A DNA stretch of 54,594 nucleotides from Kiritimatiellia bacterium. GTDB lineage: Bacteria; Verrucomicrobiota; Kiritimatiellia; RFP12; UBA1067. The position numbers and the translations under genes were made by a program. A model generated the notes under the pieces. That model saw nothing but the letters and a program-made list of their open reading frames with translations. It was not told where the DNA came from and did not search any database. The DNA lies in assembly GCA_017628025.1 (NCBI GenBank), contig JAGBZX010000042.1, positions 1-54,594 of the forward strand, read 5' to 3'. Shown here piece after piece: positions 1-54,594 of the stretch. How positions within the stretch are numbered: position 1 is the first letter of the stretch; each line of letters begins with the position of its first letter.

Positions 1-198
1 ACTCTCCGGCGTTTCCTCTTTACGTGCACACGAACCGAACACCCAAAGCTTTTCGGCTTTGTGCGCCCTTGCGACAGCGTATATCTCATCACGCGCGGCC
101 TCTTGCGACCGCGTTGCGGCTCGTTGCTTCGCAACTTCGGGCGACCTGATCGCTCCGCGACAGGCGCATCTCGCACATATCTCATCAAGCATGCACAT
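1..198 (-). CDS. Partial nucleotidyltransferase-domain protein (MNT type), cut by the window edge
   Basis: This is the 5' part of a minus-strand gene: 66 codons run open off the left edge. Near residues 53-66 it reads LWVFGSCARKEETPES, which is the start of the minimal nucleotidyltransferase motif (hydrophobic-FGS-x-A-R-x-E, normally followed by SDxD). Such proteins are usually the antitoxin half of HEPN/MNT modules. An in-frame TGA at 211-213 limits the start to the ATG at 198 or the one at 192. The nearest Shine-Dalgarno-like AAGGA (218-214) is rather far, about 15 bases. Residues 7-40 are rich in Cys, Arg and Ala and contain short palindromes, unlike typical MNT N-termini. The catalytic aspartates and any HEPN partner lie outside the window, so activity cannot be judged. 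Confidence 0.72.
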   Translation of the reverse strand, partial: MCMLDEICARCACRGAIRSPEVAKQRAATRSQEAARDEIYAVARAHKAEKLWVFGSCARKEETPES

Positions 199-232
199 AC
201 TAGTAGTAATTCATCCTTGTAAAAACATATTT

Positions 233-241
233 ATTATATCA
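233..241 (-). promoter_or_regulatory. Extended -10 promoter element for the MNT gene
   Basis: On the minus strand this reads TGATATAAT, a TG-N-TATAAT extended -10. A start site about 7 bases downstream would give a leader of roughly 28 bases before the ATG at 198. The same nine bases recur before other transcription units in the window. Confidence 0.6.
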
Positions 242-363
242 TTTTTGCGTCGATAATGATAGACGCGAAATTTTAATTAGTATTGCTGCGCTCCCTTGTT
301 AGGATTCCGCGGCTCCTCCCTTCAACCGTGCATTGTGCCACAGCGAATTAAAGGTTTTGCCCT

Positions 364-461
364 CGATTAGTTTAGAGTTCAGAGTTTAGAGTTCACTAAC
401 GACTAACAACTAATCACTAGCCACTAACTCCCTCACTCCTAACTCCTTCACTCACCCACTA
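364..461. repeat. Degenerate 7-bp tandem repeat run (14 units)
   Basis: From 364 the sequence divides without gaps into fourteen heptads: cgattag, tttagag, ttcagag, tttagag, ttcacta, acgacta, acaacta, atcacta, gccacta, actccct, cactcct, aactcct, tcactca, cccacta. Neighbouring units resemble each other and drift along the array. This resembles the short tandemly repeated heptamer families known from cyanobacteria and some other genomes. No gene was found in the rest of 242-576. Confidence 0.7.
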
Positions 462-576
462 ACCTTCAGGCCATTTGGCAGGTTTTCTGCAAGCTTGCCC
501 CCACCTCTCTCAAAGATCATTCATCGCTCATCACGATATAGCCAACAGTCCTTACCCTCCATCGGCTTAAATTCAA

Positions 577-777
577 TCAGCTCGCGGCCATCCGATTCCC
601 GTCAATCATCCTCGACGGCAACCTAACAGATTCAATTCCATTCCGCTTTCGTTCATCTTGAGATGAAAGCACGCTTTTAAAATAATCCTCCAATGAAGAA
701 AATGACGAAGCTATCTCGCGTTTGATGCGCCAGATTTCCTCGAGCCCTTCATCATAACGTTTTTCTTCCGCAATCAT
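577..777 (-). CDS. Small charged protein, possibly antitoxin-like
   Basis: A 66-residue protein is predicted. The start at 777 is chosen because AAGGAGG lies 7 bases upstream; a longer reading to 825 has no such site. The sequence is highly charged and helical, with EEIWRIKREIASSF in the middle and a C-terminal SVRLPSRM-like end. This pattern is seen in a common family of short bacterial proteins that begin with an E-I-W-R-x-R-x-E helix and end in a basic VSLPPR-type tail, some of them antitoxin-like. Assignment to that family is from memory of the pattern only. No toxin gene is visible next to it. The extended -10 at 891-899 probably drives it with a leader of about 105 bases. Confidence 0.6.
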   Translation of the reverse strand: MIAEEKRYDEGLEEIWRIKREIASSFSSLEDYFKSVLSSQDERKRNGIESVRLPSRMIDGNRMAAS

Positions 778-890
778 TCCCGACCTCCTTCCTGCAACAT
801 TTGCGGAGTGCATATGCAAGGACATACATACCCTGTTTCATGGCATATCCGTTCCACCATTCACGAGTAACAACTCTCTTTATGTTTCAT

Positions 891-899
891 ATTATATCA
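891..899 (-). promoter_or_regulatory. Extended -10 promoter element for the small gene at 577-777
   Basis: It reads TGATATAAT on the minus strand. The start site would be near 884, leaving a leader of about 105 bases. No clear -35 is seen. Confidence 0.5.
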
Positions 900-943
900 A
901 GATTTAAACACAATATTGCGTACGCTGCGCAAGTTAGGTTTCC

Positions 944-978
944 CCCACTCATCCTCTCACTCCTTGTTGGTTTAGCGT
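944..978. repeat. Short second run of 7-bp units
   Basis: Heptads cccactc, atcctct, cactcct, tgttggt and ttagcgt follow one another. The unit cactcct also occurs in the array at 434-440. The run is shorter and weaker than the first. The rest of 778-1097 contains only the promoter element and no supported gene. Confidence 0.35.
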
Positions 979-1097
979 TTTGATTTAGGTGAAGAATTTA
1001 GGCGAAGCTGAACAATGGATATTTTCTTTCGTTTAAAAAGATATCACTCCGCATTAAACGAGGCTTCTTTATAAATTGACTTTTAAAAAGCACTACT

Positions 1098-3059
1098 TTA
1101 CAACCTAAATCTAAAGATAGCTGGCTCAATAAAATGTATTTTTGTATCTAGTATAATCTTATTTTCTACATTCTTGAATTTAACATCTTCCCAATTACCA
1201 TTATCCCCCAGTCTTTCAATTTTACTAGGCTTAGAACCATTAGGCAATATAAGCGGCAATTCGTCTAACGAATCATGCCCCGTATCAAGAACTGCCAAAA
1301 TACGGTCTCCTGCCTTGCAAACTCCCCACTTCAACAAAATTTCAGCATCCATCGGGTAATATGGCGCATCATAACCTAGCTTGCAAAGATACTCGATAAA
1401 CTGAGCCTTGAACGTCTGGTTATAAAAGCTAAACGGCGCGCCAAGCCCCACACCGGCAGGCAGACAATTCGCCAACACCAGAATCTCCCCTCCTAATTCA
1501 TTGCAAAACCTTATCGCACCAGGAGTCAGCGGCAGTGCCTCTTTCGTAAGCCCGGAAACACGATGGTAATACATTGATAATATTTCCGCCTTTGGACTAA
1601 TGTTAGTTATCTTTACAGGATTGGGCTTCGTCATTATAGGACGTTTATTTTCTAATATAACTTCATACGAGGCTATCTTGCCGTCCCATTTCTCAATCTT
1701 ACAGCCGATTTCTTTCGCAAAGCCGCGCTTTACCAGCGCCATTGCTCCCGCACCATCAACAATAAGCTTTTTTGAAAGCAATCCCTTTATGTCGTCATCT
1801 GACAAAAGTTTGATATCACCTCCCGACAACGCAGCGATATTACTCTCGGCCTTGGTGTTGGCATACGCTATGCCCATACGTCCTAAAATCGCGCCGCCCC
1901 AATTTGAAAATGACTTTTGAGTTTTCAGCGAAAAATACGGTTCTTTGGGCAGCGGAACCTTAACTCCTGACCAGGTAACGGACAATTTCTCTATCGCCTG
2001 ATAAAACCCCTTGTAGCGAGATAGAATCTTACGATATGCCAGTCCGCTTTCCACCTCCCACTGGACATTACGCGTTATCCAGATCTTGGCACCCTTGCAC
2101 CCTTCCAGAAGCGACATGACAATGTGACAATTCAAATCGCGCGCACTCATGGAATATCTATTCTGCGGACACGTGTCCGGCTCAGCCAAAACTATTATGT
2201 CTTCATCTATGCTGGCTAATTGGATCGCCGTTTTATGAAGCCAATCCGGAATATTCCTCGCCGTCTCCTGACAATATCTGCCGTTATTTAATCTGACTAC
2301 GGGCCGTTGTCCCTTCGCAGCAACCGCTCGTGCTATCTGGCTAGCATGGCGGGCATCACTGACCGTGCAGCAAAACATACCAGGCATCTCCGGATTGCCC
2401 ATGCCATCACGAATTATATTTACCAGCCCCATTATCGAATCTTCCAACACCCTATCGTATATGCGCGCAAGTTTTAGATCCGTTTTAAGACTTGCGACCA
2501 AATCTGCCCTGCTCCATTTTTTACCTGTTTGCCGCTCCATCTCTTTGAGATGCAGCGGACAGAAACATCCATCCCGACCCGTGATTAAACGAGTATCGTC
2601 GTCAACCATAAAATAGTCAGGACGAACTTGAGAAAGCGTTTCCACCTGATTTTTTATGTAGTTCCTGAACTCTTCTCCTAATGGACAAAAAATATACTTC
2701 TCGCTGCCGTCAGAAGCAATTACTTTCTGCCATGGCGTCTTACTGTTTGGCACCCACCCATGTCCCATGGTAGCCTGAAACATCAGACCAAATCTGCCTT
2801 CGCCCATTAGCCCTTTCATTTTCATCAAGCGCGGCAAATAAGCCTTCGCCTTGTCGAAAACCGGATCACCTTCTGGCGTTAGCGTAACAGAAAACGCAGA
2901 GCTGTCTATTATGGTATTTTCGAAAAGCCAACGCTGATCGGCAGCTATCTCTTCTTCATGGCCCTCCTGGATGCCGACAACATTAAGCCACCTAGAAAGC
3001 TCCGTCGCATTTGCATAACATGACGCGACAAAAACACTGGCAATAAAAAATAGTCTCAT
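1098..3059 (-). CDS. Secreted TIM-barrel, glycoside-hydrolase-like protein
   Basis: A protein of 653 residues starts with a signal peptide (MRLFFIASVFVASCYANA), so it acts outside the cytoplasm. AAGGAG five bases before the ATG supports the start. Residues 40-350 look like a (beta/alpha)8 barrel of the GH42/GH-A type: a strand ending in DYFMVDDDTR (near 155) is followed by a Cys-containing GCFCPLHLKEM segment, and later comes a strand with IDEDIIVLAEPD. This layout is frequent in large uncharacterised secreted protein families of Lentisphaerae and Planctomycetes. The C-terminal third looks like beta-sandwich modules. I cannot name the family, substrate or catalytic residues. It is the last gene of the long minus-strand run, 21 bases after murF. 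Confidence 0.6.
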   Translation of the reverse strand: MRLFFIASVFVASCYANATELSRWLNVVGIQEGHEEEIAADQRWLFENTIIDSSAFSVTLTPEGDPVFDKAKAYLPRLMKMKGLMGEGRFGLMFQATMGHGWVPNSKTPWQKVIASDGSEKYIFCPLGEEFRNYIKNQVETLSQVRPDYFMVDDDTRLITGRDGCFCPLHLKEMERQTGKKWSRADLVASLKTDLKLARIYDRVLEDSIMGLVNIIRDGMGNPEMPGMFCCTVSDARHASQIARAVAAKGQRPVVRLNNGRYCQETARNIPDWLHKTAIQLASIDEDIIVLAEPDTCPQNRYSMSARDLNCHIVMSLLEGCKGAKIWITRNVQWEVESGLAYRKILSRYKGFYQAIEKLSVTWSGVKVPLPKEPYFSLKTQKSFSNWGGAILGRMGIAYANTKAESNIAALSGGDIKLLSDDDIKGLLSKKLIVDGAGAMALVKRGFAKEIGCKIEKWDGKIASYEVILENKRPIMTKPNPVKITNISPKAEILSMYYHRVSGLTKEALPLTPGAIRFCNELGGEILVLANCLPAGVGLGAPFSFYNQTFKAQFIEYLCKLGYDAPYYPMDAEILLKWGVCKAGDRILAVLDTGHDSLDELPLILPNGSKPSKIERLGDNGNWEDVKFKNVENKIILDTKIHFIEPAIFRFRL

Positions 3060-3080
3060 TTGAACTCCTTAAATCAGCGC

Positions 3081-4127
3081 TTAGTCCTTTATCAAATCTG
3101 AAAGATGCATTGAGTGCGAAGCTTTTAAAAGCACTAAGTCACCTGCAGAAACATCCAACCGAAACTTCTTTTTTAATGTGGCGACATTCTTGTATACAAG
3201 ATTGCACAAACACCTTGAACTCATCTCCCCTACGCCAATAACAAGCTTAAAGTGAAATTTCATCGCATATTCAAAAACCTCACGATGCTTTTCTAAAGCG
3301 TTTTCACCTAATTCAAACATATCTCCAAGAACCAAGGTTTTATGCCCACTACACTTCATCTCTGCAAAGGCGTCTATCGCCGCTTTCATTGACTCAGGGT
3401 TTGCATTATACGAGTCATCAATAAATTTAACACCCCACTTCTCAACTTCACGCCAACGCTCTCCTGGAAGAGAGAAATTATTTAACCTTTCCTCACACTC
3501 TTGCTGAGAAACACCTAACGCCCTTGCCACTGCATAAGCTAGCGACATATTTGTCTTATTATGCACCCCTGGCAGTGGACACTCAAAAGGCGCGCTTTCA
3601 ACCTCATCCCACCTAAACGACAAATCCTTTGCCCTTTTTAAAAGCGTTGTTTTCTCATTAGCAATTGCTTCCTTTGAACCAAAATGTTCCATATGAGCAC
3701 TGCCTAGAGAAACAAGAACTCCAATATCAGGCTCGGCTATATCACAAAGCGTTGCTATTTCACCAGGATGATTTGTGCCCATTTCTACTACAAGAAACTC
3801 TGCATCATCCGGACAGTTCAATATAGTCATAGGCAGACCAATATGATTATTAAAGTTACCCTCTGTCGCAGGACAATTTAAAAACACTCTCAAAAACTCT
3901 TTCGTCGTTGTTTTACCAGACGAGCCTGTCACCCCAATAACTTTAGCTTTTAACGAACGACGTTTCTCTAGGGCTGCTGCATGAAGTTCGCCTAATCCAT
4001 TAATTATCCTAACTGCTCCTGCTGCTTTTGCTGCATCTATAAAATCTCTACCATCTACCTTCTCGCCCTTTAACGCCACAAAGCCCATACCTGGCTCTAC
4101 CTTACGTGAATCGAATGTAAATTTCAT
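3081..4127 (-). CDS. murF: UDP-N-acetylmuramoyl-tripeptide--D-alanyl-D-alanine ligase (short form)
   Basis: MurF adds D-Ala-D-Ala to UDP-MurNAc-tripeptide in the last cytoplasmic step of peptidoglycan precursor synthesis. Diagnostic features are DSRKVEPG at the N-terminus, the P-loop GVTGSSGKTT (65-74), the TEGNFNNHIGLPMT stretch, VVEMGTNHPGEI, the LPGVHNKTN region, DDSYNANPESM, and a C-terminal ASHSMHLSDLI. At 348 residues it is about 100 shorter than the usual 450. The first roughly 25 residues before DSR are absent, and the segment after EKTTLLKRAKD is shortened. All ATP-binding motifs remain, so it is probably functional. It follows the GT87 gene by 11 bases and indicates a peptidoglycan-making cell. 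Confidence 0.9.
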   Translation of the reverse strand: MKFTFDSRKVEPGMGFVALKGEKVDGRDFIDAAKAAGAVRIINGLGELHAAALEKRRSLKAKVIGVTGSSGKTTTKEFLRVFLNCPATEGNFNNHIGLPMTILNCPDDAEFLVVEMGTNHPGEIATLCDIAEPDIGVLVSLGSAHMEHFGSKEAIANEKTTLLKRAKDLSFRWDEVESAPFECPLPGVHNKTNMSLAYAVARALGVSQQECEERLNNFSLPGERWREVEKWGVKFIDDSYNANPESMKAAIDAFAEMKCSGHKTLVLGDMFELGENALEKHREVFEYAMKFHFKLVIGVGEMSSRCLCNLVYKNVATLKKKFRLDVSAGDLVLLKASHSMHLSDLIKD

Positions 4128-4138
4128 AAAATACCTTT

Positions 4139-5356
4139 CTAAATCAACTTAAATTGTTTTTGATTCTTTGTTTTAAAAATAACATAAACTAATGCTATAA
4201 CTAATGTAACTGTTGTATTTAAAGAATCTATCGACCTGAACGCATATTCCGATAAAGGGAAATTAACGCCCATATACGCACAAAGACCGCGCCAAGCCAA
4301 AAACCCTCGCGAAAGAACAAATAAAGAGCTAACAAAAAGTATCCTCAACATCTTTGAACTAGGATTTTTAAGTAAATCCTTTAGTATCGCATAAACTAAC
4401 AAATAACATATTGCATGACCATAAACTTGTGTGTATGTCCATGAAGAAGCAACAACCAACGAAGGCATGATAAAAATCAAATAATCATTCTCATCTCTTA
4501 AACGCCAGGTCATAAAAACACAAAGTAAGATGCCAATAAAAAGCCCTATTAAAATATCTATTGAATTTGAGAAATATCCACAAAAAATAAGCGGCCATGT
4601 GCCAGAGCCATAAAAAAGTTCTGCATTTGCCGCAGGCCCTTGTATTAAAAGCTCTATGAGTGAAGTCTTACATAGATACGATGGCAAAAGAGATGCACCT
4701 AAGCAAACTGCAACGGCTATAAAACATGCGAAAAACTTTTTACGAATCAATAAAGGTATCGCTAAAAGAATCGCAGATTGGGGCTTAACCATAGCAAGTG
4801 CCCAACAAACTCCAGCTACAACTTGATTGCCTTGAGATAAAAAACGTGCCGTTAAAATTGAAAACAACAAAACAAAAACCACAAAATTTCCCACAGATAC
4901 ATTTGACCAAAGCAAATATGAAACTACTATAAATGGAACTAATGAAATAATTTTTTTATCATCTTCATCAAAAGTATCATCTAAAAATGACCTTGTTATC
5001 TTAATAAGAAAAAAACAAGACAAAAGCATTAAAAGAGAATAAACAAACCAAGCAACACCTCGCGGCAACAACGCAAATGCCATCATATACGAATACTCCC
5101 AAGGAGCATAGGCATTAACCATCTTTGTAAAGCCCTCTGGCACTGGCTGCTTAGGAATGTTTGAAACATATGGATGTAGTCGCACTTCTTCATTCCATAT
5201 ATCAAAAGGATTGACGCCCTTTAACAAACATTCAATTTCATTTATTCGCAAATTAAAATCGACTCTCTCTGCTGGAGGGAAAACACAAGTAACAGCCATG
5301 AAGAAAATTAAAAAAGCTGTTAAGAGGAGTAAATAAAATGAAAGATTCTTCTTCAT
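4139..5356 (-). CDS. GT87 (DUF2029)-type polyprenyl-phosphate-sugar glycosyltransferase
   Basis: A polytopic membrane protein of 405 residues has about ten hydrophobic segments. After the first membrane helix comes a periplasmic loop (30-85) with DFN and NPFD-like motifs. The middle contains WALAMVKPQSAILLAIPLL, the conserved lysine-proline signature of the DUF2029/GT87 family, whose known members are mannosyltransferases using polyprenyl-phosphate-mannose. Its start codon overlaps the stop of the upstream GT2 gene (TAATG at 5358-5354). That neighbour is a dolichol-phosphate-mannose-synthase-like enzyme and could make the lipid-linked donor used here. Donor and acceptor are inferred from family and context only. 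Confidence 0.75.
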   Translation of the reverse strand: MKKNLSFYLLLLTAFLIFFMAVTCVFPPAERVDFNLRINEIECLLKGVNPFDIWNEEVRLHPYVSNIPKQPVPEGFTKMVNAYAPWEYSYMMAFALLPRGVAWFVYSLLMLLSCFFLIKITRSFLDDTFDEDDKKIISLVPFIVVSYLLWSNVSVGNFVVFVLLFSILTARFLSQGNQVVAGVCWALAMVKPQSAILLAIPLLIRKKFFACFIAVAVCLGASLLPSYLCKTSLIELLIQGPAANAELFYGSGTWPLIFCGYFSNSIDILIGLFIGILLCVFMTWRLRDENDYLIFIMPSLVVASSWTYTQVYGHAICYLLVYAILKDLLKNPSSKMLRILFVSSLFVLSRGFLAWRGLCAYMGVNFPLSEYAFRSIDSLNTTVTLVIALVYVIFKTKNQKQFKLI

Positions 5357-6081
5357 TAAGCGAAGAGGTTATATCTAACTATGCACCAAAGAGCCCTGAA
5401 ACCGTCTCGCCAGCCAATCTTCTTGCCCTCATTAAATGTTCTAGGGCGATAGCTAATGGCGATTTCTACGACCTTCCAACCATAAATGCGCATACCTTTT
5501 GCGACATAAGCTATGCACTCTGGCTCAAAGCCAAAACGCTTCTCTCTTAGCATAGGCGTGATTTTGCCAATCACATCAGCAGTAAATAGCTTATAACAAG
5601 TTTCCATATCCGTTAATGTCATATCAGAGAACATATTGGAAAACATCGTAAGAAACTTATTCATCATCGTGTGCCACCACCTAAGAATTCGACGCTCTGA
5701 CTGCTGCAGATAACGAGAACCAAGTACGACTTGAGCTCGACCCTCTGTTAATGGGACAAGCATTTTAAGATAATCCCTTGGGGAATATTCTAAATCAGCA
5801 TCCTGAATACAAATATAATCGCCAGTTGCAACAGAAAAGCCAGTTTTAAGAGCCGCGCCTTTACCTTGATTTACAGAATGTTGAAAAACTTTAATTTGAT
5901 CATTCTCTTTTGATAGATTCATAGCCAGCTCATAGCTTCCATCTTTAGAGCAATCATCAACAATTATAATTTCTACTAAGATATCATCTCTAAACGCCTC
6001 TAACACCTCGTTAACTATCTTTGCGAGGTTTTCTGCCTCATTATAGCAAGGTATAACAACGCTAAGCTTACCCGACATCAT
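5356..6081 (-). CDS. GT2 family, polyprenyl-phosphate sugar synthase (DPM1-like)
   Basis: A GT-A fold glycosyltransferase of 241 residues. It opens with LSVVIPCYNEAENL, followed by IIVDDCSKDGS, NQGKGAALKTGF and the DxD-type metal site QDADLEYSP (near 115). The segment GSRYLQQSERR plus MNKFLTMFSNMFSDMTLTDMETCYKLF matches the dolichol-phosphate mannosyltransferase group, including the conserved D-x-x-x-CYK element. There are no C-terminal membrane spans, so it probably acts at the inner membrane's cytoplasmic face. The start overlaps the stop of the upstream gene (ATGA). There are two adjacent ATG codons, 6081 and 6078, and either could be used. Confidence 0.85.
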   Translation of the reverse strand: MMSGKLSVVIPCYNEAENLAKIVNEVLEAFRDDILVEIIIVDDCSKDGSYELAMNLSKENDQIKVFQHSVNQGKGAALKTGFSVATGDYICIQDADLEYSPRDYLKMLVPLTEGRAQVVLGSRYLQQSERRILRWWHTMMNKFLTMFSNMFSDMTLTDMETCYKLFTADVIGKITPMLREKRFGFEPECIAYVAKGMRIYGWKVVEIAISYRPRTFNEGKKIGWRDGFRALWCIVRYNLFA

Positions 6082-7682
6082 ACGCGCTTGCCTTTACCAT
6101 TAAAAATTGCATAAACTAGAATAAAAATACCGCACAAGAATGATAAAATATTTAAATACGCTGGAAGTGATAACGTTATTGGAGATTTATTCTCTTGTGC
6201 TTTTTTTATTACTCCTACTAAAACTGGCTGCCCATTTCTAGTGTTAGAAAGTAGCACTAGGCGCTTAGATTGAACCATTGCCCTTACATTTGGATTCATA
6301 AGCTCTGATGGATTAATAATTGTCATATCCATCATTGCCCCTTGGCGTCGCGCCTGACCAACATAGATTGGAGCACAATAAACTGCATCTCGGCGAACTA
6401 AATCAACAACTCCAACAATTAAAAGTATCAAAACTAAATGTGGTATAAACTTTAAGAAATTTGCTTTAGTATTAAAAGTATTAACGAGAAAATCTACACC
6501 AAAAGCTGCCAACACGCATATTGAAAACTCTGTTAAATGATGCCATTTAACAGGCGCTCTTAAATAATCGCCGAACGGCAAAAGATAAACGCACCTATAA
6601 AGTAGTTCAAAATATCTACCAAAAGAAAGCAAACAAAAAACTATGGCACTAACAAAAAAGAACATAACAAATTTATCTTTTCGAATAAGGCCAAAAATAA
6701 TACCTATAAGCGCAAGTACACAAGTCACCAAGCCAACATATAGCGAATGCTGGCGATAATTGCCTTCTTTTGCACCATATGGTCTACCGAGACTACCCGT
6801 GTATGGCTTCACTCCAGTTTGATAATATGAACCAGACAAAAGTGTCACTAGGCAGCTGGTATCTCCATTAATGCGAGGGATAAAAAACTCAATGGCTTCT
6901 TCTGGGGGAAGAGACCAATTTGTAACAAAAATCCAACGCTTTTCATCGTTAGTTTTATCATTTACATTAGTTAGAGTTTGACCTTGTGAAATTTGAGCAT
7001 CACGCCCTGCAAGATCTTTAAAAATCGCATTATAAAACCCTGATGAGCCAACAATAAAAAGAGCAACTAGCGCAATGAGCATACCTTTAAAAGGAATTTT
7101 TTTATGCTCAATAAGTCTAAAAATAAAATACGAAGCTTCAAACACCGAAAATAAAAGCCAAAGATCGGTTTGCCAATAAGACGCCCATCCAAGCGACGCG
7201 CCTAAAAGAAGCCAATTCTTAAGTTTGCCCTTTTCTAAGGCTCTATCAATTAAGCCAAATGGGAATAACCCATAAATCATCCAAATAAACCAACTACCGT
7301 GGCCTGCAGAAAAAAGCGTAAACCAATAACCTGAAAAAGCCAGTAGTAAAGCACCGCCATAAGAAGCTAACCTGCTAAGTTTTCGGCCCCGCAAAAAATA
7401 CGCCGTTGCTAGCGCGGCAAAATAAGGGCCAATGGCATAATTAAACTCTTGCCAAAAAAAAGGAGAACCTACTAACTTATATACGTCACTAGGTAGAAAC
7501 TTGCCATTATCTGCCCATTGCCTCAACCATTCAGAAAACCAATAAGGCGAGTATACAATTGGACTATCTGGCATCACAGGGGCAAAATCAAGCGACCACG
7601 TGCCCCAGAAAACGAAAGCCGCCCCCACTGCGTATATCGCAGTGAAGGCGAGGAACCAAGCGTACTTTGGCCTAAGCCGCAT
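6078..7682 (-). CDS. Polytopic membrane protein, YfhO/GT-C-like
   Basis: This 534-residue protein has about 11-12 membrane spans with a large extracytoplasmic loop (roughly 230-330) and a C-terminal hydrophilic stretch before the last helix. The layout and its place directly upstream of GT2 and GT87 genes suggest a GT-C-fold or YfhO-like protein for lipid-linked sugar transfer or polymer decoration. No diagnostic motif was recognised, so the function is not assigned. The ATG at 7682 is the same base as the end of the atpK stop codon, so translation is probably coupled. Confidence 0.6.
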   Translation of the reverse strand: MRLRPKYAWFLAFTAIYAVGAAFVFWGTWSLDFAPVMPDSPIVYSPYWFSEWLRQWADNGKFLPSDVYKLVGSPFFWQEFNYAIGPYFAALATAYFLRGRKLSRLASYGGALLLAFSGYWFTLFSAGHGSWFIWMIYGLFPFGLIDRALEKGKLKNWLLLGASLGWASYWQTDLWLLFSVFEASYFIFRLIEHKKIPFKGMLIALVALFIVGSSGFYNAIFKDLAGRDAQISQGQTLTNVNDKTNDEKRWIFVTNWSLPPEEAIEFFIPRINGDTSCLVTLLSGSYYQTGVKPYTGSLGRPYGAKEGNYRQHSLYVGLVTCVLALIGIIFGLIRKDKFVMFFFVSAIVFCLLSFGRYFELLYRCVYLLPFGDYLRAPVKWHHLTEFSICVLAAFGVDFLVNTFNTKANFLKFIPHLVLILLIVGVVDLVRRDAVYCAPIYVGQARRQGAMMDMTIINPSELMNPNVRAMVQSKRLVLLSNTRNGQPVLVGVIKKAQENKSPITLSLPAYLNILSFLCGIFILVYAIFNGKGKRV

Positions 7683-8137
7683 TACGCAATTTTGCCAAGC
7701 GCAATAAGCGCGAAAACCATCGTAAAGATAGCAACCGTCTCAACGATACCAAGCGCGGCAAGATAGTTTGTAAAGCCTTGATTTGTTTCAGCCTGTGCGT
7801 CACAAGCACCTGCCCCAGCACGCCCCTGGAAGAGAGCTGAAAGACCGATACCAAGACCAGAAAAAATACCTGCGACAAGAACAGGAAGCCCTGCACCAGC
7901 AGAAACATTGCCGACCTTACCAAGCATAATAAACATAAGAATCATACCGTATAGAGTCTGCGTAATAGGTGCACCAACAAACGAGAGAAGAAGAAACGGT
8001 GCTGGCTTATTAGCTGCATAACACTTCTTCCATGCGCCTACTGCGGCTGCTGCGGCGTAACCAGTACCAAATGCGGAACCTGCCGCACTCAAACCCAAAC
8101 AGGCAATCGCGCCTGCAACAATCATATATGCATCCAT
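7682..8137 (-). CDS. atpK: V-type ATP synthase subunit K (Na+-binding rotor proteolipid)
   Basis: This 151-residue protein has two tandem helical hairpins (four spans) and is the membrane rotor subunit of the V/A-type ATPase. The essential carboxylate is Glu133 in LAALGIVETVAIF. Thr59, Gln60, Gln104 and Glu133 fall at almost the same spacings as the Na+-coordinating Thr64, Gln65, Gln110 and Glu139 of Enterococcus hirae NtpK (44 and 29 residues here; 45 and 29 there), so Na+ coupling is likely. It follows atpI by four bases. Reading frames on the opposite phase in this region are Ala/Gly-rich shadows. Confidence 0.93.
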   Translation of the reverse strand: MDAYMIVAGAIACLGLSAAGSAFGTGYAAAAAVGAWKKCYAANKPAPFLLLSFVGAPITQTLYGMILMFIMLGKVGNVSAGAGLPVLVAGIFSGLGIGLSALFQGRAGAGACDAQAETNQGFTNYLAALGIVETVAIFTMVFALIALGKIA

Positions 8138-8141
8138 TTTA

Positions 8142-9812
8142 TTACTCCTTTGTTTTCTTAAACGGTTTAAAAGCGTACCCCGCCCAGGATATGCCCTTGT
8201 GATTAGAAAATTCTAGCGTATTAAGTCTTACTGCATGAACAAGTATCGATAGACCAGCCATAGCAAGATTTAGCCCGTGGCCAACAATAAGTATCGCCAC
8301 CATCAAAACTGACATTATTGCTTTAATATACCAATCATCTGCGCCTAAAAGAAGTCCTGTCGCCATAGAATTGAAGTTTTCTGCAACCTTAACTGACGCT
8401 AGCCCCACCGCAAAAAGTCGCACATAAGAGATAATATCACCTAAGGCACTCATAATATTAAGAGGCAACATACCCAACTCCGCACCTCGCGATTTAAGCT
8501 CTGCTGGCTTAACAGTAAATCCAAAAACTGCGATAAGCGAAACGCCAAAAACATAAAACATTACTTTAGGAATCGAAGCGAAAATACCTACAATTGAATT
8601 AGTTACGAAATACATAAATAGCAGTATACCCGCCCAACCGAATTCTGCAATTGCTGTCGAATCGTTTATCTTACAGATACCATTCCATAAACGCGCCAAA
8701 ATCAAATGGCTGACACCAATTGTAAAGCAAAGTAACATCATATTTTGGTAACTTGGATCTGCTAACCATTGCACAGTTGGCCAATCTTTAAACCATGGTA
8801 TTTGAGCGCCGAACCAAGTATTAGAAAGTAACCCCCAAAGGACAGTTGACGCAGAGAAAACTGTCATCATAATTAGCCAAGATCTAATAACTAAATTACC
8901 TGGGTTTTGACGATATTTCTTCCACCCAAAAAGCGTAGCAGCTAAAAATATAGCACCGTATGCGCCATCACCCACTAGCATCGCAAAAAACAAGGAGAAA
9001 TAACACATAAATGGCACTGAAACATCAGCCTCTGTATAGGCAGGAGCAATGCCTAAGCCATCAAAAAGCGCCTTAACAGGCTTAAAGAATTTCGGTGGTG
9101 TGACTAGCGTTGGTGGATTTTCTTCTGTCGTTGGGTCTCTTAAAAGAACACCCCAACCATTCTCTGAAGCTACCTTGCGCAATTTCTCAAGCGAAGTTTC
9201 CGCAACCCAGCCAGAAATAACAGCCAATTCACCTTTGGAAGACATAATCTCTGCGGCAGCTTCAAATTTTATGCGATCCTCAAGACTTGGAAACTCGGCA
9301 AGAATTAATTTCTCATCTACCAAGGCGAGTTTTGAGTCAACTATGCGAATTCTGTTTTCAACGCGATCTAGTTTCTCAATAAATTTCGAAAGCCTCATTG
9401 ATGGAAGCTTTTCTGGAAGCTCAACATAATCTCTAAGACCTGCTACATCTTTAAGTAATTTCTCTGCTAGGACAGGATCGAAATCACCATAGCAAGAATA
9501 TTTGCGAATTTCTGCATTAAGTCGGTCGCGCTCTTCTTCTAACTTTGCTTTATCTGCAGCTAAAGCCAGAACGCCGCCTACTGAAAGAGGCCTAAGATCA
9601 GCATCCTTGTCTTCTGAATTTTCGCGCGCCTTACGCACTAAACGAACTGCTGTTGCAGCGTCAGCAGCCTCTCTACGAGCATCCGCAAACGACACACCAG
9701 AAGCCTCAGACAAATCAATATGCACTGCACCAAGCTCGCGAAGACCTAGAAGCGTCGCTTCTTTAGAAGAGGCGATGCAAATAAGATCAAGATGTTTCAT
9801 TGGCACGATCAT
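8142..9812 (-). CDS. atpI: V-type ATP synthase subunit I (stator a/I subunit)
   Basis: A protein of 556 residues, shorter than the usual 600-660. The N-terminal half is cytoplasmic with coiled-coil segments near 45-170 that form the peripheral-stalk arm. The C-terminal half has about seven to eight membrane spans. Arg465 in IISYVRLFAVG is the conserved arginine facing the rotor carboxylate, and the C-terminus shows the family pattern VHAVRLNTLEF followed by GYAFKPF. The start codon overlaps the atpD stop (ATGA at 9812-9809). A second in-frame Met lies at residue 5, and the coupling favours the first. Confidence 0.93.
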   Translation of the reverse strand: MIVPMKHLDLICIASSKEATLLGLRELGAVHIDLSEASGVSFADARREAADAATAVRLVRKARENSEDKDADLRPLSVGGVLALAADKAKLEEERDRLNAEIRKYSCYGDFDPVLAEKLLKDVAGLRDYVELPEKLPSMRLSKFIEKLDRVENRIRIVDSKLALVDEKLILAEFPSLEDRIKFEAAAEIMSSKGELAVISGWVAETSLEKLRKVASENGWGVLLRDPTTEENPPTLVTPPKFFKPVKALFDGLGIAPAYTEADVSVPFMCYFSLFFAMLVGDGAYGAIFLAATLFGWKKYRQNPGNLVIRSWLIMMTVFSASTVLWGLLSNTWFGAQIPWFKDWPTVQWLADPSYQNMMLLCFTIGVSHLILARLWNGICKINDSTAIAEFGWAGILLFMYFVTNSIVGIFASIPKVMFYVFGVSLIAVFGFTVKPAELKSRGAELGMLPLNIMSALGDIISYVRLFAVGLASVKVAENFNSMATGLLLGADDWYIKAIMSVLMVAILIVGHGLNLAMAGLSILVHAVRLNTLEFSNHKGISWAGYAFKPFKKTKE

Positions 9813-10405
9813 GTCGCTGGAACCCTCGATTTTGCTATTTTGCCGCGAGTAACTGCTGCGGTTTGCTCATCACCAAGCGCAATTTTGATAACTCGTATAG
9901 CTTCTTTGCAACCTGGTATTTTAACTTTTTCAAAAAGATTAACTCTCTGAGAAGTAAGCTGTAACTCAACAGAAACCAATCTAAGCTGTTCTTCAAATAC
10001 GATTCTCTCAGCCTTTAGATTAAGCATTTTTAAAATCGCATCTGACGCGTCATCAAGCCACGCTGGCGTGCTCCATGTATCAACCCTCTTAACTTTAGCA
10101 TCAATACCCTCAAATGTTGGAATTGTAACGCCAGCAATATTGGCGGTCGATGTTTTAATTTTTTCAACATCGACTAAACCTTCTAAATAACTCTCTGCAG
10201 TCATTAATAGTCCAGCCCATGTAGAAATTTCTTCGCGAAATTTCTCTTCACGAGACGCTACATCTTCTGCCTTTTGTGAAATCGACGCTATTTCAGATTG
10301 AAGTTGAAGTTTTTTAAGTTGAAGCATAGGCAAGAAGCGCTCAAAACGCTTTAGCGCATCCATCTGCGCCTTAAGTTCTGTTTTGGTTAGTTTAATTCTT
10401 GCCAT
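9809..10405 (-). CDS. atpD: V-type ATP synthase subunit D (central stalk)
   Basis: A protein of 198 residues made almost wholly of long amphipathic helices at both ends (about 1-75 and 125-180), as expected for the central stalk that turns inside the A3B3 head. The N-terminus MARIKLTKTELK and the central GVTIPTFEG turn fit the family. Genes A, B, C, E and F are not next to it: the upstream gene is a PIG-L deacetylase ten bases away. In many bacteria the order is E-A-B-D-I-K, so this locus carries only the D-I-K tail, and the catalytic subunits must be elsewhere if the enzyme is functional. Confidence 0.9.
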   Translation of the reverse strand: MARIKLTKTELKAQMDALKRFERFLPMLQLKKLQLQSEIASISQKAEDVASREEKFREEISTWAGLLMTAESYLEGLVDVEKIKTSTANIAGVTIPTFEGIDAKVKRVDTWSTPAWLDDASDAILKMLNLKAERIVFEEQLRLVSVELQLTSQRVNLFEKVKIPGCKEAIRVIKIALGDEQTAAVTRGKIAKSRVPAT

Positions 10406-10414
10406 ATTAAACTA

Positions 10415-11230
10415 TCACCTCGTCTTAAATGTAGCTGGAGATTCTTGAGGGCGCTCTACAAGCATCGCCTCCGGCAGATTAGCCAATATCCCGTTAGGTC
10501 TAGGCTTACCATTAAAAGTTGTATAAGTCTCAGCGTATTTCACTTGTGGTGAACGCTGGAGCCCGCGCATTTTAGCTTGAGAGACCTTTAGTTTTACAAG
10601 TTCATCATCCTCATTTTGACACTTGTATTTACGAAGCATCTCTACTTTATTATCCATAACCGATGTTATGTCAACAGAGTAAAGAGGCGTCCACGCACGC
10701 GTCTGAGAAAGTAGAACCTCGTAATAATAAAGTTCAGCGCGGCACTTTATACGCTTCATTGCAATATAAGTGGCAGCCGCCGTCATAACGTGATCGGGGT
10801 GGCTATCCACGGGCCAATGAGTGAAAATAGCCACTGGTTTGTATTTATCAAGAATACGAATCACCTGTTCTACTGAAGAACTCGGAGCATAAGCCTTTGA
10901 ATCTATCTCGTCAATAAAATGAGCGGTTGCACCTAAATACGCACACGCCTCACGTTCTTCTTGTACGCGAATGCGAGCTGTTGAGCCGTCAATAAAGCCA
11001 GGCTTGCCTAAACCAAATTCACCACGCGTGTAATCTACAATATGAAGGTTGTATTTGCCCGTCTTAGCCAACAAGAACGCTAACCCGGCAAAACCTTCGC
11101 TGTCATCTGGATGAGCACCTATAAAAACAATATTTGGCCGCCCTTCAATAAACGCAGGAGTATTTGATGCTGTCGCAGTAACTACTGACATCATCAATAT
11201 CGAAAGCGCTAGTAGAATAAATCGGTTCAT
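10415..11230 (-). CDS. Secreted PIG-L/LmbE-family zinc deacetylase
   Basis: This 271-residue protein has an N-terminal signal peptide. The family's zinc and catalytic motif AHPDDSE is at 39-45 (His40 and Asp43 zinc ligands, Asp42 general base), and the second motif HPDH is at 144-147 (His147 ligand). Family members remove N-acetyl groups from GlcNAc-containing substrates. Secretion suggests a glycan or cell-wall substrate, but the sequence does not say which. It has its own promoter at 11261-11269, with a short leader and a GGGG-containing ribosome site about five bases before the ATG. The V-ATPase genes follow closely and may be co-transcribed. Confidence 0.88.
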   Translation of the reverse strand: MNRFILLALSILMMSVVTATASNTPAFIEGRPNIVFIGAHPDDSEGFAGLAFLLAKTGKYNLHIVDYTRGEFGLGKPGFIDGSTARIRVQEEREACAYLGATAHFIDEIDSKAYAPSSSVEQVIRILDKYKPVAIFTHWPVDSHPDHVMTAAATYIAMKRIKCRAELYYYEVLLSQTRAWTPLYSVDITSVMDNKVEMLRKYKCQNEDDELVKLKVSQAKMRGLQRSPQVKYAETYTTFNGKPRPNGILANLPEAMLVERPQESPATFKTR

Positions 11231-11260
11231 TTATAAGCCCCTATTGAAATATTTTCAAGT

Positions 11261-11269
11261 ATTATATCA
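11261..11269 (-). promoter_or_regulatory. Extended -10 promoter element for the PIG-L gene and V-ATPase genes
   Basis: It reads TGATATAAT on the minus strand, lies in the 42-base gap after nadD, and places a start site about 24 bases before the ATG at 11230. It provides an internal start within the long minus-strand gene run. Confidence 0.6.
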
Positions 11270-11272
11270 TTT

Positions 11273-11908
11273 TCAAGGCTTTAAATAAAGCCTACAATGG
11301 CAAAAGCCATGATATTGACTATCCGCAAGTTGATTACAAAATTCCTCGCAAGGACAGAAGTTTTCTGGCGTTTTAGCTAACCTGCAAGGACAAAAACCTT
11401 CTTTGCGTCTTAATCCAGCTCGCACTATCGACCTAGTTTTCTCGTCTGGATTTTCAATTACACCATTTGAAATAAATGCCTCACGAATCAAGGTAGAATT
11501 TTCTTTAGTCCTCGGAAAAACCTTAAATTCGCAAATTTTTACAAGCTCCGAAAAATCCTTCCATTTCTCCAAATCGGCTCGGCAATCCTCTCCTACAATA
11601 AAGTAAAGCTTCGCTCCGGGATACTCCAAAGCGATTTCTCGCACTGTATCTATCGCATAAGAAACGCCACCACGGTTTATTTCGCGAGCATCTACTACCG
11701 CTTTTTCGATACTAGAAAAAGCATCACGAACCATTTCTAGCCTATCCCAAGGAAGTTTATGAAGCGAAGAGCCGGGCTTAAAAGGACTTTCTGCTGCGGG
11801 TACTACTATCAGTTTATCAAGTCTCAAGTCATCAATAGCATTACGAGCCATTGAAACATGGCCGTAGTGAATTGGATTAAAACTGCCGCCAAAAATACCT
11901 ATATTCAT
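11273..11908 (-). CDS. nadD: NadD nicotinate-nucleotide adenylyltransferase fused to an FTR-like [4Fe-4S] domain
   Basis: Residues 1-135 are a typical NadD core: GGSFNPIHYGH (7-17), the PAAESPFKPG loop, GVSYAIDTV and FIVGEDCRADLEKW. NadD adenylates nicotinate mononucleotide in NAD synthesis. The usual C-terminal 50-60 residues are missing or reduced; STLIREAF (138-145) may be what remains of the ISSTxIR motif. Residues about 152-211 match the catalytic chain of ferredoxin:thioredoxin reductase: C173-P-C175, C185-P-C187, C203-H-C205, ending in CRLYLKP. By homology Cys173, 185, 187 and 203 would bind the cluster, and Cys175 and 205 would form the redox disulfide. The reading frame is continuous. 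The start overlaps the upstream ATPase stop (ATGA). Confidence 0.88.
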   Translation of the reverse strand: MNIGIFGGSFNPIHYGHVSMARNAIDDLRLDKLIVVPAAESPFKPGSSLHKLPWDRLEMVRDAFSSIEKAVVDAREINRGGVSYAIDTVREIALEYPGAKLYFIVGEDCRADLEKWKDFSELVKICEFKVFPRTKENSTLIREAFISNGVIENPDEKTRSIVRAGLRRKEGFCPCRLAKTPENFCPCEEFCNQLADSQYHGFCHCRLYLKP

Positions 11909-13593
11909 TGGTCTTCTGTAACTCTAAGAACCTCACTAATACTCGTGACCCCAGCAAAAATCTTATCCCAACCGTCTTCACGAAGGGTTTTCATACCTTT
12001 TGAAAGCGAGATATTGCGCAATTGCGTAGCATTTTCGCGAGCAACAATAGCGCGTTCAATTTCTTCATCAACTTCAAGAACTTCAAAAAGTGCCCTTCTG
12101 CCGCGATAGCCTGTGCGCGAACAACTATCACATCCGTGAGGTTCAAATATTTTATCTGACTTAGGTGGAGTTGACAGCGTGTAATACTTCATATCAAGCG
12201 GCACCTCTACGCGGCATTTTGGGCAAAGACGGCGACAAAGACGTTGCCCCATAACACCGGCAACTGCCGACGCAATTAAAAACGGCTCCACGCCCATATC
12301 AATAAGTCGTGGGAACGCGCCGGCTGCGTCATTAGTGTGCAAAGTAGAGAACACCATGTGACCGGTTAACGAAGCATTAATTGCGATTTCTGCCGTCTCT
12401 TTATCACGAATTTCACCAACCATGATAATATCAGGATCTTGACGAAGAAATGCCCTTAATGCTCGGGCAAAATCCATACCAATTTCAGGCTGCATCTGGA
12501 CTTGGTTTATGCCAGGCATATGATATTCAATGGGGTCTTCTGCCGTCATTATGCGAACATCAATTTTATTAACCTCGCTCAAGAACGAATACAAAGACGT
12601 TGACTTACCTGAACCTGTGGGACCTGTTACAAGAAATATACCGTTAGGACGATGAATAATTTTATCAACAACTTCAAAGTCGCGAGCATTAAACCCTAAA
12701 TCGTCCATCTTAACGAAACTTCCAGCCTTGGCAAGAAGTCGAAGAGAAATAGATTCACCATATGCCGCAGGCATTGTTGAAACACGAATATCTATATCCT
12801 GGCCCGCAATGCGAATACTTATACGCCCGTCCATTGGCAGTCGCTTCTCTGCAATATCCAAATCTGCCATAACCTTTATACGAGAAATAATAGCGGATTT
12901 AAGACGATTGAGCTGTGGAGGGACATCTACCTTATGAAGCATCCCGTCAATACGATAGCGAATACGAAGCTCGGTTTCCTGTGGCTCGATATGGATATCT
13001 GTCGCCCCTTGTCTATCTGCTTCAACAATAATTTGGTTTACAAACTTTACAATCGAAGCCTCTTCACCAGCCTCATTTACATCAATCTTAGTTAACGAAC
13101 CAAAATCTTCATCTATCGAATAACGACCGTCTTCGATCATTTTTTCGATAGCATCTGCACCAACACCATAGTAGCGCTTTATAGCTTTTTCAATATCTTC
13201 TTTAGGAGCTATTGCCTTAATAACACGCTTAGCGCAAGCCATCCTAACACCTGCTTGAGAGGCTGTCTCAAAAGGGTTGTCGCTTACAATAGTAACTGTC
13301 GAAGCATCACATCTTATAGGCAATATACCATACTGATAAACTACGCTAGCAGAAAGCAATGTAAGTGCCTCTGGCATAGGCTGGTATGTCTCAAGGGGAA
13401 TATATTCCAAACCCAAAGCAGAAGCTAGAGCTTCTAATACTTTAGACTCCTTTTCTCCGCCAAATTTAACAGCCGCCTCTTTGAGGCTCATGCTAGGATT
13501 ACTTATACGCCCTTGCAAAATGCGCGCAATTGCCTCATCTGAGAAGATTCCTGATGAGCTTAGTATTACTTTTGAAAGATTTTCACTTTGCAT
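11905..13593 (-). CDS. GspE/PilB-family type II secretion or type IV pilus ATPase
   Basis: The 562-residue protein has an N-terminal GspE_N/MshEN-like region (about 1-150), then the hexameric ATPase. Visible motifs are DIHIEP (199-204), Walker A GPTGSGKS (324-331), the Asp box AEDPIEY, Walker B DPDIIMVGEIRD, the His box STLHTNDAAGA, and a zinc-binding tetracysteine (CRRLCPKC then CDSC) near 450-500. These identify an assembly ATPase for pseudopilus or type IV pilus extension. No other genes of that machinery are in the window, so GspE and PilB cannot be told apart. It overlaps pyrD by 11 bases and is separate from the Tad ATPase at 43977. Confidence 0.92.
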   Translation of the reverse strand: MQSENLSKVILSSSGIFSDEAIARILQGRISNPSMSLKEAAVKFGGEKESKVLEALASALGLEYIPLETYQPMPEALTLLSASVVYQYGILPIRCDASTVTIVSDNPFETASQAGVRMACAKRVIKAIAPKEDIEKAIKRYYGVGADAIEKMIEDGRYSIDEDFGSLTKIDVNEAGEEASIVKFVNQIIVEADRQGATDIHIEPQETELRIRYRIDGMLHKVDVPPQLNRLKSAIISRIKVMADLDIAEKRLPMDGRISIRIAGQDIDIRVSTMPAAYGESISLRLLAKAGSFVKMDDLGFNARDFEVVDKIIHRPNGIFLVTGPTGSGKSTSLYSFLSEVNKIDVRIMTAEDPIEYHMPGINQVQMQPEIGMDFARALRAFLRQDPDIIMVGEIRDKETAEIAINASLTGHMVFSTLHTNDAAGAFPRLIDMGVEPFLIASAVAGVMGQRLCRRLCPKCRVEVPLDMKYYTLSTPPKSDKIFEPHGCDSCSRTGYRGRRALFEVLEVDEEIERAIVARENATQLRNISLSKGMKTLREDGWDKIFAGVTSISEVLRVTEDQ

Positions 13594-14500
13594 TTAAAGC
13601 ACCAGTCAATTGTGAAACTTTAGTAAAGGATTTTCTGCTACAGAAGTCTTTTATGCCGTCATAGACCTCAGAGACTACACCAGGATTAGAAAATAGCGAT
13701 GTACCAACTGCAACAGCCGTAGCGCCTGCTAGCATAAGCTCCACAGCACCCTTCCAATCGTAAACGCCACCCATCGCTAAAATTGGCAAATCAACTGCAC
13801 GTGAAGCTTCATACACGAGCTTCACCGCCACTGGATGAACAGCTCTACCTGAAAGCCCGCCAGAACCATTTGCTAATACTGGACGCATATTCTCAACATC
13901 AATCACCATCGCTGGAATTGTATTTATTAATGAAAGTGCATCTGCTCCTGCATCTTTACAAGCCTTAGCATAAGGAGCTATATCGGGAACATTAGGTGCT
14001 AGCTTAACAAAAAGCGGAAGTGTTGTAGCTGCTCTTACTGCTGAGACTACTTGGCTTAAAACAGATATATCTTGACCGAATGTATGACCACCTTGCTTAA
14101 CATTCGGGCAACTTACATTCATCTCAATAGCATCGACGTGACCTGTCATCGCCTTTGCTACTTCAGCATACTCTTCAATTGATCCGCCCCAAATGTTCGC
14201 AATGAGTGGTGACTTTACATTTTGCCTATACCATGGGACAATCATTTTTACAAATGTTTCTACTCCCACACCTTGAAGACCAATGGCGTTGACTAATCCT
14301 CCTGGAACTTCAGCATGGCGCGGCATCTGATTACCAGGCCATGGGTCTTTACGAATACCTTTGGCAGTGACTGCACCGATTTTCGAATAATCAACTGCAC
14401 CAATATACTCAGTACCATAACCAAACGCACCACTCGCAGTTACGATAGGCGAAGAAAGTTCAAGCGCGCCAAATTTGACGCTCATATCTATATCGTTCAT
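13583..14500 (-). CDS. pyrD: Dihydroorotate dehydrogenase, class 1B catalytic subunit
   Basis: A 305-residue FMN-binding TIM barrel that oxidises dihydroorotate to orotate in pyrimidine synthesis. Class 1 is shown by the catalytic Cys131 in EMNVSCPNVKQGG. FMN phosphate contacts are expected in ILAMGGVYDW and VAVGTSLF. Class 1B enzymes normally pair with the iron-sulfur flavoprotein PyrK, whose gene is usually adjacent but is not in this window. The start codon overlaps the punA stop (ATGA at 14500-14497). Confidence 0.93.
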   Translation of the reverse strand: MNDIDMSVKFGALELSSPIVTASGAFGYGTEYIGAVDYSKIGAVTAKGIRKDPWPGNQMPRHAEVPGGLVNAIGLQGVGVETFVKMIVPWYRQNVKSPLIANIWGGSIEEYAEVAKAMTGHVDAIEMNVSCPNVKQGGHTFGQDISVLSQVVSAVRAATTLPLFVKLAPNVPDIAPYAKACKDAGADALSLINTIPAMVIDVENMRPVLANGSGGLSGRAVHPVAVKLVYEASRAVDLPILAMGGVYDWKGAVELMLAGATAVAVGTSLFSNPGVVSEVYDGIKDFCSRKSFTKVSQLTGALNAK

Positions 14501-15324
14501 CTGTCTATTAACCTTGAAAGAAAACCATCTAGTAAATTCGCCATTAACGGTTTGGCCGCGGCACCTGACTTAAGCACCTCTTCATGACAGAGGCTCTTAC
14601 CTGCGATACCTGCAGCAAAATTGCTAACAAAGGAAATGCTCGCTACTTCAATCCCACAGGCATGAGCAAAAATAGCCTCCGGCACTGTTGACATACCGAC
14701 AACATCGCCGCCTTGCGCTTTATAGGAATTAATCTCTGCGGGAGTCTCATAAACGGGGCCAGTAGTAAAAACATACACCCCTTCCATTATGCGCTGACCG
14801 ATTTCTTTAGCAGATGAGTGAAGCAAATCTTTCATATGCTTAGAATAGACATTCGTCATATCCGGGAATCTCTCACCCCACTCTTCAATATGAGGGCCTA
14901 TAAGAGGATTTTGTGAAACGGTGTTAATATGATCTCGCACAATAACAAAATCGCCAGGTCTAAGCGCAGGATTAATACCTCCAGAAGCATTAGTCAACAA
15001 AAGCCTCGGGCAATTCATTCTTCGCAAAATCTCAACAGGCAAAACAACTGGTCCCCATCCCTCACCTTCGTAATAATGGCGACGCCCCCGCCAAACAACT
15101 ATATTAGAATTTTTATACCTAAAAACGACCAACTCCCCGGTATGTCCTTTTACTCCCGTTTTTCCAAGGCCAGGAATGTCTGAGTAATCGATTTTTACGA
15201 CGATATCTGAACTTTTTATAGATAAATCCCAGCCGCTACCTAAAACAAGCCCCAGCTTAGGAGGCTCCTTAAAGCAGACATCTGGCAAATATGCAGCTGC
15301 GTCGTCGAAAAATTCTTTAGTCAT
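14497..15324 (-). CDS. punA: Purine nucleoside phosphorylase, trimeric type
   Basis: A 275-residue enzyme that splits purine nucleosides with phosphate to give the base and ribose 1-phosphate. Family motifs are LGLVLGSGW (phosphate site), GRRHYYEGE, LLLTNASGGI, FTTGPVYETPAEI, VVGMSTVPEA and FVSNFAAGIAG, typical of low-molecular-mass PNPs that prefer guanosine and inosine. Its start is one base after the lpxD stop. Its position between an envelope gene and pyrD is a mixed-function operon arrangement. Confidence 0.94.
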   Translation of the reverse strand: MTKEFFDDAAAYLPDVCFKEPPKLGLVLGSGWDLSIKSSDIVVKIDYSDIPGLGKTGVKGHTGELVVFRYKNSNIVVWRGRRHYYEGEGWGPVVLPVEILRRMNCPRLLLTNASGGINPALRPGDFVIVRDHINTVSQNPLIGPHIEEWGERFPDMTNVYSKHMKDLLHSSAKEIGQRIMEGVYVFTTGPVYETPAEINSYKAQGGDVVGMSTVPEAIFAHACGIEVASISFVSNFAAGIAGKSLCHEEVLKSGAAAKPLMANLLDGFLSRLIDR

Positions 15325-15325
15325 T

Positions 15326-16351
15326 TTATTTTGCTAACTTCTGTTTAAGTTCCTTAACTTCTGCCTTAAGCTTAGAGAAAAACTTTGGTAAAAGCACTCT
15401 GCCACCAAAATCCTTCATTGGCTCAGCGGGAGTTCCAATAACATACTTGGTAGACCCATCAAGCGTCTGCGAAACACCAGCCTGAGGGCCAACTTGCACG
15501 CCATCGGCTATTTTGATATGACCGGAGATGCCTGCCTGCGCCCAAATCAAACACCCAGCACCAATCTCTGTTGAACCAGCTATGCCGCTTTGTGCGATAA
15601 GCCCAGAATAGCCCTTTATTTTAACGTTATGACCAACCTGAACTAAATTATCAATTTTTGTCATAGGTCCAATATATGTGCGACCAATACGTGCTCTATC
15701 AATCGTCGTATTGGAACCTATCTCAACGCCATCAGCGACCTCAACAATGCCAAGCTGCGGTATTTTCTCAATTGTAAGTTGACCCGATTCTGTCATCTTA
15801 GTATTAAAGCCATAACCATCACCGCCAAGTCTTACGCCCGAATGCAGTATACATGAAGCGCCAACTTTAGTTCCTTCACGCAAAGTAACCTGAGGATAAA
15901 TATGAGTTAACGAACCAACGCGGCAAAATTCACCGATAAAAACTTGAGCCTCAATTATAGCACCATCTTCAATAACACTACCGCTCTCTACGATAGTATA
16001 GGCACCAATATGAACATCCTTGCCAATAGTTGCCCCTGGAGAAATGATAGCCGTTGGATGAATACCAGCCTCACGCTTGGGGCTAGGTGGCGCAAGAAGA
16101 CTAGCAGCCTTAATGCACGCTTGATTGGGCTCTTTCACGCGAATAATCGAACATGGCGCACCGTCCTGCCAATCTTCTGGCAGAAGAATCGCTGACGCCT
16201 TAGTTGAGCCCACACTTGAGCGATGCTTAGTATCCTTACAAAAACTTAAATCGCCCGCGCGGGACTCTTCGAGCCCAGCACAAGCGGTAATTTCAACATC
16301 ATCTCCCTCAAGCGTCCCCTCAAGGAACCTAGCTATTTCACTTGCTTTCAT
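15326..16351 (-). CDS. lpxD: UDP-3-O-(3-hydroxyacyl)glucosamine N-acyltransferase
   Basis: LpxD adds the second 3-hydroxyacyl chain in lipid A synthesis. The N-terminal uridine-binding domain starts MKASEIARFLEG. The rest is a left-handed parallel beta helix built of hexapeptides (GATIGKDVHIGAYTIVESGS and so on) with the catalytic HNVKI segment in LVQVGHNVKI. I place the start at 16351 (341 residues, normal size) because GGAG lies nine bases upstream; a longer frame to 16396 would put the first ATG codons over that site. It overlaps the ompH stop by 14 bases. The usual followers fabZ and lpxA are absent here. Confidence 0.93.
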   Translation of the reverse strand: MKASEIARFLEGTLEGDDVEITACAGLEESRAGDLSFCKDTKHRSSVGSTKASAILLPEDWQDGAPCSIIRVKEPNQACIKAASLLAPPSPKREAGIHPTAIISPGATIGKDVHIGAYTIVESGSVIEDGAIIEAQVFIGEFCRVGSLTHIYPQVTLREGTKVGASCILHSGVRLGGDGYGFNTKMTESGQLTIEKIPQLGIVEVADGVEIGSNTTIDRARIGRTYIGPMTKIDNLVQVGHNVKIKGYSGLIAQSGIAGSTEIGAGCLIWAQAGISGHIKIADGVQVGPQAGVSQTLDGSTKYVIGTPAEPMKDFGGRVLLPKFFSKLKAEVKELKQKLAK

Positions 16352-16907
16352 CCTTTTCATCTCCAGATTTCTTAGCCTTAGCAGGGTCAACGCCAAGTTC
16401 TTTAAGCATAAGATCTGTTACGTCAACTGCTGGCTTAAAATAACAAGTTGCGCTTTTATCTAAGATAAACTCATATCCCTCACGCTCTGCAAATTTTTTA
16501 ATTTTTTTACGAATACTCTCCGTTTGCTTTTTAAGCATTATCGCCTCAAGGTCTTGTAGTTCACGCCTTGCATTCATCGTCTCGGTTTGGAAGCGCTGTT
16601 GAACTGCATAGAGTTTTTGTTGAAGTTGATTTAAATCAGCTTCAATCTTCGCCTTAGCCGAAGCTGAGAGCATAGGATTTCTATACTCGTCGGCAAGCTT
16701 TTTGCCTTCCTTCTGAAGTTCCTCTGCTTCGCTTTTTATAACATCAATACGCTTGTTGCAATTCTTTTCAGTAGAAAGAAGGATATCCTTGTTGGACTCA
16801 TAATCTGGGTGATTACGCACTAAGACAAGTAAATCAACAACACCAGTTTTTGCTTCTACATTAAGTGCTACAGCAGCAACAAGAGCAAGAATAATAGCTT
16901 TCATCAT
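16338..16907 (-). CDS. ompH: OmpH/Skp-family periplasmic chaperone
   Basis: A 189-residue protein with a signal peptide (MMKAIILALVAAVALNVEA) and a long coiled-coil from about 45 to 140, followed by the small C-terminal body KKFAEREGYEFILDKSATCYF that is characteristic of OmpH/Skp. Skp holds unfolded outer-membrane proteins in the periplasm. The position between bamA and lpxD is the classic arrangement. There are two successive ATG codons (16907 and 16904); AAAGG three to six bases upstream fits the second somewhat better. The C-terminal tail is lysine- and acid-rich and probably disordered. Confidence 0.92.
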   Translation of the reverse strand: MMKAIILALVAAVALNVEAKTGVVDLLVLVRNHPDYESNKDILLSTEKNCNKRIDVIKSEAEELQKEGKKLADEYRNPMLSASAKAKIEADLNQLQQKLYAVQQRFQTETMNARRELQDLEAIMLKKQTESIRKKIKKFAEREGYEFILDKSATCYFKPAVDVTDLMLKELGVDPAKAKKSGDEKDESK

Positions 16908-16921
16908 AAACCTTTCTTTTA

Positions 16922-19264
16922 TTAGAAATCATACCCAATTGTAAACGAGAAGAGTTCTTCTTCCGCTTCGTCTGGCTTTTCGATAGGAACGCCGAAATCA
17001 AGCCGGATGGGGAACATTGGAATATCAAGCCTTATGCCGATACCAACAGTCCACGCAAAATTATCGGAGAAGTCAAAGTCAAAATCATCAACACCAACGC
17101 AACCAAAATCAGTAAAGCCTGCTATACGAAGCATCTTAAAGACAGGTATCGTATATTCCAAATTAGCCACGAATAGCGTCTGACCGCCCCAAGGAATACT
17201 ATCACCATTTTCTCTTGTGGCAAATGGCGCAACATTGCGGTATTCAATGCCGCGGATTGATTTAGGACCGCCTAAGAACATACGATTGTAAATCGGTACT
17301 TCATCAGAAATACCATCAATCGTTTCAAATCTAACACCTGCCATTAAAACATGGTGATAACGCTGCCATACATCAAAATAGTGACGGTGAATACCACCAA
17401 TGCGCCAGTACTCATTGTCGCCAGCTGGGGCAAGATCAGCAAATATCTGCGTGCGAGAGCCCTGTGTCGGGATTCTGAAATTATTACGGGAATCATGACT
17501 CCAGAAAAGACGCAAAACAGGCTCAAGAGCGTCGCTATAAAGTTTACGCTCGTCTGTAAGCGAGACTTTCTTTTTATTAAACATCCATTCTCCATCTTCA
17601 ACATCATCAAATTCAATAAGTTCACCAGAAAGCCTAAAGCCTAATCTACCAAATGGATCCCATGTACTCCAGAACTTTACTGGATAAGAAAGCGACGCTG
17701 AAGCTCCAGTACGAATAATATCGTATTCATCATACCAACGATTGCGACGATACGCATCAACTGAAAGCTCAAGGAAGCGACCGAAAAGATGAGGCTCTGT
17801 TATACTAAACTCATAGCTCTGAATACGGGGACCAGCCTGCGCGTAGACTCTAGCTTTCTGACCACCACCACGGAAGAATTTGCTGGGCGCAAAAATATCA
17901 AAGTTAGATTGAGAAACTTCTGCAGAAACATAGACGGAATCGACGCTGGAAGCTCCTACACCAACCATAAATGAGCCAGTATTCTTCTCCTCTACTTCAT
18001 AGACCAAATCGCGATATTCGCAACCATTAGCGTCTTTGCCCGCTCCAGTAGGCTCAAGCTTATAAGAAACACGACTAAAATAACCTAAGTTCTCTAGGCG
18101 CTTGCGAGATGTGTCAGCGCGATCTACAAGCATCCTGTCACCAGGCGAGAGCGAGATTTCGCGGCGAATAACCATATCTTTCGTATAGTCGTTACCACGA
18201 ATCTTTACAGATGATATAACTACGGCAACACCCTCTGTAACATCAAAAACCAAATCTACTACAGTTGGATCACTCTTTTGAGGAATACGCTTAATTCTAA
18301 CATGAGAATCAGCTAATCCTAAGTCTCCAGAGCCGACGACGACCTCAATACGACGAGCGGCCTCTTCTAACTCTTTCTCACTAGCCGCACTACCAGCAAC
18401 AGGCACATTACTCTTGCCACGAACGGCTGCTTCTGGATAACGAGTTAAGCCAGTGATAGAAACCTTACCGACCTTATAGAGAGGACCTTCTATAACTTTA
18501 AATATTACATCTTCAGCACCCTCTTTTATCGTCATGAATTTAGGCTTCTCAACTATAACATCAAGATAGCCAGCATCCTTGTAAACCTTGGCAATCTTAC
18601 TTGAAGATTCAGCAAGCTCATCATCTGTTACAGGTTTATCAGCTAACCAACCTTTTACATTCCACCAAGGGAAATCTCCAATAGCGTTCCTAAGTTCAGA
18701 CTCTTCTACACTATTTACGCCTACGAAAACATAATTTTTAATTTTTTTCTTTTTGCCTTCATCAACGAGAAGTTCCAGAGTAAACACACCCTCTTCATCT
18801 GCTTTAACAATCGGCGCAATCTTAGCATCGCGGAAATGCTTTTTGATGTACATTTTGCGCACACGTGCCGCAACCTCGGCAATATCTGACTGTCCATATC
18901 GATAGCCATCTTTAAGCCCAGCTTCTGCAGCAACCTTTGACGCACTTATCGCCTCTGCTCCTTCAACGACGATTGGCGCCTTATAAGTAAGTTTTCTTTT
19001 TACATAAAAGACAACTTCAACTCCTTTGGAAGTCTCGTTTACGTCGGCATTAACTTGCTCATAATTACCAGACTCAGAAAGAGCCAAGACGTCAGCAGAT
19101 ACCGTCTGAGCGTTGTATTGAGCGCCTGCTTTCGTTTTGCAGAAAGTAGCAACTGAAGATACGTCTCCACCAAAACCATCAAGAGCCCTTATCTTGACTT
19201 CAGAGACAGGTGCGGCGCACAAGGCGCCAGTTACGAGTGTAAAAGCAAAAAATAACCTTTTCAT
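16922..19264 (-). CDS. bamA: Outer membrane protein assembly factor BamA (Omp85)
   Basis: The protein of 780 residues inserts beta-barrel proteins into the outer membrane. After a signal peptide (MKRLFFAFTLVTGALCA) there are about five POTRA repeats (about 20-425) and a C-terminal 16-strand Omp85 barrel. The conserved GGPKSIRGIEYR (the L6 VRGF/Y-type motif) is in the barrel, and the chain ends in FTIGYDF with the terminal phenylalanine. The open frame extends upstream to a TTG at 19282, but the ATG at 19264 begins the signal peptide. No Shine-Dalgarno is seen, and a -10-like TGATAAAAT ends 8 bases before this ATG, so translation is probably leaderless. Confidence 0.93.
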   Translation of the reverse strand: MKRLFFAFTLVTGALCAAPVSEVKIRALDGFGGDVSSVATFCKTKAGAQYNAQTVSADVLALSESGNYEQVNADVNETSKGVEVVFYVKRKLTYKAPIVVEGAEAISASKVAAEAGLKDGYRYGQSDIAEVAARVRKMYIKKHFRDAKIAPIVKADEEGVFTLELLVDEGKKKKIKNYVFVGVNSVEESELRNAIGDFPWWNVKGWLADKPVTDDELAESSSKIAKVYKDAGYLDVIVEKPKFMTIKEGAEDVIFKVIEGPLYKVGKVSITGLTRYPEAAVRGKSNVPVAGSAASEKELEEAARRIEVVVGSGDLGLADSHVRIKRIPQKSDPTVVDLVFDVTEGVAVVISSVKIRGNDYTKDMVIRREISLSPGDRMLVDRADTSRKRLENLGYFSRVSYKLEPTGAGKDANGCEYRDLVYEVEEKNTGSFMVGVGASSVDSVYVSAEVSQSNFDIFAPSKFFRGGGQKARVYAQAGPRIQSYEFSITEPHLFGRFLELSVDAYRRNRWYDEYDIIRTGASASLSYPVKFWSTWDPFGRLGFRLSGELIEFDDVEDGEWMFNKKKVSLTDERKLYSDALEPVLRLFWSHDSRNNFRIPTQGSRTQIFADLAPAGDNEYWRIGGIHRHYFDVWQRYHHVLMAGVRFETIDGISDEVPIYNRMFLGGPKSIRGIEYRNVAPFATRENGDSIPWGGQTLFVANLEYTIPVFKMLRIAGFTDFGCVGVDDFDFDFSDNFAWTVGIGIRLDIPMFPIRLDFGVPIEKPDEAEEELFSFTIGYDF

Positions 19265-19272
19265 ATTGAAGT

Positions 19273-19281
19273 ATTTTATCA
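19273..19281 (-). promoter_or_regulatory. Extended -10 promoter element for bamA
   Basis: On the minus strand it reads TGATAAAAT and is followed after 8 bases by the bamA ATG (19264). It has the same geometry as the ftsH and rhaB promoters, which implies an mRNA with practically no 5' leader. Confidence 0.5.
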
Positions 19282-19337
19282 AAAACCCACTGAAACTTCA
19301 ACTTCAGGCGACCAATAAAAAAATTTAAAAAAGACTA

Positions 19338-19367
19338 TTGCATTAGATTTAGAATTTATGATATAAT
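19338..19367 (+). promoter_or_regulatory. Promoter of the tRNA-Asn/tRNA-Met/CE7 unit
   Basis: TTGCAT at 19338-19343 and TATAAT at 19362-19367 are separated by 18 bases, with the extended -10 TGA in front (TGATATAAT, 19359-19367). The tRNA begins 15 bases downstream. It is divergent from the bamA promoter. Confidence 0.7.
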
Positions 19368-19381
19368 ACGCACCAGTTTGT

Positions 19382-19456
19382 TCGGGCGTGGCGCAGCGGT
19401 AGCGCAGTTGACTGTTAATCAATTGGTCGCTGGTTCGAATCCAGCCGCCCGAGCCA
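19382..19456 (+). tRNA. tRNA-Asn (GTT)
   Basis: A full cloverleaf: acceptor TCGGGCG (19382-19388) pairs with CGCCCGA (19446-19452), the T arm is GCTGG-TTCGAAT-CCAGC, and the anticodon GTT (19414-19416) sits in the loop CTGTTAA. The CCA end is encoded at 19454-19456. Confidence 0.96.
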
Positions 19457-19465
19457 TTTTTTTTA

Positions 19466-19541
19466 GGCGAGGTAGCTCAGTAGGTAGAGCAAAGGACTCA
19501 TAAGCCTTGGGTCGAGGGTTCGATCCCCTCCTTCGCCACCA
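19466..19541 (+). tRNA. tRNA with CAT anticodon (Met elongator, or Ile2)
   Basis: The acceptor GGCGAGG pairs with CTTCGCC (one G-T), the T arm is GAGGG-TTCGATC-CCCTC, the loop CTCATAA gives the anticodon CAT at 19499-19501, and CCA is encoded at 19539-19541. The acceptor begins with a normal G-C pair, so it is not an initiator. Elongator Met and lysidine-modified Ile2 cannot be separated safely by eye. It lies 9 bases after tRNA-Asn. Confidence 0.93.
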
Positions 19542-19584
19542 ACTCTTCCTTATATTGTTCTCTCTCACTATTGGAGAAACTCAT

Positions 19585-20889
19585 ATGAACTGTAATAAGC
19601 TCTTTGCCCTTCTTATTTTAGCATTACCTCTTTCATTAGCTGCTCAAAACTTCAAGTATAGTATTTCAGCTGATGACGCCGACTGTATGCGTAAAATCGG
19701 CGAAAAAACAACATTTACCGTCACCGTCCTTAACGCTGATGGCACAACAGCCTCTAACGGCACTGTTAAAGCTACTATTGACAATTTTGGTCCTCTGTTG
19801 CAATCAGAAAAAAACTTTGATATTTCAAAATCAAATCCATTCACAATTTCCGGTACTCTTAATGAGCCAGGCTTTCTACGCCTGACTCTATTAGAAGAAA
19901 ACTCAAAACGTAAAGATTTTTCTGTCGGCTATGAACCTGAGCTGATAACAAAAGCCAGCCCCTCACCTGCCGATTTTGATGAATTCTGGGCTAATGCTAA
20001 AGCTAAACTTGCCCAAACTGTTCCCCTAGACCCAGTTATCACCCCCTACAAGGACCAATCTACTGAAGATTTCAACTTTTACAAAATTTCATTTGCAACA
20101 TTCGGCAGACGCGTTTACGGTTACCTAACCGTCCCCAAAGCTAAAACACCTTCTAAATTTCCCATTATGATAAGCGTTAACTCCGCAGGAATGCATCGCT
20201 GGTCTAATAACTTAACTGGTAGAAAAAACGCAATCATGGTCCAATTTTCCGTTTTCGATTGGCATATGGATAAAAAATGGGAAAGCTTAGGCTATATGAA
20301 AAGATATAACGATCTTAATGCGAGATGCAAAAAAGACGGCCCTTCTCTCACATATGCTGCACACGGCATTAGTATATCTAAAGAAGACTACTTCTTCTAT
20401 CCTGTTATACTAGGCATTGACCGTGCTATAGATTGGCTTGCTAAGGTCTTCCCCGTTGACAAAAACCGCTTCTTATACCAAGGCACATCTCAAGGCGGCG
20501 GTTTTGGATACTATCTTTGCGCTCTAAATAAAAACTTCACTCACGGTGCGTTCATTGTTCCCGCTATAACAGATACAATGGGCTATCTTAAAAATCGCCA
20601 AAGTGGCTGGCCAAAGATTATTGAGAAAAACTCCCACACAAAAGAGGCTAAGGTAATAGCGGAGAAAAATGCCCCTTACTTTGATGGTGCAAACTTTGCC
20701 TCTAGAATCACTTGCAAGGTGCGCGTCGTCGTAGGTCTATCAGATGTTACCTGCCCACCAAACGCAGTGTACGCTTCATATAACGAAATCCCATCTAAAG
20801 ACAAAAAAATTCTCTACGGCATTGACATGACTCATTCCTGCCGTAGAGAGTTTTATGAAAAGCTAGAAACTTGGCTTATGCCAAATTAA
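19585..20889 (+). CDS. Secreted acetylxylan-esterase-like protein (CE7/AXE1)
   Basis: A 434-residue protein with a signal peptide (MNCNKLFALLILALPLSLAA), an Ig-like N-terminal domain (about 22-118) and an alpha/beta-hydrolase domain of the AXE1/CE7 type. The nucleophile is Ser302 in YQGTSQGGGFG; the acid is probably the Asp in VGLSDVTCPP and the histidine the one in MTHSCRREF. CE7 enzymes remove acetyl groups from xylan or oligosaccharides. The ATG at 19585 is chosen because GGAG lies nine bases upstream; the frame open further upstream runs through the tRNA. Only 43 bases separate it from the tRNA, with no terminator seen, so it is probably transcribed with the tRNAs. Confidence 0.88.
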   Translation: MNCNKLFALLILALPLSLAAQNFKYSISADDADCMRKIGEKTTFTVTVLNADGTTASNGTVKATIDNFGPLLQSEKNFDISKSNPFTISGTLNEPGFLRLTLLEENSKRKDFSVGYEPELITKASPSPADFDEFWANAKAKLAQTVPLDPVITPYKDQSTEDFNFYKISFATFGRRVYGYLTVPKAKTPSKFPIMISVNSAGMHRWSNNLTGRKNAIMVQFSVFDWHMDKKWESLGYMKRYNDLNARCKKDGPSLTYAAHGISISKEDYFFYPVILGIDRAIDWLAKVFPVDKNRFLYQGTSQGGGFGYYLCALNKNFTHGAFIVPAITDTMGYLKNRQSGWPKIIEKNSHTKEAKVIAEKNAPYFDGANFASRITCKVRVVVGLSDVTCPPNAVYASYNEIPSKDKKILYGIDMTHSCRREFYEKLETWLMPN

Positions 20890-20894
20890 CTATC

Positions 20895-21800
20895 TTAGAA
20901 GCTAAGCTTAGCTTGGACGCCTCCCCAAACGATATCAGAATCGTAGTGGGAACCCCAATAGTAGTCGCTACCGCCGTCACGATAACTGCCGCGTATCGTC
21001 TCGTTAAGAAGCGACGTATAAGCTAAAACACCACCAAGCGAGAAGTTCTCACAAATCTGCCAAGTTAAAGAAAACTTGAGAGTTGTGCCACCAATGCCAC
21101 CCTTACTGCCGCGCTCAAATTCACCATACAAGTAGTCGAGATATTTGCCGCTACCGAAGTTTACATTCCAATCAATGCCTAAGCTAAGAGACTCTCCGAA
21201 AGGCATCTCTTCGCAAAGAACCATTTCGTGCTTAAGACCTGCCTCGTAATGCGTACCATCAGAATAGCGATACATACGGCTAATTCTACCATATGGCGTT
21301 ATGTAAGGAGTTTCAAACTCTGCGTTGAGATATATTTCACAAGCAGAAGCGTAGTCTTTAGAGTATTCGCTCTTTACATTCGAAACAAACCATTCATGGC
21401 CTGCCTCAAGCGTAAGTGACATCGACTCATCCTCATTAGACCAAACAGTCGCGCCAATGTGAACATTATAATCTGTTTCATTCCATTCACCGCGCATATC
21501 ACTGCGGCGGCGGTTTGTTAAATCATAGTTCTGCCAAACATAAAAGCCAAAATAAATTGGATCAAGCGCAGTAAAATCAGCCCAAATACAAGGTTGTACT
21601 ACTGGACGATCATTGTAAGCTTGATTACGATAGATATATGCCGTGTAAATATCAACATCAAAACCAGCTTCAAAAGGCAATGAAGATTCTTCTTCTTCTG
21701 CCGCAACTTCAACCTCTGGTGTAGTTTTAACTGCATCTTGGCTTGCAAAAAGGCCCCCAGCAATTGATACTGAAAGAGCAGTCAACAACAACTTTTTCAT
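20895..21800 (-). CDS. Outer-membrane beta-barrel protein, unassigned family
   Basis: A protein of 301 residues with a signal peptide (MKKLLLTALSVSIAGGLFA), an acidic linker (EEEESS, about 35-40) and alternating amphipathic strands rich in Tyr and Trp. It ends in VQAKLSF, the terminal-phenylalanine signal used by BamA substrates. The family is not recognised; a porin-like or structural role is possible. AAAGGAAA about nine bases before the ATG is a good ribosome site. It has its own promoter and a leader of about 70 bases, and it converges with the CE7 gene with five bases between them. Confidence 0.72.
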   Translation of the reverse strand: MKKLLLTALSVSIAGGLFASQDAVKTTPEVEVAAEEEESSLPFEAGFDVDIYTAYIYRNQAYNDRPVVQPCIWADFTALDPIYFGFYVWQNYDLTNRRRSDMRGEWNETDYNVHIGATVWSNEDESMSLTLEAGHEWFVSNVKSEYSKDYASACEIYLNAEFETPYITPYGRISRMYRYSDGTHYEAGLKHEMVLCEEMPFGESLSLGIDWNVNFGSGKYLDYLYGEFERGSKGGIGGTTLKFSLTWQICENFSLGGVLAYTSLLNETIRGSYRDGGSDYYWGSHYDSDIVWGGVQAKLSF

Positions 21801-21876
21801 TTTTATTTTTCCTTTCTTGTTGTCGCCCCGATAATATCTTCACCCTAAAGAGACCATCGGCTTGAATTTGCGGCGA

Positions 21877-21885
21877 ATTATATCA
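21877..21885 (-). promoter_or_regulatory. Extended -10 promoter element for the outer-membrane protein
   Basis: It reads TGATATAAT on the minus strand. The predicted leader runs about 70 bases to 21800 and contains CCGAT and ATCGG arms separated by about 20 bases that could form a weak hairpin. It lies back to back with the ftsH promoter. Confidence 0.6.
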
Positions 21886-21947
21886 TAAAAATTCAAGAAA
21901 TAAAAGAAAGTTTCTTAAATAAGCGCAAGCCCTTTTGCGACAATTTA

Positions 21948-21956
21948 TGATATAAT
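21948..21956 (+). promoter_or_regulatory. Extended -10 promoter element for ftsH
   Basis: TGATATAAT ends at 21956 and the ftsH ATG is at 21964, so the expected start site falls on or next to the A of the start codon. There is no Shine-Dalgarno. A leaderless mRNA is predicted. Confidence 0.65.
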
Positions 21957-21963
21957 ACGCAGT

Positions 21964-23889
21964 ATGACAAAAAACAATAAATTTGGCTTTCGTAGTTGGC
22001 TTCTTATAGGCCTAATCTTCTTCGCGTTTTGTTCAATGTTAAAAATGAACAAACCTAACTCTCCTGTTCGCGAAATAAACGAACTTGAATTTAGAGAAGC
22101 TGTTGCAAAAGGCTCCATAATTAAGCCTGTTATCCGTGTTCTCAACAAAGACGAACTTTCCTCTCATCTTGAGGGCGAACTTATCACTGGCCAAACAGAT
22201 GAAAAAGGTGTCGTCAAAACTGATAAAGACGGCAACCCCCTACGCGTAAAATTTAAGTTGCCGCTAGTAGCTGGCGAGAGCGAAAACTTAATGGAGTATC
22301 TTCTTGAGTCAAAAACTCCCGTTAAATTAACAGAAGTTAGCAGCACCTTCTCTCCTTTTGTTATTCAATTATTGTTCTTCTTCGGCTTCCTACTCTTGTT
22401 CTATTGGATATTCTATCGCAAAATAGGTTCTGGCGGCGGAATGTTTAGCTTTGGTAAATCGCGCGCCAAAATGCTTAATGGTAAAGAAGAAAAAGCAGGC
22501 AACTCGTTTGACGATGTCGCAGGCATTGACGAAGCGAAAGAAGAAGTTCAAGAAATAGTAGAGTTTCTTAAAGAGCCAGAATCATTCCAGAAACTTGGCG
22601 GCCGCATACCTAAGGGCATTTTATTAGTCGGGCCTCCTGGCACTGGTAAAACGCTCCTTGCAAAGGCCATCGCCGGCGAAGCAAAAGTACCTTTCTTTGC
22701 CATCTCTGGTAGTGATTTTGAAGAAATGTTTGTTGGAGTAGGCGCTAGCCGCATGCGCGATATGTTCGCCGAAGCTAAAAAACGCGCACCGTGCATTATT
22801 TTTATCGACGAAATTGACTCCATTGGCATGAAGCGCACTGGTACCAGCGCCATGGGTGGCAACCATGCTTATGAACAAACGCTTAATACTATGTTAGTTG
22901 AGATGGACGGCTTTGATCCTAACGAAGGCGTCATTGTAATTGCCGCCACAAACCGTCCAGACACTCTCGACTCTGCCCTTTTAAGACCTGGTCGCTTTGA
23001 TAGGCAAGTTTATATTGATTTGCCTACGCTCAAAGGCAGACTAGAAATATTAAACCTTCATGGGCGTAAAATCAAATTTGCCCCAAATACAAACCTTGAG
23101 CAAATAGCTCGCGGCACGCCAGGCTTTTCTGGCGCTGACTTAGCTAACCTTCTTAACGAAGCTGCCTTAATGTCAGCAAGAAAAAAACTTGAAGCTGTAG
23201 ATATGCAAACTCTAGAAGAAGCGAGAGATAAGGTTCTTTGGGGTAGAGAGCGCAAATCAACTGGTTACTCTCAAACGGACAGAGCAACTACTGCTTGGCA
23301 TGAAGCCGGTCACGCCTTAGTACAAGTCTTAACGCCTGGAACAGATCCTTTACATAAAGTAACAATTATTCCTCGTGGCCGTGCCCTCGGAGCTACGATG
23401 TCATTACCTGAAAAGGACGTACTTAATCATACTCGCACATATTTCAATGCGACTTTGCGTGTTTGTTGCGCTGGACGCATCGCTGAAGAGCTTTTTACTG
23501 GCGACATCTCTACTGGTGCCTCTCAAGACATCGCTTATGCTACGCATATTGCCAGAGAAATGATTTGTCGTTATGGCATGAGCGATAAATTCGGCTTCCA
23601 GTCGTTCCAAGAAAAAAGCCCATTTTCTCCAGAGCCACTTCCGCCACAATTTAGCGAAGAGACTTCTCGCCAAATTGACGCTGAAGTTAAAAAACTAGTT
23701 GACGAAGCTTATGCTGATGCAAAACGCACTATCGAAGAGAATAAAGACAAGGTTGAAAAGCTCGCCAATATTCTTCTAGAAAAGGAGACGATTGACGCTT
23801 CAGAAGTCGAAAAGATTATTAAGGGCGAAGAAGACCCAACCCCTATGTTCAATGACACTGGCGTAACTACACAGGATAACCTGCAATGA
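21964..23889 (+). CDS. ftsH: ATP-dependent zinc metalloprotease FtsH
   Basis: A 641-residue membrane-anchored AAA+ protease that degrades misfolded membrane and regulatory proteins. Membrane spans are near 11-28 and 130-150 with a small periplasmic domain between them. The AAA module has Walker A GPPGTGKT (223-230), the pore-type segment MFVGVGASR, Walker B IIFIDE (278-283) and the second region of homology [21 protein letters not shown]. The protease has HEAGH (446-450), with a further metal ligand expected in STGASQDI. The loop after IDSIG reads [20 protein letters not shown], somewhat unlike the common GRQRG-x-GGGHDEREQTLN. It heads the operon and overlaps cdaA by four bases (ATGA). Confidence 0.96.
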
Positions 23890-24719
23890 CGATTTCAATA
23901 TCGGCAATACTCCAGATAGCACTTCTCTATTTGGCTATCTATGCGATTTTAAAAGCCGCTAAAGGCTCGCGTTTCGGTCAGGTATTGCTAGGTGTTGGAG
24001 TTATCTCTGTCTTATTGACAGCCTTTACGCTTATTTTCAACTTTGATGTATTAACACGTATAATCCAATTCCTTTTGGCATACCTAGCGTTTTCTTCTGT
24101 CGTTATATTTCAGCCAGAAATCCGTCGTATGCTTTCAACTGTGGGCGCGCTAGGCTTTTTTGAAAAGCCAAAATACTCTCCTGACGGAGCTATTACTAGC
24201 GACTTTGCCACAGAAATTATCATAGATCTTTCAAAGAAAAAAATTGGCGCGTTAATTGCTTTTGAACGCGGCATTTCTCTTAAAGGCTACGAACAATCCG
24301 GAGTTCCTTTGGACGCTATTTTCTCTAAGGAATTACTTCTTTCGATATTTACCCCTCCTATGCCGCTTCATGACGGAGGTGTAATTGTGCGGAATGCGCG
24401 AATTGCCGCGGCTCACGCGATTTTCCCAGTTTCAAACAATCCTAATCTCATATCTAGCGGCATGCGTCATCGTGCCGCTGTAGGTCTATCAGAAGAGACT
24501 GATTCTTTAGTAATTGTTGTTAGTGAAGAGACGGGCGATGTTTCTATCGCTCACAATGGTAAACTTTTCCGCTACACTGGTGCAGAGGCTCAAACAAGTA
24601 TCTCAAGATGGATATCAAAAATAATTGGCAATAAGAACAATTTCAACGGGCCATTAGCGCACTTCTTAGATGCCGCTTACAAGAAGTGGCTTTCACTCTC
24701 AAAAGACAAGGGCAGCTAA
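23886..24719 (+). CDS. cdaA: Diadenylate cyclase CdaA (c-di-AMP synthase)
   Basis: CdaA makes cyclic di-AMP from two ATP; this messenger controls osmolyte and cell-wall balance. The 277-residue protein has three N-terminal membrane helices (about 5-22, 33-50, 58-76) followed by the DAC domain, with the DGA-type motif present as DGG (163-165, in PLHDGGVIV) and RHR at 194-196 (GMRHRAAVGLSEE). The Ala-to-Gly change in the first motif is mild. Gene order ftsH-cdaA-cdaR remnant is related to the cdaA-cdaR-glmM arrangement of other bacteria, but glmM is missing here. It overlaps ftsH by ATGA. Confidence 0.94.
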   Translation: MTISISAILQIALLYLAIYAILKAAKGSRFGQVLLGVGVISVLLTAFTLIFNFDVLTRIIQFLLAYLAFSSVVIFQPEIRRMLSTVGALGFFEKPKYSPDGAITSDFATEIIIDLSKKKIGALIAFERGISLKGYEQSGVPLDAIFSKELLLSIFTPPMPLHDGGVIVRNARIAAAHAIFPVSNNPNLISSGMRHRAAVGLSEETDSLVIVVSEETGDVSIAHNGKLFRYTGAEAQTSISRWISKIIGNKNNFNGPLAHFLDAAYKKWLSLSKDKGS

Positions 24720-24720
24720 T

Positions 24721-24861
24721 ATGATAAAGCATTTGATGAACAATATTTGGCTCAAACTTTTCGCTCTTGTTCTAGCGATAATAATTTACCATTCTCTAAA
24801 AAACAGCTCACCAAACACTAGAGACAATGACAGAACCTTCCTCAAATACTTTAGATATTGA
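24721..24861 (+). CDS. CdaR-like membrane-anchor stub (46 residues)
   Basis: This short frame starts one base after the cdaA stop. It reads MIKHLMNNIWLKLFALVLAI followed by more hydrophobic residues and then a short polar tail. The N-x-W-L-K-L-x-A-L-x-L-A pattern is the standard first helix of CdaR, the YbbR-domain regulator encoded next to cdaA, but all YbbR repeats are absent and the ftsK start lies inside the tail in another frame. It may be a decayed cdaR or a genuine single-span regulator of CdaA. No convincing Shine-Dalgarno precedes it, so translation would depend on coupling. Confidence 0.6.
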   Translation: MIKHLMNNIWLKLFALVLAIIIYHSLKNSSPNTRDNDRTFLKYFRY

Positions 24862-27406
24862 CGAATCAAAATGCACTCGCCTATTAGATTGGTGCGCAGC
24901 TATTTTTCTTTCGTTCTTTCCTGCAATAGCGCTGCTTACTTATGATTGGCACGCGATGGAGTCATTGCAGTCGCCTGCTGCGCCTAGTACTAATTGGATA
25001 GGTGCTACTGGGGATTATTTTGCGTATTACGGATATCTTTTACTTGGGTTTGCTGTATGGTTAATCCCTATAACTAGTTTCATCTCTATTTTCCAAATGC
25101 CTTTTGCTAGAAAGCGCATACCAAGAATTAGGAACATTATTTTCGTTTCTCTTTTTATAATTTCAGTAGCTTCCATTTTTCAACTTTCTCAAAATCACCT
25201 ACATGGCATTTCTGTACCCCTTGAACGCATAAATATCTCAGACGCAGGCGGTGCGATTGGGTATCTTATTATGACAAAAGCGCTATCTCCTATTCTAGGT
25301 GAATTTGGAGCTGGCATTATAATGATACTTCTACTAATTATTTCATTCATTAGTCTTGTTGGTTTGAGTCAAATAATAAGTACGCTTAAGAAATTAACAA
25401 ATTGGGTAATGAATACAAATCAAACAGAAACTAACCAAGCCCAAGATAGTGATGTTCATAAAGAGCAATCCAAAGACGACGACTCAATTTGGTTTACACC
25501 AGAAGCCAAGCCAATTGCTCCGAATAGCAATAGCACCGAGAAGGAAGCTTCTCCTAATCCTTCGTTAATAGATAAGATAATGGCGATAAAGGCAGCTGCG
25601 AAAAAGGCTCATGAAGACGAAACTAAAGTTAAGAGCCCTATTCACACACCTATAAAAGAGACGCCAAAACAAGTTTTTACCCCTCCTACTCCTATTTACA
25701 AAGCGCCGCCTAAGCCCTCGCCAGCTCCTACTAAAGTTTCTCCAGTTGTTTCTAAGCCATCGCCCACAGCAGAAAATAACTCAACTAAGCCCCAAGAGCC
25801 TTATAAACTTCCACCGCTATCACTACTAAATCCACTTAAAAGCATAAAGGCAGACCACGGAGATATAGAAGAAACTGCTAAACGCTTGATAAACACTTTA
25901 AGTTTATTTGGCGTGAGCGCTAAAATTACAGATATAAAAGCAGGTCCCGTAGTTACTAAATACGCAATCTTCCCAGAACCTGGTACTCGTTATGAAGCGA
26001 TAACAAGCCTCCACAACAACTTAAAAGGCGCAATGCAGGCCATATCGCTACGTATTGAAGCTCCAATACCAGGGAAAGACTGGATCGGTTTTGAAGTTCC
26101 AAACTGCAAACCAGCTAGTATCTCGTTTAGAGAAATTATTGAATCTGACACATGGAAAGAAGGCCAATACGAATTACCTCTGCTTTTTGGCAAAGATGTT
26201 GTTGGCAATAATCTCGTTGCAGATTTAACAAAGATGCCTCACCTTATTGTAGCAGGCAGTACTGGTACTGGTAAATCCGTCTGTCTTAATTCGGTTATTT
26301 GCGGACTACTAATGTCTAAAACTCCCGAGGAGTTGAAGTTCATAATGGTTGACCCTAAATTTGTTGAATTTAAAAACTACGAACGCTTACCTCACCTTCT
26401 AGCTCCTGTTATTACGGATAACAAAAAAACTGAGCGTGCGCTTCAAATGGCTGTTATTGAGATGGACAAGCGTCTTAAACTTTTCTCTCGCATCAATGTT
26501 AGAAACATAAAACAATTTAATAACAGAAAGAGCATTACTCAGACAGACCTTTTCGGAAAAGATCAGGAATTAAATTCTGATATACCTAAAAAACTCCCCT
26601 ACATCGTAATTATTATTGATGAACTTGCTGATCTCATGGCTTCGTCTGCAAAAGCAGTAACTCCATTAATTGCTAAGTTAGCCGCTAAAGCTCGTGCCGC
26701 TGGCATTCATCTTATCCTTGCCACGCAGCGCCCTGATACAAAAGTAATTAACGGCACAATAAAATCTAATATTGAAGGCCGCGTCGCTTTTAAGACCTCC
26801 AGCTCCATTGACTCGCGTACAATTCTTGATCACACTGGTGCAGAGAATCTTATCGGAAGAGGCGACATGCTATTTAGGCAAGGTCAAACCTTAGTACGTG
26901 CTCAAGGCGCTCTTATTGAAGATGAAGAAATTGAAAATATCATTGGCTACATTCAAGAGCATTCAACGATGCAGCTAGATGAAGTTTTTACTAGCCGCCT
27001 AGCTCGCGTAAAGGAAGAAAACCTAGAAGACCAATTTAAAGACGAAGAAGACGACTCACCTAGAGAAACCCCTGCTACTGCTAGACAAGCTGTAAGAGCC
27101 GCTGAAAAAGCTTCAAATTACAAAAAAGCATTAGAAATCATAATTAACGACCATCGTATTTCAATATCATACCTGCAAACGCGCCTGGGCATTGGTTATC
27201 CTAACGCCTCTAGTATAATTTATAATCTAGAAAAAAATGGAGTTATTGGCCCTCAGAAAGCAGGCGGTTCTCGCGAAATCCTACTATCCGACGATGAACT
27301 AATGCGTCTATTTAACGACACAAGTGATGACACGACTGAATCGTCATTAGATGAAAATATTGAACAAGAAGATACTCAATTACACGACACAGAGGAGGTG
27401 CTATAG
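24827..27406 (+). CDS. ftsK: DNA translocase FtsK/SpoIIIE
   Basis: An 859-residue DNA pump that clears chromosome ends from the division septum. There are four membrane spans in residues 18-190, a Pro/Lys/Ser-rich linker (about 200-330), then the alpha/beta motor with Walker A AGSTGTGK (476-483), Walker B IVIIIDELADLM, and LATQRPDTKVINGTIKSNIEGR. The C-terminal winged-helix gamma domain (about 765-815, LQTRLGIGYPNASSIIYNLE) would read orientation sequences. Its ATG lies inside the CdaR-like stub. It probably works with the RodZ-like gene that follows. Confidence 0.95.
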   Translation: MTEPSSNTLDIDESKCTRLLDWCAAIFLSFFPAIALLTYDWHAMESLQSPAAPSTNWIGATGDYFAYYGYLLLGFAVWLIPITSFISIFQMPFARKRIPRIRNIIFVSLFIISVASIFQLSQNHLHGISVPLERINISDAGGAIGYLIMTKALSPILGEFGAGIIMILLLIISFISLVGLSQIISTLKKLTNWVMNTNQTETNQAQDSDVHKEQSKDDDSIWFTPEAKPIAPNSNSTEKEASPNPSLIDKIMAIKAAAKKAHEDETKVKSPIHTPIKETPKQVFTPPTPIYKAPPKPSPAPTKVSPVVSKPSPTAENNSTKPQEPYKLPPLSLLNPLKSIKADHGDIEETAKRLINTLSLFGVSAKITDIKAGPVVTKYAIFPEPGTRYEAITSLHNNLKGAMQAISLRIEAPIPGKDWIGFEVPNCKPASISFREIIESDTWKEGQYELPLLFGKDVVGNNLVADLTKMPHLIVAGSTGTGKSVCLNSVICGLLMSKTPEELKFIMVDPKFVEFKNYERLPHLLAPVITDNKKTERALQMAVIEMDKRLKLFSRINVRNIKQFNNRKSITQTDLFGKDQELNSDIPKKLPYIVIIIDELADLMASSAKAVTPLIAKLAAKARAAGIHLILATQRPDTKVINGTIKSNIEGRVAFKTSSSIDSRTILDHTGAENLIGRGDMLFRQGQTLVRAQGALIEDEEIENIIGYIQEHSTMQLDEVFTSRLARVKEENLEDQFKDEEDDSPRETPATARQAVRAAEKASNYKKALEIIINDHRISISYLQTRLGIGYPNASSIIYNLEKNGVIGPQKAGGSREILLSDDELMRLFNDTSDDTTESSLDENIEQEDTQLHDTEEVL

Positions 27407-28092
27407 TGAATAGCATAGGAACCATGTTGAGACAAGCGCGTGAAGAGCGCGGCTACACTCAAAGCCAAATTGCCGATTCTACTCATATACTCGTGCAAAT
27501 AATAAAAGGGCTTGAAGACGAAGACTTTTCTGGTATTGTAGCACCAATTTATGGTAGAGGCTTCGTAAAGCTATATGCTGAAGCAGTTGGGCTCGATCCT
27601 AAGCAATGCATAGAAGCATTTATGCAAGCCTATAATCGCAAACCTGCTAAAGTAGACGCTCCTCCAGACGGCATAGAAGCTAAACCTATGCAAAATGAGG
27701 AGCAGCCTATAATAACTGCGTTTCCACAAGAGTTGCCATCGCTAAGCACTTCTCACACGCCAAATCAAATTGATTCCGTATCAACATTATCGCCTAATCC
27801 TCCAAAGTGCACACCTTTTTCATCGAGGTATGTGGCACCTATAACAAAGCATTTTCCAACAAAAAAAATAGCTATTCCAACTTATATTTGGCGCCTTATT
27901 ATAGTACTTGGCGTAGCTATTGCGGTTATCTATCTTGCTACAATATCAATTAAGGCTCTATACAAAGCGACATGCACGAAAGCTCCGCATGAAGAACAGA
28001 TAGAAGTCCCCGCTAGCAACAACCCTAATACTCTACCTCAGGCTCAAATAGAGCGAAAGGTAGAAAAATTACCAGATTTTTATATTGATTGA
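27406..28092 (+). CDS. RodZ/YmfM-like HTH membrane protein
   Basis: A 228-residue protein. Residues 1-70 form a Cro/RodZ-type helix-turn-helix (MLRQAREERGYTQSQIADST, then GRGFVKLYAEAVGLD), a Pro/Ser-rich linker follows, and one membrane span lies near 165-190. It lacks the long periplasmic domain of E. coli RodZ. The start is a GTG at 27406 that shares a base with the ftsK stop and is preceded seven bases upstream by GAGGAGG, the best ribosome site in this operon. RodZ links MreB to the membrane in rod-shaped cells; mreB is not in the window, so the role is inferred. Confidence 0.82.
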   Translation: MNSIGTMLRQAREERGYTQSQIADSTHILVQIIKGLEDEDFSGIVAPIYGRGFVKLYAEAVGLDPKQCIEAFMQAYNRKPAKVDAPPDGIEAKPMQNEEQPIITAFPQELPSLSTSHTPNQIDSVSTLSPNPPKCTPFSSRYVAPITKHFPTKKIAIPTYIWRLIIVLGVAIAVIYLATISIKALYKATCTKAPHEEQIEVPASNNPNTLPQAQIERKVEKLPDFYID

Positions 28093-28116
28093 AACAACAA
28101 CAAAAAGGAGAAAACG

Positions 28117-28899
28117 ATGGAAGTCGTAATATGCAAAACTAAAGAAGAGGCATCAAAACTTGCCGCTGGCATTATTAATGCAGCAGTTAAGAAAAACCCA
28201 AAGACTGTTCTTGGTCTAGCAACTGGTTCAACGCCTGTTCTTATGTATAATGAAATGGCTAAGGCTGTAAAGGCCAAAAAAGTCAGCTACAAACAGGTTA
28301 AAAGCTGGAATCTTGATGAATACTATGGCTTAGCTCCTACTCATGACCAGAGCTATCGTTACTTCATGAACGAAAACCTCTTCAAGAAAATTGACATCAA
28401 ACTTTCTAATACTCATGTCCTTGATGGTCTTGCCAAAGACCCAGAAAAGGAATGCCTTAAGTATGAAGCTCAAATTAAGAAAGCTGGCGGCATTGATATC
28501 CAAGTCTTAGGTATTGGCTCAGATGGTCACATCGCGTTCAATGAACCTGGAACATCTTTAGCTAGCCGCACATCAGTAGTTTACCTTACCCCTTCTACAA
28601 TCAAAGATAATGCTAGGCTTTTCTTTGGCGGGGATATGAAAAAAGTCCCCACTAGAGCTCTTTCTATGGGAGTAGGAACCATCTGCGAAGCAAAGAAAAT
28701 CATTCTTCTTGCGTTCGGCAAGGGCAAGGCTGATGCGCTTAAGGGCTGCGTTGAAGGCGGAATGTCTCAATTCTGCACCGCTTCTGCCCTTCAGGCACAT
28801 AATGACGCATGGATCTTCTGCGACGAAGAAGCAGCCTCTAAACTTAAACTTAAAGATTATTACGCATGGCGCAGCGCCACAAAGCTCGGTCTTAAGTAA
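28117..28899 (+). CDS. nagB: Glucosamine-6-phosphate deaminase
   Basis: A 260-residue enzyme that converts glucosamine 6-phosphate to fructose 6-phosphate and ammonia. The phosphate loop is LATGSTP (34-40). Asp67 in NLDEYYG and Asp136/His138/Glu143 in GIGSDGHIAFNEPGTS are the catalytic set. A strong ribosome site (AAAGGAG) lies just upstream. It may feed on GlcNAc from host glycans or peptidoglycan; glmS and nagA are not visible. It occupies the place where glmM often follows cdaA. Confidence 0.95.
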   Translation: MEVVICKTKEEASKLAAGIINAAVKKNPKTVLGLATGSTPVLMYNEMAKAVKAKKVSYKQVKSWNLDEYYGLAPTHDQSYRYFMNENLFKKIDIKLSNTHVLDGLAKDPEKECLKYEAQIKKAGGIDIQVLGIGSDGHIAFNEPGTSLASRTSVVYLTPSTIKDNARLFFGGDMKKVPTRALSMGVGTICEAKKIILLAFGKGKADALKGCVEGGMSQFCTASALQAHNDAWIFCDEEAASKLKLKDYYAWRSATKLGLK

Positions 28900-28904
28900 T
28901 AAAA

Positions 28905-29924
28905 ATGGCTCGTAAAAAAAGAAAGAAAAAAGCAAGGCGCACGTCGTTAAAACTCGGCGTTGCGCTATCATTGTTAGTTTCGTTCTATACAGTAATTGCT
29001 GTGTGGTTTGTTCATCATCCACGCGCTTGGTTAGACGAAAAACAAACTTCGCTACCTTCCTTTATTATCGAGCCACTTTTTGCCGTTGGCAATGTCGCTG
29101 GCGACATAACTGACGCCCTTTCGATTACTGGGCATGACGCGGTCTATGAGTATGATATAGAAGCGCCTAATGGTAAAACATTATTTGCAGGAGCTCCTAA
29201 ACGAATAGGAAATCCAGCGCCTAATGACATACTTACAATAGACCGCGGACATTTTATAATTGGTTGGTCCCCTTCAGAGCGTCGCCCTGTATGGTGCGCT
29301 TATCATGTAAAACCACAAGCGCCATACTTAGCTGGAGAGCGGCCAAAATTCCAACGTGATAAAGAAGCGCCAAACTCTCCTAAACCAGGAGATTTCAGCA
29401 AAACAGGCTATGACCGTGGGCATATGGTACCGAACTATGCCATTGCAACTCGTTACGGTCCAGAAAGCCAGCGCAAGACTTTTTTAATGGGCAATATAGC
29501 CGCTCAAACTCCAAGTCTTAATCGAGGCCCATGGCGAGAACTTGAGCATCGAATCGCCGACCTTTGGTCTAAACGATGGGGGGAGATTTGGGTAATCACG
29601 GGCTGCTATAGTCTAGAAGACGACTCAGAGGTTCTATCTGGTTCAAATATAAAAATCGCAGATAGATTTTATCAAATTTTATTAGCTCAAGACGGGATGA
29701 ACGTACGAGCGTTAGCCATAGACCTACCACAAAACATCTCTTGGCGTTCGTGGCCAGCTAGGCACATAACAACTATTGATGAGCTTGAAGCTCGCACTGG
29801 GTTAGATTTTCTTCCAGAACTACCTAGTTTTATCCAAACACCACTTGAAGCAGAATTGCCAACACGGCTTTGGCCAGTGTCGGCAATTGATATCTTCAAG
29901 ATGCTAAGTATTCACTTTAAGTAA
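28905..29924 (+). CDS. Membrane-anchored DNA/RNA non-specific endonuclease (NUC1/NucA type)
   Basis: A protein of 339 residues: a basic N-terminus (MARKKRKKKARR), one membrane span (about 16-36), then a beta-beta-alpha-metal nuclease. The signature GYDRGHMVPNYA holds the general-base His173 of DRGH, and Asn206 in SLNRGPWRELE is the metal-binding asparagine. N-in topology would place the nuclease in the periplasm, where it could degrade incoming DNA or RNA for nutrition or defence. There is no good Shine-Dalgarno, and the start is five bases after nagB, so coupling is likely. No inhibitor (NuiA-like) gene is seen next to it. Confidence 0.87.
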   Translation: MARKKRKKKARRTSLKLGVALSLLVSFYTVIAVWFVHHPRAWLDEKQTSLPSFIIEPLFAVGNVAGDITDALSITGHDAVYEYDIEAPNGKTLFAGAPKRIGNPAPNDILTIDRGHFIIGWSPSERRPVWCAYHVKPQAPYLAGERPKFQRDKEAPNSPKPGDFSKTGYDRGHMVPNYAIATRYGPESQRKTFLMGNIAAQTPSLNRGPWRELEHRIADLWSKRWGEIWVITGCYSLEDDSEVLSGSNIKIADRFYQILLAQDGMNVRALAIDLPQNISWRSWPARHITTIDELEARTGLDFLPELPSFIQTPLEAELPTRLWPVSAIDIFKMLSIHFK

Positions 29925-29927
29925 ATC

Positions 29928-31085
29928 TTAGCGATTTCGCACGTCGCTTGTGCGCTGATATATAACAAGACCAAATTTTGGAACTGTCACATATATCAAG
30001 TCAAATAAGCGCATTTGGACTGTTTCATATTCAACCCAGTTTGTCGTTTTTGTAAAGCAATAAACCTCCACAGGAACCCCTGTATCAGAAGATGAAAGTT
30101 GGCGAACCATACAAGTTAACTCTTTGGTAATATCATCATTGCTCTCGAGCAGACGCTTAATCCAAAGCTCTAATGCGGCTAGATTTGAAACAGGCTTATC
30201 TGTCTCTTTAAGAAGGCCCTGGCTTACAAGCGAAGTCAAATCCTCATCTGTAAGCTCACGAATACTAAGGACACTAATCCAGACTGAACGTTTAATTCTA
30301 CGTCCTTTTGAAAGCGACATGTACCTCCAGTTGACAAACGCGTCACTAATAAGTGCCGACGAAGGTATCATGGTAACTGTGTTGTCGAAATTCTGAACTT
30401 TAACTGTCGTTAGAGCTATATCAATAACTGTTCCGTCCGCATTGAAGCGAGGCATCGTTATCCAATCTCCAACTCTTACCATATCATTTTGCGCTACCTC
30501 TACTCCTGCGACAAGACCGAGAAGAGAGTCTCTAAAAATAAGCATTAGCACTGCAGTTATTGCACCTAATCCACTTAGCACAACTGTTGGGCTTTTACCC
30601 ATAAGTTTCGATGCAATGATTATTGAGGCTACTGCCCATATAAGAATTGTCGCTACTTGTGCGAATGTTTTAGATGTAAAGATTTTATCATTCATTCGCT
30701 CGTTTGCCGTTGCCTGAATACAAGCGACTAGTCTAACCAATGTAGCCGCCGCCAAAGACATCGTAACAACATCAAGCACAAGCCTTATAATCGACGAAAG
30801 TGTTTCTGACAGCGCAACTACTACAGGCAATGACTGCGAAAGCATCAGTGAACATAAAAAATATGCGAGATACTTAAATAATGAATTATAATTGTTTTTA
30901 TGACGATCAACAGAGAACCTTTTAAGAATAATGAGACTGGCTACCTTTAAAATAACAACTGAAAGAAGCAGTGCTGAAAGTATTATCAAAACACCGCTTA
31001 TTGTTGCCGCAGTAAAATGCGCAACTGTTGAAGAAAAACCAAATTGAACGAAAGCTTTTTCTAAAAACGAAATCACAAAACTCAT
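29928..31085 (-). CDS. MscS-family mechanosensitive channel (YbdG-like)
   Basis: A 385-residue membrane protein with about five spans and the MscS core. The pore-lining helix region reads VVLSGLGAITAVLMLIFRDSLLGLVAGVEVAQ, split here as SGLGAITAVLML then DSLLGLVAGVEVAQ, followed by the beta-domain start MVRVGDWITMP and the family element IPSSALISDAFVNWR. Such channels release solutes on osmotic down-shock. The soluble domain resembles YbdG and the small MscS-like proteins. AAAGGAG lies eight bases before the ATG. It converges with the nuclease gene with three bases between them. Confidence 0.9.
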   Translation of the reverse strand: MSFVISFLEKAFVQFGFSSTVAHFTAATISGVLIILSALLLSVVILKVASLIILKRFSVDRHKNNYNSLFKYLAYFLCSLMLSQSLPVVVALSETLSSIIRLVLDVVTMSLAAATLVRLVACIQATANERMNDKIFTSKTFAQVATILIWAVASIIIASKLMGKSPTVVLSGLGAITAVLMLIFRDSLLGLVAGVEVAQNDMVRVGDWITMPRFNADGTVIDIALTTVKVQNFDNTVTMIPSSALISDAFVNWRYMSLSKGRRIKRSVWISVLSIRELTDEDLTSLVSQGLLKETDKPVSNLAALELWIKRLLESNDDITKELTCMVRQLSSSDTGVPVEVYCFTKTTNWVEYETVQMRLFDLIYVTVPKFGLVIYQRTSDVRNR

Positions 31086-31098
31086 AATATATACTCCT

Positions 31099-31893
31099 TT
31101 ATTTAGATATTGGCGAATACCTAAAATAGTCTATGCTAAAAACTTGGGGCAAATCTTCTTTATTAGGCTCGCCTACCCACGCATACATAACTTCGCAATC
31201 AAATGTTACATGCAGTGGGCGATGGAATCGGTCATTCTTTCTCGAAAAGACTTCCTTGCCATCAATATACCATTTTAACTCTTCCTTGGTCCAACTGAAA
31301 CCATAAACATGAAATTCTTTAGAAGGATCAAAGTCTAATTTTACATTACAAGTTCTATCTGGTAGCTTTTCAACGCCGCCATAAACGACACCCTCTAAAT
31401 AGGGCGTTTTTAAACAGTGAACAGTCCCATGCCAATCACGCATTGAACCAAATATTTCAAACATATCGATTTCTTCCGAGAAATCACCTACACGAAATTT
31501 CTTTTCTGGCTTGTCTGACAACGGATCATAAAGCCAAAATGCATTACACACCTTTGCTTTCATAGCCTTTGCTTTACACTCATAATAACCGTAGAAAAAC
31601 TTCTGTTTAGTTCTTACATAAGCCATAGCATATGTGGTAAAACCGCGCCGGGTATTCTCAACGGTTTTTTCATCTTCTCTTAAAAGCCTACCAGTAAGAT
31701 TCAAGCAACCATTAGAAACAGCAACATTGTCTCTAGAAAACAGGAAACCACTTGAGCGACCTTGAAAAGACGCTACCCAATCTGTCCAAACATTTGTATT
31801 TAATAGATTACCTTCAAAATCATCAAAAAAACCTTCAGTTGCATTAGCAACTAATGATGTTAAAACAACAAAAAGAACTAAGCATTTTTTCAT
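31099..31893 (-). CDS. Secreted GH16-family glycoside hydrolase
   Basis: A protein of 264 residues with a signal peptide (MKKCLVLFVVLTSLVANA) and a jelly-roll fold of the GH16 type. The catalytic motif ExDxxE is present as Glu141-Ile-Asp143-Met-Phe-Glu146 (EEIDMFEIFG), and the later FHVYGFSWTKEELKWYIDG is also typical. GH16 members cut beta-1,3/1,4-glucans, agars, porphyrans or keratan-type glycans; the sequence alone does not fix the substrate. It overlaps the FkbH-like gene (ATGA) and follows the CE15 fusion, so a polysaccharide role is plausible. Confidence 0.9.
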   Translation of the reverse strand: MKKCLVLFVVLTSLVANATEGFFDDFEGNLLNTNVWTDWVASFQGRSSGFLFSRDNVAVSNGCLNLTGRLLREDEKTVENTRRGFTTYAMAYVRTKQKFFYGYYECKAKAMKAKVCNAFWLYDPLSDKPEKKFRVGDFSEEIDMFEIFGSMRDWHGTVHCLKTPYLEGVVYGGVEKLPDRTCNVKLDFDPSKEFHVYGFSWTKEELKWYIDGKEVFSRKNDRFHRPLHVTFDCEVMYAWVGEPNKEDLPQVFSIDYFRYSPISK

Positions 31894-33296
31894 ACTTCCT
31901 CCATACTTGTAAATGTAAAATAATGAGTTTTTATTGATCTTCTATTTTTAATTAATGTTGTATACTTTCGCTCTTCTTCTGTAAAACTAATTAACTCAAA
32001 TCCTGCTTCGTCAAAGAAGAATCTAGACGGCTCGTTACGACCACTCTTCTTCCAGATAGCATCAAGTTGCTCTATTTTTCTCTCTTTTAAAAATTCGCAA
32101 ATTTTCTCAATAAAAGCGTATTCAAACGTCCTATTCATCGAACGGCAACTTATTGCAAAATCAATTAGTCTAGCGTTGTCATTAGAACATTCTATAACAG
32201 CAAAGGCAACATTGCCTAAAGAAGAAAATCTATCTTTTACACTAGCGCACAAGAGAATAAAATTTGGCAAGCTATAAAATTTCGACAAATCATCTACGCT
32301 ATATCTATTTGAGCAAACATTAAATTGGTTAGAACGCTGAGAAAGCTGAGAAAGACGAGATAAATCTTCTATAGTAGCTTCGCGCACTTCAGCGCTCATA
32401 TTTAATGACTTATAGTAATCTGATATAGGAAGCTTCTCTGCTAGTTCCTTACGCTTAATATCAGCCTTATAAGACTCAATACGAATAGCATCCTCTTTTG
32501 TTGTCGCTTTAGGCGGGAAGCGCACAGAAAGTTCAGGAGGAAACTCTGAAACAATAACATCTGGGCAGGCTGAACGCATCATCATACGCTCTACTGGATT
32601 ATCATCTATAAAAAGAAAATCCTTAAGTGTCATATTAAGCTCTTGAGAAAGCTCTTTAATCGCTAGCGTCTTATCGCCCCAGCCAATTTTAACCTTCGCA
32701 AAATCCGTTAATTTTAAAGCAACATCATCTCTTAAAAAGGCCTGCTCTACTATGCTTTTTTCATTCCTTGAGATAATTGTTAAAACTACACCTCTCTGTT
32801 TAAGAGATTTAAGTTCATTTATAAAATCTATTTTAGGTTTGATAGATTCTACTCCATCTTCGCTAACTACACCAGCCCAAAGCGTTTCATCTAAATCCAA
32901 AGCGATTACTTTAATCTCCATTATCACGCGGGCAATCTCTTTAAGACCTTCTAACGACCATGGCATTAAGGCTAGTTTCCACATGCGCTCGTCATAAAAG
33001 CGATCACCTAAGTCCATTGCAATTTTTTCAATTTGTGGAACGACTAATTTTTCCTCACCGAACTGGCGCCTAAGAGAATCTAAGGCTCTTTCTTCAAATG
33101 ACTCCCTTGGCGAAAAACGAGTATCCAACAAAACATAAATAACATCAGGAGAAAAATCAATTAATTCCTTAGGCACATCTAAAGCATACTGTACCCAGGC
33201 ACCATGCCCTGGCGGAGTCCAAACGCGGCAATAATCACCAATAAACGAGCTTAATACACTCGTTGTTACATTGGAAAATATCGCAATTCTTCGCAT
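31890..33296 (-). CDS. FkbH-like HAD-family protein with GNAT-like C-terminus
   Basis: A 468-residue protein. The N-terminal part (about 1-120) is a short SGNH-like domain. The HAD subfamily IIIC domain has DLDETLW (134-140), SRNEKSIVEQAF and FIDDNPVERMMMR. The C-terminal part has LSQRSNQFN and IDFAISCRSMNRTFEYAF, the acyltransferase-like region of FkbH. Known FkbH proteins load glyceryl groups from 1,3-bisphosphoglycerate onto acyl carriers; others lie in polysaccharide clusters. No carrier protein gene is next to it, so substrate and role are open. It shares one base with the start of the gene before it. Confidence 0.83.
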   Translation of the reverse strand: MRRIAIFSNVTTSVLSSFIGDYCRVWTPPGHGAWVQYALDVPKELIDFSPDVIYVLLDTRFSPRESFEERALDSLRRQFGEEKLVVPQIEKIAMDLGDRFYDERMWKLALMPWSLEGLKEIARVIMEIKVIALDLDETLWAGVVSEDGVESIKPKIDFINELKSLKQRGVVLTIISRNEKSIVEQAFLRDDVALKLTDFAKVKIGWGDKTLAIKELSQELNMTLKDFLFIDDNPVERMMMRSACPDVIVSEFPPELSVRFPPKATTKEDAIRIESYKADIKRKELAEKLPISDYYKSLNMSAEVREATIEDLSRLSQLSQRSNQFNVCSNRYSVDDLSKFYSLPNFILLCASVKDRFSSLGNVAFAVIECSNDNARLIDFAISCRSMNRTFEYAFIEKICEFLKERKIEQLDAIWKKSGRNEPSRFFFDEAGFELISFTEEERKYTTLIKNRRSIKTHYFTFTSMEEV

Positions 33297-36200
33297 TATT
33301 TTTTATTTTCGCCCCACAACAAATCTGCCGCATTCATATAATTATTCCAGTCTTCAAGCAATAGATCGTGCTTACCTTCTCTAACATGAAAAGAGATAGG
33401 TCCTAAAATTTGCGTTCCCGCCTGAGGCATCTTCTCCGGTAATGAAACTTTTTTGTTAAAAATAGACCACACATCTTTAGCGGCTCTTAAACTTTCATAT
33501 TCGCCTTTGGGATCTGCGTGGATATCCTTCGTCGCTACTCCAACAGCAATGGCTCTAGGTGCAATAAGAGAAACAGCTTCATGTTGATCAAACTTTAAAG
33601 TCTTTTCCGTCGCCCAAGATTCTGCAAATGCCTCTGTAAACCAAAATGCATCCTGACAATTATCGCGATGTGACAAATGCGACTCTATGTTTTCACCAAA
33701 TTCTCTTTTATGTAACGCTACACCTCCGCACCCGGAATTATTTGGACAGACCAATCCAAATCTTTCATCAATAGCACCTGCCCAAAGCGCAGTCTTACCA
33801 AGGCGCGAGTGACCAATAACAGCTGCTCGAGAGGCATCAATTCTAGGCTCCAATGTAACGTAATCTAGCATTCGTGACAATCCCCAAGCCCACGCTCCAA
33901 TAGGAGTGTACTTTATCTGTGGCCCGTCAACTAATGACTCATCCATAAAAAGAGCAAAAACCGAACTGCGGCCAACCCCGATAAAATCAGGATAAAAATC
34001 GTGATAGCAAACTGTCGCAACTGCATAACCGCGCTCTATAATTTCTTTATATGGCCATCGCCTAGCTGCTGAACCAACATCATAACCATTTTTTAATATT
34101 GTAAAGTTAGGCCCCTTCATTGATTTTGGTGATGCTTCAAAATCAACCTTGAATTTTATAACATCATTTTCTAATGTTGTAGCGTGGTTGCCTCTAAAAT
34201 TCAATCCGAGAAAGATAGGCGCTGGCGCCTTTGTTTTATTTGGGATATATAATAGCATCGTAGCTTCTAATGTCTTGCCCGTAGTACCTTTAAAACGCAT
34301 CAAAATCTCACGCCTTGTAGCCAAGCCTTCTAACGCATCTTTTTTCTCATTCAAAACCTCATACGTTACATCAGTAGGACTTGGCAATTGATAGCCATAC
34401 TCTCCTATAGCAAGTTTTTCAAGTATTTCTAATCGGCGACTTTCTCTCCATTTTTGGGAATCAACATTTCTACCATCAATTGATTCCAAGGGATCAGACA
34501 ACGTATATTTTGGCACCTTAGTCTCATCAAGATTCCATCTCTTTATTAAAGCGCTTAAACTTGTTCTTTTCCATTCGTTTCTTCGCCCATCAATGCCATA
34601 CTTAACAGGCTCAGCACTAACAGCAGAAATAATATTTTGCGGCGCCGAAAGCAGTTCTTCTCGCCATGATGTTATAAGCTTTGCGTAATGATGCCCCAAT
34701 ATAATCGAAGGACGTTTTTTTACAGTTCTTTTAACTAGAACATTTAATCTTCCCTGCTTAAAGAAATTCGTATAACTCACGCTTATCCATTCCCCTCCTG
34801 TTGGAAAATCAATCTTAACATCCCTTGGCATATGCTCTATGCTTGAATATCCATATGGGAATTTAATCAAAATAGTCTCTTCCTCATCATTGGTACCATT
34901 AATACTGATTGGATTGTCACGAGATTCAGCAGAAATTTGTGGCAATGACACATCCCAGCGCTCGAGATTAAAGCTCATAATCCCAGCATTTTGTGAGGCT
35001 GCTGCAGATACTTTGCATTCATAAGACCTAATTCCTGGATATGAATCAACATCTGTCTTTAATGGACTAATGGCTTTAGCCGATGTAGAAACTTCATCAA
35101 GAACATTCATATAATGCCTAAAGCGATCTTCAGGAAGCATCTCTTTATAACGCTTACGAAATAGCCCAAGCATTGAGCCATAAATAGTTTCGTTATATTT
35201 TAAGTCAGCATCACCTTTTTCATCTAAATCATACTCTAGTTGAATTTTATTTAATTCTTCAAGCCCTTCTAACGACTTTATAAAACCAAACTTTCCATCC
35301 ATTGGATCATAATACTCAGCCCCATCCATAGATGTCGCACCTATTGGAGTATACTCATTTTCTACTCCGATAAAAGCGTTACCTCTAGGCGTCTTTACTA
35401 AGCAAAAAGGCTTTGCATAATAACTTGGATTGGGATAGCTTTCTTTATTAAGTTTTCTTTCTTCTACGCAAGTATCATCGCTATTCTCTGCGAAAACAAC
35501 TTTTGCATCATAGCCCGAACCGTTTAAAAGCGAAACTAGTGTCCTAATATAATCAAGGCGCGAAGCATATCTTTCTTGTAGCACTCTTTCTGGTGCCGTA
35601 ATATGCTTTTCTAGAGGCATTGCATATAGGCCAGGACCTATTACGCGCACATTACGTGCCATAAACTTGCGAATTTCTTCAATAGTTCCCTCAACTTTTT
35701 TACAAGGCTCTACTATTGATGCCTTACGCATTTTCTGCATATGCCTCTGCCAGTTAGCAGCAGATAAAGTATATGAATTTCTCCAGAGCTTACCGGCTGG
35801 CAAATATTGTTCTTCCCTAAGCCTTTTTGGATTTTTAATATCATATATATCAGAATTAATTATTAGTTTTATGCTCTGGGCTGGCTCAAACGAATCAAAA
35901 TACCATGTCTTAAGAAACGGCACCGGAGAATTTCTTATTTTCCTTGCAATCTTAAGTGTAATGATACTACCCTTCTCTACACCTGGCAAATTAACAATCA
36001 ATTTCTTACCTGCTTCATACCTTGGAGATGCTGCCGCCCAGGAAGCATCCATTAGATTAATTTCCTTAGGCGAAAGTTTAAACACCTTGCCTGTTTTATT
36101 TGATACGACAGCATTTAAAACTTCTATTTCAGCAATTGACGGATGGAAATCTATTTCTACCTCAGATGAACTTTTTAAACCGTTATAAGTTAGAACTTCT

Positions 36201-38203
36201 CTAACAAATTCGTTTGTTTCAACCCAGTCATAATCACTTTGCGTGTAAACCTCATATACTTTACTAATTAGTTTGGTGTCTGCATTTTCATTAATATTTC
36301 GCTTAAATATGCAGCTGTCTTTTTCTGTTTTATCAAACTCTTTGAGCGAATTCTTTAGCATGTGATACTCGCTTACGGAAAACTCCATTTTGTTAAGAGT
36401 TAGTGCTCTTCTTAATGACAGCTTACCATTTTTTACATTGAAGTTACGCTCATACACAAAGCCTTCGCCAGCCTTGCCAGAGGTTGGCAGCGATACAACT
36501 TCGCCAGCATATTCTCCTAAATCTATTTCTAGATCTTCTTCAACATGCGCTGTAGTATCTATTACAAGCGGGTATTTACGTTTTTCAAGCGATGTACAAC
36601 CATCAATCAAAACTCTTAATATTCCGATACCTTGAGTTATTAAAGGCAACTTAATCTCAACAAATTTCTCGCCCTTGACAGCCATACCAGGCACTTTAGC
36701 GGTAAGTTTCACTTTAAGAGGCTTTGATGTATCTCGAACCTCTGATGGTTGTATCTCATAATCTATCAATTCTGCAGATGGAGAGAGCTTCTTTAATCGT
36801 TTTTCGAAAAACAAAGCTCTCTCATCTTTCGAAAAACGAGCAAATGCCCCTCTATAGGCAGTATCATTAATTCCTAGGAACGAAATCTCTGAAACGACAA
36901 CCATCCCCGCGTCTTTATTAAGACTAGCGCGTGTTTTTGCAAAAACCGAATTCTCAAGTGGATTAGGAACTCCTGAAACTCTAAGCTCATCTCCCTCGGG
37001 GCGAGCGACTAAGTAACTTAAATTACATAAATATGAAGGCATTGGATCTTTCGTATTTTCATTAGTTGGATCCATTAGCTGCAAGGAGCCATCTTTATTT
37101 TCTAAAGCAACAATCGCATGATTGAAAAACGGCAAAGGTACACTTTCGTCTAATTTTGCTCCAACATTAATTAAAACAGGAAATGCTTTATGGCCTGCAA
37201 TTCTTAGCATTGCTACCAAAAGCGCCGCCTTGTCGCGGCAAACACCATAGCGATTCTCAAATGTAATATTAACATCATGTGGAGCATACCCAGGAGACTT
37301 GTCCTCCATCGTCAACCCCATATAACGAATCTCCTGCGAAACAAATCTAAAAATATTAATAGGCGTTTTTAGTTTTAACGCCATATTCGTAACCGCAGGC
37401 GTCGCCTTCTCAATGTGAGGCAGACTCAAATTCCAATACCAGCGGGAGAAATCCTTCCAATCTCCAACAGTTGACAGAAGTATATGCTGACATTTAGTCC
37501 ATACATCAGGCATACTATCTTCTGGAAACATGCGCGGGGTGTTTGTTGCAGCAAATATATGAACAATCGACCCATCGTCAAGTGTTTTCGTACTCTCAAC
37601 AACATTGCCTATTGGATTACGAACTTTAGCTTTCTTAATAGGCAAAGCTTTAGGTGCAGTAACCTCATAATATGCCGTAATTGATGGGCTAGTGCCTTCA
37701 ATAACAAAACAATCGGCAAATTCATTCTCAACACGACTATTATAAGTCTTTCGTGTAACTTTTAAAGATACAATATCTCCTACCTTAACTCCTGGAACAT
37801 TGCAGACGACCTTCCTATCATGGGGATCGACAATATTGGATTGCATCGACGAATTATCAGTAGTGTCCTTTACTAATTTTGAGATGTCAATTTTATCTAC
37901 AGAACCATCAAGACGCTCTAGTGCAATTTCCTCAAACTTTGCTTCACCATAACGGCGATTATAACTTATCGTTTGTGTGCTTTGTAACTTTCTGCCGCGC
38001 TCTGTAAGAATAAGTATACGCATTTGGGCAACGGAAGTATAAGTGCCATCTATGTTATACTTTACTCTTTCAATATCATCTAGAACGACAACATCAGCAT
38101 TTTGAAGAAACTCTGGCGGTACTTGCGTGCGAGGCGTTTTAGACGCCTCCACAGATAAGACCGCCGTTACCAGAAACGCGACAGAAAGTAAAAAGCTTTT
38201 CAT
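33296..38203 (-). CDS. Giant secreted fusion: two DUF3857/transglutaminase-like modules plus CE15-like esterase
   Basis: The protein has 1635 residues and a signal peptide (1-20). Module 1 (about 35-420) is DUF3857 followed by a transglutaminase core with Cys322 (RYGVCRDKAALLVAMLR), His362 (FFNHAIVAL) and Asp378 (LMDPTNE). Module 2 (about 650-1195) repeats this layout, but the cysteine position reads RYASRLDY, so it is probably inactive. The C-terminal domain (about 1225-1635) resembles glucuronoyl esterases (CE15): GHSRLGKTALWAG with Ser1466, and His1612 in EGKHDLLLEDW. DUF3857 proteins and CE15 enzymes are normally separate, and I know of no such fusion. The frame is continuous over 4.9 kb. 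It starts on the mrp stop (TAATG). Confidence 0.82.
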   Translation of the reverse strand: MKSFLLSVAFLVTAVLSVEASKTPRTQVPPEFLQNADVVVLDDIERVKYNIDGTYTSVAQMRILILTERGRKLQSTQTISYNRRYGEAKFEEIALERLDGSVDKIDISKLVKDTTDNSSMQSNIVDPHDRKVVCNVPGVKVGDIVSLKVTRKTYNSRVENEFADCFVIEGTSPSITAYYEVTAPKALPIKKAKVRNPIGNVVESTKTLDDGSIVHIFAATNTPRMFPEDSMPDVWTKCQHILLSTVGDWKDFSRWYWNLSLPHIEKATPAVTNMALKLKTPINIFRFVSQEIRYMGLTMEDKSPGYAPHDVNITFENRYGVCRDKAALLVAMLRIAGHKAFPVLINVGAKLDESVPLPFFNHAIVALENKDGSLQLMDPTNENTKDPMPSYLCNLSYLVARPEGDELRVSGVPNPLENSVFAKTRASLNKDAGMVVVSEISFLGINDTAYRGAFARFSKDERALFFEKRLKKLSPSAELIDYEIQPSEVRDTSKPLKVKLTAKVPGMAVKGEKFVEIKLPLITQGIGILRVLIDGCTSLEKRKYPLVIDTTAHVEEDLEIDLGEYAGEVVSLPTSGKAGEGFVYERNFNVKNGKLSLRRALTLNKMEFSVSEYHMLKNSLKEFDKTEKDSCIFKRNINENADTKLISKVYEVYTQSDYDWVETNEFVREVLTYNGLKSSSEVEIDFHPSIAEIEVLNAVVSNKTGKVFKLSPKEINLMDASWAAASPRYEAGKKLIVNLPGVEKGSIITLKIARKIRNSPVPFLKTWYFDSFEPAQSIKLIINSDIYDIKNPKRLREEQYLPAGKLWRNSYTLSAANWQRHMQKMRKASIVEPCKKVEGTIEEIRKFMARNVRVIGPGLYAMPLEKHITAPERVLQERYASRLDYIRTLVSLLNGSGYDAKVVFAENSDDTCVEERKLNKESYPNPSYYAKPFCLVKTPRGNAFIGVENEYTPIGATSMDGAEYYDPMDGKFGFIKSLEGLEELNKIQLEYDLDEKGDADLKYNETIYGSMLGLFRKRYKEMLPEDRFRHYMNVLDEVSTSAKAISPLKTDVDSYPGIRSYECKVSAAASQNAGIMSFNLERWDVSLPQISAESRDNPISINGTNDEEETILIKFPYGYSSIEHMPRDVKIDFPTGGEWISVSYTNFFKQGRLNVLVKRTVKKRPSIILGHHYAKLITSWREELLSAPQNIISAVSAEPVKYGIDGRRNEWKRTSLSALIKRWNLDETKVPKYTLSDPLESIDGRNVDSQKWRESRRLEILEKLAIGEYGYQLPSPTDVTYEVLNEKKDALEGLATRREILMRFKGTTGKTLEATMLLYIPNKTKAPAPIFLGLNFRGNHATTLENDVIKFKVDFEASPKSMKGPNFTILKNGYDVGSAARRWPYKEIIERGYAVATVCYHDFYPDFIGVGRSSVFALFMDESLVDGPQIKYTPIGAWAWGLSRMLDYVTLEPRIDASRAAVIGHSRLGKTALWAGAIDERFGLVCPNNSGCGGVALHKREFGENIESHLSHRDNCQDAFWFTEAFAESWATEKTLKFDQHEAVSLIAPRAIAVGVATKDIHADPKGEYESLRAAKDVWSIFNKKVSLPEKMPQAGTQILGPISFHVREGKHDLLLEDWNNYMNAADLLWGENKK

Positions 38204-39003
38204 TATTTAAGTATCTCAGAAAGTTGTTCTATATCGAAAGTTTCAGCCCTTCCCGCATCAACTAGTTGAGTATATTCAGGATTAATAGGTATCGCAACTG
38301 CTGTATCAATGCCATAAAACTTTGCCAGTTCCTCTACTCGAGAAGGCCCGAATACATCAATCTTCTTACCACAATCCTTACATATAACACCGCTCATATT
38401 TTCAACAAGCCCAATAATTTTCTTGTTCATCAATGAGCACATCTTTACTGCTTTACCAACGATTTTTTCAACAAGCTTTTGTGGAGTCGTAACAACTACT
38501 ACGCCATCTACTGGTAAAGACTGAAAAACTGTAAGAGGCACATCGCCCGTACCTGGAGGCATATCAACAAAGAGAATATCTAGCTCTCCCCAGTGAACAT
38601 CAGTCCAAAACTGCTTAACACAGCCTGCAATAACCGGCCCGCGCCAAACGACGGGATCGGCTGGATTTTCTAGAAGCATATCCAAACTCATCACTCTTAT
38701 ACCGCCATTAGTAATTGCTGGCTCTATACCATCCTCGCTTTTATATGCCCCTGAGCCAATGCCAAAAGCCGTAGGAATTGAAGGCCCTGTGACATCAGCA
38801 TCAAGAATACCTACTTTGAGATTCTTTTTCATCGCTGAAACAGCAAGCATCGTTGTCACGAAACTTTTGCCAACACCGCCTTTTCCACTGGCAACTGCTA
38901 TAACGCGGCCTATTTTTGAAGCCTTATTCAGTGGTGCATTAAATGAACAACCTTCTGATTTAGACTTACAATTTGCACAATCATGATTGCAATTCTCGCT
39001 CAT
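38203..39003 (-). CDS. mrp: Mrp/NBP35-family Fe-S cluster carrier ATPase
   Basis: A 266-residue P-loop protein that carries or inserts iron-sulfur clusters. The N-terminus has CNHDCANCKSKSEGC, a Cys-rich segment like that of NBP35 proteins. The ATPase has the deviant Walker A GKGGVGKS, followed by ILDADVTGPSIP, FVDMPPGTGD, and NMSGVICKDCGKKIDVFG with the conserved CxxC for the bridging cluster. The ATG at 39003 is chosen because AAAGGAA lies about nine bases upstream; the longer frame would begin with TTG. It overlaps the preceding gene by about 22 bases. Confidence 0.92.
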   Translation of the reverse strand: MSENCNHDCANCKSKSEGCSFNAPLNKASKIGRVIAVASGKGGVGKSFVTTMLAVSAMKKNLKVGILDADVTGPSIPTAFGIGSGAYKSEDGIEPAITNGGIRVMSLDMLLENPADPVVWRGPVIAGCVKQFWTDVHWGELDILFVDMPPGTGDVPLTVFQSLPVDGVVVVTTPQKLVEKIVGKAVKMCSLMNKKIIGLVENMSGVICKDCGKKIDVFGPSRVEELAKFYGIDTAVAIPINPEYTQLVDAGRAETFDIEQLSEILK

Positions 39004-39898
39004 AATAAACAATTCCTTTCTTTAAATCATTTTCTGTTATACTTGAAGAAGGCTCAAAAACAACATGGTTAACTTCTGTAGCAAATTGCTTTAAAGCCTT
39101 GAAATCAATATTACCTTGACCTGGGGGCAAATGATCATCAAAAAAATCTTTAACGTCATTAACATGCATACCAGCAAAATGCTCTGACTTAGGCAATTTT
39201 CCATCATTCCAACCATATGAGCATCTTACCTTGTCATGCCCAGTATCAAACCACCCGCGAATAAATTTAGACTTAAAATACTCTACTAAATCTATAGTCT
39301 CTTCTTCATTAGGAAAGCCCTCTAAATACGGTAGATTTTCAAACGCCAATGTTACGTCGTTTTTTTCTAGAATCGCAAGCATTGTTTCTAGTTCACGCTT
39401 AAATATCTCAAGCATCTTCCTACCATTTTTACGACGAATCGAAAGAGCCTTCTTTAGTTCGTTGTTGTACTTAATACTAGTAACGCTCTTTTCTACTGAA
39501 AACAGTTCTGAAAGCGTAGTAGATGATCTTTGGCGAAACAAACTAGAAAAACCAACTCGACCTGCGTGAAGAACTAATGTTTTAGCACCTATTGACGAGG
39601 TAAATTCTATATTCTTAACCACGAATGCCTTTGCTAACGCCCTATCGGATTTTGCAAATGATGCTAACGAATAAAGTTCAGGATATCCACATGGCGCTGA
39701 AATTGGCACGGGACAAAACGCATGAACACTCTCAACAGGTATTTGATTAGCTCTCGTTAATATCCCCTCTACTTGCTTTGGTGTTGTGTGAAAGCCTAGT
39801 TCTAGAGCATTAAAACCTAACTCAATAGCCTTATCGGCTATTTCTTGGCCGTTATCAATTCTACGATTACACCAATTTGTAGACAAAGAGAGCTTCAT
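38981..39898 (-). CDS. Sugar phosphate isomerase/epimerase-like TIM barrel (AP endonuclease 2 superfamily)
   Basis: A 305-residue xylose-isomerase-like TIM barrel. Conserved metal-site candidates are His and Glu residues in SVHAFCP, KTLVLHAGRV, VTLAFENLP, RGWFDTGHDK, FAGMHVND and HVVFEPSSS. These enzymes act on sugars, inositols or similar polyols; the exact substrate cannot be read from the sequence. It is translationally coupled to holB (ATGA at 39898-39895). No signal peptide is present, so it is cytoplasmic. Confidence 0.82.
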   Translation of the reverse strand: MKLSLSTNWCNRRIDNGQEIADKAIELGFNALELGFHTTPKQVEGILTRANQIPVESVHAFCPVPISAPCGYPELYSLASFAKSDRALAKAFVVKNIEFTSSIGAKTLVLHAGRVGFSSLFRQRSSTTLSELFSVEKSVTSIKYNNELKKALSIRRKNGRKMLEIFKRELETMLAILEKNDVTLAFENLPYLEGFPNEEETIDLVEYFKSKFIRGWFDTGHDKVRCSYGWNDGKLPKSEHFAGMHVNDVKDFFDDHLPPGQGNIDFKALKQFATEVNHVVFEPSSSITENDLKKGIVYYERELQS

Positions 39899-40683
39899 GT
39901 CGATGGGAAAGAAATTTTGTCAACCATTAACGATATAACCATCTCATCGCCAAGTGAACGAGTACTTCTTTGAAACGCCTCTTCAACAACCTCTATATTA
40001 CGAGAACCCTTTGCAACATCTAGCAAACCATCAACCAGCCACTGCCTCATCACACCCATTACAGTAGCATAAAAGCGGCGTTTAATTATAGCTGTATCTG
40101 CTTGATTTTCAACACCATCTTTTAATGACTCTAGATAATCAGAAAGTTTCTGTGCTAACGTTTCTCTTGCTGCAGAACCAACAGGATATGGCGCAGTAAA
40201 TAGCGAGCAAACAGCCTCGCGTTCTTCATTATGAAGAGCTCTATCTCGTCGCGGCAAATCTATGCGCTGACATCTGGAAACTATCGTTGGTAGGCAATCA
40301 TCAGGATTGTCGGTCAAAAGAAGATACATCGTCATCGAAGTAGGCTCTTCTAGACTTTTTAGAAAAGCATTAGCTGCTTCAACGGTAAAACGATCTGCGC
40401 CTTTAATAATGCCGAGTTTCCAACCTCCAGAAAAAGATGTTACCGACATCGCATCTAAAAAGCCTTCTTTAATAGTCTTAACTTTTATCGTGCGAGTAAC
40501 TCCTGTAGGCTCAACGGTGCTTATATCAGGATGGTCTACAGAACCGTCAAAAAGTTTACCTGCAACTAGACGCGCGAAATCTTCTGCGCTCCCAGGCAAA
40601 TCTCCGCATACTAGAAACCCCCTATTGGCTCTACCTGCGTCAATAGCTCTACACATCAAACTAAATGCTTCAGATGTGTCCAT
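39895..40683 (-). CDS. holB: DNA polymerase III delta-prime-like clamp-loader subunit
   Basis: A 262-residue AAA+-like protein. The stretch from AANAFLKSLEEPTSMTMYLLLTDNPD (quoted in part: FLKSLEEPTSMTMYLLLT) to LPTIVSRCQRIDL is diagnostic of delta prime and gamma subunits, with the SRC motif of the clamp loader. The P-loop position reads GDLPGSAEDF and lacks the Gly-Lys-Ser/Thr, so it does not hydrolyse ATP, as is usual for delta prime. It is shorter than E. coli HolB. The start at 40683 lies within the tmk coding region, six bases after GGAG; tmk-holB neighbours are common in bacteria. Confidence 0.87.
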   Translation of the reverse strand: MDTSEAFSLMCRAIDAGRANRGFLVCGDLPGSAEDFARLVAGKLFDGSVDHPDISTVEPTGVTRTIKVKTIKEGFLDAMSVTSFSGGWKLGIIKGADRFTVEAANAFLKSLEEPTSMTMYLLLTDNPDDCLPTIVSRCQRIDLPRRDRALHNEEREAVCSLFTAPYPVGSAARETLAQKLSDYLESLKDGVENQADTAIIKRRFYATVMGVMRQWLVDGLLDVAKGSRNIEVVEEAFQRSTRSLGDEMVISLMVDKISFPST

Positions 40684-41291
40684 ACATCACTCCAAACATT
40701 ATCAACACTTTGCGCAGCATCAACAACAATAAACCTATCTGGTTCTGCTTGAGCTAATTTATTAAACCCATCTCTAACACGCTGATGAAAATCGCTACCT
40801 GCTAACTCTATTCTATCAGCATTAGTATTAGTAGCCGCCTCTCGCTTACGCATCCTTAAAAGAGATACCTCTTGAGGTATATTAAGTAGAATCGTATAAT
40901 CTGGCTTAAGATTACCGCAAGCAAGATTATTCATCGTTGCGATAAGATTTACATCTATGCCTCTGCCATAGCCTTGGTAAGCTATAGTTGAATCTGAAAA
41001 ACGATCTGAGATAACATGAATACCTTTTTCAAGTGCTGGCTTTATTATTTTTTCAACTAACTGCGCGCGCGCGGCTAAAAACAGCATTAGCTCGGCTTGA
41101 TCAACTGGCGGATCAAGGCTAAAATCTTTTAATAGCCTACGCGCCTCTTCGCCAAGCGCAGTTCCACCAGGTTCTCTAACTGAAATGTACTTAACTTTGT
41201 ATTTGTCAAATTCGGCACATAGCCTACTTATCTGAGTAGACTTACCTGCGCCTTCGCCGCCTTCAAAAGTTATAAAAACACCTCTTGCCAT
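40656..41291 (-). CDS. tmk: Thymidylate kinase
   Basis: A 211-residue kinase that converts dTMP to dTDP. The P-loop is FEGGEGAGKST (9-19), followed by VREPGGTALGEEAR, and the DR/S-YQGxGR motif appears as SDRFSDSTIAYQGYGRG. The C-terminal lid region (MRKREAATNTNADRIE) holds few basic residues. The last 28 bases overlap holB. Obg lies four bases upstream, which suggests a shared transcript. Confidence 0.95.
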   Translation of the reverse strand: MARGVFITFEGGEGAGKSTQISRLCAEFDKYKVKYISVREPGGTALGEEARRLLKDFSLDPPVDQAELMLFLAARAQLVEKIIKPALEKGIHVISDRFSDSTIAYQGYGRGIDVNLIATMNNLACGNLKPDYTILLNIPQEVSLLRMRKREAATNTNADRIELAGSDFHQRVRDGFNKLAQAEPDRFIVVDAAQSVDNVWSDVWTHLKHLV

Positions 41292-41295
41292 AGCA

Positions 41296-42453
41296 TTAGT
41301 GTATATTACCGCGCGAAGGATGACTCTTGGCCTTGGGCTTATCTAATTTCAAGAATGTTGCAAATTTAATTGCCTCAGCCGGAATCTCATCACCGGAAGT
41401 ATCTGGAATATCTTTAAGATCTGGAGTATCTGCGTGGGTATGATGAAACTTTCTCTGAGGATTTACAATTTTGCGAAGAGCATCGCGAAGCTCTTCTAAC
41501 CCATCACCAGTAGAACATGATATCTTAATTGGCTTTATACCTGTTTCTTTAACAAAACGCTTAAGATTCTTAGCAGCTTCAGGAGTATCGATTTTATTTG
41601 CCACTACTAGACTAGGACGATCAGCAAGCTCTTGTGAAAACTCTTTTATTTCAGCTAATAAAACCTTGTAGTCATCCCACGGATTACGATTATCAGTACC
41701 AGCAATATCTATCACATACAACAGAACTCTGCTGCGCTCAAGATGCTTTAGAAATGCTAAGCCCAATCCAACGCCTTTTGCAGCTCCCTCAATTATACCA
41801 GGAACATCTGCCATACGAATACTAGCATAATCATCGTATGAGATCGTCCCAACAACAGGATTTAATGTTGTAAATGGATAACTAGCGATTTTAGGCGTAG
41901 CTGAAGAAAGCTTAGATAAAAGGCTAGACTTTCCTGCATTTGGAAAACCAAGTAGTCCGACGTCTGCTATGGTTTTAAGCTCCAATCTAAACCTACGCTC
42001 CTCTGCCGCCCCTCCTGGCGTATGTTCTGTCGGAGCTTGGTTAACGGATGATTTAAAATGTACATTTCCATAGCCGCCAGCACCACCTTTTGCGACGATG
42101 ACAGATTGACCAGGCTCTGTAATATCAGCTACTGGCATATCAGTTTCCGCATCATAAATTTCCGTTCCAAGCGGCACTGGAATCACTAGATCCTTACCAC
42201 GCTTACCAAACATCTTGCGTCCTTGGCCAGGCCCACCATCCTGGGCAAAACATTTTGGATCGTAATAAAGAGAAAGAAGTGAATTTACATGCTCAGATGC
42301 TTTAAAAACGACATCTCCGCCGCGTCCGCCGTCACCACCATCGGGACCCCCAAACTCAACCAGCGCCTCTCTTCTAAAGGACATCGAGCCGTCTCCGCCC
42401 TTTCCAGAGCGTACAATTACTTCAACGCTATCTACAAACATCTTCGCCTTCAT
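41296..42453 (-). CDS. obg: GTPase Obg (CgtA)
   Basis: A 385-residue ribosome-associated GTPase for 50S assembly. The N-terminal glycine-rich Obg fold (about 1-160) shows GGDGSMSFRRE, GPDGGDGGRGGDV and AKGGAGGYGN. The G domain has GFPNAGKSSLL (G1), FTTLNPVVG (G2), ADVPGIIEGA (G3), NKID (G4) and SCSTGDG (G5). The C-terminal 50 residues are hydrophilic with several histidines and do not look like the OCT domain. It overlaps nnrD by ATGA. Confidence 0.96.
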   Translation of the reverse strand: MKAKMFVDSVEVIVRSGKGGDGSMSFRREALVEFGGPDGGDGGRGGDVVFKASEHVNSLLSLYYDPKCFAQDGGPGQGRKMFGKRGKDLVIPVPLGTEIYDAETDMPVADITEPGQSVIVAKGGAGGYGNVHFKSSVNQAPTEHTPGGAAEERRFRLELKTIADVGLLGFPNAGKSSLLSKLSSATPKIASYPFTTLNPVVGTISYDDYASIRMADVPGIIEGAAKGVGLGLAFLKHLERSRVLLYVIDIAGTDNRNPWDDYKVLLAEIKEFSQELADRPSLVVANKIDTPEAAKNLKRFVKETGIKPIKISCSTGDGLEELRDALRKIVNPQRKFHHTHADTPDLKDIPDTSGDEIPAEAIKFATFLKLDKPKAKSHPSRGNIH

Positions 42454-43307
42454 GCGCCTTGAACCTCCAATTGAACGCGCAGAGAACCAATCTCTGCCGC
42501 TATGTTTGCTATTGATGGGTCACGTAGCATTTCGACAACATTGTCAGAGGCTTGCGAATGAAGCCATACTGCGCTAGAAGCAGCTAAGAATGGGTCGCCT
42601 TTTAAGTACGACCACCTAGCCGCTATCACTCCTGCTAGCAAATCGCCCATACCCCCCATAGCCATAAAGGGATTTCCAGCTGTATTTTCAAACACGCGCT
42701 GTCCATCCATAGAAACAACGAGTGTTTTTTCACTTTTTAATACGACTGTTGCGCCGTATCTATCAGCAATTGCTCGCGCAGCACCAATGCGGTCACTCGT
42801 CACTTCCGCACAAGCACAACCCAATAGGCGAGCAGCCTCACCTTCGTGAGGAGTAAGAATAATTTCCTGACCGGCAACAGGATCGTAGCCTTCATTTTTA
42901 GCATACCAACCTGCAAGAACACTTAATGCATCAGCATCTAGCACAAAACGACCCGAAGAGCCTGATAGAAGCCTTGAAATCGTAACCTCAGAGGAGACTG
43001 ACATCCCTAGCCCCATGCCTGCAGCACAAACATCTGCTCGCGGCGGAACACAGCTTTGAGTCAACTTCGTAAATGTAGCTTCAGGAAGTAGCGCACCAGA
43101 AGATATACGAGAGGCATCTGGCACGACAAGATGAACTAACCCCGCTCCAGCAGCCCTAGAGCCCAAACCAGCGATAACAGGGGCGTGTATATAGTGAGAA
43201 GAACCACCTACGACACTAACTGTCCCAACTTGGCGCTTATGTACATTAAACGGCCGCTTAGGAAATGTCCCGCTAATCTGCGAAGGTAATCTAGATATGT
43301 CAAACAT
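42450..43307 (-). CDS. nnrD: ADP-dependent (S)-NAD(P)H-hydrate dehydratase
   Basis: A 285-residue ribokinase-like enzyme that repairs hydrated NAD(P)H. Motifs: KRQVGTVSVVGGS near the start, VLDADALSVLAG, ILTPHEGEAARL and the nucleotide site NPFMAMGGMGDLLAGVI. The epimerase domain NnrE, which is often fused at the N-terminus, is absent, so this is the dehydratase alone; the epimerase gene is not in the window. It overlaps tadB by eight bases. Confidence 0.93.
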   Translation of the reverse strand: MFDISRLPSQISGTFPKRPFNVHKRQVGTVSVVGGSSHYIHAPVIAGLGSRAAGAGLVHLVVPDASRISSGALLPEATFTKLTQSCVPPRADVCAAGMGLGMSVSSEVTISRLLSGSSGRFVLDADALSVLAGWYAKNEGYDPVAGQEIILTPHEGEAARLLGCACAEVTSDRIGAARAIADRYGATVVLKSEKTLVVSMDGQRVFENTAGNPFMAMGGMGDLLAGVIAARWSYLKGDPFLAASSAVWLHSQASDNVVEMLRDPSIANIAAEIGSLRVQLEVQGA

Positions 43308-43977
43308 CGATATTAATAATCTTTTGAATAAAAAGCCACCCCACCACTATAAGCACAAGTACGGCTATACACGAGATGAGACCAGGCAAGGAAAACAAAA
43401 AAGGCATCATCATAGAAGGCTTTAAAATAGCCATTACAATACCTAAAAACAAAGGCAAAATTGAAACAATTATACCTTGTAAACGACCTTGAGCAGTAAG
43501 TGTCATTATTTTACGCTGAACCTTCATTCTGCCGCGTATTGTTTCAGAAATCTTATCAAAAATTTCTGTAACATTGCCACCAGTTTTGCGACTTATCACA
43601 ATAGCAGTTGTTACCAATGTCAAATCGTCAGACCCAACTCTTTGCGAAAGCGAATCTAACGCATCTTCAAACGACATACCGATACTCAACTGACGCTGTA
43701 GAATCTCAAACTCTTCAGAAATTGGCTTCTCACCCATTTCTACGACGCTACCAAACGCTTGAACAATTGAAAAGCCAGCTCTAAGAGCGTTTGACATTGT
43801 TGCTAATGTATCAGGCAATTGAGCGTTAAATTTCTCGCGTCGACGCTTATCTAGCCAACGAGCAAGCGGGGATGTGCCGTTTTGCCAGCCAGGCTTAATC
43901 CTGACATCGCTAGACACATACCAAGCCGCCCCACCTGCGGAGAGAGCAAAAAGTATTGCTATCAGCCAACTAATCAT
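43300..43977 (-). CDS. Tad pilus inner-membrane protein (TadB/TadC, GspF-like)
   Basis: A 225-residue protein with a membrane helix at the N-terminus, a cytoplasmic T2SS-F helical domain (about 45-160, with ALRAGFSIVQAF and SRKTGGNVTEIFD) and two C-terminal spans. The last base of the tadA stop is the first of this ATG (TAATG). Flp pilus systems use two such proteins, TadB and TadC. Only one is found here, and it is shorter than usual, so the identity (B or C) is not fixed. Confidence 0.85.
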   Translation of the reverse strand: MISWLIAILFALSAGGAAWYVSSDVRIKPGWQNGTSPLARWLDKRRREKFNAQLPDTLATMSNALRAGFSIVQAFGSVVEMGEKPISEEFEILQRQLSIGMSFEDALDSLSQRVGSDDLTLVTTAIVISRKTGGNVTEIFDKISETIRGRMKVQRKIMTLTAQGRLQGIIVSILPLFLGIVMAILKPSMMMPFLFSLPGLISCIAVLVLIVVGWLFIQKIINIDV

Positions 43978-45680
43978 TAGCCGCCCCTCCTATCGGTAAC
44001 TTTAACATCTACATCGCTATCAGGATCAAACATTCTAACATCACAATCAAGCCCACGACCCTTAAGCTGATCAAACCACGTTGGTATAGCGCCTGTCGGG
44101 CGGAATTGGCCGATAATCTTACCGTCAGCAGCAACTCCCTTTTGCTCAAACGTGAAGATATCTTGAGTTACGATTTGATTGCCTTCTAAACCTGTAACTT
44201 CTGTAATAGCAACGACTTTACGCGAACCATCAGCTAATCGCGACTCGTGAATAATAATATCAACGGCACTTGCAATCTGTTCGCGAATAGCTCTTGAGGG
44301 CAGTTCCATACCACTCATTAACACCATAGTTTCCAGTCGCGAAATTACATCGCGCGGCGAATTAGCATGTATTGTAGTTAGCGAACCATCGTGACCAGTA
44401 TTCATCGCCTGAAGCATATCTAAGGCTTCACCGCCACGGCATTCGCCGACGATAATGCGATCTGGACGCATTCTAAGACAGTTCTTTACTAAATCGCGAA
44501 TAGTGACAGCGCCTTTACCTTCAATATTTGGCGGGCGAGCCTCAAGACGAACCACATGGGGCTGCTGAAGCCTTAATTCTGCTGCATCTTCTACCGTAAC
44601 AATTCGCTCATTGCGTGGAATAAAGCCAGAGAGCAAATTTAACAGCGTAGTCTTACCAGAACCAGTACCACCGGCAACAATAATGTTCTTACGAAGAAGA
44701 ACACATAAGCGCATAAATTCTGCTGCATTAGCAGTCCAAGTGCCAAAGCGAATAAAATCTGCTACACCAAGTGCCTTTTTTGAAAACTTACGAATCGTGA
44801 TAGTAGGCCCAGAAAGAGCCAATGGCGCGATAATAGCATTTACTCGACTACCATCCTTTAAACGAGCGTCAACATACGGCTGCGACTCGTCAATTCTTCG
44901 CCCAAGAGGCGAAACGATTCGCTCAATAACAGAAAGCACACTCTGCTCATCGGTAAAACGACAATCTGAAAGGACAAGTTTACCATTACGCTCGATAAAG
45001 ACACGATCTGGACCGTTGACCATAATTTCAGAAACTGTGTCATCTGCTAGTAATTCTTCAAGCGGCCCAAGACGAAGCGCTTCATTAAATACGTCTTCTT
45101 CAAGTCTATAAGGATCAATACCATCAGGAAGACGATTATTGGCAACTACCTCTTCAATAATTTGATGTATCTTTTGGCGCGCTGTCTCTTCTAAGCCTTC
45201 TGCATCTACACCAGCTAACGTCAGACGCTTCATATCAACACGCTTTAGAAGTTCTTTTTGAATTTGAGCTTGAACATCAGCACGAAGTTCAACTAGAGGA
45301 TCTTCTTCCGTAGGAGCGTCTTCTTCGATTTCTTCTTCTATAGAATCAAGTTCTTGAGGCTCTTCATCATCATGCGACTTGTATAAAGTTGAATCCTCTG
45401 GCTTAGAAACTCTTAATAGACTCTGCCCTATTTGCACGACCATTGTGCCATCAAGCACAGTAGGAGAATCAATCTCTTCAGAGTTTACATAAGTGCCATT
45501 GGCAGAGCGAAGATCTTCTATCACGACTTTTTCATCAGTTACCGAAAGAATAGCGTGTCTTTCGCTAACATCAGGAAAATTAAGCCTTACCTTGCAGCTC
45601 TCACCGCGGCCGATTAAATAATTGCCGCGCTCAAGCTCAACTGTAGAGCGGACACCGTCGACTAATGTCGTCAGTATCAT
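43977..45680 (-). CDS. tadA: FHA-domain TadA/CpaF pilus ATPase
   Basis: A 567-residue Flp/Tad pilus ATPase. Residues 1-95 form an FHA phosphothreonine-binding domain ([25 protein letters not shown]). An acidic linker (about 96-130) leads to the CpaF-type motor: [14 protein letters not shown], Walker [11 protein letters not shown] (336-345), [25 protein letters not shown] and [12 protein letters not shown]-CpaF fusions occur in several phyla and suggest control of pilus assembly by a Ser/Thr kinase; no kinase gene is in this window. It overlaps cpaB by four bases. Confidence 0.93.
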
Positions 45681-46477
45681 TTAAACACTCCTCCTGTCTT
45701 ATGTTGACGCTTAAGATTCAACTCTTCAATTGTTGAGCGTATTTTCTGGAAGTCAACCTGTGGCAATTCTCTTTCAAACGATGTATCATTTTTGTTTCTA
45801 AGCGTTAGAACTAATCTGCCTTTCATCTGCTCTGTAAAGGCAATCATTTCTGCTTCACGCGGCGAAACCTCAAGTGTCACCAATGAGTATTGATCTCTCC
45901 TCATCCCAGAAGCATCTTGAGTTTTTGCTGTTTCGCGACCAGTTGACAACACCAAAACATTCTGCAATATAGTTAAAGTTGTAACATCCTTTGGATCATT
46001 TGAAAAAGCAAATGTACCAATCACGTCAACATGGTCATTGGGCCTAACCATCCCAGAGACACTTTGAGCTGGACCAACATTAATCGATATTGCTCTCATC
46101 TGGCGCTTTATATCATGCGATAAACCTTTCAGCGAAGGGTCACCGCCTTCAATATCAGACCAGAATAGAATATCCATCTTAGAGTGTGACACAAGAGTTT
46201 TGCGGCCAATCACCTCGTCTATGCGATCCTTTGTAAGTGCTTGCCCTCTTAAACCAAGTTTGGGCACAGTACAATACCCAAAATCGCTTCTTTCAAGAAC
46301 AGTTCCTGCAGGCGTGTCATGGGCAAAGGCTAGAACATCTATCGTTCCATAACGCCTATCAATAGCGGCTTTTTTTTCTGCAACAGTTTTTTCTACCGCA
46401 GAAATATATAACCGCGTAAGTAATAACGCAAGAAGCCCGCAAGCAATTGAAATGACTAAAATGATCTTCTTGTTCAT
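45677..46477 (-). CDS. cpaB: Flp pilus assembly protein CpaB (SAF domain)
   Basis: A 266-residue protein with a single N-terminal membrane helix (about 5-25), then an SAF domain (about 45-105, DVLAFAHDTPAGTVLERSDF) and the RcpC/CpaB domain (about 125-235, ISINVGPAQSVSGMVRPNDHVDVIGTF, quoted in part: SVSGMVRPNDHVDVIGTF). It is thought to act near the pilus secretin in the periplasm. The secretin CpaC and pilin genes are not in the window. It begins on the fhs stop codon (TAATG), an odd partner for a pilus gene. Confidence 0.92.
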   Translation of the reverse strand: MNKKIILVISIACGLLALLLTRLYISAVEKTVAEKKAAIDRRYGTIDVLAFAHDTPAGTVLERSDFGYCTVPKLGLRGQALTKDRIDEVIGRKTLVSHSKMDILFWSDIEGGDPSLKGLSHDIKRQMRAISINVGPAQSVSGMVRPNDHVDVIGTFAFSNDPKDVTTLTILQNVLVLSTGRETAKTQDASGMRRDQYSLVTLEVSPREAEMIAFTEQMKGRLVLTLRNKNDTSFERELPQVDFQKIRSTIEELNLKRQHKTGGVFK

Positions 46478-48243
46478 TAGAATAGTCCCTTAACCTTGCC
46501 AGTTTCTACATCTACATCTATACGCCTATAAGCAGGAGATGCGCTCGTGCCAGGCATAAGCTTAATTTCACCTGCTACTGGCACTAAGAGGCCTGCTCCG
46601 CAATAAACCAGCACATCCTTAACAGGAAGACGCCAATTGCGAGGATTGCCTCCTAGAAGCGGATCGTGCGAAAGCGAGTATTGAGTTTTAGCAATACAAA
46701 TCGGGAAGCGCGAAATAGTCGGATCTTTCTGATAAGCTTCAAGCTTTTCCAACGCTTCTGGAGAATAATCAACTCCATCACCGCCATAAACTTCTTTAAC
46801 CTGACGCTCAATACGATCTTTAAGAGGCTCATCTAAATTGCAAAGGAACTCAAACGAATTAGGTTCCTCACACGCAGCGACAACTGCATCTGCTAATTCA
46901 AGCGCGCCTTCGCCACCTTTAAGCCAATGATCAGAAACAGCAAACTTAGCTCCTGCACCTTCTGCAACGCGGCGAACGAGATCTCTCTCTGCCTGCGTGT
47001 CGGTATAAAACGCATTTAAACAAACTACAGGCTGAATACCTGAGCGGCGAATTATATCAATGTGAGCTAATAGGTTCTCGCAACCCTTTTCAAGGAGCTC
47101 TAAATTTTCTGTAGTGTAAACAGGATCAAGAGGAAGCCCTGCTTTTACCTTAGGTGCGCCGCCGTGTGATTTCAATGCTCTTACAGTCGCAACCAAAACT
47201 ACGGCGTCAGGTTTTAAACCAGAGCAACGGCATTTGATATTCCAAAACTTCTCATAACCCATGTCGCTAGCAAAGCCAGATTCAGTAACGACATAATCAC
47301 CTAACGCACATGCCAAGCGGTCTGCCACAACAGAGTTCTGACCAATAGCGATATTCGCAAAGGGACCAGCATGAACAAAAACAGGCTGACCTTCTATAGA
47401 CTGCATAAGCGTGGGCTTAATAGCATTAACTAGAAGCGCACACATTGCACCATCAACTTCTAAATCTGCTGTTGTAACAGGAGCGCCTGACTTAGAGTAA
47501 GCAACAACTATTTTAGAAAGTCTTTGGCGGAGATCTTTCAAATCAGCGCTCATTGCAAGGATTGCCATAACTTCTGAGGCTACTGTAATATAAAAGCCAC
47601 TCTTGCAATTATACCCATCAAGCTTTCCGCCGCGTCCAATTTCGATATCTCTAAGACCTTGTGCGCAGAAATCGACAGCCCAACGGAATTGAATTCGTGA
47701 CTCGTCAATATCAAGTCTCTTTAGACCACGCTCTGCAAGCCACTGATCATCATGATTTTGCTCGTGCTGCATACGAGAATTTAGCGCTACCATAGCCAAG
47801 TTATTAGCATTAGTCACCGCATCAATATCACCAGTAAGGCCAAGCGAAAGAGACGTCAGCGGCACAACCTGCGCCAACCCTCCACCTGCAGCGGAACCTT
47901 TAATATTAAACGTAGGGCCGCCCGAAGGTTGTCTTACGCAGCCGATAACCTTTTTGCCGAGCTTGCCTAACCCCTGCACGAGACCTAAGGTAGTTGTTGT
48001 TTTACCTTCACCTAATGGTGTAGGAGTAATAGCGGTAACATCAATATATTTCGCTTTTTTTACTCCACCAAGACGAGAAAGAACCTTATTTACATCAATT
48101 TTTGCAAGGACCTTGCCATAAGGCATCCACTCGTCTTCCTTAAGACCAAGTTCAGCTACTATATCTGCTGCTGGCCTTAAAGTTTCTTCTGCCGCTTCTG
48201 CAATTTCCCAATCTTTAAGTTTTGTAGGATCTAATTTTTTCAT
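46477..48243 (-). CDS. fhs: Formate--tetrahydrofolate ligase
   Basis: A 588-residue enzyme that makes 10-formyl-THF from formate, THF and ATP. Motifs: TPTPLGEGKTTTTLGL (ATP loop), RQPSGGPTFNIKGSAAGGG, DIDAVTNANNLAM and FVHAGPFANIAIGQNS. The C-terminus MPGTSASPAYRRIDVD is typical. It supports one-carbon metabolism in anaerobes, in acetogenesis or purine synthesis; other acetogenic genes are not seen here. It overlaps rhaB by four bases (ATGA) and is cytoplasmic. Confidence 0.97.
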   Translation of the reverse strand: MKKLDPTKLKDWEIAEAAEETLRPAADIVAELGLKEDEWMPYGKVLAKIDVNKVLSRLGGVKKAKYIDVTAITPTPLGEGKTTTTLGLVQGLGKLGKKVIGCVRQPSGGPTFNIKGSAAGGGLAQVVPLTSLSLGLTGDIDAVTNANNLAMVALNSRMQHEQNHDDQWLAERGLKRLDIDESRIQFRWAVDFCAQGLRDIEIGRGGKLDGYNCKSGFYITVASEVMAILAMSADLKDLRQRLSKIVVAYSKSGAPVTTADLEVDGAMCALLVNAIKPTLMQSIEGQPVFVHAGPFANIAIGQNSVVADRLACALGDYVVTESGFASDMGYEKFWNIKCRCSGLKPDAVVLVATVRALKSHGGAPKVKAGLPLDPVYTTENLELLEKGCENLLAHIDIIRRSGIQPVVCLNAFYTDTQAERDLVRRVAEGAGAKFAVSDHWLKGGEGALELADAVVAACEEPNSFEFLCNLDEPLKDRIERQVKEVYGGDGVDYSPEALEKLEAYQKDPTISRFPICIAKTQYSLSHDPLLGGNPRNWRLPVKDVLVYCGAGLLVPVAGEIKLMPGTSASPAYRRIDVDVETGKVKGLF

Positions 48244-49655
48244 ATCGCTTTTCTCGCCTCCTCTAAATCTTTAAATACTCCTGCGCCTATCATTTGAACG
48301 ATAAGGTTACCAATTGCTGTACCTTCAACGGGACCAGCAAAAACATCAAGCCCCGTAGCTTCTGCAGTTAACGCATTAAGATATTTATCCTGACAGCCGC
48401 CACCAACGATATTAATCGAAGTAAAATTGCGCCCGGTAATCTCTGAGAGGTTCGCAATATTAGAAGCATAGCATTCTGCCAATGACCTATAAACACATTG
48501 CATAAGTTCGCCGATTTTTATAGGCTTTGGCCCGTTTTTGGAAGCTGCCTCTACAACTTCAGAAATCATCGACTCTGGATTCATAAAACGCTGATCATTA
48601 ACATCAATGGTTACCTGATAACGATCTGCGCCACGAGCGGCCATCTCCAAATCAGCAAACGAATAACGCCGTCCTTTTTCCCAGTCAACAATACCCTTTA
48701 AGGCTTGTATCGTCTCATCTGAATCTTTGCCCTGAACATATTTATCACCATTAAGCTCGCGCCTGATGGATTGAATCATCCAAAGCCCCATTATGTTTTT
48801 CAAGAACCTAAAACGACCCCAAGCACCACCTTCATTCGTAAAATTGGCCTTTCTTGATTCGTCAGTCGTAAGAGGCTTGTCGTTTTCAATGCCCAAAAGC
48901 GACCATGTACCACTGGAAAGATAAACTGCTCTATCATCGCGTGCTGGAACTGCCAGATATGCGCTACCAGTATCATGAAGAGCCGGCAACACAACTTTTA
49001 CGCCTTTATAAAAGCCTACCTGTGCTCCTGGCATTTCAAGTTTACCAAAAATACGCTTTGGCAAGCCAAGCTTCTCGATAAGTTCATAATCCCAATCCAT
49101 CTTAGCCGCATCAAGAAGCGAGGTAGTGGAGCTATCGGTATATTCGTGAACAATGTTGCCAGTTAGCCTATAATTAATATACTCTGGCATCATTAAAAAC
49201 TTAGCCGCCTTCTCAAGTTGCTCAGGATGCTCTTTCTTAAGCGCCCAAAGTTGATAAATCGTATTAAAGCTCGTTTTTTGAATACCAGCTCTAGAGTAAA
49301 GTTCTTTAAAGCTCAGCACTTGAGACTCTATCTCTTCAGCAGCTCCTGCCGTGCGCGTATCACGATATGCTACCGCGTCTCCTACCATCTCGTCATTCTC
49401 ATCAAGAAGAACAAAATCAACGCCCCATGTATCAATGCCGATAGACTCTATCTGGGCTTTTTCTATAGCCGCGTCTATACCAGATTTTACACTGGAAATA
49501 AGTTTTTCGACATCCCAACAATCATGTCCGTCTTTGCGGATTTGCGAATTTTCAAAACGGTAAACTTCTTCAAGCGTAAGCTTGCCGTTTTCAACCCTGC
49601 CGAGCATATGTCGCCCGGAACTTGCACCAATATCTACAGCTAAAAAGTTTTTCAT
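48240..49655 (-). CDS. rhaB: Rhamnulokinase
   Basis: A 471-residue FGGY-family sugar kinase. The start MKNFLAVDIGASSGR, SIGIDTWGVDFVLLDE, AYRDTRT, GIQKTSFNTIYQL, LPALHDTGSAY, SSGTWSLLG and NIVGGGCQDKYLNAL are rhamnulokinase features; the aldehyde-forming rhamnose route is implied. The isomerase and aldolase genes are not in the window. The ATG lies six bases after the -10 TATAAT and no Shine-Dalgarno is present, so translation is predicted to be leaderless. It is the first gene of a run that continues to mscS about 20 kb away. Confidence 0.95.
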   Translation of the reverse strand: MKNFLAVDIGASSGRHMLGRVENGKLTLEEVYRFENSQIRKDGHDCWDVEKLISSVKSGIDAAIEKAQIESIGIDTWGVDFVLLDENDEMVGDAVAYRDTRTAGAAEEIESQVLSFKELYSRAGIQKTSFNTIYQLWALKKEHPEQLEKAAKFLMMPEYINYRLTGNIVHEYTDSSTTSLLDAAKMDWDYELIEKLGLPKRIFGKLEMPGAQVGFYKGVKVVLPALHDTGSAYLAVPARDDRAVYLSSGTWSLLGIENDKPLTTDESRKANFTNEGGAWGRFRFLKNIMGLWMIQSIRRELNGDKYVQGKDSDETIQALKGIVDWEKGRRYSFADLEMAARGADRYQVTIDVNDQRFMNPESMISEVVEAASKNGPKPIKIGELMQCVYRSLAECYASNIANLSEITGRNFTSINIVGGGCQDKYLNALTAEATGLDVFAGPVEGTAIGNLIVQMIGAGVFKDLEEARKAI

Positions 49656-49661
49656 ATACGA

Positions 49662-49670
49662 ATTATATCA
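49662..49670 (-). promoter_or_regulatory. Extended -10 promoter element for rhaB
   Basis: It reads TGATATAAT on the minus strand and ends six bases before the rhaB ATG at 49655. The start site would coincide with the start codon. Confidence 0.65.
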
Positions 49671-49680
49671 AATAAACAAG

Positions 49681-49701
49681 AAAAAAAAGCAATTAAATTG
49701 C
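49681..49701 (-). terminator. Intrinsic terminator after the pseudouridine synthase
   Basis: GCAATTAAATTGC (49689-49701) is an inverted repeat that includes the stop codon of the upstream gene. On the minus strand it is followed by eight T residues (49688-49681). The stem is short, but the T-run is good. It separates this transcript from the rhaB promoter just downstream. Confidence 0.55.
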
Positions 49702-50328
49702 ATAAATGATATCTTCAGGGGGTTGAACACTAAATTCCACCCTCTTGTTAGTTGCTGGATGAATAAAACTAAGCATCACTGCATGAAGCAGTGTCCGTTT
49801 AGGACGTCTCCTCATCGCCTTATCTAAAGCAGACTTGCCGTATTTTGAGTCGCCTACTATTGGGCAGCCTAATTCGGCAGCATGAATACGTATTTGATGC
49901 ATGCGTCCTGTTTCGATTTTAAATTCTATAAGCGAAACACCTGATTTTTTAGAGAGAACCTCCCATCTAGTTATAGCTATCTTTTGTTCTCTACCCACTG
50001 GACCATTTAAAATGCCGGTGGGTTTTTCTGGTGCTCCGTGACAAACTGCTAAGTATGTTTTCTCAACTTCCTTATGACTCTCAAACTGATTACGCAAATG
50101 AACATACGCACGCTTGGTGCGAGCAAAAACCATTACTCCACTAGTATCTAAATCGAGGCGATGAACTACTCCCGGGCGTTCAACACTACCCACGCAAGAA
50201 ATCTCTGGATAAATGCGTGCTAATTCGTCTGCAATAACCCTAGCCTCACACCCTGGAGCGGCATGAACCAGTTCACCGGCATCCTTTGAGATGATTAGTA
50301 TCTCCGAATCTTCAAATAATACACGCAT
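49693..50328 (-). CDS. RluA-family pseudouridine synthase without S4 domain
   Basis: A 211-residue RNA pseudouridine synthase. The catalytic Asp59 is in RPGVVHRLDLDTSGVM, and HQIRIHAAELGCPIVGD is the second family motif. The S4 RNA-binding domain present in RluC and RluD is missing, as in RluA and TruC, so the target could be 23S rRNA or tRNA; it cannot be settled here. It shares the transcript with the GNAT and pncC and ends at a short terminator. Confidence 0.92.
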   Translation of the reverse strand: MRVLFEDSEILIISKDAGELVHAAPGCEARVIADELARIYPEISCVGSVERPGVVHRLDLDTSGVMVFARTKRAYVHLRNQFESHKEVEKTYLAVCHGAPEKPTGILNGPVGREQKIAITRWEVLSKKSGVSLIEFKIETGRMHQIRIHAAELGCPIVGDSKYGKSALDKAMRRRPKRTLLHAVMLSFIHPATNKRVEFSVQPPEDIIYAI

Positions 50329-50342
50329 TGAGTAATTATTAA

Positions 50343-50828
50343 TTATAGCGAACGAGTCATCGCTATTTCAGGACAAGTAAAGGGATTAGCATGCTTTGTA
50401 CAATTAATACACCCAGTATAAAGCTTATGCATTACTTTAGTCTTAGGTATCTCGATAAATCCAAGTTTACTAAAGAACTTTGGCGCAAATGTTAAAACGA
50501 TTGCCTCTTTTATCCCAGAATGGCGAGCACGATCTAAAAGTGTATTAACGATTATGCTACCAGTTCCTAGTTTTCTAAAACCTTCCTTTACGGCTAACGA
50601 CTGGACTTCAACGGTAGCTTTTTCTATTTGTCCAATTTCTGGGTGAATTACATATGCAGCACATCCACATAGCATTCCATCTTTTTCAGCAATAACAAAC
50701 CTATCGATATTACCAACGATATCTCCCATTGAGCGAGGGATAAGCTGATCATCATTATCTGCAATCAAATCAAAAATTGACTGTGCGTCTAATAGCTTAG
50801 CGTTTCTTACAGTAATTGCTTCACTCAT
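50343..50828 (-). CDS. GNAT N-acetyltransferase (ArgA-like) with Cys-rich tail
   Basis: A 161-residue acetyltransferase. The acetyl-CoA region is EVQSLAVKEGFRKLGTGSII, followed by FAPKFFSKLGFIEIPKTKVMHK, as in short ArgA-type N-acetylglutamate synthases. The C-terminus has YTGCINCTKHANPFTCPEIAM; the CxxC plus later Cys could bind zinc, and similar Cys patterns occur in ArgA-type GNATs. The N-acetylglutamate synthase role is inferred. It overlaps pncC by four bases. Confidence 0.82.
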   Translation of the reverse strand: MSEAITVRNAKLLDAQSIFDLIADNDDQLIPRSMGDIVGNIDRFVIAEKDGMLCGCAAYVIHPEIGQIEKATVEVQSLAVKEGFRKLGTGSIIVNTLLDRARHSGIKEAIVLTFAPKFFSKLGFIEIPKTKVMHKLYTGCINCTKHANPFTCPEIAMTRSL

Positions 50829-51334
50829 ACTGCCCCCTCTTCTGCTACTTCATGAAGAAGCGCATTAAGCGCAAATTCTACGGATTGCAAGCGGACATCA
50901 TCTCGCGTACCGGAGAAAAATGCTGGAAAAACCATCGCCCGCAAATTTGTTGCAACGCCAAAGAAAACTGTGCCAACAGGTTTTTCAGGCGTACCTCCTG
51001 CTGGACCAGCTATTCCAGTTACAGAAATAGCAATATCGGCATTTAAAAGTTTTTTCACACCTTCTGCCATCTGCAACGCACATTCCTTTGATACTGCACC
51101 ATTAGTGAGGATAACGTTTTCAGAAACTTTTAAAGTGTTTATTTTAACGCTATTATCATAGGAAATTACACCCCCTAAATAAACTGCGCTAGCCCCAGAA
51201 ACATGAGTAATTGCCGCGCCGATAGCTCCGCCAGTACAACTTTCTGCCGTCGCACATTTTACCGATTTTGCGGTTAAAAGTTTAACTAACTTTTCAGCCA
51301 AATCTTTTATTTTAGGATTTAACATCTCTCTCAT
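50825..51334 (-). CDS. pncC: Nicotinamide-nucleotide amidase (CinA C-terminal domain)
   Basis: A 169-residue enzyme that turns NMN into nicotinic acid mononucleotide, recycling NMN from DNA ligase. The motif TAESCTGGAIGAAIT has the serine and surrounding residues; GIAGPAGGTPEKPVGTV is the other signature. The N-terminal MoCF-like domain of full CinA is absent. There are two possible starts, 51334 and 51325; the first has no clear ribosome site. NadD in this window uses the NaMN this enzyme would make. Confidence 0.93.
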   Translation of the reverse strand: MREMLNPKIKDLAEKLVKLLTAKSVKCATAESCTGGAIGAAITHVSGASAVYLGGVISYDNSVKINTLKVSENVILTNGAVSKECALQMAEGVKKLLNADIAISVTGIAGPAGGTPEKPVGTVFFGVATNLRAMVFPAFFSGTRDDVRLQSVEFALNALLHEVAEEGAV

Positions 51335-51355
51335 AATAACGTCTCATATCAAACA

Positions 51356-51396
51356 CGAGACCAGCCGCTGCGGAAAAGTCCGCTACGGCTGGCTCG
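51356..51396. terminator. Strong hairpin between rpmB and pncC
   Basis: Arms 56-59/93-96, 61-67/86-92 and 70-74/79-83 (all plus 51300) form a 16-bp stem with a bulged A, a two-by-two mismatch and a four-base loop. The flanking T-runs are poor on both sides. It could terminate or attenuate rpmB transcription, or protect RNA ends. Confidence 0.5.
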
Positions 51397-51415
51397 ATGT
51401 TTAAGGCTTTATGAA

Positions 51416-51646
51416 TTAGGCCTTGGTAACCTTGCCATTCTTTATGCAACGTGTGCAAACGCAAATGCGCTTGACGTTGCCTTTGGCATCAGCCGCACGA
51501 ACGGTCTGAAGGTTTGGCAGGAAGCGACGCTTCGTGATACCGGTCGTGTGAAGACCAATGCCGCCTTTATACTTGGGTGAACCCTTACGCACAACAACGT
51601 TGCCGACCGAGGGGCCCTTGCCACATATAGCACAAACTCTGGACAT
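51416..51646 (-). CDS. rpmB: 50S ribosomal protein L28
   Basis: A 76-residue ribosomal protein. MSRVCAICGKGPSVGN at the start with GLHTTGITKRRFLPNLQ and a C-terminal VCTRCIKNGKV identify L28. Two CxxC pairs (near 5-8 and 64-67) indicate the zinc-binding form. AAAGGAA lies nine bases before the ATG. It is 27 bases after rpsA and probably co-transcribed with it. Confidence 0.97.
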   Translation of the reverse strand: MSRVCAICGKGPSVGNVVVRKGSPKYKGGIGLHTTGITKRRFLPNLQTVRAADAKGNVKRICVCTRCIKNGKVTKA

Positions 51647-51673
51647 TTTTTTATTCCTTTCGCTTGAAGTTTG

Positions 51674-53425
51674 TTAGTTGCCGGGCTGCCATTCAACATT
51701 TGCGAATGCATTGTCGAACGCTGCTGAAAGACCACCGAGATTATCACCAGGAACGGCTGAAGAAGACTTTTCAGCATTGGTGCTTTCAGTCGTTTCAGTT
51801 GTCATAGCCTTGATCTCTTCTTCAGTCATGCTCATCGCACGAATAGAAAGACCGATGCGACGCTCCGCGCGATCTACCTTAACGATGCGAGCTTCAACTT
51901 CCTGACCGACTTCAAGAGCATCCTTAACCTTCTCTACGCGCTGATCGCTGATCTGAGAGATGTGGACGAGACCGTCAACGCCATCTTCGAGCTCAATGAA
52001 CGCACCGAAAGAAGCTGTCTTAGAAACCTTACCCTTAACAACACCACCAACAGGGAACTTCTGGGCAATCTTTTCCCATGGGTCTTCCTGAGCCTGCTTA
52101 AGGCCGAGAGAGATACGCTGTTCTTTTGGATTGACATCAAGAACAACTGCTTCAACTTCTTGACCCTTCTGGAGACACTCGGAAGGATGATTAATCTTAC
52201 GCATCCAGCTCATATCGCTGACGTGAATCATGCCATCAATGCCTTCCTCGAGTTCAACGAACGCACCGTATGCAGTGAAGTTACGGACCTTGCCGCTGAT
52301 ACGCGAACCAACCGGGAAGCGATCCTGAACGGTATCCCATGGATTGGCCTGCGTCTGACGGATGCCGAGCGCAATCTTCTGGTTTTCGATATCGACAGAA
52401 AGAACGACGACCTGAACTTCGTCACCCATAGCGAGCATATCGCTTGCACGAGCAACACGCTTTGTCCAGCTGAACTCGCTGATATGGACGAGACCTTCAA
52501 TGCCAGGAGCGATTTCGATGAACGCACCGTAAGCTGCGAGGTTAACGACCTTACCAGAAACACGGCTGCCGACAGGGAACTGCTCTTGGATTGTCTCCCA
52601 AGGATTGACGGTGGTCTGCTTGAGACCGAGCGATACGCGCTCGCGGTCACGATCAACATCGAGAACCATAACGTCAATTTCCTGACCAACCTTAAGAACT
52701 TCAGCAGGATGCTTAATGCGGCCCCAGCTCATATCAGTGATATGGAGAAGACCATCAAGACCATCGAGATCGATAAATGCACCGAAATCAGTGATGTTCT
52801 TTACGCGACCCTTGCGAACTTCGCCCTTCTGAAGCGAGCCCATAAGCTCTGCACGCTTCTCAGCGAGAGTGCCTTCAATAAGTTCACGACGAGAAACGAT
52901 AAGGTTGCGTCTCTCGTTAGAAATCTTGATAACTTTAAAATCAAATGTCTGCCCGACGTAGCCTTCAAGCTCTTTAACGGGAGTGATTTCAACCTGTGAG
53001 CCAGGAAGGAACGCTTCAACATCATCAATCTTTACGAGAAGACCGCCGCGCGTAGCCTTAATGACTGTACCAGTAACAACGCTACCTTCGACATAACGCT
53101 CAAGGATCTTCTCCCAACGAATCTTGTCGTCTGCAGCTTTCTTTGAAAGAACGACATTACCAGTCTTCTCGTTCTCCATTTCGCGGAGCATAACGGTGAC
53201 CTTGTCGCCAATCTTAACTTCAGCATCTTCGCCGAATTCTTCAAGCGGGATAGCACCTTCGCTCTTGTAACCGATGTCGACGAAAACTTCGTCGCCCTTG
53301 ATAGAACTAACGACGCCATCAATGAGGCTGCCGTTTTTGAATTTAACTTCCTGCGCAGAAGCTGCGAGAAGTTCGCTCATCACCGACGACTTTTCCGTCG
53401 CGGCTGTAGGCTTTCTAATTGCCAT
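51674..53425 (-). CDS. rpsA: 30S ribosomal protein S1
   Basis: A protein of 583 residues with six S1 (OB-fold) repeats. Each has a GxVxxxxxxGAFIxL/I-type core; examples are VVSSIKGDEVFVDIGYKSEG, VVNLAAYGAFIEIAPGIEG and VRNFTAYGAFVELEEGIDG. The first two are more diverged, as in other S1 proteins that bind the ribosome there. The start MAIRKPTAATEKSSV at 53425 is chosen; the frame continues to 53509 but that part lies in the promoter. The Shine-Dalgarno is weak. S1 is often weak in or absent from leaderless translation, so its full length here is notable. Antisense frames are shadows of its repeats. Confidence 0.96.
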   Translation of the reverse strand: MAIRKPTAATEKSSVMSELLAASAQEVKFKNGSLIDGVVSSIKGDEVFVDIGYKSEGAIPLEEFGEDAEVKIGDKVTVMLREMENEKTGNVVLSKKAADDKIRWEKILERYVEGSVVTGTVIKATRGGLLVKIDDVEAFLPGSQVEITPVKELEGYVGQTFDFKVIKISNERRNLIVSRRELIEGTLAEKRAELMGSLQKGEVRKGRVKNITDFGAFIDLDGLDGLLHITDMSWGRIKHPAEVLKVGQEIDVMVLDVDRDRERVSLGLKQTTVNPWETIQEQFPVGSRVSGKVVNLAAYGAFIEIAPGIEGLVHISEFSWTKRVARASDMLAMGDEVQVVVLSVDIENQKIALGIRQTQANPWDTVQDRFPVGSRISGKVRNFTAYGAFVELEEGIDGMIHVSDMSWMRKINHPSECLQKGQEVEAVVLDVNPKEQRISLGLKQAQEDPWEKIAQKFPVGGVVKGKVSKTASFGAFIELEDGVDGLVHISQISDQRVEKVKDALEVGQEVEARIVKVDRAERRIGLSIRAMSMTEEEIKAMTTETTESTNAEKSSSAVPGDNLGGLSAAFDNAFANVEWQPGN

Positions 53426-53499
53426 TTTATTATTCTTTCGTTTGTTAATATTCGCGGATTTCTGCCGCGTCCGCCCCAGATTTAGGCACGGAAACACGT

Positions 53500-53528
53500 A
53501 TTCTATCAAATTTTGATAAATTTTACAA
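53500..53528 (-). promoter_or_regulatory. Promoter of rpsA-rpmB
   Basis: On the minus strand TTGTAA (53528-53523), 17 bases, then TAGAAT (53505-53500) with the TGA extension (TGATAGAAT). The leader to 53425 is about 68 bases. Confidence 0.65.
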
Positions 53529-53697
53529 TATTCAAGATAATTTGGAGTGTAATCGGTTAGTCATTGCCGAAAATTATTGATTGGACTTGCAGTTACTTTC
53601 ATAACTTGCGTTTAGTTTTGGACACGACGTACAAAAAGTAGAGACTCAAAAATTGAACCCTCTATGATAAGTCGGCTTTCCACGATTGACTCTAAAT

Positions 53698-54144
53698 TTA
53701 ACTTGTCGCCTTGATAAGACGAATACAGATAAATCCCAAAGCGGCAAAAACAAGTATTGAAATGAATAGTATGAGATTCCTGGGCGAGAGAAATGGGATG
53801 GAGTTATCGAAGTCCCGACATTGAAGATCTTTCCAATCGTTTGGAATGTCTATCTCAAAGCGGACCGGGTCACGAACGCGATCGATGTAATCAATGAGAT
53901 TATCGTCGTAGCGCTGACGCTCAGCGCCCTTCCCTCGACAAGGCAAAATCTCGTCGGGCCCATAAAACTTTCTTGTGCGACATCCCCCCACTCCGGCTGG
54001 AAAGAGTTTACGCTTCGCACTTTTCCTCCAGATATCCACTTGTGCGTCGGATATGCGGTTCAGATCGACGGTTACGACGATACCGAAAGCGCTTGCACGA
54101 CATGTCCGGGCATCGGCGTAATGCCGAGCGCATATCTGGCGCAC
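53698..54144 (-). CDS. Hypothetical tail-anchored protein, start uncertain
   Basis: A 148-codon frame. Its C-terminus is a single membrane helix (NLILFISILVFAALGFICIR) and a short basic tail, with charged, well-mixed residues before it (YDDNLIDYIDRVRDPVRFE). This looks like real coding sequence. The only start is a GTG at 54144 without a ribosome site, and an in-frame stop lies at 54159-54157 just upstream. The gene may be 5'-truncated; the IS30 remnant begins at 54161. The family is not recognised. A plus-strand frame (53821-54237) competes for the same DNA and is less convincing. Confidence 0.42.
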   Translation of the reverse strand: MRQICARHYADARTCRASAFGIVVTVDLNRISDAQVDIWRKSAKRKLFPAGVGGCRTRKFYGPDEILPCRGKGAERQRYDDNLIDYIDRVRDPVRFEIDIPNDWKDLQCRDFDNSIPFLSPRNLILFISILVFAALGFICIRLIKATS

Positions 54145-54160
54145 ATAAACGTCGTTCTAA

Positions 54161-54370
54161 GTCGTAGCAGCTTTAGCGTCATACGAGAAAGGCGCAATCG
54201 AAAACTGCAACAGACTTGTCAGAAGATGGTTCCCTGAAGGGACTGACTTCAATAGCCTTACAAGACGCGAGATTAGGCAACTCGAAGACTGGATTAACAC
54301 CACCCACAGAGAATCACTTAACGGAGAAACTGCATATGCGTATGATTCACGTTTGGCCAAGACGGCTTAA
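54161..54370 (+). pseudogene. IS30-family transposase remnant (C-terminal end)
   Basis: The frame reads ALASYEKGAIENCNRLVRRW, then FPEGTDFNSLTRREIRQLED, and ends at a TAA. The SYEKGxxENxNRLIRRxxPxGTDF pattern is the end of the rve domain of IS30-type transposases and includes the catalytic Glu. It is about 69 codons, with an in-frame stop at 54158-54160 and no start. The upstream part of the transposase is not seen, so it is a decayed element. Positions 54371-54468 show nothing clear. Confidence 0.72.
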
Positions 54371-54468
54371 GGAGTTTTTGCTGACCCACCCTCTTTACAA
54401 GTCACCTTACTGTATCAATTAGCTCTAACCCTTCATTCTCCTCAAGAACAAAATGGCTAAGTCCAGAT

Positions 54469-54594
54469 TTACAGTTGCTGACCCTTTTCTTTGTCAATTG
54501 ATTTAAAAGCCGGTTGTATTCCTTCACGTGAACCAGTCATCCGCTGAACGAAGACAGCATCGTTCGTGTATGTACACGTATTTGAAAGAAACAC
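54469..54594 (-). other. Open frame running off the right edge (weak)
   Basis: On the minus strand 41 codons run from the edge to a TAA at 54471-54469, ending in MTGSREGIQPAFKSIDKEKG. The composition looks protein-like, but the frame is too short to claim a gene, and no family is recognised. It could be the 3' end of a gene outside the window. Confidence 0.25.

Follow-up and report, generated by a model that had tools for sequence, protein, structure and literature searches.

Domain content and gene context of the fused reading frame

The locus raises the question of whether one secreted protein really joins two transglutaminase-type modules to an esterase of family CE15, and, if so, whether the two halves form a working partnership or were brought together by a chance event. 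The window, i.e. the whole 54,594-nucleotide stretch of Kiritimatiellia DNA analysed here, contains at 33296-38203 of the (-) strand a frame of 1635 codons running from ATG to TAA with zero internal stops. Pfam placed on it two DUF3857 domains (total E 2e-34), a single Transglut_core at residues 283-340 (E 7e-8) and a CE15/GCE_fung match at residues 1435-1581 (E 4e-29). An open frame of this length and with such domain scores lies far outside what chance would give, and Pfam together with the PDB search bore out the predicted order of two DUF3857/transglutaminase modules and a CE15 domain in one frame. The features are the following.

33296..38203 (-), fused ORF, (DUF3857-transglutaminase)x2 plus CE15, 1635 aa (Pfam and PDB matches)
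38144..38203 (-), signal peptide, residues 1-20, MKSFLLSVAFLVTAVLSVEA, predicted by eye, without a lipobox cysteine
37454..38098 (-), DUF3857 domain 1, residues ~36-250 (Pfam; structural match to 3KD4)
37004..37453 (-), transglutaminase-fold module 1, residues ~251-400 (Pfam; Cys322/His362/Asp378 invariant in 30 proteins)
37238..37240 (-), codon of the putative catalytic Cys322 (30-protein alignment)
36296..36961 (-), DUF3858-like beta region 1, residues ~415-636 (Pfam E 0.13, below the cut-off; 3KD4 match)
35804..36283 (-), DUF3857 domain 2, residues ~641-800 (Pfam, best stretch 657-782)
35279..35761 (-), transglutaminase-like module 2, residues ~815-975, without the aligned Cys and His (alignment, module homology)
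34616..35266 (-), beta region 2, residues ~980-1196, where the ancestral protein ends (relatives' stops; last strand 1191-1196)
34592..34615 (-), linker, residues 1197-1204 (AEPVKYGI), where the two parts join
33299..34591 (-), CE15 esterase domain, residues 1205-1635 (6syr, E 6e-80; 61-62% identity to free-standing genes)
33806..33808 (-), putative nucleophile Ser1466 (GHSRLGK), aligned to OtCE15A Ser267
33524..33526 (-), putative catalytic acid Asp1560, aligned to OtCE15A Asp356
33368..33370 (-), His1612, aligned to OtCE15A His408
31890..33296 (-), neighbouring gene, FkbH-domain HAD-IIIC protein, starting on the stop codon of the fused ORF
31099..31893 (-), neighbouring gene, GH16, with an ExDxxE motif (EIDMFE)

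The fused ORF overlaps the genes on both sides by one base, as TAATG, and the preceding gene encodes a NUBPL/Mrp-type ATPase. The GH16 gene had been described as lying beside it; the FkbH-domain HAD gene (31890-33296) intervenes, so that GH16 does not adjoin the fusion. Secretion, also predicted, is supported by the putative N-terminal signal peptide, which matches a hydrophobic helix at residues 2-21 of the structure model, and the ancestral signal peptide would carry the whole fused chain out of the cytoplasm. Elsewhere in the window, positions 1098-3059 encode a 653-aa protein without a convincing Pfam match.

The transglutaminase half, one intact module and one that has lost the aligned Cys and His

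Residues 21-1196 are an internal duplication, residues 30-636 aligning to 637-1200 over 538 columns (hhalign, 98.7%). By Pfam and alignment, module 1 consists of a DUF3857 domain and, after it, a transglutaminase fold with Cys-His-Asp. The triad Cys322/His362/Asp378 was found intact at the positions first proposed for it, each residue being invariant in 30/30 aligned proteins. In the structure model of this half (mean pLDDT 82.8, pTM 0.54), Cys322 stands at the start of a helix, with His362 and Asp378 on or beside the next two strands, as in transglutaminase folds. In our judgement, which is not a computed value, module 1 is likely to be enzymatically active; the DUF3857-transglutaminase proteins may be peptidases rather than acyl transferases.

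Module 2 has its own DUF3857 domain and is homologous to module 1, yet it does not have the full Cys-His-Asp set. The loss of the cysteine had been anticipated, and the alignment of 30 proteins extends it to the histidine: neither the aligned Cys nor the His occurs in any of them (0/30 each), and a Cys one residue earlier occurs in 2/30. Since both residues are missing in every aligned relative, the loss is old and not recent, and module 2 is, as judged from this alignment, a conserved pseudoenzyme.

The closest structural counterpart is the DUF3857-transglutaminase-DUF3858 protein BDI_1141 (3KD4), which has the fold and domain order of residues 34-635 (VIA Z 22.5, rmsd 4.3, 477 aligned residues). 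It has one module, whereas the window protein and its relatives in the phylum have a second module as well, in which the aligned Cys and His are missing. Oligosaccharyltransferase subunits and M1 aminopeptidases were rejected as relatives because their VIA matches are confined to the beta-rich N-terminal domain. The literature search on DUF3857 proteins returned a single passing mention and no functional data.

Distribution of the transglutaminase protein in the phylum

The whole 1635-aa query found a match in 93 of the 96 nearest relatives, a count that includes CE15 matches. A profile built on the transglutaminase half alone was positive (E 1e-50) in 76 of 195 genomes across the phylum, almost all of these genomes having a single match. 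In relatives the protein has ~1250-1300 residues and is encoded by a separate gene, and every intact one stops at query position ~1180-1200. Some genomes have it but no matching CE15 gene. The neighbours of its gene vary between genomes, and the recurrent ones are of housekeeping type, e.g. a pseudouridine synthase; a QueD-like protein is another recurrent neighbour, seen by inspection. No conserved carbohydrate neighbours were found beside the gene in relatives, and none of the carbohydrate genes of the window recurs there. This wide distribution together with varied or housekeeping neighbours is typical of a conserved envelope protein and not of an enzyme of a polysaccharide locus. The transglutaminase half is thus, on its sequence, an old and widespread secreted protein of the phylum, normally in single copy.

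The CE15 domain resembles a competent uronoyl esterase

In the PDB search, OtCE15A (6syr) aligned to residues 1214-1627 (E 6e-80), so that the relation to CE15, seen also with Pfam GCE_fung, covers the whole domain. The esterase that had been predicted is therefore present; its start is at residue 1205, where CE15 homology begins, and not at 1225 as proposed. The domain model has a pLDDT of 78.7 and a pTM of 0.84. The G-x-S-R-x-G-K motif and a Ser-His-acid triad (Ser1466, His1612, Asp1560) are present and, by alignment, the residues of OtCE15A that hold the uronate (PMC6937553) are kept, i.e. Arg268 as Arg1467, Lys271 as Lys1470 and Glu305 as Glu1504. The description of a CE15-type serine esterase is consistent with these residues, and the domain looks competent.

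The motif, the Ser-His-Asp triad and the uronate-holding Arg, Lys and Glu are common to OtCE15A, MZ0003 (6ehn) and the window domain. The latter has one acid, at the position of OtCE15A Asp356 and MZ0003 Asp332, with Asn1489 at the fungal-type Glu position (Glu290 in OtCE15A). In OtCE15A either acid suffices (PMC6937553) and in MZ0003 the acid is at the Asp position only (PMC5722869); a working esterase is therefore expected despite Asn1489, and we judged, again without computing it, that the domain is very likely active. Additionally, the conserved Trp358 in the active site of OtCE15A, which packs on xylan, is replaced by His1562. Considering this change, a glycan other than glucuronoxylan may be preferred, and the substrate preference may differ from that of OtCE15A; pectin-type roles have been proposed for some CE15 enzymes (PMC10807430). 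Most likely, on these residues, the domain is an ordinary uronoyl esterase exported by an older protein. Another CE15, more distantly related (41%), is encoded by the same genome in a frame of 859 aa (L079, G000:C17:22730-23425).

The join compared with free-standing genes in relatives

In the model residue 1196 closes the final strand of the first half, and the motif DGRRNEW begins at 1205, leaving a linker of 8 residues. The nearest transglutaminase relative, in genome G007 (52%), terminates in VSAREDVSR, which aligns from about residue 1192, just before and into the linker. The nearest CE15 homologues, at 61-62% identity, are free genes of G007 and G036, genomes whose isolate names (Tb.RUG.121 and RUG11534) are of rumen type. 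Each has its own signal peptide, MKEIVMAMFAIGALASHA in G007, followed directly by the DGRRxEW start (DGRRGEW); no signal peptide of this type is present at the join in the window. In the scan of named genomes for this CE15 subfamily these were the two close relatives, all others being distant; plasmids held distant CE15 only, and the viral contigs scanned held none.

In neither of these genomes are the two genes adjacent. In G036 they occupy two contigs, both genes lying well away from the ends; in G007 it is a glycosyltransferase gene that precedes CE15, at a distance of ~180 bases, the transglutaminase gene not being adjacent. A V-ATPase and glycosyltransferase block is conserved between the window (4139-11230) and G007 (L033, 9361-16604), and the free CE15 gene adjoins it in G007 only, not in the window. 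The original prediction had named two adjacent genes divided near residue 1200, together with a stop or frameshift there in the reads, as the pattern that would speak against it. In relatives, the division near 1200 was found, the adjacency was not. A simple lost stop was rejected as the sole cause, because it would have retained an intergenic stretch and the signal peptide, both of which are absent. As the two genes are apart in G007 and G036, either the CE15 gene moved and was then fused, or both happened in one event.

Rarity of the combination and the usual partners of CE15

No DUF3857-CE15 chain was found in 61 genomes of the genus, in 162 of the order, or, using the transglutaminase-half profile, among 18 long-frame CE15 loci of a wider sample; the wider-phylum searches scored the best few candidates per genome, so that rare fusions there could be missed. 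The combination thus did not recur across genomes. Long-frame CE15 proteins of 763-1607 aa were dismissed as further fusions since none contains the transglutaminase half, and so were the 1570-1697 aa frames of relatives, in which the surplus length is upstream of the match and not C-terminal. The literature search likewise gave nothing on DUF3857 combined with CE15, which agrees with the earlier remark that no described protein of this architecture was known. Only the domain combination, seen once, is new.

Fusion as such is common for CE15 in these genomes, where its partners are glycan enzymes: GH106 (L091), GH116 (L098), GH20 (L103), GH28 with the acetyl-xylan esterase AXE1 and DUF4886 (L094), and GH28 with GDSL (L101). 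GH28 and GH106 are pectin-type families. A 910-aa frame (L100) has two CE15 domains in tandem. In the same way, CE15-GH8 of Bacteroides eggerthii (PMC8417218) and Xyn10C-GE15A of Caldicellulosiruptor (PMC8280721) carry CE15 and another enzyme in one secreted chain. The partners in known multidomain CE15 proteins are glycan-active enzymes or binding modules, whereas the window domain, unlike OtCE15A and MZ0003, is fused to a non-CAZyme with a transglutaminase fold.

Origin of the fusion and alternative explanations

The fusion is known from one draft assembly, the only one representing the species (71% complete, 2% contamination, 45 contigs), and free-standing genes are the rule in relatives. 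Both facts speak for an artefact, in which an assembly chimera or a sequencing error joined two separate genes in one contig. Against it, the join is in frame and at the exact domain boundary, it has no stop, no intergenic DNA and no signal peptide, a loss that a single base error cannot bring about, and the start and stop of the fused frame fit both neighbours with their TAATG overlaps. Codon use is uniform across the join and matches neighbouring genes, with GC3 of 0.28-0.33 on both sides and a codon log-likelihood under neighbouring genes of -1.046 vs -1.053 across the join (-1.57 for the G007 gene). No repeat lies at the join, and the junction sequence occurs just once in the assembly. Uniform codon use and a single junction make foreign contamination unlikely and a chimera improbable; we therefore regard an artefact as quite unlikely, and the fusion itself as very probably genuine, both being judgements and not computed values.

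As the fusion was found in no searched relative, it is probably a recent gene fusion and not a new kind of machine. We favour, by judgement and with moderate confidence, a lineage-specific event by which the esterase came to use the export signal and location of an old secreted protein. The CE15 gene would have moved, lost its start codon and signal peptide, and joined the 3' end of the transglutaminase gene. The CE15 domain would then act as a normal Ser-His-Asp esterase on glucuronoyl or galacturonoyl esters of the plant cell wall, while module 1 would retain its ancestral envelope function by Cys-His-Asp chemistry, through peptidase action or acyl transfer, and module 2 would be a non-catalytic structural copy; this role of the first half is inferred. 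The fusion would most likely benefit the esterase, through its export, display or stability, rather than serving a joint reaction.

A joint reaction is what the proposal of a multi-enzyme glycan-processing machine implies: module 1 and CE15 would share one target in the plant wall, such as a glycoprotein or a network with uronoyl esters, and selection for this coupling would have favoured the fusion. The active sites of both halves appear intact, fusions of CE15 with enzymes for the same kind of polymer are frequent (PMC8417218, PMC8280721), and a GH16 gene lies two genes away. The proposal found no support in the phylum-wide occurrence of the transglutaminase half and its lack of a conserved neighbourhood: the protein occurs without a matching CE15 gene, its gene has no conserved carbohydrate neighbours, and no second fusion was found. 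We hold such coupling to be unlikely. Still less probable are its more specific forms: cooperation between a cysteine enzyme of transglutaminase fold and a uronoyl esterase on protein- or lignin-linked wall carbohydrate, or covalent attachment of the esterase to the cell surface through the transglutaminase. Equally doubtful is that, after translation as a single chain, a protease cuts the linker and so yields the two separate proteins that relatives have. The two parts are modelled as separately folded units, and SAVSAEPV holds an Ala-Val-Ser-Ala stretch resembling signal peptidase sites; no hydrophobic segment precedes that stretch, however, so the action of signal peptidase I is not expected.

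If the join is confirmed, the borrowed-export fusion that we favour would be a CE15 fusion whose partner is a non-carbohydrate enzyme, in a gut-type Verrucomicrobia-related genome that gained an esterase of a type that cuts plant cell-wall bonds. The fused esterase would then offer an easy assay for the destination of a conserved, unstudied secreted protein. The pairing of one live and one dead transglutaminase module (34616-38203 and its relatives), which is phylum-wide, may merit more study than the fusion.
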